Positions 1 through 38,965 of a stretch of DNA of 38,965 nt are shown piece after piece. The stretch's first letter is position 1. Each line of letters opens with the position of its first letter. A program made the position numbers and the translations under genes. The notes under the pieces are model-generated. The model ran no database searches and was not told the origin of the DNA. It saw only the letters and a program-made list of their open reading frames with translations. Where the stretch lies: contig DAHUYL010000041.1 in NCBI GenBank assembly GCA_027315255.1, forward strand, positions 1 to 38,965. Reading direction: 5' to 3'. This DNA is from Solirubrobacterales bacterium. Lineage in GTDB: Bacteria > Actinomycetota > Thermoleophilia > Solirubrobacterales > Solirubrobacteraceae.

Positions 1-215
1 ATCAGCTCGATCAGACCGAGCCGCTCGAGCGTGCGCACGTGGTACGCGACGGTCCCGAGCGTGGCGTCGAGGTGCTCCGCGAGCTGGACCGGGCTGGCGT
101 TGCGCTCCTAGAGCAGCGCCAGGATCCGGATCCGCAGCGGATGGCCGAGCGCCTTCACGTACCGCGGGTCAGCCACGCCCGCGTTCGGCTCGGTGTCAGC
201 CTGGCCGCTCACCAT
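1..215 (-). pseudogene. ArsR-type winged-helix regulator, interrupted by a TAG stop, cut by window edge
   Basis: Reading the minus strand from the ATG at 215, the frame gives an N-terminus leading into KALGHPLRIRILALL, then a TAG stop at 110-108, then ERNASPVQLAEHLDATLGTV and AYHVRTLERLGLIEL in the same frame to the window edge. This is the classic ArsR/HTH_20 layout: helix 1 with the GHPLR-type motif, then the recognition helix and a wing that pairs with YHVRxLE. The stop falls at codon 36, where relatives commonly have Glu or Gln; GAG or CAG to TAG is a single change. Both flanks are fully conserved in character, so the lesion looks recent, or could be a sequencing error. An active protein would bind DNA as a dimer and respond to a metal or other cue; the effector domain is outside the window. 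Confidence 0.7.
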
Positions 216-376
216 CCAGACGGTATCTGACCAGCCGCAGCCGGCAGGTCGCTCTGCACGAAACATTTATGCTGCTTGGACGGCGAGACCTCGGACGCGG
301 TCGTGTCGCGGCGCAACCTGCGGGTGTCTGCCCAGGACCCGATCCCGTCGGGAGGCTCGACCGGATCCTCGAGGCG
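216..376. other. Intergenic region between PolDom stop and ArsR-type start
   Basis: This 161-bp gap separates two minus-strand genes. It contains a locally AT-richer patch near 264-272 (AACATTTAT on the plus strand) that could supply the -10 region for the ArsR-type gene. I see no convincing -35 partner, operator or coding sequence. Confidence 0.3.
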
Positions 377-1312
377 CTAATCGGCGGGCTTCGACCCGTC
401 GCGCTCCGCCCACTCGAGCAGCGGGTCGAGCTCGAACACCGCCTCGTCGATCCCGGCGTGCAGGTCGCCGAGGCGGGCAAAGCGCGCCGGCACGGTCGCG
501 ATCGTCAGCTCAGCCGGCTCGACGTCGGCGATCTCCTCCCAGGCGATCGGGGTCGAGACCGTCGCCTCCGGCACGCCGCGAACCGAGTATGCGGAGGCGA
601 TCGTGTGGTCCCGGGCGTTCTGGTTGAAGTCGACGAACGCCTTCGCCGGGTCGCGCTCGCGCCGCCACCACACGGTGGTTGCGTCGTCCGGGGCGCGCCG
701 CTCGACTTCGCGGGCGAACGCGAGTGCGGCTCGACGGACCTCGCCGAAGCCCCAGCGAGGCGAGATCCGGACATAGATGTGGAGCCCGCCCCCGCCCGAC
801 GTCTTCGGCCAGCCGACCGCGCCCAGCTCGTCGAGCACCTCGCCCACCACGCCGGCGACGCGGCGGACGCGATCGAACGGGCACGCGAGCCCGGGATCGA
901 TGTCGATCCGCCACTCGTCCGGGAGCTCGACGTGGCCGCGGCGGGAGTTCCACGGATGAAACTCGACGGTCGACATCTGCACCGCCCAGATCACCGCCGC
1001 CAGCTCGGTGACGCACAGCTCGTCGGCGGTGCGGTCGAACCGGGGGAAGTGGACGCGGACGGTCTCGAGCCAGTCGGGCGCCCCGCGCGGGATTCGCTTC
1101 TGGTGGACCTTCTCGCCGCCCGTGCCCTCGGGGAAGCGATGCAGCATGCACGGGCGCTCGCGCAGGGCGCGGACGATCCCGTCGCCGACGCCGACGTAGT
1201 AGCGGGCGAGGTCGAGCTTCGTCTCACCGCGCGCCGCGAAGTAGACCCGGTCCGGGTTGGAGATCCGGACCGTCCGCGTACCGACCTCCAGCTCGACCGC
1301 GTCGGCTCCCAT
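377..1312 (-). CDS. LigD-type primase-polymerase domain protein (standalone PolDom)
   Basis: 311 residues, the length of the archaeo-eukaryotic-primase-like polymerase domain of bacterial LigD, without ligase or phosphoesterase domains. The three catalytic motifs are visible: DEWRIDIDP (Asp137 and Asp139 as metal ligands), TSGGGGLHIYV (motif II, His178) and FVDFNQN (Asp228). Asp137/139 match the numbering of the Mycobacterium LigD polymerase. The N-terminal HRFPEGTGGEKVHQKRIP segment, which contacts the 5' phosphate in relatives, is present. The family fills gaps and adds (ribo)nucleotides at broken DNA ends during non-homologous end joining. It starts 16 bp after the stop of the SNF2 ATPase gene on the same strand, so the two are probably co-transcribed. 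No Ku or ligase gene is in the window, so its end-joining partner is unknown. Confidence 0.93.
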   Translation of the reverse strand: MGADAVELEVGTRTVRISNPDRVYFAARGETKLDLARYYVGVGDGIVRALRERPCMLHRFPEGTGGEKVHQKRIPRGAPDWLETVRVHFPRFDRTADELCVTELAAVIWAVQMSTVEFHPWNSRRGHVELPDEWRIDIDPGLACPFDRVRRVAGVVGEVLDELGAVGWPKTSGGGGLHIYVRISPRWGFGEVRRAALAFAREVERRAPDDATTVWWRRERDPAKAFVDFNQNARDHTIASAYSVRGVPEATVSTPIAWEEIADVEPAELTIATVPARFARLGDLHAGIDEAVFELDPLLEWAERDGSKPAD

Positions 1313-1328
1313 CCCCGCACAACAGTAG

Positions 1329-3554
1329 TCACGATCGACGGCGCGCGCGGGGGCCTGCCGCCCGCACTGCGTCGGCGCCGGTGTCGCCGGCGACGGCGCG
1401 CAGGTGGCGGAACGGCCGCCCCTCGCGCAGCTCGCGGACGACGCCGTCGATCAGGCCTCCGTCGGGCAGCTCGCGGCCGTCGGTGACGGCATCGATGATC
1501 TGACGCTTGCGCTGGATCAGCCGCGCCATCGTCTCGTCGATCGTCGCTGCGGCGAGCAGGTACCAGGCCGTGACCGAATCGCTCTGACCGATCCGATGAC
1601 AGCGGTCCTCGGCCTGGTCGTGCAGCGCCGGGGTCCATTCGAGCTCGACGAAGCACACGTTGGAGGCACGGGTGAGGGTGATCCCCTGGGCGGCGGCGCG
1701 CGTCGCGCACACGATCAGCGCCGGTCCGCCCGGATCCTGGAAGGACGCGATCGCCGCCTGGCGCGAGGCGATCGTGTCCTCGCCGAGGATGTGGAGCGCG
1801 TCGGGGAAGCGCGCGAGCACGGTCCGCTGGATCTCGAGATGGCGCGCGAACACGACCAGCGGCTCGCCCGAGGCGAGGAAGTCGTGGATCCACGCGAGCG
1901 CCGCCGCGAGCTTGCCACGAGCCGCGAGCCGCTGCAGCGCGGTCAGCTGAGCGAGCCGCTCGGCGCGAAGCGTCGCCGCGATCCGCGCGTCGAGCTCGCG
2001 CAGGTCGAGCGGCTGGGTGCGCAGCCACGCGATCACGTCGTCCTCGGCCAGCCGGTACTCGTGCTCGTTGGTCAGCCGCACCGGTACCACCACCTGGCGC
2101 TTGGCCGGCAGCTGGGGCAGCACCTCGCGCTTGAGCCTGCGCACGAAGCAGTGGCGACGCAGGTGCCAGTGCAGGCGCTCCTCGCTCAGCTCGCCTTCGA
2201 ACTGCCGCGAGAAGCTCGCCCCCGACCCGAAGTCCTTGAGGCGACCGATCACCCGCAGCTGGGCGATCAGCTCGTCGGCGTGGTTCAGCACGGGAGTGCC
2301 GCTGAGCGCCAGCCGCAGACCGTCGGGCGGGACCGCGTCGGCCAGCCGCCTGACGGCCTGCGTGCGCTTCGCCTGCGGGTTCTTGCAGTAGTGCGACTCG
2401 TCGGCGACCAGGGCGCGCGGCCGGCGGCGCGCGAGCAGCTCGCGGTGGGCGGCGACCAGCTCGTAGTTGAGGATCGTGATGTCGGCCCGCGCCGGCGCGC
2501 CGCTGCGGCCGTTGACGATCGCGACGGTGCGGTGCGGCAGCCACTGGCGCGTCTCGCGTTCCCAGGTCAGCTTCATCGACGCCGGGCAGATCACGACTGC
2601 CGGGAAGGCGCCGTCGGCCTCGAGCGTGGCGAGCGCCTCGACGGTCTTGCCGAGTCCCTGCTCGTCGGCCAGGAACGTGCGGCGCGCCTCGAGTGCGTAG
2701 CGGACCGCCGCCCACTGGAACGGTGCGAGCTCGCCGCCGATCGCGGCCGCCACCTCGGGGATCGGCTCGGCCGCACGGGCCTGCGATCGTGCGATCTGGG
2801 CGCGGGCGGCGCGATGCTCGCGCCCGAGCTCCTCGAGCGCCAGCGCTGCCTCGGGCGCCACGTGCACCGTGTGGCGGGCGATGAACGCGTCGAGCGCGTC
2901 GACGATCCACGGATCGAGCTTCAGCTCACCGGCGGTGGCGCCGGGAAGCGCCGTGAACGCGACCGCGACATCCGGGTCCCACAGCGTCTCGAGCGCGAAC
3001 CGCTCGCCGGCGACGCCACGCGCCAGGATCAGGCGGGCCGGCGGCGGATCCTCGCCGCTTTCGACCGCCTCGAGGCAGCGGCGCGCCGCGACGCTGAAGC
3101 GCGGCTCGTGCAACTCCTGGAGGGCCCCGGCAGCCGCAGCGGTCATCGGCACGAGCACGCGGCCGCCTTCGAGCTCGACGGCGCCGTCTCGCAGCGACGC
3201 CGGGGGCGTGCCGGCGAGCGTGTCGAGCGCCCACCAACCACGTCCGCCGTATGCCGCGGTGCGGACGTAGCCGACCCAGCGCTGCGCGACCTGCTCCAGC
3301 CAGGCGTCGAGCTCGTCGCTGCGCGTCAGCTCCGGGTAGTGCCGGAGGATCTCGCTGAGGCGCGCCGCCAGGAAGCCGTCGGCCGGTGCGGACCACTCGC
3401 GCGCGTCCCAGTCGAAGCGGCGCCCCGGCAGCGTTCGCACGGCCGCCACGAGGTGACCGTCGTAAGGGAACGACAGGACGACCTCGGCCGCCCCGTCGGA
3501 CGTCGTACGCAGGGTCACGTTCGGCTTTTGCGGGAGCGCACGGATGCCGATCAC
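1329..3554 (-). CDS. SNF2-family DNA-dependent ATPase, SMARCAL1/HARP-like
   Basis: 741 residues from a GTG at 3554; the reading frame stays open further upstream, but the preceding sequence is a shadow of neighbouring genes and a homologous N-terminus begins here. The SNF2 core shows Walker A in DEQGLGKTVEAL (about residue 298), the DESH box (about 383), the LALSGTPVLN motif III and RCHRIGQ motif VI (about 651). The first 80 residues (FPYDGHLVAAVRTLPGRRFD, then WDAREW) resemble the HARP domain of SMARCAL1, which binds fork or single/double-strand junctions and anneals DNA. I infer a role in remodelling repair intermediates; the downstream polymerase gene supports this. Its GTG lies 29 bp from the divergent gene at 3584, so any promoter is shared in that short gap or overlaps coding sequence. 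Confidence 0.88.
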   Translation of the reverse strand: MIGIRALPQKPNVTLRTTSDGAAEVVLSFPYDGHLVAAVRTLPGRRFDWDAREWSAPADGFLAARLSEILRHYPELTRSDELDAWLEQVAQRWVGYVRTAAYGGRGWWALDTLAGTPPASLRDGAVELEGGRVLVPMTAAAAGALQELHEPRFSVAARRCLEAVESGEDPPPARLILARGVAGERFALETLWDPDVAVAFTALPGATAGELKLDPWIVDALDAFIARHTVHVAPEAALALEELGREHRAARAQIARSQARAAEPIPEVAAAIGGELAPFQWAAVRYALEARRTFLADEQGLGKTVEALATLEADGAFPAVVICPASMKLTWERETRQWLPHRTVAIVNGRSGAPARADITILNYELVAAHRELLARRRPRALVADESHYCKNPQAKRTQAVRRLADAVPPDGLRLALSGTPVLNHADELIAQLRVIGRLKDFGSGASFSRQFEGELSEERLHWHLRRHCFVRRLKREVLPQLPAKRQVVVPVRLTNEHEYRLAEDDVIAWLRTQPLDLRELDARIAATLRAERLAQLTALQRLAARGKLAAALAWIHDFLASGEPLVVFARHLEIQRTVLARFPDALHILGEDTIASRQAAIASFQDPGGPALIVCATRAAAQGITLTRASNVCFVELEWTPALHDQAEDRCHRIGQSDSVTAWYLLAAATIDETMARLIQRKRQIIDAVTDGRELPDGGLIDGVVRELREGRPFRHLRAVAGDTGADAVRAAGPRARRRS

Positions 3555-3583
3555 GTTAGAGTGGCGACGACTGTGGAGGTCAG

Positions 3584-3898
3584 ATGACGGAGTCCGGTTA
3601 CCTGACATTCGCGGTGCTGTCGGCGCTCCTCGTGTTGCTCGCTGCGGTCGTGGTGCTCCACCGCCGGCGTGGGATGCCGCCTGGACAGGGGGACGATGAC
3701 TCGGACGGCGGCGATGGTGGCACCCGGCGGCCGGACCCGCCACTGGTCGGTCCGCCGCGCAGCGGGCTGCCGCTGCCGGACGCCGAGCCGGCGAGCCGCC
3801 GCTACCAGGGAACCCGGCGCACGACGCTGATCCCGGCGCGCGCCCGCCGCCCGGTGCGCGACCCGCAGCGCCCGCGGGTCCCCGCAAGCTCGCGATAG
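3584..3898 (+). CDS. Small single-pass membrane protein, unknown function
   Basis: 104 residues. ATG at 3584 is preceded by a clear GGAGGT ribosome binding site (3575-3580). Residues about 6-26 form one hydrophobic helix (LTFAVLSALLVLLAAVVVL), followed by HRRR, which by the positive-inside rule places the C-terminus in the cytoplasm. The rest is Asp/Gly-, Pro- and Arg-rich and looks disordered. I recognise no family. It is divergent from the SNF2 gene and 31 bp upstream of the ClC gene on the same strand, so it may share a transcript with the latter. The ribosome binding site and membrane segment support a real gene; the function is open. Confidence 0.65.
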   Translation: MTESGYLTFAVLSALLVLLAAVVVLHRRRGMPPGQGDDDSDGGDGGTRRPDPPLVGPPRSGLPLPDAEPASRRYQGTRRTTLIPARARRPVRDPQRPRVPASSR

Positions 3899-3929
3899 CG
3901 ACACGGGTCCCGGCACTACAGTCCGTCGC

Positions 3930-5384
3930 GTGAGCGGGTCCGACTTCGATGCACGCGTGCGGCATGGCGGCCAGCACCGCTGGCACACCCCGCAGCCGAA
4001 CATCAGCGGGCTCGGCATCATCGCCTCGTACACCGCGAAGTTCTGGGCGATCGTGGTCGTGCTCGGCGCGATCACGGGCGCGGGCGGGGTGCTGCTGATC
4101 CTGCTGCTGAGGCTCGTCGAGCGGGTCACCTACGGCCACCATGGAGCGTCGCTGCTCGCGATCGTGCGCGCGTCGCCCGGGTGGCGGCACCTGGCGGCGC
4201 TGCTCGGGGCTGCCGTGATCGTGGTCGCCGGCCTGCGCCTGCTCGGCCGGCGCACGACCGGCGGCACCGAGGTCTCCGAAGCCATCTGGCTGAACTCGGG
4301 GCGGCTCGACTGGCTGACCAGCGTCGCCCGCGGCCTGCTGTCGATCGTGACCATCGGGATGGGCGTCTCACTCGGGCGCGAGGCCGCGCCGCAGCTGTTC
4401 GGGGCGGCGAGCGCGAGCAGCCTGGCCGGCTGGGCTGACCTCCCCACCTGGCAGCGCCGGCTGCTCGTCGCGAGCGGCACCGGAGCCGGGTTCGCCGCGG
4501 TCTACAACGTGCCGCTCGGCGGGACGCTGCTGGCGCTCGAGGTGATGCTCGGGACGCTTGCGCTACCGCTCGTCGTGCCGGCCCTGCTGATGTCGGTGAC
4601 AGCCACGGCGGTCGCGTGGATCTTCCTCGGGACGGGTTCGACCTACCACGTGTCGACCTATCCGTTTCACCCCTCGCAGCTCGCGTTCGCGGTGCTGATG
4701 GGACCGATCGTAGGCGTAGCCGGCGTCGGCTGGACGCGGCTGATCACGGCCGCCAACCGGGCGCGCCCGCGAGCGTGGGGACGCTGGCTTGCGCCGTTTC
4801 TGGCGTTCGGCGTGCTCGGGGCGCTGTCGCTTCAGTATCCGCAGCTGCTCGGCAACGGCCGCGACATCGTGCAGCTCGCGATCGTCGCGAACCTGTCGGT
4901 CGGGCTGCTGTTCGTGCTGTTTCTGCTGAAGCCGCTCGTGACGGCCGCGTGCCTGGCGTCCGGCTCGCCGGGGGGGCTGTTCACCCCGACGTTCGCGGTC
5001 GGCGTGCTGCTCGCGGGTGCGTGCGGTTCGATCTGGTCGCACATCTGGCCGGGGGCGCCGGTCGGGAGCCTGGCGCTGATCGGCGGCGGCGCGTTCCTCG
5101 CGGCGGCGATGCAGGGGCCGCTCGCGGGCGCGGTGCTCGTCCTGGAGCTGACGCGCAACTTCGACGCGCTGATGGTCCCGACCCTGATCGCGGTCGTCGA
5201 GGCGACGATCCTCTCGCGGCGGCTCGGCGCGCACTCGATCTACTCCGCCAGGCTCGGTACGGACGCATCGGTCGAGCCTCATCCCAGCCGCAACGCCGCC
5301 GCGATCGCGGCGATCTACGCGCTCGACGAGACGCCGTCCCCCGAGCTCGCTCAGCGGCCGGAGGGCGGCGGGCCGCCGGGCTGA
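3930..5384 (+). CDS. ClC-family chloride channel/transporter
   Basis: 484 residues from GTG 3930, with about ten hydrophobic segments. ClC signatures are present: SLGREAAPQ with the external gating Glu151, VYNVPLGGTLLALEVM, SGSPGGLFTPTF (about 344-355), MQGPLAGAVLVLEL, and Tyr438 in the SIYSARL segment, equivalent to the chloride-coordinating Tyr445 of E. coli ClC. The GSGIP selectivity loop is diverged (GGTEVSE, 111-117). The internal proton glutamate of antiporters (Glu203 in E. coli) aligns with Val205 here, as in vertebrate ClC channels, while the preceding Glu204 is kept. This suggests passive or altered chloride transport rather than standard 2 Cl-/1 H+ exchange. No CBS domains follow. 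It converges on the Lrp gene with a 51-bp gap. Confidence 0.93.
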   Translation: MSGSDFDARVRHGGQHRWHTPQPNISGLGIIASYTAKFWAIVVVLGAITGAGGVLLILLLRLVERVTYGHHGASLLAIVRASPGWRHLAALLGAAVIVVAGLRLLGRRTTGGTEVSEAIWLNSGRLDWLTSVARGLLSIVTIGMGVSLGREAAPQLFGAASASSLAGWADLPTWQRRLLVASGTGAGFAAVYNVPLGGTLLALEVMLGTLALPLVVPALLMSVTATAVAWIFLGTGSTYHVSTYPFHPSQLAFAVLMGPIVGVAGVGWTRLITAANRARPRAWGRWLAPFLAFGVLGALSLQYPQLLGNGRDIVQLAIVANLSVGLLFVLFLLKPLVTAACLASGSPGGLFTPTFAVGVLLAGACGSIWSHIWPGAPVGSLALIGGGAFLAAAMQGPLAGAVLVLELTRNFDALMVPTLIAVVEATILSRRLGAHSIYSARLGTDASVEPHPSRNAAAIAAIYALDETPSPELAQRPEGGGPPG

Positions 5385-5435
5385 GCCGTCGGGCCGAGCC
5401 GCCGGCGGAGCGCCCCGGGCGGGTGCGCGACCGGG

Positions 5436-5930
5436 TCAGGCCGGGTCGGCGGTACCCCAGATTCCGGGGCCGCGCTGGTGCTCGTAGATCAGCGAAGCCT
5501 CGGCGTGGCCGACCGCGGGGTGCGTGGCGAGGTGCTCGACGACGAACTCGCGGAGATCCTGCGGGTCGCGAGCGGCCACCCACACGAGGTAGTCGGTCAC
5601 CCCGGTCACGTGGAAGACCATCAGCACACCCGGGAGCCTGCGGATCGTGCTCGTGAACGCGTCGATCTGCTCCCGCGTGTGCGCCGTCAGCCTGATCGCG
5701 ACGAGTGCCTGGAGCGGCCGGCCCAGCGCGGCGAGGTCGACCTCGGCGTGGAAGCCGCGAATCACACCGCGCTCGCGCAGCGCGCGCAGGCGCGCAAGGG
5801 CTGTGGAGGGGGCCACGCCCACCTCCTCGGACAGGCGCTGGTAGGTGATCCGCGCGTCCCGGGCGACGAGTTCGAGGATCGCCCGATCGGTGGCGTCCAC
5901 GGAGGATTGCGGATGCTTCGAGATCGACAT
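5436..5930 (-). CDS. Lrp/AsnC-family transcriptional regulator
   Basis: 164 residues from ATG 5930. N-terminal helix-turn-helix (DATDRAILELVARDARITYQ, then RLSEEVGVAPSTALARLRAL) followed by the RAM/ligand-binding alpha-beta domain (VDLAALGRPLQALVAIRL and GVTDYLVWVAARD). Such proteins form dimers to octamers, bind amino acids and act locally or globally. It is divergent from cystathionine beta-synthase with 110 bp between them, and that gap carries a palindrome matching the Lrp-box consensus, so it probably represses itself and controls the transsulfuration genes in response to cysteine or another amino acid (inference). The last ten residues (GPGIWGTADPA) form a short unconserved-looking tail. 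Confidence 0.93.
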   Translation of the reverse strand: MSISKHPQSSVDATDRAILELVARDARITYQRLSEEVGVAPSTALARLRALRERGVIRGFHAEVDLAALGRPLQALVAIRLTAHTREQIDAFTSTIRRLPGVLMVFHVTGVTDYLVWVAARDPQDLREFVVEHLATHPAVGHAEASLIYEHQRGPGIWGTADPA

Positions 5931-5977
5931 GGCTGGTGTGGACGAGTTCGCAGAAGTTTCGAATTTGGCGGCATCTA

Positions 5978-5989
5978 CAGAATATTCTG
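5978..5989. promoter_or_regulatory. Perfect palindrome resembling an Lrp box
   Basis: CAGAATATTCTG is a perfect 12-bp palindrome. With the next three bases it matches the E. coli Lrp consensus YAGHAWATTWTDCTR at 13 of 15 positions. It lies between the divergent lrp and cbs starts, in the only strongly AT-rich stretch nearby, about 8 bp upstream of the candidate cbs -35 hexamer. It is a likely binding site for the adjacent regulator. Confidence 0.6.
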
Positions 5990-5996
5990 CGGCAAC

Positions 5997-6025
5997 TTGA
6001 CCGTCAACCGCATGATCAGCAAAAT
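5997..6025 (+). promoter_or_regulatory. Candidate sigma-70-type promoter for the transsulfuration operon
   Basis: TTGACC at 5997-6002 and CAAAAT at 6020-6025 are separated by 17 bp. Transcription would begin about 6031-6033, only some 8-10 bp before the GTG at 6041, implying a very short leader or near-leaderless translation. This fits the lack of a Shine-Dalgarno sequence before that GTG. Confidence 0.4.
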
Positions 6026-6040
6026 CGCTCGATTACACGG

Positions 6041-7423
6041 GTGGCGTGCACTACCGCGATCAGCGATTCGATCCTCGACACGATCGGCGAGACGCCGCTC
6101 GTGCGGCTGTCGCGCATCGGCGCCGGGCTGACGCCGCAGCTGCTCGCCAAGCTCGAGTCGTTCAACCCGGGCGGGTCGATCAAGGATCGGGTCGCGGTGG
6201 CGCTGATCGAAGCGGCCGAACGCGACGGCACGCTGATGCCGGGCGGGACGATCGTCGAGCCGACGTCGGGCAACACCGGCACCGGTCTGGCGATCGCCGC
6301 ACGGTTGAAGGGCTATCGGGTGATCGCGGTGATGCCGGACAAGATGTCCCGGGAGAAGATCGATCTGCTGCGCGCGTACGGCGCCGAGGTGATCGTCGCC
6401 CCCACCGACGTGCCGCCGGACTCGCCTCAGTCCTACTACCGGGTGGCTGACCGGCTCACGGCCGAGATCCCCGGCGCCGTCCAGCCCAACCAGTACTTCA
6501 ACCAGGCCAACCCGCAGGCGCACTACGAGTCGACGGGGCCCGAGCTGTGGGAGCAGACGGGCGGGACGATCACGCACCTGGTCGCCGGGGTCGGTACCGG
6601 CGGCACGATCACCGGTACGGCGCGCTACCTGCGCGAGCGCAATCCCGAGCTGGTCGTGATCGGAGCGGACCCGGTCGGGTCGATCTACAGCGGCGGCGCC
6701 GAGGGGGTCCGGCCGTACCTGGTCGAGGGGGTCGGCGAGGACTTCTGGCCCGGCACGTTCGATCCGACCGTCGTGACGCGGTGGGTGACGGTGTCAGACC
6801 GCGACGCGTTCCTGACGACGAGGCGGCTCGCGCAGGAGGAGGGGATCCTGGCCGGCGGCTCCGGCGGCATGGCGCTGCACGCCGCGCTGGCGGTTGCCGC
6901 CGGGATCGACGATCCGGAGGCGGTGATCGTCGTCGTGCTGCCGGACAGCGGCCGCTCGTACCTGTCGAAGGTGTACTCGGATCCATGGATGCGCCAGTAC
7001 GGATTCCTCGCGCCCGATGCCGAGAAGACGGTCGGCGACGTACTCGCCCACAAGCGCGCGATGGACGACATACCGACGCTCGTGACCGTTCAGCCCGACT
7101 TCCTCGTGCGTGACGCGGTCGCGCTGCTGCACGAGCACCGCGTCTCGCAGCTGCCGGTCGTGAGCGCCGAGGATCCGCTGCAGGTCGTCGGGGCGGTCGG
7201 CGAGCGCGGGTTGCTGCGACATGCGGCCCGCAACCCGGCGCTGCTCGAGGGGCCGATCTCCGAGGTGATGGAGCCGCCGTTCCCGGCGGTGTCGCTCGAG
7301 GATCCGGTGCGCGACGCGGTCGAGCTGCTGGCGGGCGACCAGCAGGCCCTGCTCGTCACCCGCGACGGCCGGGCCGAGGGGCTCGTCACGCGAACCGACC
7401 TGCTCGAAGCGCTCGCCGGGTGA
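6041..7423 (+). CDS. cbs: Cystathionine beta-synthase with C-terminal CBS domain pair
   Basis: 460 residues from GTG 6041; an upstream ATG at 5936 is in frame but would overlap the regulatory region and encode unconserved residues. The fold-type II PLP core shows FNPGGSIKDR with the Schiff-base Lys48, EPTSGNTGTG (73-82, phosphate/carboxylate binding) and GVGTGGTITGTARYL. SGRSYLSKVYSDPWM is typical of cystathionine beta-synthase rather than plain cysteine synthase. From about residue 345 two CBS repeats follow (LVTVQPDFLVRDAVALLHEH and VSLEDPVRDAVELLAGD), which in relatives bind adenosyl ligands and regulate activity. It condenses homocysteine with serine to cystathionine. The stop overlaps the next start by 4 bp (GTGA). 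Confidence 0.92.
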   Translation: MACTTAISDSILDTIGETPLVRLSRIGAGLTPQLLAKLESFNPGGSIKDRVAVALIEAAERDGTLMPGGTIVEPTSGNTGTGLAIAARLKGYRVIAVMPDKMSREKIDLLRAYGAEVIVAPTDVPPDSPQSYYRVADRLTAEIPGAVQPNQYFNQANPQAHYESTGPELWEQTGGTITHLVAGVGTGGTITGTARYLRERNPELVVIGADPVGSIYSGGAEGVRPYLVEGVGEDFWPGTFDPTVVTRWVTVSDRDAFLTTRRLAQEEGILAGGSGGMALHAALAVAAGIDDPEAVIVVVLPDSGRSYLSKVYSDPWMRQYGFLAPDAEKTVGDVLAHKRAMDDIPTLVTVQPDFLVRDAVALLHEHRVSQLPVVSAEDPLQVVGAVGERGLLRHAARNPALLEGPISEVMEPPFPAVSLEDPVRDAVELLAGDQQALLVTRDGRAEGLVTRTDLLEALAG

Positions 7424-8535
7424 GCTCGCAGTCGCCTCGTGGCGGAGGGGACGCATGGAGCCCCGCCAAGCACCACTTCGCCACCCGCGCCGTCCATGCG
7501 GGCCTGGATCCGGACCCGACGTACCGGTCCGTGATCCCTCCGATCCACCAGACCTCGACGTATGCGCAGCGCAGGCCGGGGGAGTTCGTCGAGGACTTCG
7601 ACTACTCGCGCACCGCCAACCCGACCCGGCTCGCGCTCGAACGCGCGCTCGGCGAGCTCGAGGGCGGGCGCGGCGTCACGTTCGCGTCCGGGCTCGCCGC
7701 CGAGCACGCGCTGATCACGGTCGTCTGCGAGGCCGGATCCCACATCGTGCTGCCGGCCGACCTGTACGGCGGCACCTATCGCCTGGTCGACAGGGTGCTG
7801 AGCCGCTGGGGGCTCCGCTACGACCTCGTCGACCAGACCGACCTGGACGCGGTGCAGCGGGCGATCCGCGACGACACGCGCCTGATCTGGATCGAGAGTC
7901 CCACCAACCCGCGGCTCGCCCTGATCGACATCCAGGCGATCGTCGCGCGACGCCGCGGGGCCTTGGTGGCGGTCGACAACACGTTCGCGACCCCCGCCAA
8001 TCAGCGCCCGCTCGAGCTCGGCGCCGACTTCGTCGTGCATTCGACGACCAAGTACCTCGGTGGTCACAGCGACGTCGTCGGCGGCGTCGTCGTCACCGGC
8101 GACGAGCACTGGCACGAGCAGCTTCGCTTCGTCCAGAACTCGGTCGGCGCCGTCCCGGGACCGTTCGACTGCTTCCTTGTACACCGCGGGCTGCGGACGC
8201 TGCACCTGCGGATGGCGGCGCACGCCCGCAGCGCCGCCGCGGTCGTCGAGCTGCTCCGGAGCGACCCGAACGTCTCCGAGCTCAGCTGGCCGGGGTTCAG
8301 CGGGATGGTCAGCTTCCGGCATCCGCGCGCGGTCGAGATCGCGAGCGCGACGCAGCTGTTCACACTGGCGGAGTCGCTCGGCGGGGTCGAGTCGCTGATC
8401 GAGGTGCCGCAGGCGATGACCCATCAGTCGGTTGAAGGCTCGGCCGCGGCCGTCCCGGCTGACCTCGTGCGGTTGAGCTGCGGGGTAGAGGAACCGGCCG
8501 ACCTCGTCGCAGACCTGCGCCGGGCGCTCGGCTGA
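7420..8535 (+). CDS. Cystathionine gamma-lyase/synthase family PLP enzyme
   Basis: 371 residues from GTG 7420, overlapping the cbs stop, so translation is coupled. Cys/Met-metabolism PLP family: YSRTANPTR (phosphate contact), FASGLAA, AVDNTFATP with the pyridine-binding Asp, and HSTTKYLGGHSD with Schiff-base Lys211. Coupling to cystathionine beta-synthase favours the gamma-lyase role (cystathionine to cysteine, 2-oxobutyrate and ammonia), completing reverse transsulfuration. Sequence alone does not exclude cystathionine gamma-synthase, which shares all these motifs. A hairpin just after the stop may end the operon. Confidence 0.9.
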   Translation: MSSQSPRGGGDAWSPAKHHFATRAVHAGLDPDPTYRSVIPPIHQTSTYAQRRPGEFVEDFDYSRTANPTRLALERALGELEGGRGVTFASGLAAEHALITVVCEAGSHIVLPADLYGGTYRLVDRVLSRWGLRYDLVDQTDLDAVQRAIRDDTRLIWIESPTNPRLALIDIQAIVARRRGALVAVDNTFATPANQRPLELGADFVVHSTTKYLGGHSDVVGGVVVTGDEHWHEQLRFVQNSVGAVPGPFDCFLVHRGLRTLHLRMAAHARSAAAVVELLRSDPNVSELSWPGFSGMVSFRHPRAVEIASATQLFTLAESLGGVESLIEVPQAMTHQSVEGSAAAVPADLVRLSCGVEEPADLVADLRRALG

Positions 8536-8539
8536 TTCG

Positions 8540-8574
8540 CCGGCGGCCAGGCGCTGGGGGCGCTTGGCCGCCGG
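8540..8574 (+). terminator. Strong GC-rich hairpin after the transsulfuration operon
   Basis: The arms CCGGCGGCCAGGCGC and GCGCTTGGCCGCCGG pair almost completely around a 5-nt loop (TGGGG), with one internal mismatched position. It begins 5 bp after the gamma-lyase stop. No U-tract follows, so it is an atypical terminator or RNA 3'-end protector, as is common in high-GC actinobacteria. Confidence 0.45.
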
Positions 8575-9005
8575 AGTCAGCGGGCCCAGCCGAGGGCGCC
8601 GATTCGTCGCTGGGGCCCCGTCCGATCCGCTAACGTCAAGAGTTCCGGCGGATCGCCCACTCGACCAGCGGGCCCGTGCGGCCCGGCCGGCGCCACGCGT
8701 TCCGGGCGAAGCCCGGTGCGGCCAGTCCCGGTGGTCGGGAGTGTCAGGCCACCCAGGCAGACACTCAATGTCCTGGGTCATCAGCAGTCAGAGGCGATCG
8801 AGCCGGACGGTTCACCGGGCGGGCCTCATCCGAGCGCCCGCCCGGGCCGCTGCCGTGCGCGGCCATGCTCGGCGCCGGGCTCGCGTGCGGCGGTACCGGG
8901 CCGCAGTTCGAATCGGTAGAGAACACGTACCGGTCGCGGGTTTGACCAGATGCTGCCGGGGCCTGATTCCGGTGGGATCGAATCCGCGAACCCCCAGGAG
9001 GAACG
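8575..9005. other. Non-coding stretch, no confident gene
   Basis: About 430 bp with only short, arginine- or proline-rich shadow frames. I see no tRNA or known riboswitch. A T-loop-like TTCGAATC near 8907 lacks complementary stem arms. The AGGAGG at 8996-9001 belongs to the following gene. Confidence 0.4.
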
Positions 9006-9332
9006 ATGACACTGCACCCAAGAAACCCAACAGACCTGTTGCTGGCGCCGGTGGCAGCCGAGGTCGATCAGAACCTGAGCGTGCTGCGCGACAAGGACTT
9101 CTCGCAGGTCGAGCTGGAGCTCGCGCTCGCGCTCGACCTGCCGGCGGCGGAGACCAGCGGAGGCCGCAGCGGCCAGGTGCTGCGGGCGGCGCTGCGGGGC
9201 GTCGACGTCCACGGCTGGGATGCCGAGATCACCCCGGACAACGCGCGTCTGAAGCTCACCGGCGGGTCGGTCACGCTGGAGCTCGGGCTCGGGAAGGCGC
9301 TGACGAGCTACATCGAGTCCGGCACCGACTGA
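9006..9332 (+). CDS. Hypothetical protein, 108 residues
   Basis: The ATG at 9006 has an ideal AGGAGG ribosome binding site at 8996-9001 with a 4-nt spacer, the best in the window. The frame uses mostly G/C-ending codons. The protein is slightly acidic, without membrane segments or cysteines. It has a central QVELELALALDLPA strand/helix-like segment and a C-terminal VTLELGLGKALTSYIESGTD. The Val/Leu/Gly alternation suggests a small alpha-beta fold. I recognise no family. It is isolated between the transsulfuration operon and a decayed methyltransferase gene. Confidence 0.6.
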   Translation: MTLHPRNPTDLLLAPVAAEVDQNLSVLRDKDFSQVELELALALDLPAAETSGGRSGQVLRAALRGVDVHGWDAEITPDNARLKLTGGSVTLELGLGKALTSYIESGTD

Positions 9333-9344
9333 CGAACTGCACTC

Positions 9345-9874
9345 GCCCAGGTGCGGCCGGCCTCGATCAGGGCGCCGCACGGTCACGGCCAGCTCGCCGC
9401 TGACGAGCAGCCCGGTGGCGGTGAGGCGGGCGGCTGTGAGCAGCGCGCTGCGGAGCGGGTCCGCTTCGACGGCAGGCCCCGGAAGGAGGTGGTCCTCGAC
9501 CAGAATGCCGCCGGGTGGCCAGGAGTCCGATCACGTCGTCGAACCGATCGGCGAGCGCACCTCCGCCATCGAAGAAGATCAGATCGAACGGGGCACGCTC
9601 GGGCGGGACGTCCTGCCAGCGCCCGCCTAGGACCCCGCCTAGGACACGCCTAGGACTCGGCGCCACCACCCGCCAGCGCATCTGCATTCGCCTAGCGAGC
9701 CGGGTCCGGTTCGACGGTGACGAACGTCGCTCCGGGGGCGAGCGCGGCCGCGATCGCCTTCGCACCCGCGCCGAATGCCTTGCCGCTCTCCGCGATCCTT
9801 CCGCCGGGCTTCGACGCCACGAGCGCGGACAGCAGGCGCTGGACCTCGGAAATCGACGAGCCACCGCGCGTCAC
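9345..9874 (-). pseudogene. Decayed O-methyltransferase-like gene (stops and frameshifts)
   Basis: Minus-strand fragments read in order as a class I SAM-dependent methyltransferase. From GTG 9874, SEVQRLLSALVASKPGGRI leads into GAGAKAIAAALAPGATFVTV and EPDPAR (motif I and the acidic SAM-ribose position), then a TAG at 9694-9692. Homology resumes in a second frame with GRWQDVPPERAPFDLIFFDG (motif II). It shifts again near 9510 to PGGILVEDHLLPGPAVEADP and LRSALLTAARLTATGLLVSG, then GELAVTV. The intact gene would be about 170-190 codons. The lesion between the first two fragments coincides with three near-tandem copies of CGCCTAGGAC, each introducing a stop. The family methylates hydroxyl groups of small molecules; the substrate here is unknown. 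Confidence 0.7.
9624..9656. repeat. Three short repeats CGCCTAGGAC inside the methyltransferase remnant
   Basis: Copies lie at 9624-9633, 9636-9645 and 9647-9656 (spacing 12 and 11 bp), with a degenerate CGCCTAGCGA at 9689. CCTAGG is palindromic and puts TAG on both strands, so this expansion alone disrupts coding. CTAG is normally rare in such genomes. Confidence 0.75.
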
Positions 9875-9876
9875 GG

Positions 9877-9924
9877 GCCGCCACCCTGCCGCGTCGGCTG
9901 GCCGCCACCCTGCCGCGTCGGCTG
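9877..9924. repeat. Perfect 24-bp tandem duplication
   Basis: The unit at 9877-9900 is repeated without change at 9901-9924. It begins GCCGCCACCCTG and ends GTCGGCTG. It sits immediately upstream of the inferred methyltransferase start, in its former promoter or leader region. It is a simple slippage-type duplication consistent with relaxed selection. Confidence 0.85.
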
Positions 9925-10376
9925 GCGGCCGCCGTGGGCGCATCGGCCAGCGACCTTTTCGCCCCACGGCGCGCAGGAGTCCGGCGCTGTCGGGCGATCG
10001 GGCGCTCACACAGCCCGATAGCCCATCAGCGCGATCGCTGCTCGCGCTGTGGGGCGATTCGGACCCTGGAAAACGGTGCGTCGGGGGTGCCGCGCGACGC
10101 GCGCAGCGGGGTCCTGGCGCCCGCCGCCTACGCGGCGCGCCGCTGCGAGCAGCGCGTGCAGATGCAGTGCCGGCCGTGAACGGGGTCGACGTACAGCTCG
10201 CGCGCTTGTGTCGGGCGCGCCGCTGCCTTGCCGATCCGCGGCGGGTTTCGCACCTCGCTGTGCTGCCCCCGAGCAGGCCTGCCGCTTGCTCGGATTGAGA
10301 TGTGGGGCGGGTGGAACATGCTCGTGACCTTACGCACAGAGTCGGTCAGAACGGTCAGCGGCTTGATAGACCCGGA
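9925..10376. other. Non-coding stretch downstream of recD, no confident gene
   Basis: About 450 bp between the decayed methyltransferase and the recD stop. Short frames exist on both strands; one minus-strand frame ending near 10128 contains CICTRC, but it lacks a convincing start, domain or length. I see no RNA gene or clear terminator. Confidence 0.35.
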
Positions 10377-12422
10377 TTAAGGTCCGTACTGCCCCCGCTC
10401 GGTGGCCGTAGTCGAGGGAGGGGCATCCGTAGTCGTCCACAGGCGCTCACGCAGGCCCGTGGCGCGGGCGACTGGCCGGTCCACGGCGACGCGTAGCGCG
10501 GCCTCGGTGCCGACGAGCAGCAGCCGCCGTCGGGCGCGGGTGATGGCCGTGTACAGGAGCTCGCGGGTCAGCAGCCGCGAGCCGGGATCGGGGAGCACAA
10601 CCGCGGCAACGTCGAACTGGGAGCCCTGGCTCTTGTGGATCGTCATCGCGTGCAGCGTCTCGACGGCCTCGAGCCGCGCGGGGGCGAAGCCGGCGAGCTC
10701 GCCGTCGCGCTCGAACAGCGCGGTCAGCTGCCCGCCCGGATCGGCGACGACGACGCCGGTGTCGCCGTTGTGGAGGCGCAGTTCGTAGTCGTTGCGGACG
10801 ATCAGCAGCGGGCGTCCGGCGTAGTCGCCACCGGCATCGACGAGTCCGCCACCGGCGTCCGCGAGCCAGCGTTCGACGGCCGCGCTCCAGGCGGCCACCC
10901 CGTAGGGACCGTGCCGATGGGCGCAGAGCAAGCGGAAGCCGCCGAGCGCGTCGAGGGCAGCGCGACCGTCACCGGCGCGCGCTGCCCGGAGCACCCCGAT
11001 GCCCGCGCGGACCGCCTCCGCGCGCAGCGGTGTGGCGGCCTGCTCGCCGGCCGTCGCGTCGAGCTCGAGCCAGTCGACCTCCGCGGGAGCGGAGCGCGCC
11101 GCGGCGACGGCCGCGTCGCCATCGCCGCGCCGGACCGCGTCCGCGAGCGTGCCGATCGCCGCACCGAACCGGTGACCGCGGCGCAGCACGACGATGCCGT
11201 CACCGAACGACGGCTCGGACGCCGGCCGGTGGCCAGCCGCGGCCGGCTCGGATCCCGGCAGGCTGCCGCCCACGACCCGTTCGAGCAGGACCCGCGCGCC
11301 GGTGCCCATCTGCGGTCCTGCGGCCGCCGGACCGACGATGTCGCGCAGGACGGCGCCGGCTTCGATCGCCGTGAGCTGATCGGGGTCGCCGACGAGCACG
11401 AGCCGAGCGTCCGGCCGGACGGCCTCGAGCAGGCGGGCCATCAGCGTCAGCGACACCATCGAGGTCTCGTCGACGATCACGACGTCGTGCGGCAGGCGGT
11501 TGGCCTGATCGTGTCGGAAGCGGCTGTGGGCGCGAGGGCGCCAACCGAGCAGGCGGTGGATCGTCGAGGCGTGCAGCGCGTGCAGCTGGTCGCGCACTGG
11601 CTCGGCGAGCTCGAGCCGGTCGGCCTCCTCCCGCACGGCCTCCTGGAGCCTGGCAGCGGCCTTGCCGGTTGGTGCGCACAACGCGATCAGCGGCGCCGAG
11701 CCCACCTCGGCCTCGCCGGTCGCCTCGCACAGCAGCGCGCAGATCCGCGCGACGGCCGTGGTCTTGCCGGTCCCCGGCCCGCCCGCGATCACGGTCAACC
11801 CGCGCAGCGCCGCGCACGCGGCGGCCGCCCTCGGCGCCGGGTCTGCGTGCTCCCCGCCGTCCGGGAACAGTCGTCGCACCGCGGCGGCCAGCTGGGCCAG
11901 CTCGAGCCGCCGCGGCGGGGCGGCGGCCAGCGCTCTGAGCGCCGCCGCGAGCTGGCGCTCCTCGCGCCAGTAGCGGTCGAGGTAGAGCCGCGGGCCGAGC
12001 AGCCGCAGCGGTCGCACGACGGCTTCGTCCTGCGCCGCCGCGCCGGCCGCGACGAGCCGGTCGACGCTCGCCACCGCCTCGACCCACGCGGCCGGACCGG
12101 GCCACGGCAACGCGGCGATCACGGCCTCGTCGGCGTCGACGGCAACCGTGTGACGCACCGCCTCGAGGTCGACGAACACGTGTCCCAGGCGGGGGGCGCG
12201 CACCGCCAGCGCGACCGCCAGCATGATCTCGGTGCCGGCCACCCCGGCGAGATCGGCGAGGGCGAGCGCGACGCGCACGTCGGCGGCGGCCAGCACTCCC
12301 GCCCGGTTGAACGCGGCGAGCGGCTCCGGCGCGGCCAGTGCCAGCTCCGCGGCGTACGGATCGAGCGCCGGTTCGGGCTCGTCGGCGCCCGGTGCGAGGC
12401 CGTCCAGTTCGGTCGCGCTCAT
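10377..12422 (-). CDS. recD: Exodeoxyribonuclease V alpha subunit RecD
   Basis: 681 residues from the ATG at 12422, which overlaps the recB stop (ATGA). Superfamily 1B 5'-to-3' helicase: Walker A AGGPGTGKT (213-221), CAPTGKAAARL (Ia), VIVDETSMVS (Walker B), VGDPDQLTAIEAG (III), IHKSQGSQFDVAAVVLP (V) and LYTAITRARRRLLLVG (VI). The N-terminal 200 residues correspond to the RecBC-interacting domain. RecD is the fast helicase motor of the RecBCD complex and activates its nuclease. It is the last gene of recC-recB-recD. The far C-terminus (TTTDAPPSTTATERGQYGP) is an unconserved-looking tail. Confidence 0.95.
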   Translation of the reverse strand: MSATELDGLAPGADEPEPALDPYAAELALAAPEPLAAFNRAGVLAAADVRVALALADLAGVAGTEIMLAVALAVRAPRLGHVFVDLEAVRHTVAVDADEAVIAALPWPGPAAWVEAVASVDRLVAAGAAAQDEAVVRPLRLLGPRLYLDRYWREERQLAAALRALAAAPPRRLELAQLAAAVRRLFPDGGEHADPAPRAAAACAALRGLTVIAGGPGTGKTTAVARICALLCEATGEAEVGSAPLIALCAPTGKAAARLQEAVREEADRLELAEPVRDQLHALHASTIHRLLGWRPRAHSRFRHDQANRLPHDVVIVDETSMVSLTLMARLLEAVRPDARLVLVGDPDQLTAIEAGAVLRDIVGPAAAGPQMGTGARVLLERVVGGSLPGSEPAAAGHRPASEPSFGDGIVVLRRGHRFGAAIGTLADAVRRGDGDAAVAAARSAPAEVDWLELDATAGEQAATPLRAEAVRAGIGVLRAARAGDGRAALDALGGFRLLCAHRHGPYGVAAWSAAVERWLADAGGGLVDAGGDYAGRPLLIVRNDYELRLHNGDTGVVVADPGGQLTALFERDGELAGFAPARLEAVETLHAMTIHKSQGSQFDVAAVVLPDPGSRLLTRELLYTAITRARRRLLLVGTEAALRVAVDRPVARATGLRERLWTTTDAPPSTTATERGQYGP

Positions 12423-15400
12423 CCGGACTGCGCCCGATCGAGCAGGTCGCTGAGCGCGATGACGAGCGCAGCCGGTGGCTGCCAGGCGAACACGCCCGCG
12501 CCGTCGCCCACCATCCCGCGCAGGAACAGGTAGTAGACGCCGCAGAGGTCGCTCGCCGGCTCGTAGCCCGGCACCCGCCAGCGCAGGTAGCGGTGCAGCG
12601 CGACCGCATACAGGAGCGCCTGCAGCGCATAGTGCGAGCGCGCCATCTCGGCCACGAGCGCATCGCGCCGGTAGTGCCACGCCGTCAGCGGCTCCCCGGC
12701 GGGCGCGAGCCAGTTGGTCTTGTAGTCGACGATTGCGAATCGCGGGCGAGCGAGCGTGGTCCCGCCGCCCGGGACCCGCACCACCAGGTCGATCGTCCCC
12801 GTCAGGTAGCCGCGAAAGGCGCCGGCGAGGGCCGGGTCGCGCAGCCGCTCGGCATAGCCGGCGAGCGGGTCCCCGGCCGGCAGGAACGCGTCGAGCAGCG
12901 CCGCGAACTGCCCGGCGGAGACGCAGCCGGCCGGTTGCTCGCCGCCGGCCACCGGCAGCTCGAACTCGAGCTCCGACAGTCGATCGGCCCGGCGGACGTC
13001 CCGCAACGAGCGCGTTCCGAGGCTGCCGCCGAGCGGCGTCGCCAGCGCGAGCGCCAGCCCGGCGCCAGCCAACCCCGCCGCACAGCCGAGCTCCGCCGCG
13101 CCCGGCGACGCCGCCTCGACGAGCGCCGCCGTCAGTGCCGGCTCGAGCTCGGCGGCGGTGAAGTCGACCGCCTCGAGTGCGCGGTGCACGATCGTCCCGA
13201 CGCGGGCGCCGCCCGCCAGTGCCGCCAGCGGGAGCTCGCCCGCACCCGCGACCACGGTGACGTCGGGCTCGTCGGCGACGCCGCGGTCCTCGGGCTCGCT
13301 GGCGACGAGCGCCTCGTGGGCGACGGCGGTGATCGCCGTGTACGAGGTCCGCCGCCAGAGGCGGTCGAGCCCGCGCTGAAAGACGGCCAGCGACAGCTCG
13401 CCGATCGCTCGCGGCTGGGCGGCGAAGCGGGCGGCGGAGCGCTCGCGCGACCACTCGACCGACACGGCTCCATCGGCCGTCGCCGCCAGCTCCGAGAAGC
13501 GGGCGAATGCAGCTTCGTCCGACGGGACCGATCTGCCCCGCCAAGCGACGTTCCCATCGCCGTCACGGGCGAACACGAGCCGGCCGAGCGCGGAGTCGCG
13601 GCTGCCGAAGGACCCGGCCCACCAGAGCACCGCCTGATGGCGCGCGCGAGTCAGCGCCACGTACATCAGCCGCAGGTCCTCGCCGCGCTCCTCGCGGATG
13701 TACTGCTCGCGGTGGGCGCGGTAGTCGGCTCCTTCGAGCCCCACGTCGACGGCCCGCCGGCCGTCGGCGTCCTCGTCGTGGAACGCGACAGGCAGCTGCT
13801 CGTCGGAGATCCAGCCGAGATCCCACAGGAACGGGCACAGCACGATCGGGAACTCGAGCCCCTTGGCCCGGTGGATCGTCAGCACCTGGACCGCGGCGGC
13901 GTCCGACTCCAGCCGCCGCGTCAGCTCGTCGTTGCCGCGCTCCCGCGGCGCGAGCGCGATCCGCTGACGCAGCCATCCCGCAAGTGCCGCGACCCCGAGC
14001 CCGTCGACGGTCGCGGCGCCGTGCAGCAGTTCGGCCACGTGCTGGAGGTCGGTCAGCTGCCGCTCGCCGTCGTGACGGGCGAGCAGCCGCTCCGGCATCC
14101 GGGTGGCCCGCGTGACCTCCTCGGCGAGCGCCGCGACGCCGCCGCCGCGCAGGATCCGGGCCCAGGCGAACAGCCGGCGGTGGAGCGCGCCGAGCTCCTG
14201 CTCGGAGGCGCCCGCGAGCTCGGCCGCGGTGGAGCCGATCAGCGCCGTCAGAGCGGCCGCCCGCGCGCGGGCAGGCGATGCCGGCCGCTCGAGCGCCTCC
14301 AGCAGCGCCAGCCAGTCGCCGGCCGTGCCGGTGGCGAACACGCTGCCGGCGCCGCCGAGCACCGCCGGGACGCCGGCGGCGTCGAGCGCGCGGTGGACTT
14401 CGGCGGCACGTGCGTGCGTCGGCACGAGCACCGCGACGTCGCCCGGCGCGAGCGGCTCGCACGTGCAGCGAGTCCCGCCCTCCCGGTCGGGGGAGCGCTG
14501 CTCGATCGTCGCGCCCGACTGGAGCAGCGCCACGACCTCGGCCGCCACCTCGCGCGCGACATGGGCGCGCACCGAGGGGGCCGACGCGAACCCGGCGGGC
14601 GTGATCGAGATCCCGCGCGTGGTCCGGTCGACGATCCGGATCCGCAGCGCCGGCGAGTCGGGAGCCCCGTGCAGGCGCGTGGCGCGGTTGCCGGGCGCCG
14701 CCTGCACGTGACGGTGGACGATCTCCCGGTGGCCCAGCCGGGCGTCCCCGAACAGCGCCGCAAGGCCGTCGAGCAGGCGCTGGTCGGAGCGGTGGTTGAC
14801 GGTCAGGGTTGCGCTGCGGTCGGCGCGCCGGATCGCCTCGAGATACGCATACACGTCCGCGCCCCGGAACGCGTAGATCGCCTGCTTGGGGTCGGCGATC
14901 AGGACGAGCGTCGTGTCCGGGCCCGCGAAGGCGCGGGCGACGATCTCCCACTGCACGGGATCGGTGTCCTGGAACTCGTCGATCAGCACGTAGCGGTAGC
15001 GCTCGCGCAGTCGTGCTGCGGCCTGCGGGCCGGTCGGCCCGGCGAGCGTGTCCCGCAGGCGGGTCAGGAGATCGTCGTAGCTCATCAGCGCGAGCCGCCG
15101 CTTGCGTGCCGCGAGCTCCGTCCGGGCGGCCTCCGCCAGCCGGCGCCGCATCGCCGGCACGCCGGCCTCGTCGCCGCCACGGGGATGGATCGTCGCGGTT
15201 GGGTGCGCGATCGCGAGCTCGGCGATCAGACCGGCCTGGCGCCGATCGAGCCGGTCGCTGACCGAAACGTCACCGGCGCGGTCGTGGAAGCGCCGGACGT
15301 ACAGGTCGTCGACGACCTCCTTCGTCAGGTCGGACGCATCAGCGACGAATGTGACGTCGGGTTCGAGATCTCCCAGCGTACCGAGCTCTGCCAGCACGTC

Positions 15401-15790
15401 CTGACAGAAGCCGTGGGTGGTCGAGATCGTCGCCGCGTCGAACTCGGCGATCGCGGCCGCCAGCCGGTCGCACCGGAGCTCGACCGCCTCGCGCGGGCCG
15501 TCCGCCAGCACGGCGTCGAGCGTGTCCTCGCGTGGCGGGGGCGCCCCCGCGAGCACCCGGCGCAGCTCGTGCTCGGCCGCGACGAGCCGCTCGCGCACCC
15601 GCTCGCGCAGCTCGCCGGTCGCGATCCGCGTGAAGCTGACAAGCAGCAGCTGCTCGACGGCGGCGCCGTCGGCGATCAGCCGCGTCGCGAGCGCCGCGAT
15701 CGTGTACGTCTTTCCGGTGCCGGCGCTCGCCTCGAGCACGGTCACGCCGGGCGGCAATGCCTCGCGGAGGTCGAACGGCTGCGGGTTCAC
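12419..15790 (-). CDS. recB: Exodeoxyribonuclease V beta subunit RecB
   Basis: 1,123 residues from GTG 15790, which overlaps the recC stop by 4 bp (GTGA). UvrD-like superfamily 1A helicase: LEASAGTGKTYTIAALATR (Walker A near residue 20), THGFCQDVLAELGTL, VLIDEFQDTDPVQWEIV (about 270), VNHRSDQRLLDGL, LTIHRAKGLEFPIVLCPFLW (about 640) and LMYVALTRARHQAV. The C-terminal PD-(D/E)XK nuclease domain keeps GTIDLV and FAIVDYKTN (about 1016) plus YALQALLYAVAL, so the nuclease looks intact. RecB unwinds and cuts DNA from double-strand ends and loads RecA. The frame is open further upstream, but that part lies within recC and is not homologous. Confidence 0.95.
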   Translation of the reverse strand: MNPQPFDLREALPPGVTVLEASAGTGKTYTIAALATRLIADGAAVEQLLLVSFTRIATGELRERVRERLVAAEHELRRVLAGAPPPREDTLDAVLADGPREAVELRCDRLAAAIAEFDAATISTTHGFCQDVLAELGTLGDLEPDVTFVADASDLTKEVVDDLYVRRFHDRAGDVSVSDRLDRRQAGLIAELAIAHPTATIHPRGGDEAGVPAMRRRLAEAARTELAARKRRLALMSYDDLLTRLRDTLAGPTGPQAAARLRERYRYVLIDEFQDTDPVQWEIVARAFAGPDTTLVLIADPKQAIYAFRGADVYAYLEAIRRADRSATLTVNHRSDQRLLDGLAALFGDARLGHREIVHRHVQAAPGNRATRLHGAPDSPALRIRIVDRTTRGISITPAGFASAPSVRAHVAREVAAEVVALLQSGATIEQRSPDREGGTRCTCEPLAPGDVAVLVPTHARAAEVHRALDAAGVPAVLGGAGSVFATGTAGDWLALLEALERPASPARARAAALTALIGSTAAELAGASEQELGALHRRLFAWARILRGGGVAALAEEVTRATRMPERLLARHDGERQLTDLQHVAELLHGAATVDGLGVAALAGWLRQRIALAPRERGNDELTRRLESDAAAVQVLTIHRAKGLEFPIVLCPFLWDLGWISDEQLPVAFHDEDADGRRAVDVGLEGADYRAHREQYIREERGEDLRLMYVALTRARHQAVLWWAGSFGSRDSALGRLVFARDGDGNVAWRGRSVPSDEAAFARFSELAATADGAVSVEWSRERSAARFAAQPRAIGELSLAVFQRGLDRLWRRTSYTAITAVAHEALVASEPEDRGVADEPDVTVVAGAGELPLAALAGGARVGTIVHRALEAVDFTAAELEPALTAALVEAASPGAAELGCAAGLAGAGLALALATPLGGSLGTRSLRDVRRADRLSELEFELPVAGGEQPAGCVSAGQFAALLDAFLPAGDPLAGYAERLRDPALAGAFRGYLTGTIDLVVRVPGGGTTLARPRFAIVDYKTNWLAPAGEPLTAWHYRRDALVAEMARSHYALQALLYAVALHRYLRWRVPGYEPASDLCGVYYLFLRGMVGDGAGVFAWQPPAALVIALSDLLDRAQSG

Positions 15791-18700
15791 GGATCGAGCA
15801 CCTCGCGAGCGAGCAAGGGGGTCCACAGCCGCAGCGCCAGCCTCGCAAAGCGGGAGGGCTGGCCGGTGTGCCAGCCCTCTCGGTCCTCTCCGTCCCGCGG
15901 CGGGAACGCGAGCAGCTCCTCGAGCGAGAGCTCCCGGCCGAATGCCAGCAGGTGCTCGGGCTCGCGGTTCTCGCCGCCGATCGCCCCCGACCTCGACCAC
16001 GTCTCGCCGGCGGCTGCGACGGCGTCGTGCCCGCTGCGCCCTGCGGCCGCGTACGCCGCAGCGGTCAGGCACGGGAGCGGCAGCGGCTCGCGCAACCCGC
16101 GCTCGTGCAGGTCGGCCAGCACCGCCAGTTCTGCGAGCGCAACCTCCCGCCGGGCGGCCGCGTCGCGCCCCAGCGCCGGGATCCGCGCGACCGCCACCGC
16201 GGGCCCGCCGCGCCCCGGCCCGCGGCCGATCGTCACCGCCTCGAGCGTCAGATCCGGGTGAGCGGCGGTCAGCGCCAGCAGCCGCACCCAGCTCGCGAGC
16301 CGCTGCCTGGGCCCCAGCCGCGAGAAGCCGACCCCGAGCAGCACCTCGCCGCGGACGCCCGGCACCGTTCCGAGCAGGCGCGCGCCGCCGGGGAGCGTCA
16401 CGCCGACCTCGAGCGACCGCGGCCCGCCACCCGGTGCGAACGTCCGGGCACGCTCGACGATCGCCTCCGCCTGCGGCCACACGTCGCGGATCACCGGCTG
16501 GCCGAGCGCGCCGGGCGGGAGCGTGCCGCGTGCGACCTCGGCGAGCGCGACCTCGCGCCGGTCACGGCCGGCGAGCAGGCCGTCGAGCAGGCGCTGCCCG
16601 ACGCCCCAGCGGTCGAGCGCGTCGAGCTCGACCGGCAGCGCATCGGACAGCTGGTCCTCGGCCGCCGTCGCCCAGATTCCGAGCCGCTGGCGAAGGAAGG
16701 CGCGTACGGGCCGCTCGACGAATGTGACCAGGTCGGCGAGCGCCAGCGTCCCGTCCTGAGTGGCGGGCGGGAGCGGTGCCGCCAGGAACGGCGGCTCCGG
16801 GACCCGCTCGCGCTGCAGCGCGCGCGCCCCGGCGAGCGCGAGGCGATCGAAGCTCCACGGCTCCCCGCCGGCGGGCTCGCTCGCGTCGAAGTTGCGAGGG
16901 TCGAACGGCTGCAGGGGATGCTCGACGAGTACCCGCCGGCGGGCGCTCCCGCCGTCCGGGCAGCGAGCGGTCGCGTCGACCGCGTCGAGCAGCTCGCCGA
17001 CCGGAACCGCCGGCGGCCGTGGGGCGCCCGTGCGCTCGTCGCGGCCGCTGTAGGTCACGATCAGCGCCTCACGCGCGGCCAGTAGTGCGTCCAGCATCAG
17101 CTGGCGGTCCTCGGCGCGGGGGTCGCGATCGCCGACGTGCGGGTCGGCGAGCAGCAGGTCGTCGCCGTTGCGTGGGGCGTGGCGGGGGAAGGCGCCGTCG
17201 TCGAGCCCGAGCAGGCACACGATCCGGTGCGGCACCGACCGCATCGGCTGCAGCGTGCAGACGGTCAGGTGGCCGGTGCGGAAGCTGGCGCGGGTCGGCC
17301 GCCCCCGGAGCCGCTGTGCCAGCAGCGCCCGCGTCTCGGCCAGCGTCAGCCTGGTCGACGCAGCGCTGCCAGCCGCCTCGATCACGACCTCGCCGAGCAG
17401 GCGTGAGAGCTCGAGTCGCTGCCAGGCGTCGCGTTCGGCGACCGCGGTGAGCGCATCCGCGGCGCTCTCGAGCGCCTCCACCCAGGCCTTGACCGTGTGC
17501 GGGCCGCGCAGGGCGCGCACCGCCGTGGCGAGGCGGTCGAGCAGCTCGGCGAAGCGGCCGGCCAGATCGATCGCGCCGCTGTCGACGTCGTCGAGCGGCA
17601 GCACCCCTTCGTACAGCCGCCCCCCGGCCTCGCTCATCGCGACCCCGAGCAGCAGCCGCCGCAGGCCGTGATCCCACGTGCCGGCCTCGACGCCACCGAG
17701 CTTGAACGCCTGGCGGTGCTCGGCATCGAGCCCCCAGTGGATCGCGCCGGCGGCGACCCACTCGCGGATCCGGGCGAGCTCTTCGTCGTCGAGCGCGAAC
17801 CGCCGCCGCACCGGTTCGGTGTCGGTCAGGTCGAGCACCTCGGAGGCGGTCAGCCTCGAGTGGGCGAGGTCGAGTAGGCGAGACACCACTGCGAGCACCG
17901 GGTTGGTCTGGCGCAGCGAGCGGTCGGCGATCCGCACCCGCAGGTCGATCGCTTCGGGCTCGGCGTCCAGATCCGGATCCGCGGCGTCCCGATCCGGATC
18001 CGCGGCGGCACCCGTCCCGAACACCGCTCCGATCAGCGGCGCGAACGTCTCGATGTCGGGACACATGACGATCACATCGCGCGGCTCGAGCGACGGGTCC
18101 GCCGCCAGCCGGTGCAGGATCGCCTCACGCACCACCTCGACCTGGCGCCGGCGGCCGTGGCAGGCATGGACGGCGACGCTGAGGTCCCCGGCCGCCAGCT
18201 CGAGCCGGCCGTCCGCCTCGCCCGGGAGCGGGGGGCCGGGAGCTGGGAGGTCGGCCCGGATCGCCGCCTGCAGCGCCTCGAGCACCGTTCGCGGCGCCGC
18301 CGCCTCGACGGCGTGGTGGTGCTCGGCGACGTGATCGTCGCGGGCGTGGGCGGCGAGCACCAGTTGCAGCTCGCGCGACTCGCGTCCCCACGAGGCGAGC
18401 AGCCGGTTGGCGGGCAGGCGAGCCGTCGCGTCGTGTGCGCGGCGCGGCGGCGGGCCCGGCGCCCCCGCGGCTGGCGGCATCCCGGCCGCCAGCCGCGCGA
18501 CCTTGTCCCACAGGGCCGGCGAGGGGTGCAGCAGCAGCAGATGGACGTCGCGGTGCGCGGCCAGCGCGCGCAGCGCGAGCACGTGGCCTGCCGGCAGGCG
18601 CGTCAGACCGAACAGCGCGAACCGTTCAGGTAAGGCCGCCAGCTCCGGTCGCTCGCCCAGCGCAGCGCAGGCGGGTGCGAGTCGCTCGGCGCCGCTGGCG

Positions 18701-19227
18701 ACACCGATCCGGGCGCGCAGTGCCCGCCACAGGTCCGGCTGCCAGCCGTCGCCGTCGCCCGCCGCCCATGCCTCGATCAGCCCCGGGCGCCGCACGGAGT
18801 AGTGGTGGTAGAGCGCGGCGAGCGCCCGCACCCGGACGAACCGTCGCTCGCGCCCCGCGGCCAGGTGCGCCGCCAGCGGCGCGAGCCAGGGCTCGTCCAG
18901 GTTCGCGTCGACCGTCTCGAGCAGCTTCCAGGTCATGCGCTCCGGCGCCCACGGGTCCCGGTCGGGGTCGATTCCGGTGGCCGCGGCGAGCGCGCCTGCG
19001 ATCAGGCGAGCGGGGGACGGAAACCCGATGCCCGCGCACACGCCGTCACCGCGACCGGCGCTTGCTCCGAGCCGGCTCGAGAGGACCTGCGTCAGCCATC
19101 GCTCGATTCCGCGCGTCGGCACGGCTACGACCTCGGGCGCGAACGGGTCGGCAAGCGGCGCCGCGAGGATCCCGGCGAGGGCGGCGGCCAGGCGATCGGC
19201 GCGTTCGGCGCGGTGAACGTGAAGCAT
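15787..19227 (-). CDS. recC: Exodeoxyribonuclease V gamma subunit RecC
   Basis: 1,146 residues from ATG 19227; the frame stays open upstream to 19407, but the start MLHVHRAERADRLAAALAGI matches the usual RecC beginning. The inactivated helicase-like fold shows VVAVPTRGIERWLTQVL, FPSPARLI, RDVIVMCPDIETFAPLI and TVCTLQPMRSVPHRIVCLLG, with DDGAFPR following. RecC holds the complex together and contains the Chi-recognition tunnel in E. coli. Whether Chi is used here cannot be judged. It is the first gene of the operon; a 70-bp gap separates it from the divergent GGDEF gene. A 21-bp in-frame tandem repeat lies near 17970-18007. Confidence 0.93.
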   Translation of the reverse strand: MLHVHRAERADRLAAALAGILAAPLADPFAPEVVAVPTRGIERWLTQVLSSRLGASAGRGDGVCAGIGFPSPARLIAGALAAATGIDPDRDPWAPERMTWKLLETVDANLDEPWLAPLAAHLAAGRERRFVRVRALAALYHHYSVRRPGLIEAWAAGDGDGWQPDLWRALRARIGVASGAERLAPACAALGERPELAALPERFALFGLTRLPAGHVLALRALAAHRDVHLLLLHPSPALWDKVARLAAGMPPAAGAPGPPPRRAHDATARLPANRLLASWGRESRELQLVLAAHARDDHVAEHHHAVEAAAPRTVLEALQAAIRADLPAPGPPLPGEADGRLELAAGDLSVAVHACHGRRRQVEVVREAILHRLAADPSLEPRDVIVMCPDIETFAPLIGAVFGTGAAADPDRDAADPDLDAEPEAIDLRVRIADRSLRQTNPVLAVVSRLLDLAHSRLTASEVLDLTDTEPVRRRFALDDEELARIREWVAAGAIHWGLDAEHRQAFKLGGVEAGTWDHGLRRLLLGVAMSEAGGRLYEGVLPLDDVDSGAIDLAGRFAELLDRLATAVRALRGPHTVKAWVEALESAADALTAVAERDAWQRLELSRLLGEVVIEAAGSAASTRLTLAETRALLAQRLRGRPTRASFRTGHLTVCTLQPMRSVPHRIVCLLGLDDGAFPRHAPRNGDDLLLADPHVGDRDPRAEDRQLMLDALLAAREALIVTYSGRDERTGAPRPPAVPVGELLDAVDATARCPDGGSARRRVLVEHPLQPFDPRNFDASEPAGGEPWSFDRLALAGARALQRERVPEPPFLAAPLPPATQDGTLALADLVTFVERPVRAFLRQRLGIWATAAEDQLSDALPVELDALDRWGVGQRLLDGLLAGRDRREVALAEVARGTLPPGALGQPVIRDVWPQAEAIVERARTFAPGGGPRSLEVGVTLPGGARLLGTVPGVRGEVLLGVGFSRLGPRQRLASWVRLLALTAAHPDLTLEAVTIGRGPGRGGPAVAVARIPALGRDAAARREVALAELAVLADLHERGLREPLPLPCLTAAAYAAAGRSGHDAVAAAGETWSRSGAIGGENREPEHLLAFGRELSLEELLAFPPRDGEDREGWHTGQPSRFARLALRLWTPLLAREVLDP
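17970..18007. repeat. 21-bp-period direct repeat inside recC
   Basis: GATCCGGATCCGCGGCG occurs at 17970-17986 and 17991-18007, a 21-bp period that preserves the frame and yields duplicated DPDRDAA/DPDLDAE heptads in an acidic loop. It is likely a surface linker that tolerates length change. Confidence 0.7.
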
Positions 19228-19297
19228 CGCGCCCCCGAGTATGTTTCCCGCGCCGACGGAAGCGTTATGACCCCAACCATCAAATTCCGGAGCCGGC

Positions 19298-21445
19298 TTG
19301 TCGATTAACACGGACGTGCCCTCGACGGACCGGTTCGAGACGTTCTTCCACAACGCTCCCAGCGGGATGGCGCTGATCTCGGTCGACGGTCGCTGGACCG
19401 AGGTCAACCGGGCGCTGTGCGAGACCCTCGGCTATCCGCAGGAGGACCTCATCGGCGACAGCATCGAGACGTTCATCCACCCCGGCGACTACACGGGGGG
19501 CGAGCTGCGCGGCCGGCTGCTGGCCGGCGAGATCGCTGCCGCCCGCGCGGACTGGCGGTTCGTCCGGCGGGACGGTGCGGTCGTCTGGATGCGGGTGGCG
19601 CTGTCGCTCGTGCGCGACGCGGCCGGCACTCCGAGCTTCCTGATCGCCCAGTGCGAGGACGTGACCGCGGCCAAGGCGGTCGAACAGGAGCTCGAGCGCG
19701 AGCGCCTGTGGCTGGACGAATCGCAGGCCGCCGGGCGGATCGGGAGCTGGGAGCTCGACCTCGAGACGGGCGAGATGCGCTGGTCGCGCGAGCAGTTCGA
19801 CATCTATGGGGTCGACCCGGCCGGCGGCGTTCCGGGACTCGACGAGATGCTGGCGCTGATCCACCACGAGGATCGGGGCGCGATGCTCGAGACGGTGCGC
19901 ACCCACGTGGCTTCGGGCGAGGACTTCATCGACGAGTACAGGGTCGTCCATCCGCGGCTGGGGATCCGGGCGCTGCTCGTCCGCGGCTGCTACCTGCCGC
20001 GCGATCTCGCGCTCGGGCGGCCGGCGCGGATGGTCGGGACGACGCTCGACGTGACCGCCGAACGGAGGGCGGAGGCCGAGCGCCGGCGCGACGAGGAGCG
20101 GCTGCGGCTGCTGGCGACGATCGTCGAGCAGTCGGTCGACGCGATCGTCGTGTTCGACCCCGCCGGCGTGATCACCCACTGGAACGACGGCGCCACGCGG
20201 ATGTACGGCTACAGCGCGGAGGAGGCGATCGGGCGCACGGGCCGGTTCCTGCTGGCGGCCGGCCACGAGGCCGAGGACGACGATCTGCTGGCCGCAGCGC
20301 TGCGCGGCGAGGGCGTTCGGGCGATGCAGACGGCGCGTCGCCGTCGCGACGGCGATCTGGTCCAGGTCGCGCTGACGGTCGCGCCGATCCTGAGCTCGGA
20401 AGGCCAGCCGCTCGGTGTGTCGGTGATCGCCCGCGACATCACCGAACAGCTGCGCGCGCAGGAGCGACTGCTCGACAACGAGCGCCAGCTGTACGACGCC
20501 CAGGCGCTCGCGCACGTCGGGTCGTGGGAATGGGACGTGGCTCTGCCGCGACCGGACTGGACCGCCGAGATGGCGCGGATCTATGGCTACGACTCCGACC
20601 ACGTTCCCGAGGTCGACGACCTCGTGGCGCGCGTGCACCCCGAGGATCGCGAGCGGATCTGGGAGCTGCTCGAGGAGGCCAGGTCCGGCTATCCGGGTGA
20701 AGCCGAGTACCGGATCGTGCGACCCGACGGCGAGATCCGGTTCGTGCACGGGCGCCTGCGCACCCGCGCCGACGACGACGGCGTCGTCACCCACATCTAC
20801 GCCGCCGTGCAGGACATCACCGAACGCAAGCTGGGCGAGGCGGAGCTCGAGCGGCTGGCCACGCACGATCCGCTGACCGGCCTGCCCAACCGCCGCACGT
20901 TCGAGGGCCGGCTCGAGCTGGAGCTGGCTCGCGCCAGGCGGGAGGGCACCGGGTTGAGCCTCGCCGTGCTCGACATCGACCGCTTCAAGCGGATCAACGA
21001 CACGCTCGGCCACCAGGCGGGCGACGAGGTGCTGCGGGTTGCCGCGGCCGAGCTGCAGCGGCAGGTGCGAAGCCATGAGCTGATCGCGCGCGTCGGGGGC
21101 GAGGAGTTCGCGTGGATCCTGCCCGGCGCCGACGAGACCGGTGCCATGATCGCGCTCGAGCGCGGCCGCCGGGCAGTCGCCGGCCTGATGTTGGAGGAGC
21201 TCGGGCGCGTCACGCTGTCGGCCGGGTTCGCGACCCTGCGCGACGACCTCGACGCGGAGTCGCTCTACCGCCTCGCGGACATGGCGTTGCTCGACGCGAA
21301 GGCGGGTGGGCGTGACCGGGTGGTCGCCGCGGGCGCCGTGGGCGCGACAGGGTTCGACGGGGCTGCGGCCGGGGGCGGGGCTGCGGCCGGGGTCGGGCGG
21401 ACGGCTGGGATGGGGCGGCCGGCCGGGCTCGAGCCAGTCCGCTGA
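19298..21445 (+). CDS. Multi-PAS diguanylate cyclase-like GGDEF protein
   Basis: About 715 residues from TTG 19298, with GGAG 5 bp upstream; a GTG at 19313-19315 is an alternative start. Four PAS-type sensor domains can be placed at about 12-130, 140-258, 265-385 and 398-510, each ending in a D(V/I)T linker. GGDEF follows at 518-675: DPLTGLPNRRTF, LAVLDIDRFKRINDTLGHQA, and RVGGEEF at 598-604. The active-site loop GGEEF is intact, so synthesis of cyclic di-GMP from two GTP is expected. The inhibitory I-site is RSHE (591-594) rather than RxxD, suggesting weaker product feedback. There is no EAL domain or membrane segment, so it is cytoplasmic. The Ala/Gly-rich tail after 676 is encoded in a region overlapping the convergent glycosyltransferase gene. 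Confidence 0.9.
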   Translation: MSINTDVPSTDRFETFFHNAPSGMALISVDGRWTEVNRALCETLGYPQEDLIGDSIETFIHPGDYTGGELRGRLLAGEIAAARADWRFVRRDGAVVWMRVALSLVRDAAGTPSFLIAQCEDVTAAKAVEQELERERLWLDESQAAGRIGSWELDLETGEMRWSREQFDIYGVDPAGGVPGLDEMLALIHHEDRGAMLETVRTHVASGEDFIDEYRVVHPRLGIRALLVRGCYLPRDLALGRPARMVGTTLDVTAERRAEAERRRDEERLRLLATIVEQSVDAIVVFDPAGVITHWNDGATRMYGYSAEEAIGRTGRFLLAAGHEAEDDDLLAAALRGEGVRAMQTARRRRDGDLVQVALTVAPILSSEGQPLGVSVIARDITEQLRAQERLLDNERQLYDAQALAHVGSWEWDVALPRPDWTAEMARIYGYDSDHVPEVDDLVARVHPEDRERIWELLEEARSGYPGEAEYRIVRPDGEIRFVHGRLRTRADDDGVVTHIYAAVQDITERKLGEAELERLATHDPLTGLPNRRTFEGRLELELARARREGTGLSLAVLDIDRFKRINDTLGHQAGDEVLRVAAAELQRQVRSHELIARVGGEEFAWILPGADETGAMIALERGRRAVAGLMLEELGRVTLSAGFATLRDDLDAESLYRLADMALLDAKAGGRDRVVAAGAVGATGFDGAAAGGGAAAGVGRTAGMGRPAGLEPVR

Positions 21446-22158
21446 GCCCGCAGGAGCCGGGCGACGCCGCGCAGGTCGGCGGCGGCCGTCCTGACGATGT
21501 CGACGCGCGAGTCTCGGTCGTCGACCCAAGCGACCGGGATCTCGGCGATCCGCAGGCCGCGTCGCTGGGCGAGCACCAGCAGCTCGGTGTCGAAGAACCA
21601 TGCCTCGTCGGCGACGTACGGGAGCAGGTCGCGGGCGACGTCCGCGCGAATCGCCTTGAAGCCGCACTGCGCGTCGCTGAAGCGAGCGCGGAGCGTGGCC
21701 TTCAGCAGCTGGTTGTACGAGCGCGAGATCAGCTCGCGCTTGGCGACGCGGGTGACGCGCGAACCGGGCGCGAGGCGGGTGCCGATCGCGAGCTCGCCGT
21801 GACCGTTCGCGATCGCGTCGATCAACGGTCTCAGGGCGCGCAGGTCCGTCGAGAGATCGACATCCATGTAGGCGAGGATCTCGGCGCGGCTGCGCGACCA
21901 TGCTTCGCGCAGCGCGCGGCCGCGGCCCTTGTGGGAGAGGTGCACCGTGTCGATGTGCGGGAACGCTCGGCCGAGCTGCCGCGCGATCGCGAGCGTTCGA
22001 TCGGTGCTCGCGTTGTCGGCGATCACGATCCGCCACGGGTACGGGGGGCTGCCCGGCTGCGACAGGAACGAGTGGAGGGTGACGACCGAGTCGGCGAGCA
22101 CGGCCTCCTCGTTGTGGACGGGGATGACGATCTCGACGGCGGGGAATGGTGGTTTCAT
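21265..22158 (-). CDS. Family 2 glycosyltransferase, dolichyl-phosphate-sugar synthase type
   Basis: 297 residues from ATG 22158. GT-A fold: VEIVIPVHNEEAVLADSV at the N-terminus, VIADNASTDRT (nucleotide binding), HKGRGRALREAW, AYMDVDLSTDL (metal-binding DVD at 99-101), SDAQCGFKAIRADVA and EAWFFDTELLVLAQR. This pattern matches ALG5/DPM1-like enzymes, which transfer a sugar from a nucleotide-sugar to a polyprenyl phosphate at the cytoplasmic membrane. It lacks the C-terminal membrane helices seen in some members. The last 55 residues are Pro/Ala-rich and overlap the GGDEF gene by 181 bp on the opposite strand. Confidence 0.9.
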   Translation of the reverse strand: MKPPFPAVEIVIPVHNEEAVLADSVVTLHSFLSQPGSPPYPWRIVIADNASTDRTLAIARQLGRAFPHIDTVHLSHKGRGRALREAWSRSRAEILAYMDVDLSTDLRALRPLIDAIANGHGELAIGTRLAPGSRVTRVAKRELISRSYNQLLKATLRARFSDAQCGFKAIRADVARDLLPYVADEAWFFDTELLVLAQRRGLRIAEIPVAWVDDRDSRVDIVRTAAADLRGVARLLRAQRTGSSPAGRPIPAVRPTPAAAPPPAAAPSNPVAPTAPAATTRSRPPAFASSNAMSARR

Positions 22159-22207
22159 GACGCTGGAGCTTCGCCCCGGCCGTGAAGCGATCGCGATGAG
22201 CGGGCTA

Positions 22208-22219
22208 AGACGTACGTCT
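22208..22219. promoter_or_regulatory. Perfect 12-bp palindrome AGACGTACGTCT
   Basis: An exact palindrome in the 102-bp gap between the divergent glycosyltransferase and the unknown gene at 22261. It has the size and symmetry of a dimeric repressor operator. The cognate regulator is not identifiable from this window. Confidence 0.4.
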
Positions 22220-22230
22220 GAACGACGGTG

Positions 22231-22260
22231 CGGCCGCCAGCCGCGGTAGGCTGGCGGCCG
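22231..22260 (+). promoter_or_regulatory. Perfect 12-bp stem hairpin abutting a start codon
   Basis: CGGCCGCCAGCC and GGCTGGCGGCCG pair perfectly around a 6-nt loop (GCGGTA), and the ATG at 22261 follows with no spacer. There is no Shine-Dalgarno sequence outside the hairpin. In RNA it would block initiation at that ATG, unless translation begins at the in-frame GTG at 22228, which would place the hairpin inside the coding region. Confidence 0.6.
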
Positions 22261-22908
22261 ATGAGCGACGATTTCAGGGTCCGGGTGACGCTTGCCGACC
22301 GCCGCCAGGCGGCGCAGCTCGGCGGGTTGCTCGAGCGTGGCGAGATCACGTTCGAGGATGGTGCAGGTGGGGCTGGGCGGGTCGCGGCGTCGGTCGACGA
22401 CCGTGAGGTGTTCCTGTACCTGGAGGAGCGCTCCCAAGCCGATGCGGCCGCGGCCGCGCTGCGAGACGCCTGCGAGCGACACGGATGGAGCGTCGAGGTC
22501 GAGCTGCGCCGCTGGCATCCTGTGGCCGAGGAATGGGCCGACGTCGACGCGCCGGTCCCGACCACCGGCGCCGAGGAGGATGCCGAGCGGGCGCGGCTGA
22601 TCGCCCAGGAGCGGTCGGAGTCGGCGTCGTGGGGGTTCTCGGAGTACGAGGTGCGAATCCAGTGCCCGAGCCATCGGGACACGGTCGAGCTCAGTCGGCG
22701 ACTGCTGGACGAAGGGCTGCCGGCGGTCAGGCGCTGGCGCTACCTGCTCGTCGGGGTCCCCGACGAGGACAGCGCGCAGACGCTGGCTGACCGGTTACGC
22801 GGCGAGGTGCCGGCCGGGTCGACGATCACCGTCGAGGCGAGCCTCGCCGCGATCGCGCGCCAGACGCCGCCGAATCCGTTCGCGGTGTTCGGCGGACTCG
22901 GCGGCTGA
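22261..22908 (+). CDS. Conserved-looking hypothetical protein, two alpha-beta modules
   Basis: 215 residues from ATG 22261; an in-frame GTG at 22228 would add 11 residues. The composition is soluble, with codon usage like the neighbours. The layout suggests two similar halves: FRVRVTLADRRQAAQLGGLL with a following LYLEERSQADAAAAALRDAC, and YEVRIQCPSHRDTVELSRRL with VGVPDEDSAQTLADRLRGEV. Each resembles a beta-alpha-beta ferredoxin/ACT-like fold, and the second half keeps the order strand, helix, strand, helix. I recognise no named family. It is divergent from the glycosyltransferase. The hairpin at its start suggests translational control. Confidence 0.7.
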   Translation: MSDDFRVRVTLADRRQAAQLGGLLERGEITFEDGAGGAGRVAASVDDREVFLYLEERSQADAAAAALRDACERHGWSVEVELRRWHPVAEEWADVDAPVPTTGAEEDAERARLIAQERSESASWGFSEYEVRIQCPSHRDTVELSRRLLDEGLPAVRRWRYLLVGVPDEDSAQTLADRLRGEVPAGSTITVEASLAAIARQTPPNPFAVFGGLGG

Positions 22909-23137
22909 GGTTCGGCGTCCGGGTCCGCCCGCTCCTTGTAGACGGATCAGCGAGCTGTCGCTGACCTTCCGAATCCCGAATGTCTCCCGCCTGGAGGTCA
23001 TCGGACAGCACGGCAGGGCCCGTGACGCTGACCAGTTGAACGCTTGTGCTGCGCACCCGGTCATGCACCTGCGAGCGCGGACCGCGCTCCGCGGGACCGG
23101 CCTGGCCAGCGCACGTGGCCGAAGCGCATCCTCGACG
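22909..23137. other. Intergenic stretch before the left inverted repeat
   Basis: No supported gene. The last part (about 23055-23137) shows patchy similarity, largely through transitions, to the reverse complement of the sequence just outside the right repeat (CATGCACCTGCG against CATGTACTTACA, then shared GGGACCG, GCCAGC and GGCCGA). This suggests an older, longer repeat. Confidence 0.3.
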
Positions 23138-23305
23138 GCCGTGGGCTCGGACACGGATGCGATGGTCAGCCGCGCCGGTGGCTCCGCGAAGCCGCGGCAT
23201 CGGAAGGTCGCCGATGCGCCGCTCCGCGCCGCCGCCGCCTGAAGACGAAAGCGCCGGCTCGAAGGCCGGCGGCCTCCCTCGTGCTGAACCGGCTTCTGGT
23301 CGCCA
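23138..23305 (+). repeat. 168-bp inverted repeat, left copy
   Basis: Matches the reverse complement of 25338-25505 at 166 of 168 positions; the mismatches are at 23179 and 23189. It contains an internal hairpin (GCCGGC, TCGAA, GGCCGGC). On the plus strand one frame encodes DTDAMVSRAGGSAKPRHRKV, then ADAPLRAAAA and a stop, and the right copy encodes the same peptide with one substitution, so it may be the conserved 3' end of a gene family. The inner boundary is sharp. Confidence 0.93.
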
Positions 23306-23369
23306 GGGGAACCGTCCGGCGTGAGACCCGGGCACGGACGAATACACTGGCGCGACCAAGCAGCTGAGG

Positions 23370-23600
23370 TCAGGTGATACGGCTTGCTAGCTCGTCCAGT
23401 CCGACGAAATAACGACCGTGCGTGATGCTGAGATCGTGTTCGGACTCAGCGGACAGCACAACGACCTCGATTCCATCTCGCCCGGCGAACTCATGCTCCG
23501 CGGCGAACCGCGCTCGAAGGGCGTCGCTGTCGGTCGGGAAGCGCTGCTTGCGCAGGAGTTCACCGCGGCGGCGGTCGTAGACGAGTAGGAAATGCGCCAC
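23370..23600 (-). CDS. Small protein of unknown function (76 residues)
   Basis: Begins MAHFLLVYDRRRGELLRKQR and continues with ALRARFAAEHEF and IEVVVLSAESEHDLSITHGR. The pattern of strand, basic turn, helix, strand and helix reads like a compact alpha-beta protein. It resembles, from memory, small proteins scattered in actinobacterial genomes, but I cannot name a family. It follows the RelA/SpoT remnant by 15 bp on the same strand and lies inside the inverted-repeat cassette, so both were probably one transcript. Confidence 0.6.
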   Translation of the reverse strand: MAHFLLVYDRRRGELLRKQRFPTDSDALRARFAAEHEFAGRDGIEVVVLSAESEHDLSITHGRYFVGLDELASRIT

Positions 23601-23615
23601 GGTTGAGATCCTAGA

Positions 23616-24137
23616 TCAGTTGCTGGGGCGCGCACGACGTCCGTGCCCTCTTGCGCTAGCGATGTCGCTCTCCGTCTTCTCAGACTCGCGCAACGTCTCG
23701 CGAAGCTCGGCGATCGCCCTCTGAGCCTGAGAACGGACCACACGGAGCTCAGGGCCATCCGGGTCCTCCAGCATGCCGCGTTCAGCGGCATCAAGCAGAT
23801 CGGCAACTGTCGCGGCTAGCTGGACCACGAGACGGCGATAATCGTTGAAGACGGCGGCAGCGTCTCTGACCTTCCTCGGCATCATGCTCAGCTCGGCGTC
23901 ATCGAACAGCGATAGTGGCGGCTCCCCGTACCTGATCCCGCGGCCTACTTGATCCGCCAGCTTCTCATACAGCTCCGCCCACTCGTGCTGCCAGCGAGTG
24001 CGAACCTGGATCTCGACCGGAATGCCATCGGGAAACACGATGACGTGGACCGCTCGGTAGCCATTCACTGGATCCTCTCGACGGTCAACCACCCGCGCGA
24101 GGATCGTTCCGGTGTTCTTTATCCTCGCAGTTGGCGC
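23616..24137 (-). pseudogene. RelA/SpoT-domain (p)ppGpp synthetase homologue, N-truncated and internally deleted
   Basis: The C-terminal half is clear: VDRREDPVNGYRAVHVIVFP (the Tyr/His loop stacking on the pyrophosphate acceptor), PVEIQVRTRWQHEWAELYEK (EIQVRT catalytic Glu) and LADQVGRGIRYG, followed by a helical tail. Upstream in the same frame, TARIKNTGTIL corresponds to the R-x-K ATP-binding segment, but it joins directly to VVDRRED. The usual 35-45 residues between them, including the M-D-I-A-G motif with the Mg-binding Asp, are missing. A TAG precedes the remnant and the first start is GTG 24092, giving a 158-residue product without an active site. If translated it could only bind nucleotide or partner proteins; otherwise it is a relic of an alarmone synthetase or toxin-type synthetase. 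Confidence 0.7.
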
Positions 24138-24224
24138 GACCGGGATGCTGCAGCTTGCCGCCCGCCCGTCGACCTATCCTTCGATCGAGTTGTCAAGGAG
24201 ACGGCACCGAGGAGCCGAAAGAAG

Positions 24225-25241
24225 GTGAGCGAGCATGGAGACGAAGCCGAAGCAGAACGTGGTCATCCCACCCGCCCAGGGACGCCCGGCATCAGTGACG
24301 AGCGGGAAGATCGCGAAGGCGCTGGAGATCCGGAAGAGCACCGCGAAGGCCAGGGAAGGGAAGCCGTTGGCGTTCCCGACGAGTCGCAGGCACCCGTAGC
24401 CTTTCCACGACAGACACCGCTCTTCCATGCGCAGCATGCGGAACGCTATGCGCGGCAAGACCTGATCCGGGCTTACGAGCAGCGCTTCGGCTGTCGACTC
24501 GTCGTCATGATCGATGTGATTTTCCCGTACAGCGTGACGCTGCTCGAGGAGCTAATCGCCGGCGCGAGTCCTGACGAAGACCTGCACCTCCTGCTCGACT
24601 CCCCGGGCGGGGACGGCGAAACCGCGGTACGGCTAGTGCGTTCGGCACAGTCGCGCTGCCGCGAGCTCACCGTCATCGTTCCGAATCAGGCCAAGAGCGC
24701 CGGCACGATCCTCGCGATTGGTGCCCACAAGATTCTGATGGGCCCCACGAGCGACCTTGGTCCGGTCGATCCGCAGTTTCAGCAGCTTGACCGGCCAGGT
24801 TTGTACTCAGCAAAGGACCTGATCGCAGCGGTCGAGAACGCCGAGCAGGCCATTGCGGCGAATCCGGACACCTACCCGCTGCACGTCTCGCTTCTCGCGG
24901 ACGTGACGGCCGTCATGGTGCAGCAAGCGCGATCAGCGCTCGAACGGACCGACGACCTCGTCAAGGAGGCCTTGGCCAGCCATCCCGACCGCCCGACCGG
25001 TGATGTCGACAGCATCGCCGCGGCGCTGAAGGAGAAGCTCATCGACCTGCCTCGTGATCATGGGGCCGTCTTCAACGCGACGGACGCGCGTAAGGCCGGA
25101 CTTCCCGTCGAGGAGATCGACCCGAACAGTGATCAGTGGCGGATCATTTGGCAGCTCTGGACCAAGTACTTCGCGCTCGGGGCTGGCGCGGCATCGATCT
25201 ACGAGGGTCGCCTCGCCTCCCAAGTGGTTCATCGAGGCTAG
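24225..25241 (+). CDS. SDH-family (ClpP/SppA-fold) serine protease-like protein
   Basis: 338 residues from GTG 24225. The domain begins near residue 60: TPLFHAQHAERYARQDLI, VVMIDVIFPYSVTLLEELI, LLLDSPGGDGETAVRLVRSA (oxyanion-hole SPGGD, 126-130), VPNQAKSAGTILAIGAHKI (candidate nucleophile Ser158 after Lys157), SDLGPVDPQF, and a C-terminal WRIIWQLWTKYF with IYEGRLASQVV. This matches the serine dehydrogenase proteinase family, related to SppA and ClpP. No signal peptide or membrane helix is evident, so it is probably cytoplasmic. The start is uncertain: residues 1-55 have poor third-position GC, while an overlapping frame from ATG 24235 has much better coding character. Divergent from the RelA/SpoT remnant by 132 bp. 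Confidence 0.8.
   Translation: MSEHGDEAEAERGHPTRPGTPGISDEREDREGAGDPEEHREGQGREAVGVPDESQAPVAFPRQTPLFHAQHAERYARQDLIRAYEQRFGCRLVVMIDVIFPYSVTLLEELIAGASPDEDLHLLLDSPGGDGETAVRLVRSAQSRCRELTVIVPNQAKSAGTILAIGAHKILMGPTSDLGPVDPQFQQLDRPGLYSAKDLIAAVENAEQAIAANPDTYPLHVSLLADVTAVMVQQARSALERTDDLVKEALASHPDRPTGDVDSIAAALKEKLIDLPRDHGAVFNATDARKAGLPVEEIDPNSDQWRIIWQLWTKYFALGAGAASIYEGRLASQVVHRG
24235..24399 (+). CDS. Overlapping 54-codon ORF at the start of the protease gene
   Basis: ATG 24235 has AAGGTG 6 bp upstream and encodes a basic peptide beginning METKPKQNVVIPPAQG and containing KIAKALEIRKSTAKA, ending at TAG 24397-24399. By eye about nine in ten codons end in G or C, far better than the protease frame over the same bases. 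It could be the true N-terminus of the protease separated by a -1 frameshift, or an independent small protein translationally coupled to it. I cannot decide between these. Confidence 0.4.
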   Translation: METKPKQNVVIPPAQGRPASVTSGKIAKALEIRKSTAKAREGKPLAFPTSRRHP

Positions 25242-25337
25242 AGCCAATCCTGGTCGCCGCAGCGACGGAGGCCCGCGGAGTCTGTCGCACTGACGTCGCT
25301 TTCAGCAGGACCCGGGCGTGTGTGACGACGATCGGAT

Positions 25338-25505
25338 TGGCGACCAGAAGCCGGTTCAGCACGAGGGAGGCCGCCGGCCTTCGAGCCGGCGCTTTCGTCT
25401 TCAGGCGGCGGCGGCGCGGAGCGGCGCATCGGCGACCTTCCGATGCCGCGGCTCCGCGGAGCCCCCGGCGCGGCTGACCATCGCATCCGTGTCCGAGCCC
25501 ACGGC
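25338..25505 (-). repeat. 168-bp inverted repeat, right copy
   Basis: Reverse-complement copy of 23138-23305 with two differences. Read on the minus strand it ends the same short reading frame (DTDAMVSRAGGSAEPRHRKV, then ADAPLRAAAA and stop), which here can be followed upstream into NPFTIRDRYRQHGRSIAVGS. It lies 96 bp after the protease stop. Confidence 0.93.
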
Positions 25506-25910
25506 GATCGATCGGCCGTGCTGGCGGTATCGGTCCCTGATGGTGAACGGATTCACGGTACGTCGTTGCATTTGTAAGTACATGTACGGCGAGTCCGGAC
25601 AGATCGGTTGGATCGTGACGAGCTTCGATCGCCGCCCGGCAGGGCGGTTCCTGTCGCGCACGCGCTGTTCCCGATCGCACCATCGCACGCGCGAAGCTCA
25701 GGGCGGCAAGGCGGTTCACAAGGCCGTCGACGTCGGGGATGCGCTCGGTCTTGGCGCGGCCAGCGGCGGGACCGGTACACGCGCAGCTCGGCGGGTGTCG
25801 CGGAGTCTGGGGGCGAACTCGGCGCGCGGGACGATCGAAAGGCTGTCGCTCGAGACGAGCAGACCCAGCGGTCTGATCGACCGACCCTGGCTGCCGAACG
25901 CGCGGTCGGG
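25506..25910. other. Degenerate accessory sequence, no confident gene
   Basis: About 400 bp between the right repeat and the MDR oxidoreductase gene. It includes a locally AT-rich patch (around 25566-25585, TTTGTAAGTACATGTAC). Minus-strand fragments in different frames look vaguely coding but cannot be joined into a recognisable protein. I interpret it as remnant DNA associated with the repeat. Confidence 0.35.
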
Positions 25911-26879
25911 CTACGGCAGCGTGAACACGATCTTGCCCTGCAGCTCGCCTGAGAGCATCCGCTCGAAGCCCGCGCGCGCGTCGGCGAGCGGAAGGGTCGT
26001 GTCGACGAGCGGCCTGACGTCGCGGTCGACGCAGAAGCGGACGAGTCGCTCGAGCTCCTCGCGCGTCCCCATCGTCGAGCCGATCACGGACAGCTGCAGG
26101 AAGAAGATGCGGCGCAGCTCCGCCGGAGAGGCGTCGCCGGTCGTCGCACCTGAGATCACGATCGTGCCGCCCGGCTTGAGCGCGCGAACCGAATGACCCC
26201 AGGTCGCGCCGCCGGTGGTCTCCATCACGGCGTCGACGCGCTCGGGCAGGCGGGCACCGGGCTCGAACGCGCCGTCGGCTCCCAGCGCCAGTGCGGCCGC
26301 GCGCTTGGCCTCGGTGCGACCGGTGACCCACACACGCACGCCGGCCGCCGCCGCGAGCGTGATCAGCGCCGTCGCGACGCCGCCCGATGCGCCCTGGACG
26401 AGGATCGTCATCCCCGGCAGGACCCGCCCGCGCACGAACAGCATCCGGTACGCGGTGAGCCACGCGGTCGGCAGGCACGCGGCCTGCTCGAAGCTGAGCT
26501 CGGGCGGTTTCGGTACGAGGTTGCCCCGCGGGACCGCCACTCGTTCCGCGAACGTGCCCTGGTGGCGCTCGGACAGCAGCGAGCGACGCGGGTCGAGCGT
26601 CTCGTCGCCGCGCCAGCCGTCGCCCGGGACGACGGCGTGCACGATCACCTCGTTGCCGGCGTCGTCGACCCCGGCGGCGTCGCATCCGAGCACCATCGGC
26701 AGGGCGCCCGCCGCGAGGCCGACGCCGCGCAGCGACCACAGGTCGTGGTGGTTGAGCGACGCCGCCCGCACGGCCACGGTCGTCCAGCCGTCCGCGAGCG
26801 AAGGCTCGGGGCGGTCGCCGACGACCAGCCCGCTGAGCGGGTCGTCCGGCGCGATCGAGGCGGCGTAGGCGCACAGCAT
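25911..26879 (-). CDS. Medium-chain (quinone-reductase/alcohol-dehydrogenase type) oxidoreductase
   Basis: 322 residues from ATG 26879. N-terminal GroES-like domain (VAVRAASLNHHDLWSLRGVG, then VLGCDAAGVD) and Rossmann domain with ILVQGASGGVATALITLAAA, followed by VTGRTEAKRAAALALGADGA. The catalytic and structural zinc ligands of alcohol dehydrogenases are absent (His-Asp in the NHHDLW motif, no four-cysteine lobe), favouring a zinc-free NADPH:quinone or enone reductase. It ends with GELQGKIVFTLP, as such enzymes do. The substrate is unknown. It follows the secreted-protein gene on the same strand by 38 bp, with a small hairpin between. Confidence 0.9.
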   Translation of the reverse strand: MLCAYAASIAPDDPLSGLVVGDRPEPSLADGWTTVAVRAASLNHHDLWSLRGVGLAAGALPMVLGCDAAGVDDAGNEVIVHAVVPGDGWRGDETLDPRRSLLSERHQGTFAERVAVPRGNLVPKPPELSFEQAACLPTAWLTAYRMLFVRGRVLPGMTILVQGASGGVATALITLAAAAGVRVWVTGRTEAKRAAALALGADGAFEPGARLPERVDAVMETTGGATWGHSVRALKPGGTIVISGATTGDASPAELRRIFFLQLSVIGSTMGTREELERLVRFCVDRDVRPLVDTTLPLADARAGFERMLSGELQGKIVFTLP

Positions 26880-26890
26880 TCTTCAATCAT

Positions 26891-26908
26891 GCCCGCTCAG
26901 GGGCGGGC
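26891..26908 (-). terminator. Short hairpin between secreted-protein gene and oxidoreductase
   Basis: GCCCGC and GCGGGC pair around a 6-nt loop, just after the stop of the upstream minus-strand gene. No U-tract follows in the direction of transcription, so it is at best an attenuating or weak terminator. Confidence 0.3.
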
Positions 26909-26917
26909 ACACGCCGC

Positions 26918-28030
26918 TCAGCGCTGGGTGTTGATGACCAGATCGACCGCGGTGCCGGCTGGCGCGACCTCGGCGAGCCCGCCGTCGACCTGGGCTTCGG
27001 TCACGACCCCGCTCGGAAGGCCCGGCTGGTAGCGAGCGACCAGCAGCCGCCCGACGCGGCAACCGACGGCCACCACGTACTGCTCGGCAGCCGCCAGCGG
27101 CGCGCCCGCCACCGGGTCGAGCTCGCAGCCTCCGAGCGTCGCGATCGCGGGTGGCGCCGCGGCCGCCTGCGCGACCGTGTAGCCAAGCGTCCCGAGCGAC
27201 CCGCCGGTGCCGACGAACGAGAACTGGCTGCCGTCGCCGGCGCACGGGTGCGCGTCGATCGCGATCGACTCGGTTGCCAGTTGCCCATCGCGGACGAGCC
27301 CGCTCGAGTCGCCGACGCCGGTGCCGCACTGGGTGGTCGCGACCGTGTAGCTGAAGCCACCACCGACCTCGACGGCGTTGAGCGTGTAGCCCGTGCCGGC
27401 AGCGCTGCCGGCGCTCGTGTCCGGCAGCGTCGACACGGATGCGGCGAACAGCCCGTTCAGCAACGGGATCGTCTGAACGTGAACGAGCCGCGCGTTCTGC
27501 GGGGCGGTGCCAAGCCACACGCACGCCCGGGTCTCACGCACCTGCTTGACGACGACGCCGTTCACGCTGGTGGCGTAGTCGCCCGCCTGGGCGCCCGCGA
27601 ACGCTGAGCCCGGCTGCGCCGAGATCAGGTTGCGGTGCGCGTAGTACCCGGCGATCTCGAGCGGCGCTCCGCGGGCCCGGGCCGCCGTCCGTGCGCAACG
27701 GCTTCCGGCCCCCTGGAGCGCGATGAAGGCCATCTCGAGCGCGGCGCGGGCCGCAGGCCGCGCTCGAGGCGCTCCCGACAGGAGCGTCAGCGTGGTCCGC
27801 GCGCCGCTCTCCGGGAGCCACTGCGGTGGCGTCCCGATCAGGACGAGCAGCTCGCCGCGGGCAAGCTGGAGCATCGGCTGGAGCGCCGGCTGACCTGGCA
27901 CGACGTGCGATCGGACGTGCGACCGGACCTGCCCGGCGTCCGCTGCCGCGACCGTGCAAGCGAGCGCGATCAGGCATGCGCCGGCAGCGCCGAAGAGCCG
28001 CGCGCGCAACCGCCTGGCGTCCGATCGCAT
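26918..28030 (-). CDS. Secreted protein of unknown function
   Basis: 370 residues from ATG 28030. The N-terminus is a Sec signal peptide: basic MRSDARRLRARLF, hydrophobic GAAGACLIALACTVAAA, then ADAG as a likely cleavage site. The lipobox pattern is not met, so it is probably released or exposed rather than a lipoprotein. The mature part is Ala/Gly/Thr-rich with several short beta-like segments (YVVAVGCRVGRLLVARYQPG) and six to seven cysteines that could form disulfides. No catalytic motif or named domain was recognised. It is divergent from the SDR gene with a 52-bp gap. Confidence 0.72.
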   Translation of the reverse strand: MRSDARRLRARLFGAAGACLIALACTVAAADAGQVRSHVRSHVVPGQPALQPMLQLARGELLVLIGTPPQWLPESGARTTLTLLSGAPRARPAARAALEMAFIALQGAGSRCARTAARARGAPLEIAGYYAHRNLISAQPGSAFAGAQAGDYATSVNGVVVKQVRETRACVWLGTAPQNARLVHVQTIPLLNGLFAASVSTLPDTSAGSAAGTGYTLNAVEVGGGFSYTVATTQCGTGVGDSSGLVRDGQLATESIAIDAHPCAGDGSQFSFVGTGGSLGTLGYTVAQAAAAPPAIATLGGCELDPVAGAPLAAAEQYVVAVGCRVGRLLVARYQPGLPSGVVTEAQVDGGLAEVAPAGTAVDLVINTQR

Positions 28031-28082
28031 GCGCTCCAGGCTACCGCGGCCCGAAGCGGCCGGCGGCTGTAACGTCCGCCCG

Positions 28083-28958
28083 GTGCGGGAGCTTCGCGAC
28101 AAGGTGTGCGTCGTGACCGGTGCGGGATCGGGCATCGGGCGGGCGCTGGCACTCGCGCTCGCGTCAGGCGGCGCGCGACTCGCGATCTCGGACATCGACC
28201 CAGAGACCGTCGCCGATACGGCCGCGGCAGCCGCCGCGCTCGGAGCCGAGGTAGGTCACTATCAGCTCGACGTCTCCGACCGTGACGCGGTCGCGCGGCA
28301 CGCCGCGCAGGTGATCGCCCGCTTCGGGGTCGTGAACCTGCTCGTCAACAACGCCGGCGTCGCCGTCGACAAGCCGGTCGCCGCGCTTCCGCTCGAGGAC
28401 ATCGAATGGTTGATGGGAATCAACTTCTGGGGCGTCGTCTACGGAAGCACCGCGTTCCTGCCGCACCTGATCGCGTCGGGCGACGGTCACCTCGTCAACA
28501 TCTCGAGCATCTTCGGGATCGTCGGCGCCCCGCAGCAGGCGGCCTACTGCGCCGCCAAGTTCGCCGTCCGCGGCTTCACCGAGTCGCTGCGCCAGGAGCT
28601 CCTGCTCAGCGGCGACCCGGTCAAGGTGAGCTGCGTGCATCCGGGTGGCGTCAAGACCGGGATCGCGCGGGCGGCGCGCAGCAACGACCGCACGTCGGAC
28701 GAGCTCGCCGCCGAGTTCGATCGGATCGCCAGGCTGACGCCCGAGCGCGCGGCCGCGATCATCGTGCGCGGCGTGCAGCGCGATCAGGCGCGGATCCTCG
28801 TCGGCGCCGACGCCCGCGCGATCGACCTGATCCAGCGCCTGCTGGGGGCGGGCTACCAGCGGATCGCCGCGCGCGCAGCGGCCGCGCAGCGGGACCGGGC
28901 GGACCGCGTCCGGCCCGGCGGCCCAGCGCCCCCAGCGCCGGGCCGCCGGCGAACATAA
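28083..28958 (+). CDS. Short-chain dehydrogenase/reductase
   Basis: 291 residues from GTG 28083. Classical SDR: TGAGSGIGRALALALA (cofactor loop from residue 12), SDIDPETV (Asp after strand 2, suggesting NAD(H) preference), NNAGVAVDKPVAALPLEDIE, NISSIFG with the catalytic Ser, YCAAKFAVRGFTESLRQEL with Tyr about 155 and Lys about 159, and HPGGVKTGIARAA. Substrate unknown; many relatives act on steroids, acyl chains or alcohols. The MFS gene begins 11 bp downstream, so they are likely co-transcribed. The C-terminal 25 residues are Arg/Pro-rich. Confidence 0.92.
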   Translation: MRELRDKVCVVTGAGSGIGRALALALASGGARLAISDIDPETVADTAAAAAALGAEVGHYQLDVSDRDAVARHAAQVIARFGVVNLLVNNAGVAVDKPVAALPLEDIEWLMGINFWGVVYGSTAFLPHLIASGDGHLVNISSIFGIVGAPQQAAYCAAKFAVRGFTESLRQELLLSGDPVKVSCVHPGGVKTGIARAARSNDRTSDELAAEFDRIARLTPERAAAIIVRGVQRDQARILVGADARAIDLIQRLLGAGYQRIAARAAAAQRDRADRVRPGGPAPPAPGRRRT

Positions 28959-28968
28959 GATCGGCGCG

Positions 28969-30333
28969 ATGCTGAGCCTCCTGCGGCGCGTCGCCGTCGA
29001 TCTCTCGCCGGTGCGCGAGTCGCGCGAGTTCAGGCTGCTGTCGCTCGGCCAGACCGTGTCGAGCCTGGGCACGCAGGTGGCGCTGGTCGCGCTCCCGTAC
29101 CAGATCTACGTCGTCTCGCGCTCGCCGGCGCTCGTCGGGCTGCTCGGGGCGTTCGAGCTGGGGCCGATGGTCGTGGTGTCGCTCGTCGGCGGCGCGATCG
29201 CCGACCGGCGCGACCGCCGGCCGCTGCTTGCGGCCTCTCAGCTCGGCGTGGTGGCCGTTGGTGGCGCGCTGACCGCGGTGTCGGTCGCGACGAGCCGCCC
29301 GCCGGTGATCGTGCTGCTGGTGCTCGGCGGCCTGCTGGCGGGCGCCTCGGCGCTCGGGGACGTCACCCGTCAGGCGATCATCCCCGGCTTGCTGGGGCCG
29401 GATCGGTTGCGCACCGGGCTGGCGTTCAACTACGGCGCGTTCCAGGCGACCGCGATCGCCGGCCCCGGGCTCGGGGGACTCCTGATCGGCGTCACCGGCG
29501 TCGCCGGCAACTACGCCGTCAACGCCGCCAGCTGCCTCGCGATGGTGGCTGCGGCACTCGCGATCGGGCCGCAGCCGCCGGTCGGCGCCGAGCGACATCA
29601 GCCCGTCGCTCGCGCGATCGGCGACGGGCTGCGGTTCGTCGTCCGCACGCCGGCGCTGGCCGGGTCGTTCGCGATCGACCTGAACGCGATGACGTTCGGC
29701 ATGCCCCGGGCGCTGTTCGCGGTCCTGTCGCTGAGCGTCTACCACGCAGGTGCCAGCGGCACCGGACTTCTGTACGCCGCGATCGCGGTGGGCGGAACCC
29801 TCGCGGTCCTCACCTCCGGGTGGGTCGCGACCGCCAACAGGCTCGGGCGCGTGGTGATCGGCGCGGTGCTCGGCTGGGGTGCGGCGATCGTCGGCGCGGG
29901 CCTCGTCCGCTCGATCTGGCCGGCGGCCTGCCTGCTCGGTGCGGCCGGCTACGCGGATGGGATCAGCGCGGTGTGCCGCTCGACGATCAGCCAGTCGCTC
30001 ACCCCCGACCACCTGCGCGGCCGGATGAGCGCGGTCTACAGCCTGGTGGTGACGAGCGGGCCGCGGCTCGGCGACATCGAGTCGGGGCTCGTCGCCGGCC
30101 TCGTCGGGGCGCTCGACTCGGTGCTGCTGGGCGGGATCGCGTGCCTGGCCGGCGTCGGGGCGGTGGCGCTCGGCTACCCGCAGCTCGCGCGCTACGACGC
30201 CGAGGAGGCGCTCGCCTCGACCGCGCGCCTGAGCTCCGCCGCCCGCGCGCCGGCGAGCTCGGCGCGCAGCAGCCCGACCAGCGGACCGCGGATCACGAAC
30301 CCGAGTCGCCCGAGGTCGACCTCGATCGAGTAG
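28969..30333 (+). CDS. MFS exporter, EntS-like
   Basis: 454 residues from ATG 28969, with about 12 hydrophobic segments. The N-terminal REFRLLSLGQTVSSLGTQVA motif, the loop GGAIADRRDRRPLLAASQ between helices 2 and 3, and SQSLTPDHLRGRMSAVYSLV in the C-terminal half are typical of the enterobactin-exporter-like MFS_3 group. It should be a proton-driven efflux protein of the cytoplasmic membrane; the substrate is unknown. The last 47 residues are Ser/Ala/Arg-rich and overlap the convergent SRPBCC gene by 142 bp, so they are probably a dispensable tail. Confidence 0.9.
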   Translation: MLSLLRRVAVDLSPVRESREFRLLSLGQTVSSLGTQVALVALPYQIYVVSRSPALVGLLGAFELGPMVVVSLVGGAIADRRDRRPLLAASQLGVVAVGGALTAVSVATSRPPVIVLLVLGGLLAGASALGDVTRQAIIPGLLGPDRLRTGLAFNYGAFQATAIAGPGLGGLLIGVTGVAGNYAVNAASCLAMVAAALAIGPQPPVGAERHQPVARAIGDGLRFVVRTPALAGSFAIDLNAMTFGMPRALFAVLSLSVYHAGASGTGLLYAAIAVGGTLAVLTSGWVATANRLGRVVIGAVLGWGAAIVGAGLVRSIWPAACLLGAAGYADGISAVCRSTISQSLTPDHLRGRMSAVYSLVVTSGPRLGDIESGLVAGLVGALDSVLLGGIACLAGVGAVALGYPQLARYDAEEALASTARLSSAARAPASSARSSPTSGPRITNPSRPRSTSIE

Positions 30334-30647
30334 CGGGTCCGCGTTCGTCCGGTGTCGAGCTCGACGAGATCCCAGGCCCCACGAACCGCCTTGAAGTCGC
30401 CGCGCTGCTGGGTCCAGCTGAGTCGTGTCGGCGGCTCGTAGCTGAACCGCACGGTCGAGTGCAGCGTGCGCACGCGACCGTCGACGTCGACCTCGCACAC
30501 GAGGCCGCGTCCATCCGCATCGCGCTCGATCGCCCGCAGGGCACGCATCCCGCCCTGCCACTCAGGCGCCCGCTCGACGTCCTCGACTACCGCCCAGACG
30601 GCCGCGATCGGGACATCGATCTCCGCACTCGAGCTTCCGTCGATCAC
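30192..30647 (-). CDS. SRPBCC (START/polyketide-cyclase-like) family protein
   Basis: 151 residues from GTG 30647. Fold signature: AEIDVPIAAVWAVVEDVERA, PEWQGGMRALRAIERDADGR, FSYEPPTRLSWTQQRGDFKA, and a C-terminal amphipathic helix (VGLLRAELAGARAAELRRAV). Such helix-grip proteins bind hydrophobic ligands such as lipids or polyketides. No catalytic residues can be assigned. It converges on the MFS gene with a 142-bp overlap and is divergent from a second SRPBCC gene with a 38-bp gap; the two may be ancient duplicates. Confidence 0.82.
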   Translation of the reverse strand: MIDGSSSAEIDVPIAAVWAVVEDVERAPEWQGGMRALRAIERDADGRGLVCEVDVDGRVRTLHSTVRFSYEPPTRLSWTQQRGDFKAVRGAWDLVELDTGRTRTRYSIEVDLGRLGFVIRGPLVGLLRAELAGARAAELRRAVEASASSAS

Positions 30648-30685
30648 GTGTACCGGCCAGCATAGGCTAGGGTTGGAGCAGGACG

Positions 30686-31135
30686 ATGAAGGACCTCAAG
30701 GCCACCGCGCAGGGTGAGACGGCCGCCCCGATCGAGACGTGCTTCGAACGGCTGGCGGACGTCGAGCGCTACCCGAGCTGGCACCCGAACGGCGTCAAGC
30801 TCGCCGAGCCGCTCGAGCGTGGCCCCGACGGTCAGCCGACGAAGCTAAAGGCGAAGCTGGCGATCCCGAGCCTGCGGCGCGATTTCACGCTGCACATGGC
30901 GGTCACGCTCGATCGCCCGCGGCTCGTCGAGATGCGCCGGCTGCCGAAGCAGGCCGACGACCCCGAGCTCGTCGTGATCCGCTGGCTGCTCGACGAGCGC
31001 GGATCCGATCGCACCCATCTGACGGTCGCGCTCGAGGCGACGCTCGACCTGCCCGGGTTCCTGCCGGTCGGCGGGATCGGCGACGGGATCGCCAGGGGCT
31101 TTCTCGACGCCGCGGTCGCGTCCTTCGCCGCCTGA
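30686..31135 (+). CDS. SRPBCC family protein, second copy
   Basis: 149 residues from ATG 30686, preceded by a GGAGCAGG purine stretch. Starts MKDLKATAQGETAAPIETCF, then ERLADVERYPSWHPNGVKLA, the typical START-like opening, with a terminal helix at GIGDGIARGFLDAAVASFAA. Likely binds a hydrophobic small molecule; no enzyme activity can be assigned. Divergent from the neighbouring SRPBCC gene. The Asp/Glu/Arg distribution differs enough that duplication, if it occurred, is old. Confidence 0.82.
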   Translation: MKDLKATAQGETAAPIETCFERLADVERYPSWHPNGVKLAEPLERGPDGQPTKLKAKLAIPSLRRDFTLHMAVTLDRPRLVEMRRLPKQADDPELVVIRWLLDERGSDRTHLTVALEATLDLPGFLPVGGIGDGIARGFLDAAVASFAA

Positions 31136-31140
31136 GCCGT

Positions 31141-31156
31141 CGCCGGCCGCCCGGCG
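31141..31156. terminator. Compact hairpin between convergent genes
   Basis: CGCCGG and CCGGCG pair around CCGC, filling the 21-bp gap between the SRPBCC stop and the alkyltransferase stop. Its symmetry would serve both strands. No U-tract is present on either side. Confidence 0.35.
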
Positions 31157-31627
31157 CTAGACCAGCGCGAGCCGGCCGGCCTCGAGGTCGAGCAGCGTCC
31201 GCTTGCGCGCGAGCCCGCCGCCGAACCCCGTCAGCCCGCCGTCGGCGCCGATCACCCGGTGGCAGGGGACGATCACCGCGATCGGGTTGCGTCCGTTCGC
31301 GAGACCGACCGCGCGCGAGGCGCTGACGCTCGACAGCCCGCGCGCCAGCTCGCCGTACGAGCGGGTCTCGCCGTACGGGATCTCGCGCAGCGCCGACCAC
31401 ACCCGGCGCTGCCACTCGGAGCCTTCGAGTGCGAGCTCGAGTTCGAATTCTTGCCTGTCGCCGGCGAAGTACTCGGACAGCTGGGCGCGAACGGCGGCGA
31501 ACGCGCCGTCGTCGCGTCGCCAGTCCGGCTCGGGCGCGGCGGGTGTGAACGCCAGGCGGTGGAGGACCTCGCCGTCGCCCGCGAGCAGCAAGTCGCCGAC
31601 GGGGGATGGGGTGCAGGTGTAGAGCAT
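31157..31627 (-). CDS. ogt: Methylated-DNA--protein-cysteine methyltransferase
   Basis: 156 residues from ATG 31627. The active-site PCHRVIG (acceptor Cys about residue 124) and downstream LTGFGGGLARKRTLLDLEAG are diagnostic, as are the WQRRVWSALREIPYGETRSY and SYGELARGLSSVSASRAVGL helix-turn-helix segments that read the minor groove. The protein removes O6-alkyl groups from guanine by transferring them irreversibly to itself. It lacks the AraC-like N-terminal domain of Ada, so it is the Ogt/MGMT type. The luciferase-family gene ends 4 bp upstream, so both share a transcript. Confidence 0.95.
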   Translation of the reverse strand: MLYTCTPSPVGDLLLAGDGEVLHRLAFTPAAPEPDWRRDDGAFAAVRAQLSEYFAGDRQEFELELALEGSEWQRRVWSALREIPYGETRSYGELARGLSSVSASRAVGLANGRNPIAVIVPCHRVIGADGGLTGFGGGLARKRTLLDLEAGRLALV

Positions 31628-31631
31628 GCCC

Positions 31632-32687
31632 CTACAACACCCGTGCGGCGGCCACCGTGAGATCCGTGCGCGGCTCCAGCTCGAGCACGTCGGCGATCAG
31701 CTCGTAGGAGCGCCGGCGTGCCCCGTGGTCATGGGTGATCGTGACGACGATCAGCTCCTCGGCGCCGTACTCGTCCACGACCCGCAGCACGCCGTCGCGG
31801 ACCGTCTCCGGCGAGCCGATGATCCCGCGGCGGCCGGGGACGAGCCCGTCGCGCGCGGCTCCCTGCGAGCGCAGCCACGCGAGCGCCTCGTCCGGGGGCG
31901 GGACCGGGATCAGCCGGCCCGCTCTCAGCAGCCGCATCGTCATCCGGCTCGAGGCGGCGAGGTGCTCCGCCGCTTCGTCGGTGTCGGCGCAGATCGCCCA
32001 CACGGCAACCGCCGTCCGGGCGGGTCCGCGCGGGCCGACGGGCCCGCCGTGCTCGGCCGCGAACCGCTCCCGGTAGGAGGCGGCGAAGTCCGCGCCGCCC
32101 GGATTGATGAAGTCGGCGAACGCGTACGGGAGGCCGAGCTGCGCGGCCCAGGTCGCGCTCTGCGGCGAGGAGCCGAGCAGCCACGGCACCGGCGCCTCCG
32201 GGCGGCCCGGCAGGTGCGGCGCGAGCCGCGCGAACGGGTGCTTGGCCGGCAGCTCGCCGTCGAGGTAGGCGAGCAGCTCGACCAGCTGGTCGGGGAAGTC
32301 GTCGGGCGCGGCCTGCCGGCGGTCGCGCTGGAGCGCGTACGTGGTCAGCGGATCGGTGCCGGCGGCGCGGCCGATCCCGAGGTCGATCCGCCCCGGAAAC
32401 AGCCCGGCCAGCAGCGAGAACGTCTCGGCGACCTTGAACGGGCTGTAGTGCGGGAGCATCACGCCGCCAGACCCGACCCGGAGTCCGCTGGTGGCGGCGG
32501 CGACGGGCCCGATCAACGCCTCGGGGGACGGGCCGGCGAGCATCGGCCCGCCGTGGTGCTCGGCCAGCCAGTAGCGGTGGTAGCCGCGCCGATCGGCCAG
32601 CTGCGCCAGGTCGAGCGTGTTGCGCAGCGCCTGCGCGCCCGTCGACCCCGCTGCGATCGGGGACTGGTCGAGCACCGAGACGCGCAT
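31632..32687 (-). CDS. Luciferase-like FMN-dependent oxidoreductase, MsnO8 type
   Basis: 351 residues from ATG 32687; the frame stays open upstream but homology starts at MRVSVLDQSPIAAGSTGAQA. WLAEHHGGPMLAGPSPEALI, LRVGSGGVMLPHYSPFKVAE and FPGRIDLGIGRAAGTDP are hallmark segments of the bacterial luciferase-family group named after MsnO8. These flavin-dependent (FMN/F420) TIM-barrel enzymes oxidise aldehydes or other small organics; light emission is not implied. It is 4 bp upstream of ogt and divergent from the KAS III operon with a 175-bp structured gap. Confidence 0.92.
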   Translation of the reverse strand: MRVSVLDQSPIAAGSTGAQALRNTLDLAQLADRRGYHRYWLAEHHGGPMLAGPSPEALIGPVAAATSGLRVGSGGVMLPHYSPFKVAETFSLLAGLFPGRIDLGIGRAAGTDPLTTYALQRDRRQAAPDDFPDQLVELLAYLDGELPAKHPFARLAPHLPGRPEAPVPWLLGSSPQSATWAAQLGLPYAFADFINPGGADFAASYRERFAAEHGGPVGPRGPARTAVAVWAICADTDEAAEHLAASSRMTMRLLRAGRLIPVPPPDEALAWLRSQGAARDGLVPGRRGIIGSPETVRDGVLRVVDEYGAEELIVVTITHDHGARRRSYELIADVLELEPRTDLTVAAARVL

Positions 32688-32727
32688 CCACCCGAATGCT
32701 AGGGAGCACTGCGCGCGGGCCGTGCTC

Positions 32728-32762
32728 ACGGGGGTGGCGGCTTGTGGGCTCGCCACCCCCGT
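32728..32762 (+). promoter_or_regulatory. Leader hairpin 1 upstream of the KAS III operon
   Basis: ACGGGGGTGGCG and CGCCACCCCCGT pair perfectly (12 bp) around an 11-nt loop. It lies in the gap between divergent genes, about 100 bp before the KAS III GTG. It could act as an RNA leader element or as a DNA operator for both genes. Confidence 0.55.
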
Positions 32763-32781
32763 CCCGGCGTGTCACGCCGGG
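32763..32781. promoter_or_regulatory. Operator-like palindrome CCCGGCGTG-T-CACGCCGGG
   Basis: Perfect 9-bp arms around a single central base, directly adjoining hairpin 1. The one-base centre makes it a poor RNA hairpin but a good dimer-binding DNA site. It may regulate either divergent operon. Confidence 0.5.
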
Positions 32782-32862
32782 GCGCAGTCCGGACCCCCCG
32801 CCCGGGTGGTTTGTCCCCCGCCGCCCTGGCAGCCCCGCGCCGGGGGCACGAACCTGTACCCG

Positions 32863-33870
32863 GTGAGCGTCACGGTCGGACCCTCGGAGGCCGAGCGGCG
32901 CCTGCCGGTCGCCCCTGGGCCCGGAGGCGCGGCGGTTGCGGCGGTCGGCATGCACCTTCCCGCCGGCGTCGTCGCGTCGGCGGAGATCGAGGCGCGGCTC
33001 GGGCTCGCGCCCGCATGGATCGAACGCCGCACGGGCATCCGCGAGCGGCGGATCGCTGCGCCGGGGGAGCGCCTCGAGCACCACGCCGCGGCCGCGGCGG
33101 CGGCTGCGCTGGACCGCGCGCAGATCGATCCGATCGCGGTCGATCTCGTGCTGGTCGCGACCACGACCGCCGACGAGATCCTTCCCAACGCGGCGCCGCT
33201 CGTCGCAAGTGGGATTGGCGCCACCCGCGCCGGCGCGTTCGACATCGGGGCTGCGTGCTCCGGCTTCCTGTCGGCGCTCGCCACCGGCGCGGCGCTGATC
33301 GACTCGCGCCGCTGCGCCTGCGTGGTCGTCGTCGGCGCGGACTTCATGTCGCGGATCACCGATCCGGCCGACCGCGGAACGGCCGCCGTGTTCGCCGACG
33401 GTGCGGGCGCCGTCGTGCTGGTCGCGACCGGCGAGCCCGGGCGGATCGGCCCGGTCGTGCTCGGCGCCGACGGCGGCGGCGCCGACACGATCTACGTCCC
33501 GCGCGAGCACCCGACGATCCGGATGCTCGGACACGAGACCTTCAAGGAGGCAGTCGCACGGCTGTCGGAGGCGACGCAGCAGGCGGCCGCCGCAGCCGCA
33601 GTCGAGCTCGCCGAGATCGACCTGTTCGTCTACCACCAGGCCAACGGTCGCATCCTCACCGCCGTCGGCGAGCGGCTCGGGCTGCCCGCCGACCGGGTCG
33701 TCGACTGCATCGGCGACTACGGCAACACCTCGGCGGCGACGTTGCCGCTGGCGCTCGCGCACAGCGTCGAATGCGGCCGCCTGCACGACGGCGATCGGGT
33801 GCTGCTCGGTGCCTTCGGAGCCGGCTTCACGTGGGGCGCGACGGTGCTCGAGTGGGGGGTGCCGCGATGA
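32863..33870 (+). CDS. 3-oxoacyl-ACP synthase III (FabH-like) family protein
   Basis: 335 residues from GTG 32863; earlier in-frame starts fall in the structured leader. Thiolase-fold KAS III with all catalytic residues: Cys132 (DIGAACSGF), His258 (VYHQANGRI) and Asn288 (GDYGNTSAA). WIERRTGIRERRI and FADGAGAVVL are also typical. KAS III condenses an acyl-CoA starter with malonyl-ACP (or malonyl-CoA), releasing CO2. Many FabH homologues in secondary metabolism use unusual starters or make esters. First gene of an operon with the carboxyltransferase, whose ATG overlaps its stop (ATGA), so malonyl-type extender supply and condensation are linked. No acyl carrier protein is encoded nearby. Confidence 0.92.
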   Translation: MSVTVGPSEAERRLPVAPGPGGAAVAAVGMHLPAGVVASAEIEARLGLAPAWIERRTGIRERRIAAPGERLEHHAAAAAAAALDRAQIDPIAVDLVLVATTTADEILPNAAPLVASGIGATRAGAFDIGAACSGFLSALATGAALIDSRRCACVVVVGADFMSRITDPADRGTAAVFADGAGAVVLVATGEPGRIGPVVLGADGGGADTIYVPREHPTIRMLGHETFKEAVARLSEATQQAAAAAAVELAEIDLFVYHQANGRILTAVGERLGLPADRVVDCIGDYGNTSAATLPLALAHSVECGRLHDGDRVLLGAFGAGFTWGATVLEWGVPR

Positions 33871-35306
33871 GCGCCACGCTGGCGCGGCCGGTCGAGCGTG
33901 CGTCCGCTGTCGAGCGGGCGCCCCTGACGCCGCTCGAGCGGCTCGAGGCGTTGTGCGATCCGGATACGCTGGACCTGATCCGCACGCAGATCCTGTCGAC
34001 CGCGATGGGGGAGAAGGCGCGCGCCGGCGACGGCGTGCTCGCCGGCTCCGGGCTCGTCGGCGGCCGGCCGGTGTTCGCCTACGCGCAGGATGCCTCCTAC
34101 GCCGGCGGCTCGCTCGGCGCCGGCCACGCTGAGACGATCGTGCGCGTGCTCGAACTTGCCGACCGCGCCCGCGCGCCGGTGGTCGGGTTCGTCGGCTCGG
34201 GTGGCGCACGGATGCAGGAGGGCGTCGCCGCGCTCGGCGGCTACGGGCGGATCTTCCGGCGGATCGTCGGACTGTCCGGGCGGGTGCCCCAGATCTCGAT
34301 CATCACCGGGCTGTCGGCGGGCGGAGGCGCATACTCGCCGGCGCTGACCGACTGGGTCGTGATGACCGAGGACTCGAGCATGTTCCTGACTGGCCCCGGA
34401 GTGGTCCGCGAGGCGCTCGGCGAGGAGGTCACCGCTGCCGAGCTCGGTGGCCGTCGGGTCCACGAGCGCAATGGCGTCTGTCACTTCGTGACGCCGACGG
34501 ACGCCGACGCGGCCGAGCTCGCCCGCGAACTGCTGGGATACCTGCCGAGCCATCGCGACCTGCCCGTGCCGGAGGCTGAGCCGATCGGGCCCGCGTACGG
34601 CGACCCGGGAGCGTTCGTGCCGGTGCAGGCGCGCAAGGTCTACGACGTCCGCGACGTGATCGCCGCGGTCGTCGACGGCGGCGAGATGCTCGAGGTCGCC
34701 GCCGGCTGGGCGCGGAACATCGTCACCGCGTTCGCCCGCATCGACGGCCGCACCGTCGGCGTGATCGCCAACCAGCCGCGGTATCTCGGCGGCGTGCTCG
34801 ACACGTCCTCCTCTGAGAAGGGCGCAAGGTTCGTCACCAAGTGCAACCAGTTCGGCGTCCCCCTGCTGGTGCTCGTCGACACGCCGGGGTTCATGCCAGG
34901 CACGCGCCAGGAGTCGGCCGGTGTGATCCGGCTCGGAGCGACGCTCGTGCACGCGTTCGCCGAGGCGACGGTGCCGCGGGTCACGGTGATCCTGCGCAAG
35001 TCGTTCGGGGGCGCGTTCATCACGATGAACTCGAAGGATCTCGGCGCCGATTACGTGTTCGCCTGGCCGCAGGCCGAGATCGGCGTGATGGGCGCGAAGC
35101 CCGCGGTCGGGATCATCCACCGCCGCGAGCTGGCCGTCGCCGAGGATCCGGAGGCGGAACGCGACGCGCTCGCAAGGCGCTACGCGGAGTCGCACCTGCG
35201 GCCCCAGGTCGCGGCCGCCGCCGGGTACATCGACGAGCTGATCGAGCCGGCGCAGACTCGCGCTCGGGTGGCGTGGGCGCTGCGGTCGCTGCGGGGGGCA
35301 CGATGA
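33867..35306 (+). CDS. Acyl-CoA carboxylase carboxyltransferase (PccB/AccD-like beta subunit)
   Basis: 479 residues from ATG 33867, slightly shorter than usual PccB (510-530). Both crotonase-fold halves are present: GFVGSGGARMQEGVAALGGY, LSAGGGAYSPALTDWVVMTE, MFLTGPGVVREALGEEVTAA, then LLVLVDTPGFMPGTRQESAG, RKSFGGAFITMNSKDLGADY and FAWPQAEIGVMGAKPAV. It transfers CO2 from carboxybiotin to an acyl-CoA. Ile385 occupies the place in GGA(Y/F)-x-(V/T)M where propionyl-specific PccB has Asp and less selective homologues have Ile; I therefore favour acetyl or mixed acyl specificity (from memory of engineering work). No biotin carboxylase/carrier subunit lies in the window, so it must borrow one. Its stop overlaps the next ORF (ATGA). 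Confidence 0.93.
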   Translation: MSATLARPVERASAVERAPLTPLERLEALCDPDTLDLIRTQILSTAMGEKARAGDGVLAGSGLVGGRPVFAYAQDASYAGGSLGAGHAETIVRVLELADRARAPVVGFVGSGGARMQEGVAALGGYGRIFRRIVGLSGRVPQISIITGLSAGGGAYSPALTDWVVMTEDSSMFLTGPGVVREALGEEVTAAELGGRRVHERNGVCHFVTPTDADAAELARELLGYLPSHRDLPVPEAEPIGPAYGDPGAFVPVQARKVYDVRDVIAAVVDGGEMLEVAAGWARNIVTAFARIDGRTVGVIANQPRYLGGVLDTSSSEKGARFVTKCNQFGVPLLVLVDTPGFMPGTRQESAGVIRLGATLVHAFAEATVPRVTVILRKSFGGAFITMNSKDLGADYVFAWPQAEIGVMGAKPAVGIIHRRELAVAEDPEAERDALARRYAESHLRPQVAAAAGYIDELIEPAQTRARVAWALRSLRGAR

Positions 35307-35434
35307 ATCGCTGCGTCGGCATCGGATTTGGCTGGGGGGACGGGCGGCGGGCAGGTGCGGGGGCGCACCCTGGGCCTGCCCGGGACCGGAGACATCGGTC
35401 GGGGGACCGCGAGCGGCGCGGGAGCCCGCGATGA
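35303..35434 (+). CDS. 43-codon ORF joined by ATGA overlaps at both ends
   Basis: ATG 35303 overlaps the carboxyltransferase stop and the TGA at 35432 overlaps the start of the next gene. It would encode MNRCVGIGFGWGDGRRAGAG followed by an Arg/Gly-rich tail, with no recognisable domain. It may only carry ribosomes across the gap to keep translation coupled, or be a real small protein. Codon choice gives no strong support. Confidence 0.3.
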   Translation: MNRCVGIGFGWGDGRRAGAGAHPGPARDRRHRSGDRERRGSPR

Positions 35435-36546
35435 GCCGTGGCGGGGTGCTGCTGACGGGCGCCACCGGCTTCGTCGGGATGGAGGTGCTCGCGCGCTACC
35501 TCGAGCACAGCGATCGTACGGTCAGCTGCCTGATCCGCGCCCCGAGCGACGATCGCGCCCGCCAGCGACTCGACGAGGTCATTCGCAACCTGTTCGGCCG
35601 TGGCGCCGACCGCTACGCAGCCCGGGTGGCTGCCTACGCGGCCGATCTGACCGCCCCCGGCCTCGGGCTGAGCCCGCACAGACGCGACCGGCTCGCCGAG
35701 TCCGTGACCACGATCGTCCACAGCGCCGCGTCGATCTCGTTCGTGCTGCCGCTCGAGGAGGCGCGCGAGATCAACGTCGGCGGGACCCGCAGGATGCTCG
35801 AGTTCGCGCAGCTGGCCCAGGCGCGCGGCGGCCTGCACCGCTACGGCCAGGTGTCGACCGCGTTCGTAGCGGGCACGCACGACGGCCGCTTCGCCGAGGG
35901 GGACCTCGAGGTCGGCCAGGGCTTCCGGAATTCCTACGAGCAGTCGAAGTTCGAGGCCGAGCAACTCGTCCGCTCGCACGACGAGCTGCCGTGGACGATC
36001 CTGCGCCCCAGCATCGTCGTCGGCGACCGCCGCAGTGGCTGGACCGCCGCCTTCAACGTGCTGTACTGGCCGCTGCGCGCGTTCTCGAGCGGTCTGTTCA
36101 AGACTGTTCCGGCGAACCTGGCGGCTCCGCTCGACGTCGTCTCGATCGACTTCGTCGCCGACGCGATCCACGAGCTGTGCGAATGCGACGAGGGGGTCGG
36201 GGGGACGTTCCATCTGACCGCCGGGCCGGAGGCCACGACGATGGGCGAGATCGCCGCCGCCGCGTGCCGCTACTTCCGCCGGCCGCTGCCGGAGGTCGTC
36301 TCCCCGTCGGAGTTCCAGCCGGCCGACGCCCGGCTGTCCGCTGCGGCGCTCGAGTCGAGCAGCATCTACTTCCCCTATTTCTCGATCGCGACCGTGTTCG
36401 ACAACGCGTTGACCCGGGCCCGGCTCGGTCGCGCCGGAATTCAAGCCTCGCCGCTCGGCGACTACCTCGAGCGGCTGCTCGACTTCGCGACCCGCAGCCG
36501 CTGGGGCAAGCGCCCGATCGCGCGGGCGGAAGCGCTGTTGCGGTGA
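35431..36546 (+). CDS. Thioester-reductase-like extended SDR (NAD_binding_4 family)
   Basis: 371 residues from ATG 35431, with GGGAG upstream. LLTGATGFVGMEVLARYLEH gives the nucleotide-binding glycine motif, IVHSAASISFVLPLEEAREI NVGGT fits the NAD_binding_4/Male-sterility group, and YEQSK (about residue 170) is the catalytic Tyr-x-x-x-Lys, followed by WTILRPSIVVGDRRSGWTAA. The family reduces acyl-CoA or acyl-ACP thioesters to aldehydes or alcohols, as in fatty acyl-CoA reductases and terminal domains of NRPS/PKS. In this operon it could release the chain made by the KAS III enzyme (inference). Other NAD-dependent epimerase-like roles cannot be excluded. Its stop overlaps the next GTG. Confidence 0.85.
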   Translation: MSRGGVLLTGATGFVGMEVLARYLEHSDRTVSCLIRAPSDDRARQRLDEVIRNLFGRGADRYAARVAAYAADLTAPGLGLSPHRRDRLAESVTTIVHSAASISFVLPLEEAREINVGGTRRMLEFAQLAQARGGLHRYGQVSTAFVAGTHDGRFAEGDLEVGQGFRNSYEQSKFEAEQLVRSHDELPWTILRPSIVVGDRRSGWTAAFNVLYWPLRAFSSGLFKTVPANLAAPLDVVSIDFVADAIHELCECDEGVGGTFHLTAGPEATTMGEIAAAACRYFRRPLPEVVSPSEFQPADARLSAAALESSSIYFPYFSIATVFDNALTRARLGRAGIQASPLGDYLERLLDFATRSRWGKRPIARAEALLR

Positions 36547-36794
36547 GCGGCGAGCAGCGCCTGCGGATGGCGATGCTGGCCGACACCGCCAGGTTCCGGC
36601 CCGACGATCCCGACGAGCTCGTCGAGGCGGCGTTCGCGTGTCCGATCTGCCTCCACGCGGACCGCGTCAGGCGCGAGGCTGCGCTCGACAGCTACGACCC
36701 GTGGTGCGAGTGCCACTGCCCCGCATGCGACGAGCGCTGGCGCGTCTACCTGGCGCCGCAGCAGGCGCTGCGCCTCAGCGTGCTCCATCATTAG
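36543..36794 (+). CDS. Small zinc-ribbon-like protein
   Basis: 83 residues from GTG 36543, which overlaps the reductase stop (GTGA). A CPIC pair (Cys33, Cys36) and a CECHCPAC cluster (Cys55, 57, 59, 62) could form a four-cysteine zinc site with extra ligands. Helical MLADTARFRPDDPDELVEAA precedes it and WRVYLAPQQALRLSVLHH follows. No family is recognised. Position in the operon suggests a structural or regulatory partner of the lipid enzymes or the kinase. It ends 7 bp before the histidine kinase. Confidence 0.75.
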   Translation: MSGEQRLRMAMLADTARFRPDDPDELVEAAFACPICLHADRVRREAALDSYDPWCECHCPACDERWRVYLAPQQALRLSVLHH

Positions 36795-36801
36795 CGCTTC
36801 C

Positions 36802-37932
36802 ATGAGTGCGGTTGACCTGGGCGACCGGGCCGGTGCCGTCTCGATCGAGGCGCTCGAGCTGTTCGTCGCGGTGCTGTCGCAGTCGGAGACGAGCGAGTCG
36901 GCCGGCGAGGACTTCTACGACCGGCTGTGCGGCGCCGTCTGCAGGCTTGCGCGGATGCGCCGCGCGCTGATCTTCCGATACGACCCGGCGACGCGGCGAG
37001 TGCGCGCAGCCGGCGGCCACGCGATCGACGTCGGCGCGTTCGCCGGCGCGCATGTCACCGTCGAGTCGGCGCCGATCGCCGCGGAAGCGCTGCGCACCGA
37101 TTCGGTGGTGGAGGCCGCAGGCGACCTGCGGGACCAGTTTCCGCCCGAGTACGCCGCCCTCGTCGACGCGCCGATGCGGCTCGTGTGCGCGCCGATGCAG
37201 GCGGCCGGCCGGGCCGTCGGCGCGATCCTCGCCGATCGCACGCTGGATGCGCCGCCGCTCGACGCGGCCGAGCGCCACCTGCTGTGGACGCTCGGGAAGG
37301 CGGCCGCGCTCGCCTCGGTGGCGCGGTTCGTAGCGACCGAGGCCGAGTCCTCCAAGCAATTGCAGCAGCGGCTCGACCTCGCGCGCGAGATCCATGAGCG
37401 CGTGATCCAGCGGCTGTTCGGCGTATCGATGGCGCTCGACGGCGACGGCGAGTTGCCGGCCGACGCTCGGGCTCGCTGCGCGAGCGAGACCCAGACGGCG
37501 CTCGCCGATCTGCGCGAGGCGCTGCAACGACCACTCGGGCGCGCGCCACGGGCTACCGGCACGACCTTCATGGCCGAGGTCGAGCGGCTCTCGCATGCGC
37601 ATCCCGACCTGGGCGTCACGCTCGAGGCCGGCAGCCATGGAGACGTGCCGCCGTCGCTCGAGCCGCTCGCGCAGAGCGTCCTGCGCGAGGCCGTCCGCAA
37701 CGCGCAGAAGCACGCCCGTCCGACCGCCGTGCGGGTGCGGACCGAGCGGCTCGACGGTGCGCTCGTGCTCGAAGTGGTCAACGACGGCGTCTCCGGGGCG
37801 CCGCGGCGCGCCGGGATGGGGCTGCGGCTGGCGGCTTTCGAGGCGCTCCAGTCCGGCGGCGTCGTCGAGTTCGGCGTGCGCGAGCCGGGGACTTGGCAGG
37901 TGCGGTTGGTAGTGCCGTGCGGGGACGCGTGA
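36802..37932 (+). CDS. Cytoplasmic GAF-domain sensor histidine kinase (NarL-type pair)
   Basis: 376 residues from ATG 36802. A GAF-like sensor occupies about 20-175 (LCGAVCRLARMRRALIFRYD, MRLVCAPMQAAGRAVGAILA). The HisKA_3 box is RLDLAREIHERVIQRLFGVS with phosphoacceptor His198. The HATPase domain keeps the N-box SVLREAVRNAQKHARPTAVR (Asn300), VVNDGVSG and a short GMGLRLAAFEAL G-box. No transmembrane segment is seen, so it senses an internal cue such as a small ligand, light or redox state. The partner response regulator follows after a 42-bp palindrome. Kinase and regulator lie in the lipid-enzyme operon. Confidence 0.9.
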   Translation: MSAVDLGDRAGAVSIEALELFVAVLSQSETSESAGEDFYDRLCGAVCRLARMRRALIFRYDPATRRVRAAGGHAIDVGAFAGAHVTVESAPIAAEALRTDSVVEAAGDLRDQFPPEYAALVDAPMRLVCAPMQAAGRAVGAILADRTLDAPPLDAAERHLLWTLGKAAALASVARFVATEAESSKQLQQRLDLAREIHERVIQRLFGVSMALDGDGELPADARARCASETQTALADLREALQRPLGRAPRATGTTFMAEVERLSHAHPDLGVTLEAGSHGDVPPSLEPLAQSVLREAVRNAQKHARPTAVRVRTERLDGALVLEVVNDGVSGAPRRAGMGLRLAAFEALQSGGVVEFGVREPGTWQVRLVVPCGDA

Positions 37933-37952
37933 ACGTGTGATGTCGGCCGGAG

Positions 37953-37994
37953 CGATGGGCCTTATGCCGCCTATAGGCGGCATAAGGCCCATCG
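37953..37994. promoter_or_regulatory. 42-bp perfect palindrome before the response regulator start
   Basis: Arms of 21 bp, starting CGATGGGCCTTATGCCGCCT and mirrored exactly with no spacer, centred on the CTATAG at 37971-37976. It ends 6 bp before the ATG at 38001, and only ATCGCG remains between, with no Shine-Dalgarno. It could be a dimer/tetramer binding site for the response regulator itself, or an RNA stem uncoupling regulator from kinase expression. A terminator is less likely because there is no U-tract. Confidence 0.88.
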
Positions 37995-38000
37995 ATCGCG

Positions 38001-38618
38001 ATGGCTGAGCCGCTGCGCAGCCCGCAGCGGCTACGCGTGCTCGTCGTCGACGACCACGACGTCGTCCACTGGGGGTTCCGGCTGATGCTGACCCAGCAGC
38101 CGTGGGTCGAGCGGTGCGTCGCGGCCTCGACCGGGGACGAGGCACTGGAGCTCGCCGGCCGCTACCGGCCGCACGTCGCGATCGTCGACCTGTTCATCGG
38201 CGAGGAGTCCGGTGCCGAGGTGTGCGCGCGGCTGCGGGCGGCCGAGCCCGCCACCCGCGTGCTCCTGTTCTCGGGTGCGGGCGCGATCTCGCCGCATGCA
38301 GCGCGTGCGGCCGGCGCCTCGGGCTTCGCCTACAAGGACTGGCCGGCGCAGAAGATCGCGGCCGCGGTGCGGCACGTCGCCCTCGGCGGCACCGTGTTCG
38401 AGCGCCAGGACTCGACCGGCGCGCTCGGCCTGTCCGATCGCGAGCGCGAGGTGCTCTCGCTGATGGCGGCGGGCTCGACCAACCCGGAGATCGCCGCGGC
38501 GCTGCACCTGTCCAAGCACACCGTCAAGGAGCACACCTCGTCCGTCTATCGCAAGCTCGGGGTGCGCAACCGGACCGAGGCGGTTCAGCGCGCCCAGCGG
38601 CTCGGCCTGCTCGCCTGA
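38001..38618 (+). CDS. NarL/FixJ-type response regulator
   Basis: 205 residues from ATG 38001. REC domain: VLVVDDHD (acidic pocket Asp17/18), phosphoacceptor Asp63 in IVDLFIG, LFSGAG with the conserved Ser, and Lys112 in AYKDW. The C-terminal LuxR-type helix-turn-helix starts at LSDREREVLSLMAAGSTNPE, with IAAALHLSKHTVKEHTSSVY as recognition region. Phosphorylated by the preceding kinase, it should dimerise and bind DNA; the long palindrome just upstream is an obvious candidate site. Target genes probably include this operon (inference). Confidence 0.94.
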   Translation: MAEPLRSPQRLRVLVVDDHDVVHWGFRLMLTQQPWVERCVAASTGDEALELAGRYRPHVAIVDLFIGEESGAEVCARLRAAEPATRVLLFSGAGAISPHAARAAGASGFAYKDWPAQKIAAAVRHVALGGTVFERQDSTGALGLSDREREVLSLMAAGSTNPEIAAALHLSKHTVKEHTSSVYRKLGVRNRTEAVQRAQRLGLLA

Positions 38619-38683
38619 CGTCCGCAGTCCCTTGGATGGTGCTCGGGCCCGAGCTCGCGGCGTTCTCAGCCCTCGATGACCGG

Positions 38684-38965
38684 TCAGTGGATGCGGCCGT
38701 CCTCGCCCAGCTCGAAGCCTCGGAGCCCGAAGCGGTCGGCCAGCAGCTCGGGGATCGCCTCGCGGGGGGGCTGCGACAGGTCCGTGGTGCCCGGGGAGAG
38801 CTTGCGCAGCTCGAGCGGGCCGGTCCAGTCGCTGATCGCCTCGCGCGTGCCGTCGGGATGGTTGACGCTCGCGATCAGGCCGAACACGAACGGCGAGGAG
38901 GGGTGGGTGCTGGCCCACCAGTTGCTCGTCTCGATGTCAACCGGAGGGACCGGCTCGGGGACGAA
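38684..38965 (-). CDS. C-terminal part of an unknown protein, cut by right window edge
   Basis: Open from the edge to the TGA at 38684, giving 93 residues beginning FVPEPVPPVDIETSNWWAST, with PFVFGLIASVNHPDGTREAI and LADRFGLRGFELGEDGRIH at the end. Trp/Pro-rich and acidic, without a recognised domain; it reads like the end of a soluble enzyme. It converges on the response regulator gene, with a 65-bp gap that includes a GCTCGGGCCCGAGC palindrome (38641-38654). Confidence 0.65.
   Translation of the reverse strand, partial: FVPEPVPPVDIETSNWWASTHPSSPFVFGLIASVNHPDGTREAISDWTGPLELRKLSPGTTDLSQPPREAIPELLADRFGLRGFELGEDGRIH

What the first reader, a model, noticed from the sequence alone, without database searches (positions are those of the whole stretch)
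37933..38003. 42-bp perfect palindrome six bases before the response regulator start
A 21-bp-arm palindrome without any mismatch is exceptional. Its position replaces the ribosome binding site, so it could be an autoregulatory operator, an RNA lock on translation, or a mobile repeat.
Basis: partly seen in the sequence, partly recalled or inferred. Interest (0 to 1): 0.65.

Follow-up and report, generated by a model that had tools for sequence, protein, structure and literature searches.

The report
Dispersed palindromic repeat between two genes
The perfect 42-base palindrome is real, but it is one copy of a small hairpin-forming DNA repeat scattered through this soil bacterium and its relatives, which landed between a sensor gene and its regulator gene and pushed apart two genes that normally overlap.

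Summary
The palindrome is real. 37953-37994 is a perfect 21+21 bp palindrome that ends 6 bases before the response-regulator ATG. Chance expectation is about 5e-7 per window.

It is not a dedicated operator or riboswitch. At least seven other copies lie in the same genome on seven other contigs, near the 3' ends of unrelated genes or inside a gene. In about 23 relatives with a readable junction no palindrome is present, and in most the regulator's start overlaps the kinase's stop by 8-14 nt. Only here does a 68-nt spacer with the palindrome separate them. A second copy likewise interrupts the C-terminus of an HD-domain gene that is intact in relatives.

The element is 48 bp: 24-bp arms, a TATA centre and a near-invariant G·A mismatch three pairs from the end. 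Cognate families occur across Solirubrobacterales. Each genome has its own stem sequence, and both arms change together. Some copies lie in frame in pabB, purQ, pxpC and dienoyl-CoA reductase genes.

Best reading: a REP/RPE-like non-autonomous palindromic repeat, new to this order, untagged and with no linked transposase found. At this locus it ended start/stop overlap and put a strong hairpin between kinase and regulator. The expression effect is inferred.

The parts
37953..37994 (.). perfect 42-bp palindrome (21-bp arms)
37950..37997 (+). 48-bp repeat element: 24-bp arms, TATA centre, G-A mismatch at the third pair from the ends (GAGCG...CGATC)
   Evidence: copies aligned; pairing profile drops sharply beyond 24 bp from the centre
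37933..38000 (+). 68-nt spacer between kinase stop and regulator start; in most readable relatives the genes overlap by 8-14 nt
36802..37932 (+). GAF-domain sensor histidine kinase (376 aa), upstream gene
   Evidence: orthologues
38001..38618 (+). NarL/LuxR-type response regulator (205 aa), downstream gene

Best explanation
The palindrome is one copy of a dispersed, non-autonomous, hairpin-forming palindromic repeat (REP/RPE-like), about 48 bp long, that is spread through this Solirubrobacterales genome and, as genome-specific variant families, through other members of the order. SHOWN by sequence comparison: several copies at unrelated loci; absence of the element from the orthologous site in relatives, with one further locus consistent; arms that co-vary within a copy; preference for gene 3' ends; some copies in frame inside genes. 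INFERRED: it spreads by an unidentified enzyme or by recombination, and its arms stay perfectly matched through selection for the hairpin or template-switch correction between arms. INFERRED consequence here: the insertion ended the start/stop overlap (translational coupling) of kinase and response regulator, and the transcript carries a hairpin of about 21 bp between them. This most likely lowers or decouples regulator synthesis relative to the kinase, or protects the upstream mRNA as proposed for E. coli REPs.
For: Eight copies on eight contigs of the own genome. Empty site: readable junctions in about 23 relatives lack the palindrome, and most start the regulator 8-14 nt before the kinase stop, whereas the window has +68 nt. 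Second locus: the YhaM-like HD-domain protein ends GxLEHG... in relatives, but in this genome a stop plus the element follow GFLE directly. Covariation: 8 of 21 pairs with changes on both sides in 7 copies and 18 of 21 in 17 copies, covariation score 0.558 against 0.186 in shuffles and at most 0.135 in slid controls. Sibling families in 15 of 201 genomes of the order, each with its own inner stem. Named carriers are Solirubrobacterales/Thermoleophilia MAGs. 32 of 52 non-internal copies lie within 60 nt of a gene 3' end against 14 near a 5' end.
Against: No mobilising enzyme found: no Y1 (RAYT/IS200) transposase in the genome; those in relatives are not flanked by the palindrome; no solitary arm outside full copies except one chance coding match (read). 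No clear target-site duplication seen by eye. Copy number is low (about 8) for a REP family, although the genome is 92% complete in 231 contigs and only part of the candidates were scored. About 30 bp of the roughly 78-bp net insertion at this junction is not part of the repeat and is unexplained.
Confidence: 0.82

Rival explanations
1. Bidirectional transcription terminators of the long-stem 'I-shaped' actinobacterial type without a U-tract, kept by selection at gene 3' ends.
For: Most non-internal copies lie near gene 3' ends, 15 between convergent genes; unrelated actinobacteria also have long palindromes with similar outer arms.
Against: Independent terminators would not share a 48-bp sequence within a genome; 14 of 66 copies lie well inside genes; the window copy lies between two genes whose products work together; no U-tract.
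Confidence: 0.22
2. Operator of a DNA-binding regulator (for example this NarL-type regulator), with the copies forming a regulon.
For: Perfect dyad; position next to a response regulator; genome-specific inner sequence as expected for a coevolving binding protein.
Against: Copies lie at gene 3' ends and inside coding sequence; absent at the orthologous kinase-regulator junction in relatives; perfect pairing over 20-24 bp per arm exceeds what a dimer usually reads.
Confidence: 0.06
3. A cis RNA hairpin selected at this junction to regulate translation of the response regulator (RNA lock or re-initiation bridge).
For: Strong hairpin ending 6 nt upstream of the start codon; folding would bring kinase stop and regulator start close together.
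Against: The same sequence occurs at seven unrelated places; no relative has the palindrome here; no Rfam match.
Confidence: 0.12
4. The palindromes arise and are perfected in place by replication template switching (quasipalindrome correction), with little or no transposition.
For: Outer arms of copies in one genome differ from copy to copy but pair within each copy (G024, 18th position from the centre: pairing 0.8, identity between copies 0.2). Same gene sites in two or three species carry different but well-paired stems. Template switching is reported to create and maintain RNA hairpins (PMC8794818, title and start of abstract only).
Against: Does not explain the shared 48-bp sequence at unrelated loci in one genome; spread is needed as well.
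Confidence: 0.25

Closest known systems
REP elements (GTAG and CGTC super-families, Di Nocera et al. 2013, PMC3733652)
   Same: Dispersed short palindromes, genome-specific stems with alternative complementary residues, mostly between codirectional or convergent genes and downstream of coding regions, some inside genes; P. aeruginosa GTAG-24 even has an unpaired G/A in all copies. CGTC REPs too lack a dedicated transposase.
   Different: Stem 20-24 bp against 6-13 bp for GTAG families, no GTAG or CGTC tag, about 8 copies in this genome, no RAYT; Actinobacteria are not mentioned in that survey.
Rickettsia palindromic elements (RPE)
   Same: Palindromic repeats lying in frame inside protein-coding genes.
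   Different: RPEs are about 150 bp according to the review PMC10969869; this element is 48 or 51 bp, and no sequence kinship was shown. A clean in-frame insertion could not be shown here, because element-coded stretches lie in loops of variable length.
Coding palindromes of nematomorph mitochondria (PMC6649704, abstract)
   Same: Perfect inverted repeats inside genes that still code for protein.
   Different: Those are up to 284 bp, mitochondrial, and in conserved protein regions; these are 48-51 bp, dispersed repeats in variable loops.

Membership tests
REP element | short palindrome repeated at many unrelated loci of one genome | tested here: met
   8 copies in the own genome, about 7 in several others
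REP element | GTAG or CGTC tag, unpaired, at one end | tested here: not met
   copy alignments show no unpaired GTAG or CGTC; ends are GAGCG...CGATC
REP element | associated RAYT (Y1) transposase flanked by the repeats | tested here: not met
   no PF01797 in G000; Y1 genes in six relatives are not flanked by the palindrome
REP element | predominantly at gene 3' ends, few between divergent genes | tested here: met
   32 of 52 within 60 nt of a 3' end; 20 codirectional, 15 convergent, 5 divergent; own simple gene caller
Rickettsia palindromic element | in-frame insertion in protein-coding genes | tested here: inconclusive
   14 of 66 copies internal and without stops, in purQ, pxpC, dienoyl-CoA reductase and pabB homologues, but no clean 16-17 residue insertion against relatives
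MITE | terminal inverted repeats shared with an autonomous IS, and target-site duplication | tested here: not met
   no arm outside full copies in G000 apart from one coding match; no duplication seen by eye in the flanks
Intrinsic terminator | GC hairpin followed by a U-tract | tested here: not met
   sequence after the stem is ATCGCG
Known structured RNA (Rfam) | match to a covariance model | tested here: not met
   no match up to E = 1 at 36500-38965

The most novel reading that the evidence does not exclude
A Solirubrobacterales-wide family of palindromic elements whose positions persist between species, including in-frame sites in enzymes, while the stem sequence is rewritten in both arms together to a genome-specific form. 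That would be concerted evolution by conversion among copies or template switching, with an as yet unknown mobilising activity.
Probability: 0.3. Interest if true: 0.68.

Novelty: new variant of a known kind. Interest (0 to 1): 0.47.

Why it matters
REP-like repeats are best known from Proteobacteria, and the 2013 survey read here does not mention Actinobacteria. A long-stem, untagged family across Solirubrobacterales with no linked transposase found, some copies inside enzyme genes, and co-varying arms at the same sites in different species gives a natural system for asking how palindromic repeats spread and stay perfect. For this locus it shows how an insertion can rewire a two-component operon by ending its start/stop overlap.

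Tried and rejected
RAYT association: no Y1 transposase in the genome; those in relatives carry no flanking palindrome. Parent IS with the same ends: single-arm search gave only the known copies plus one coding-sequence chance match. Exact 28-bp core in other genomes: none. Viral origin: no match of the own-family core in viral contigs. Rfam: none. Target-site duplication: none evident by eye in the flanks. GU against AC mismatches on the coding strand as an RNA test: 6 against 4 in 16 copies, uninformative; an earlier count was spoiled by wrong register for odd-length centres and is not used. In-frame insertion proof against solved structures and relatives: element-coded stretches fall in variable loops, no clean 16-17 residue gap. 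Outer arms alone as a sign of kinship outside the order: many actinobacterial palindromes match the pattern, so not used. Structure prediction was not used: nothing to gain here.

Full report
OBSERVATION. The sequence at 37953-37994 reads CGATGGGCCTTATGCCGCCTA|TAGGCGGCATAAGGCCCATCG, a perfect palindrome with 21-bp arms (inverted-repeat scan). Six bases separate it from the ATG at 38001. It stands alone in the window: the next longest perfect palindrome has 9-bp arms, Markov sequences of the same composition reach at most 14, and the expected number with arms of 21 or more is 4.9e-7. The upstream gene 36802-37932 is a GAF/HATPase sensor kinase and the downstream gene 38001-38618 a GerE/Response_reg regulator.

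IT IS A REPEAT. A search of the own genome (G000, 4.3 Mb, 231 contigs, 92% complete) with the spacer found further copies on C4, C132, C113, C83 and C204. A covariance model built from them plus one copy in a relative (R1) added C19 and C72, giving eight copies in all. Genes next to or around the copies are unrelated: an HD-domain/YhaM-like gene, a pabB-like gene, the kinase-regulator pair and others. Copies are 48 bp: arm pairing is near complete out to 24 bp from the centre and falls to background beyond. Seven of the eight carry a mismatch (G-A, or its complement when read on the other strand) at the third pair from the end (0 of 7 copies in the profile pair there; the eighth, on C204, pairs there).

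IT WAS INSERTED HERE. The kinase has orthologues in all 27 genus relatives searched. Where both genes could be read on one contig, no relative has a palindrome at the junction. In most, the regulator start lies 8-14 nt inside the kinase gene; the more distant pairs overlap by 1 or 4 nt, and one relative (G009) has a +29 nt arrangement. In the window the start lies 68 nt after the stop. Counting from the conserved VVP codons to the regulator ATG, about 4 nt in close relatives has become 82 nt, a net gain of about 78 bp, of which 48 are the element; the other 30 or so are unexplained. A second copy (C4) tells the same story: in about 20 relatives the HD-domain protein ends ...LEHG plus a short tail, whereas in G000 the reading frame stops at LE-TAG and the element starts at the next base.

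RELATIVES. Genus genomes G041, G024, G012, G014 and G004 have their own palindromes of the same architecture with different inner stems. Model R2 (17 sequences) shows 18 of 21 pairs with changes on both sides, covariation score 0.558 against 0.186 in shuffles and at most 0.135 with slid partners. In an order-wide sample of 201 genomes, 15 have significant matches, in 6 of 51 genera, up to seven or more copies each; the sequences are listed from loci fetched. Copies in one family of the order have a 3-nt longer middle. A pattern scan of public genomes gave the names: Solirubrobacterales bacterium 70-9, Solirubrobacterales isolate palsa_465 (its contig of 23,076 bases matches G001:C113), Thermoleophilia bacterium 5_8_m_bin24, Actinomycetota SZAS-9/-10/-15.

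POSITION. By a simple codon-usage gene caller, 14 of 66 copies lie well inside genes. Of the other 52, 32 are within 60 nt of a gene 3' end and 14 within 60 nt of a 5' end. Including edge cases, contexts were 20 codirectional, 15 convergent, 5 divergent, 19 overlapping a gene and 7 undecided. In the own genome seven of eight are at 3' ends and one is in a pabB-like gene. Internal copies are in frame without stops, in homologues of PurQ, 2,4-dienoyl-CoA reductase, PxpC/allophanate hydrolase subunit 2 and aminodeoxychorismate synthase. They sit in loops of variable length, and neither solved structures nor relatives show a clean 16-17 residue insertion, so insertion versus replacement is open.

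ARMS EVOLVE TOGETHER. In several genomes the outer stem differs from copy to copy but pairs within each copy: in G024 the 18th position from the centre pairs in 80% of copies and is identical between copies in only 20%; G017 shows the same over positions 18-25. The same site of pxpC in G017, G005 and G024, and of dienoyl-CoA reductase in G017 and G024, carries a palindrome in each species, with different stems and both arms changed (the inner stem of pxpC is shared by G017 and G005 and differs in G024). Either positions are inherited and stems rewritten, or the same spot was hit repeatedly. Template switching in replication is reported to create and maintain hairpins (PMC8794818; start of abstract only).

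MECHANISM. Shown: dispersed repeat, absence from orthologous sites, structure kept by paired changes. Inferred: spread by an unknown activity. No Y1 transposase was found in G000, those in six relatives are not flanked by palindromes, no IS-like single arms occur in G000, and the own-family core is not in viral contigs. Inferred effect at this locus: loss of start/stop overlap plus a stable hairpin should separate regulator from kinase synthesis; direction and size are unknown.

COMPARISON. It works like a REP element or, for intragenic copies, like Rickettsia palindromic elements. It fails the REP tag and RAYT criteria and has longer stems than the families in PMC3733652, so it is filed as a REP-like variant, not as a member of a named family. 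Searches of the open-access library for such repeats in Solirubrobacter or Actinobacteria found nothing relevant; most subscription papers are not held.

CAVEATS.

Noticed in passing
L317:2406-2498, L319:1863-1955, L323:1365-1457 (genus relatives): A selenocysteine tRNA gene lies next to the 3' end of the YhaM-like HD-domain gene in several relatives; ARAGORN finds none in the corresponding stretch of the own genome (L312), where the palindromic element sits after the gene.
   Followed up: partly
L108:940-1060 (G017:C216): Two palindromes of different stem subfamilies (CCAAAGGCACACC and CCAAATACATGCC) stand 62 bp apart, like a REP heterodimer.
   Followed up: no
L106, L098, L023 (pxpC); L109, L117 (dienoyl-CoA reductase): Same gene site in two or three species carries an in-frame palindrome with a different stem in different species, both arms changed.
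   Followed up: partly
window 37950-37997 and the other copies in the own genome: Near-invariant G-A mismatch three pairs from the end gives the copies an orientation; 6 of 7 asymmetric copies have the same orientation relative to the gene they follow or lie in (read by eye; not significant alone).
   Followed up: partly
window 37915-37949: About 30 bp of non-repeat sequence between the end of the conserved kinase C-terminus and the element has no counterpart in relatives.
   Followed up: no
L147, L192, L199, L208 (Streptomyces): Similar long palindromes CGATGGGCCGCTTYCCGTAC...GTACGGRAAGCGGCCCATCG recur in four Streptomyces genomes.
   Followed up: no
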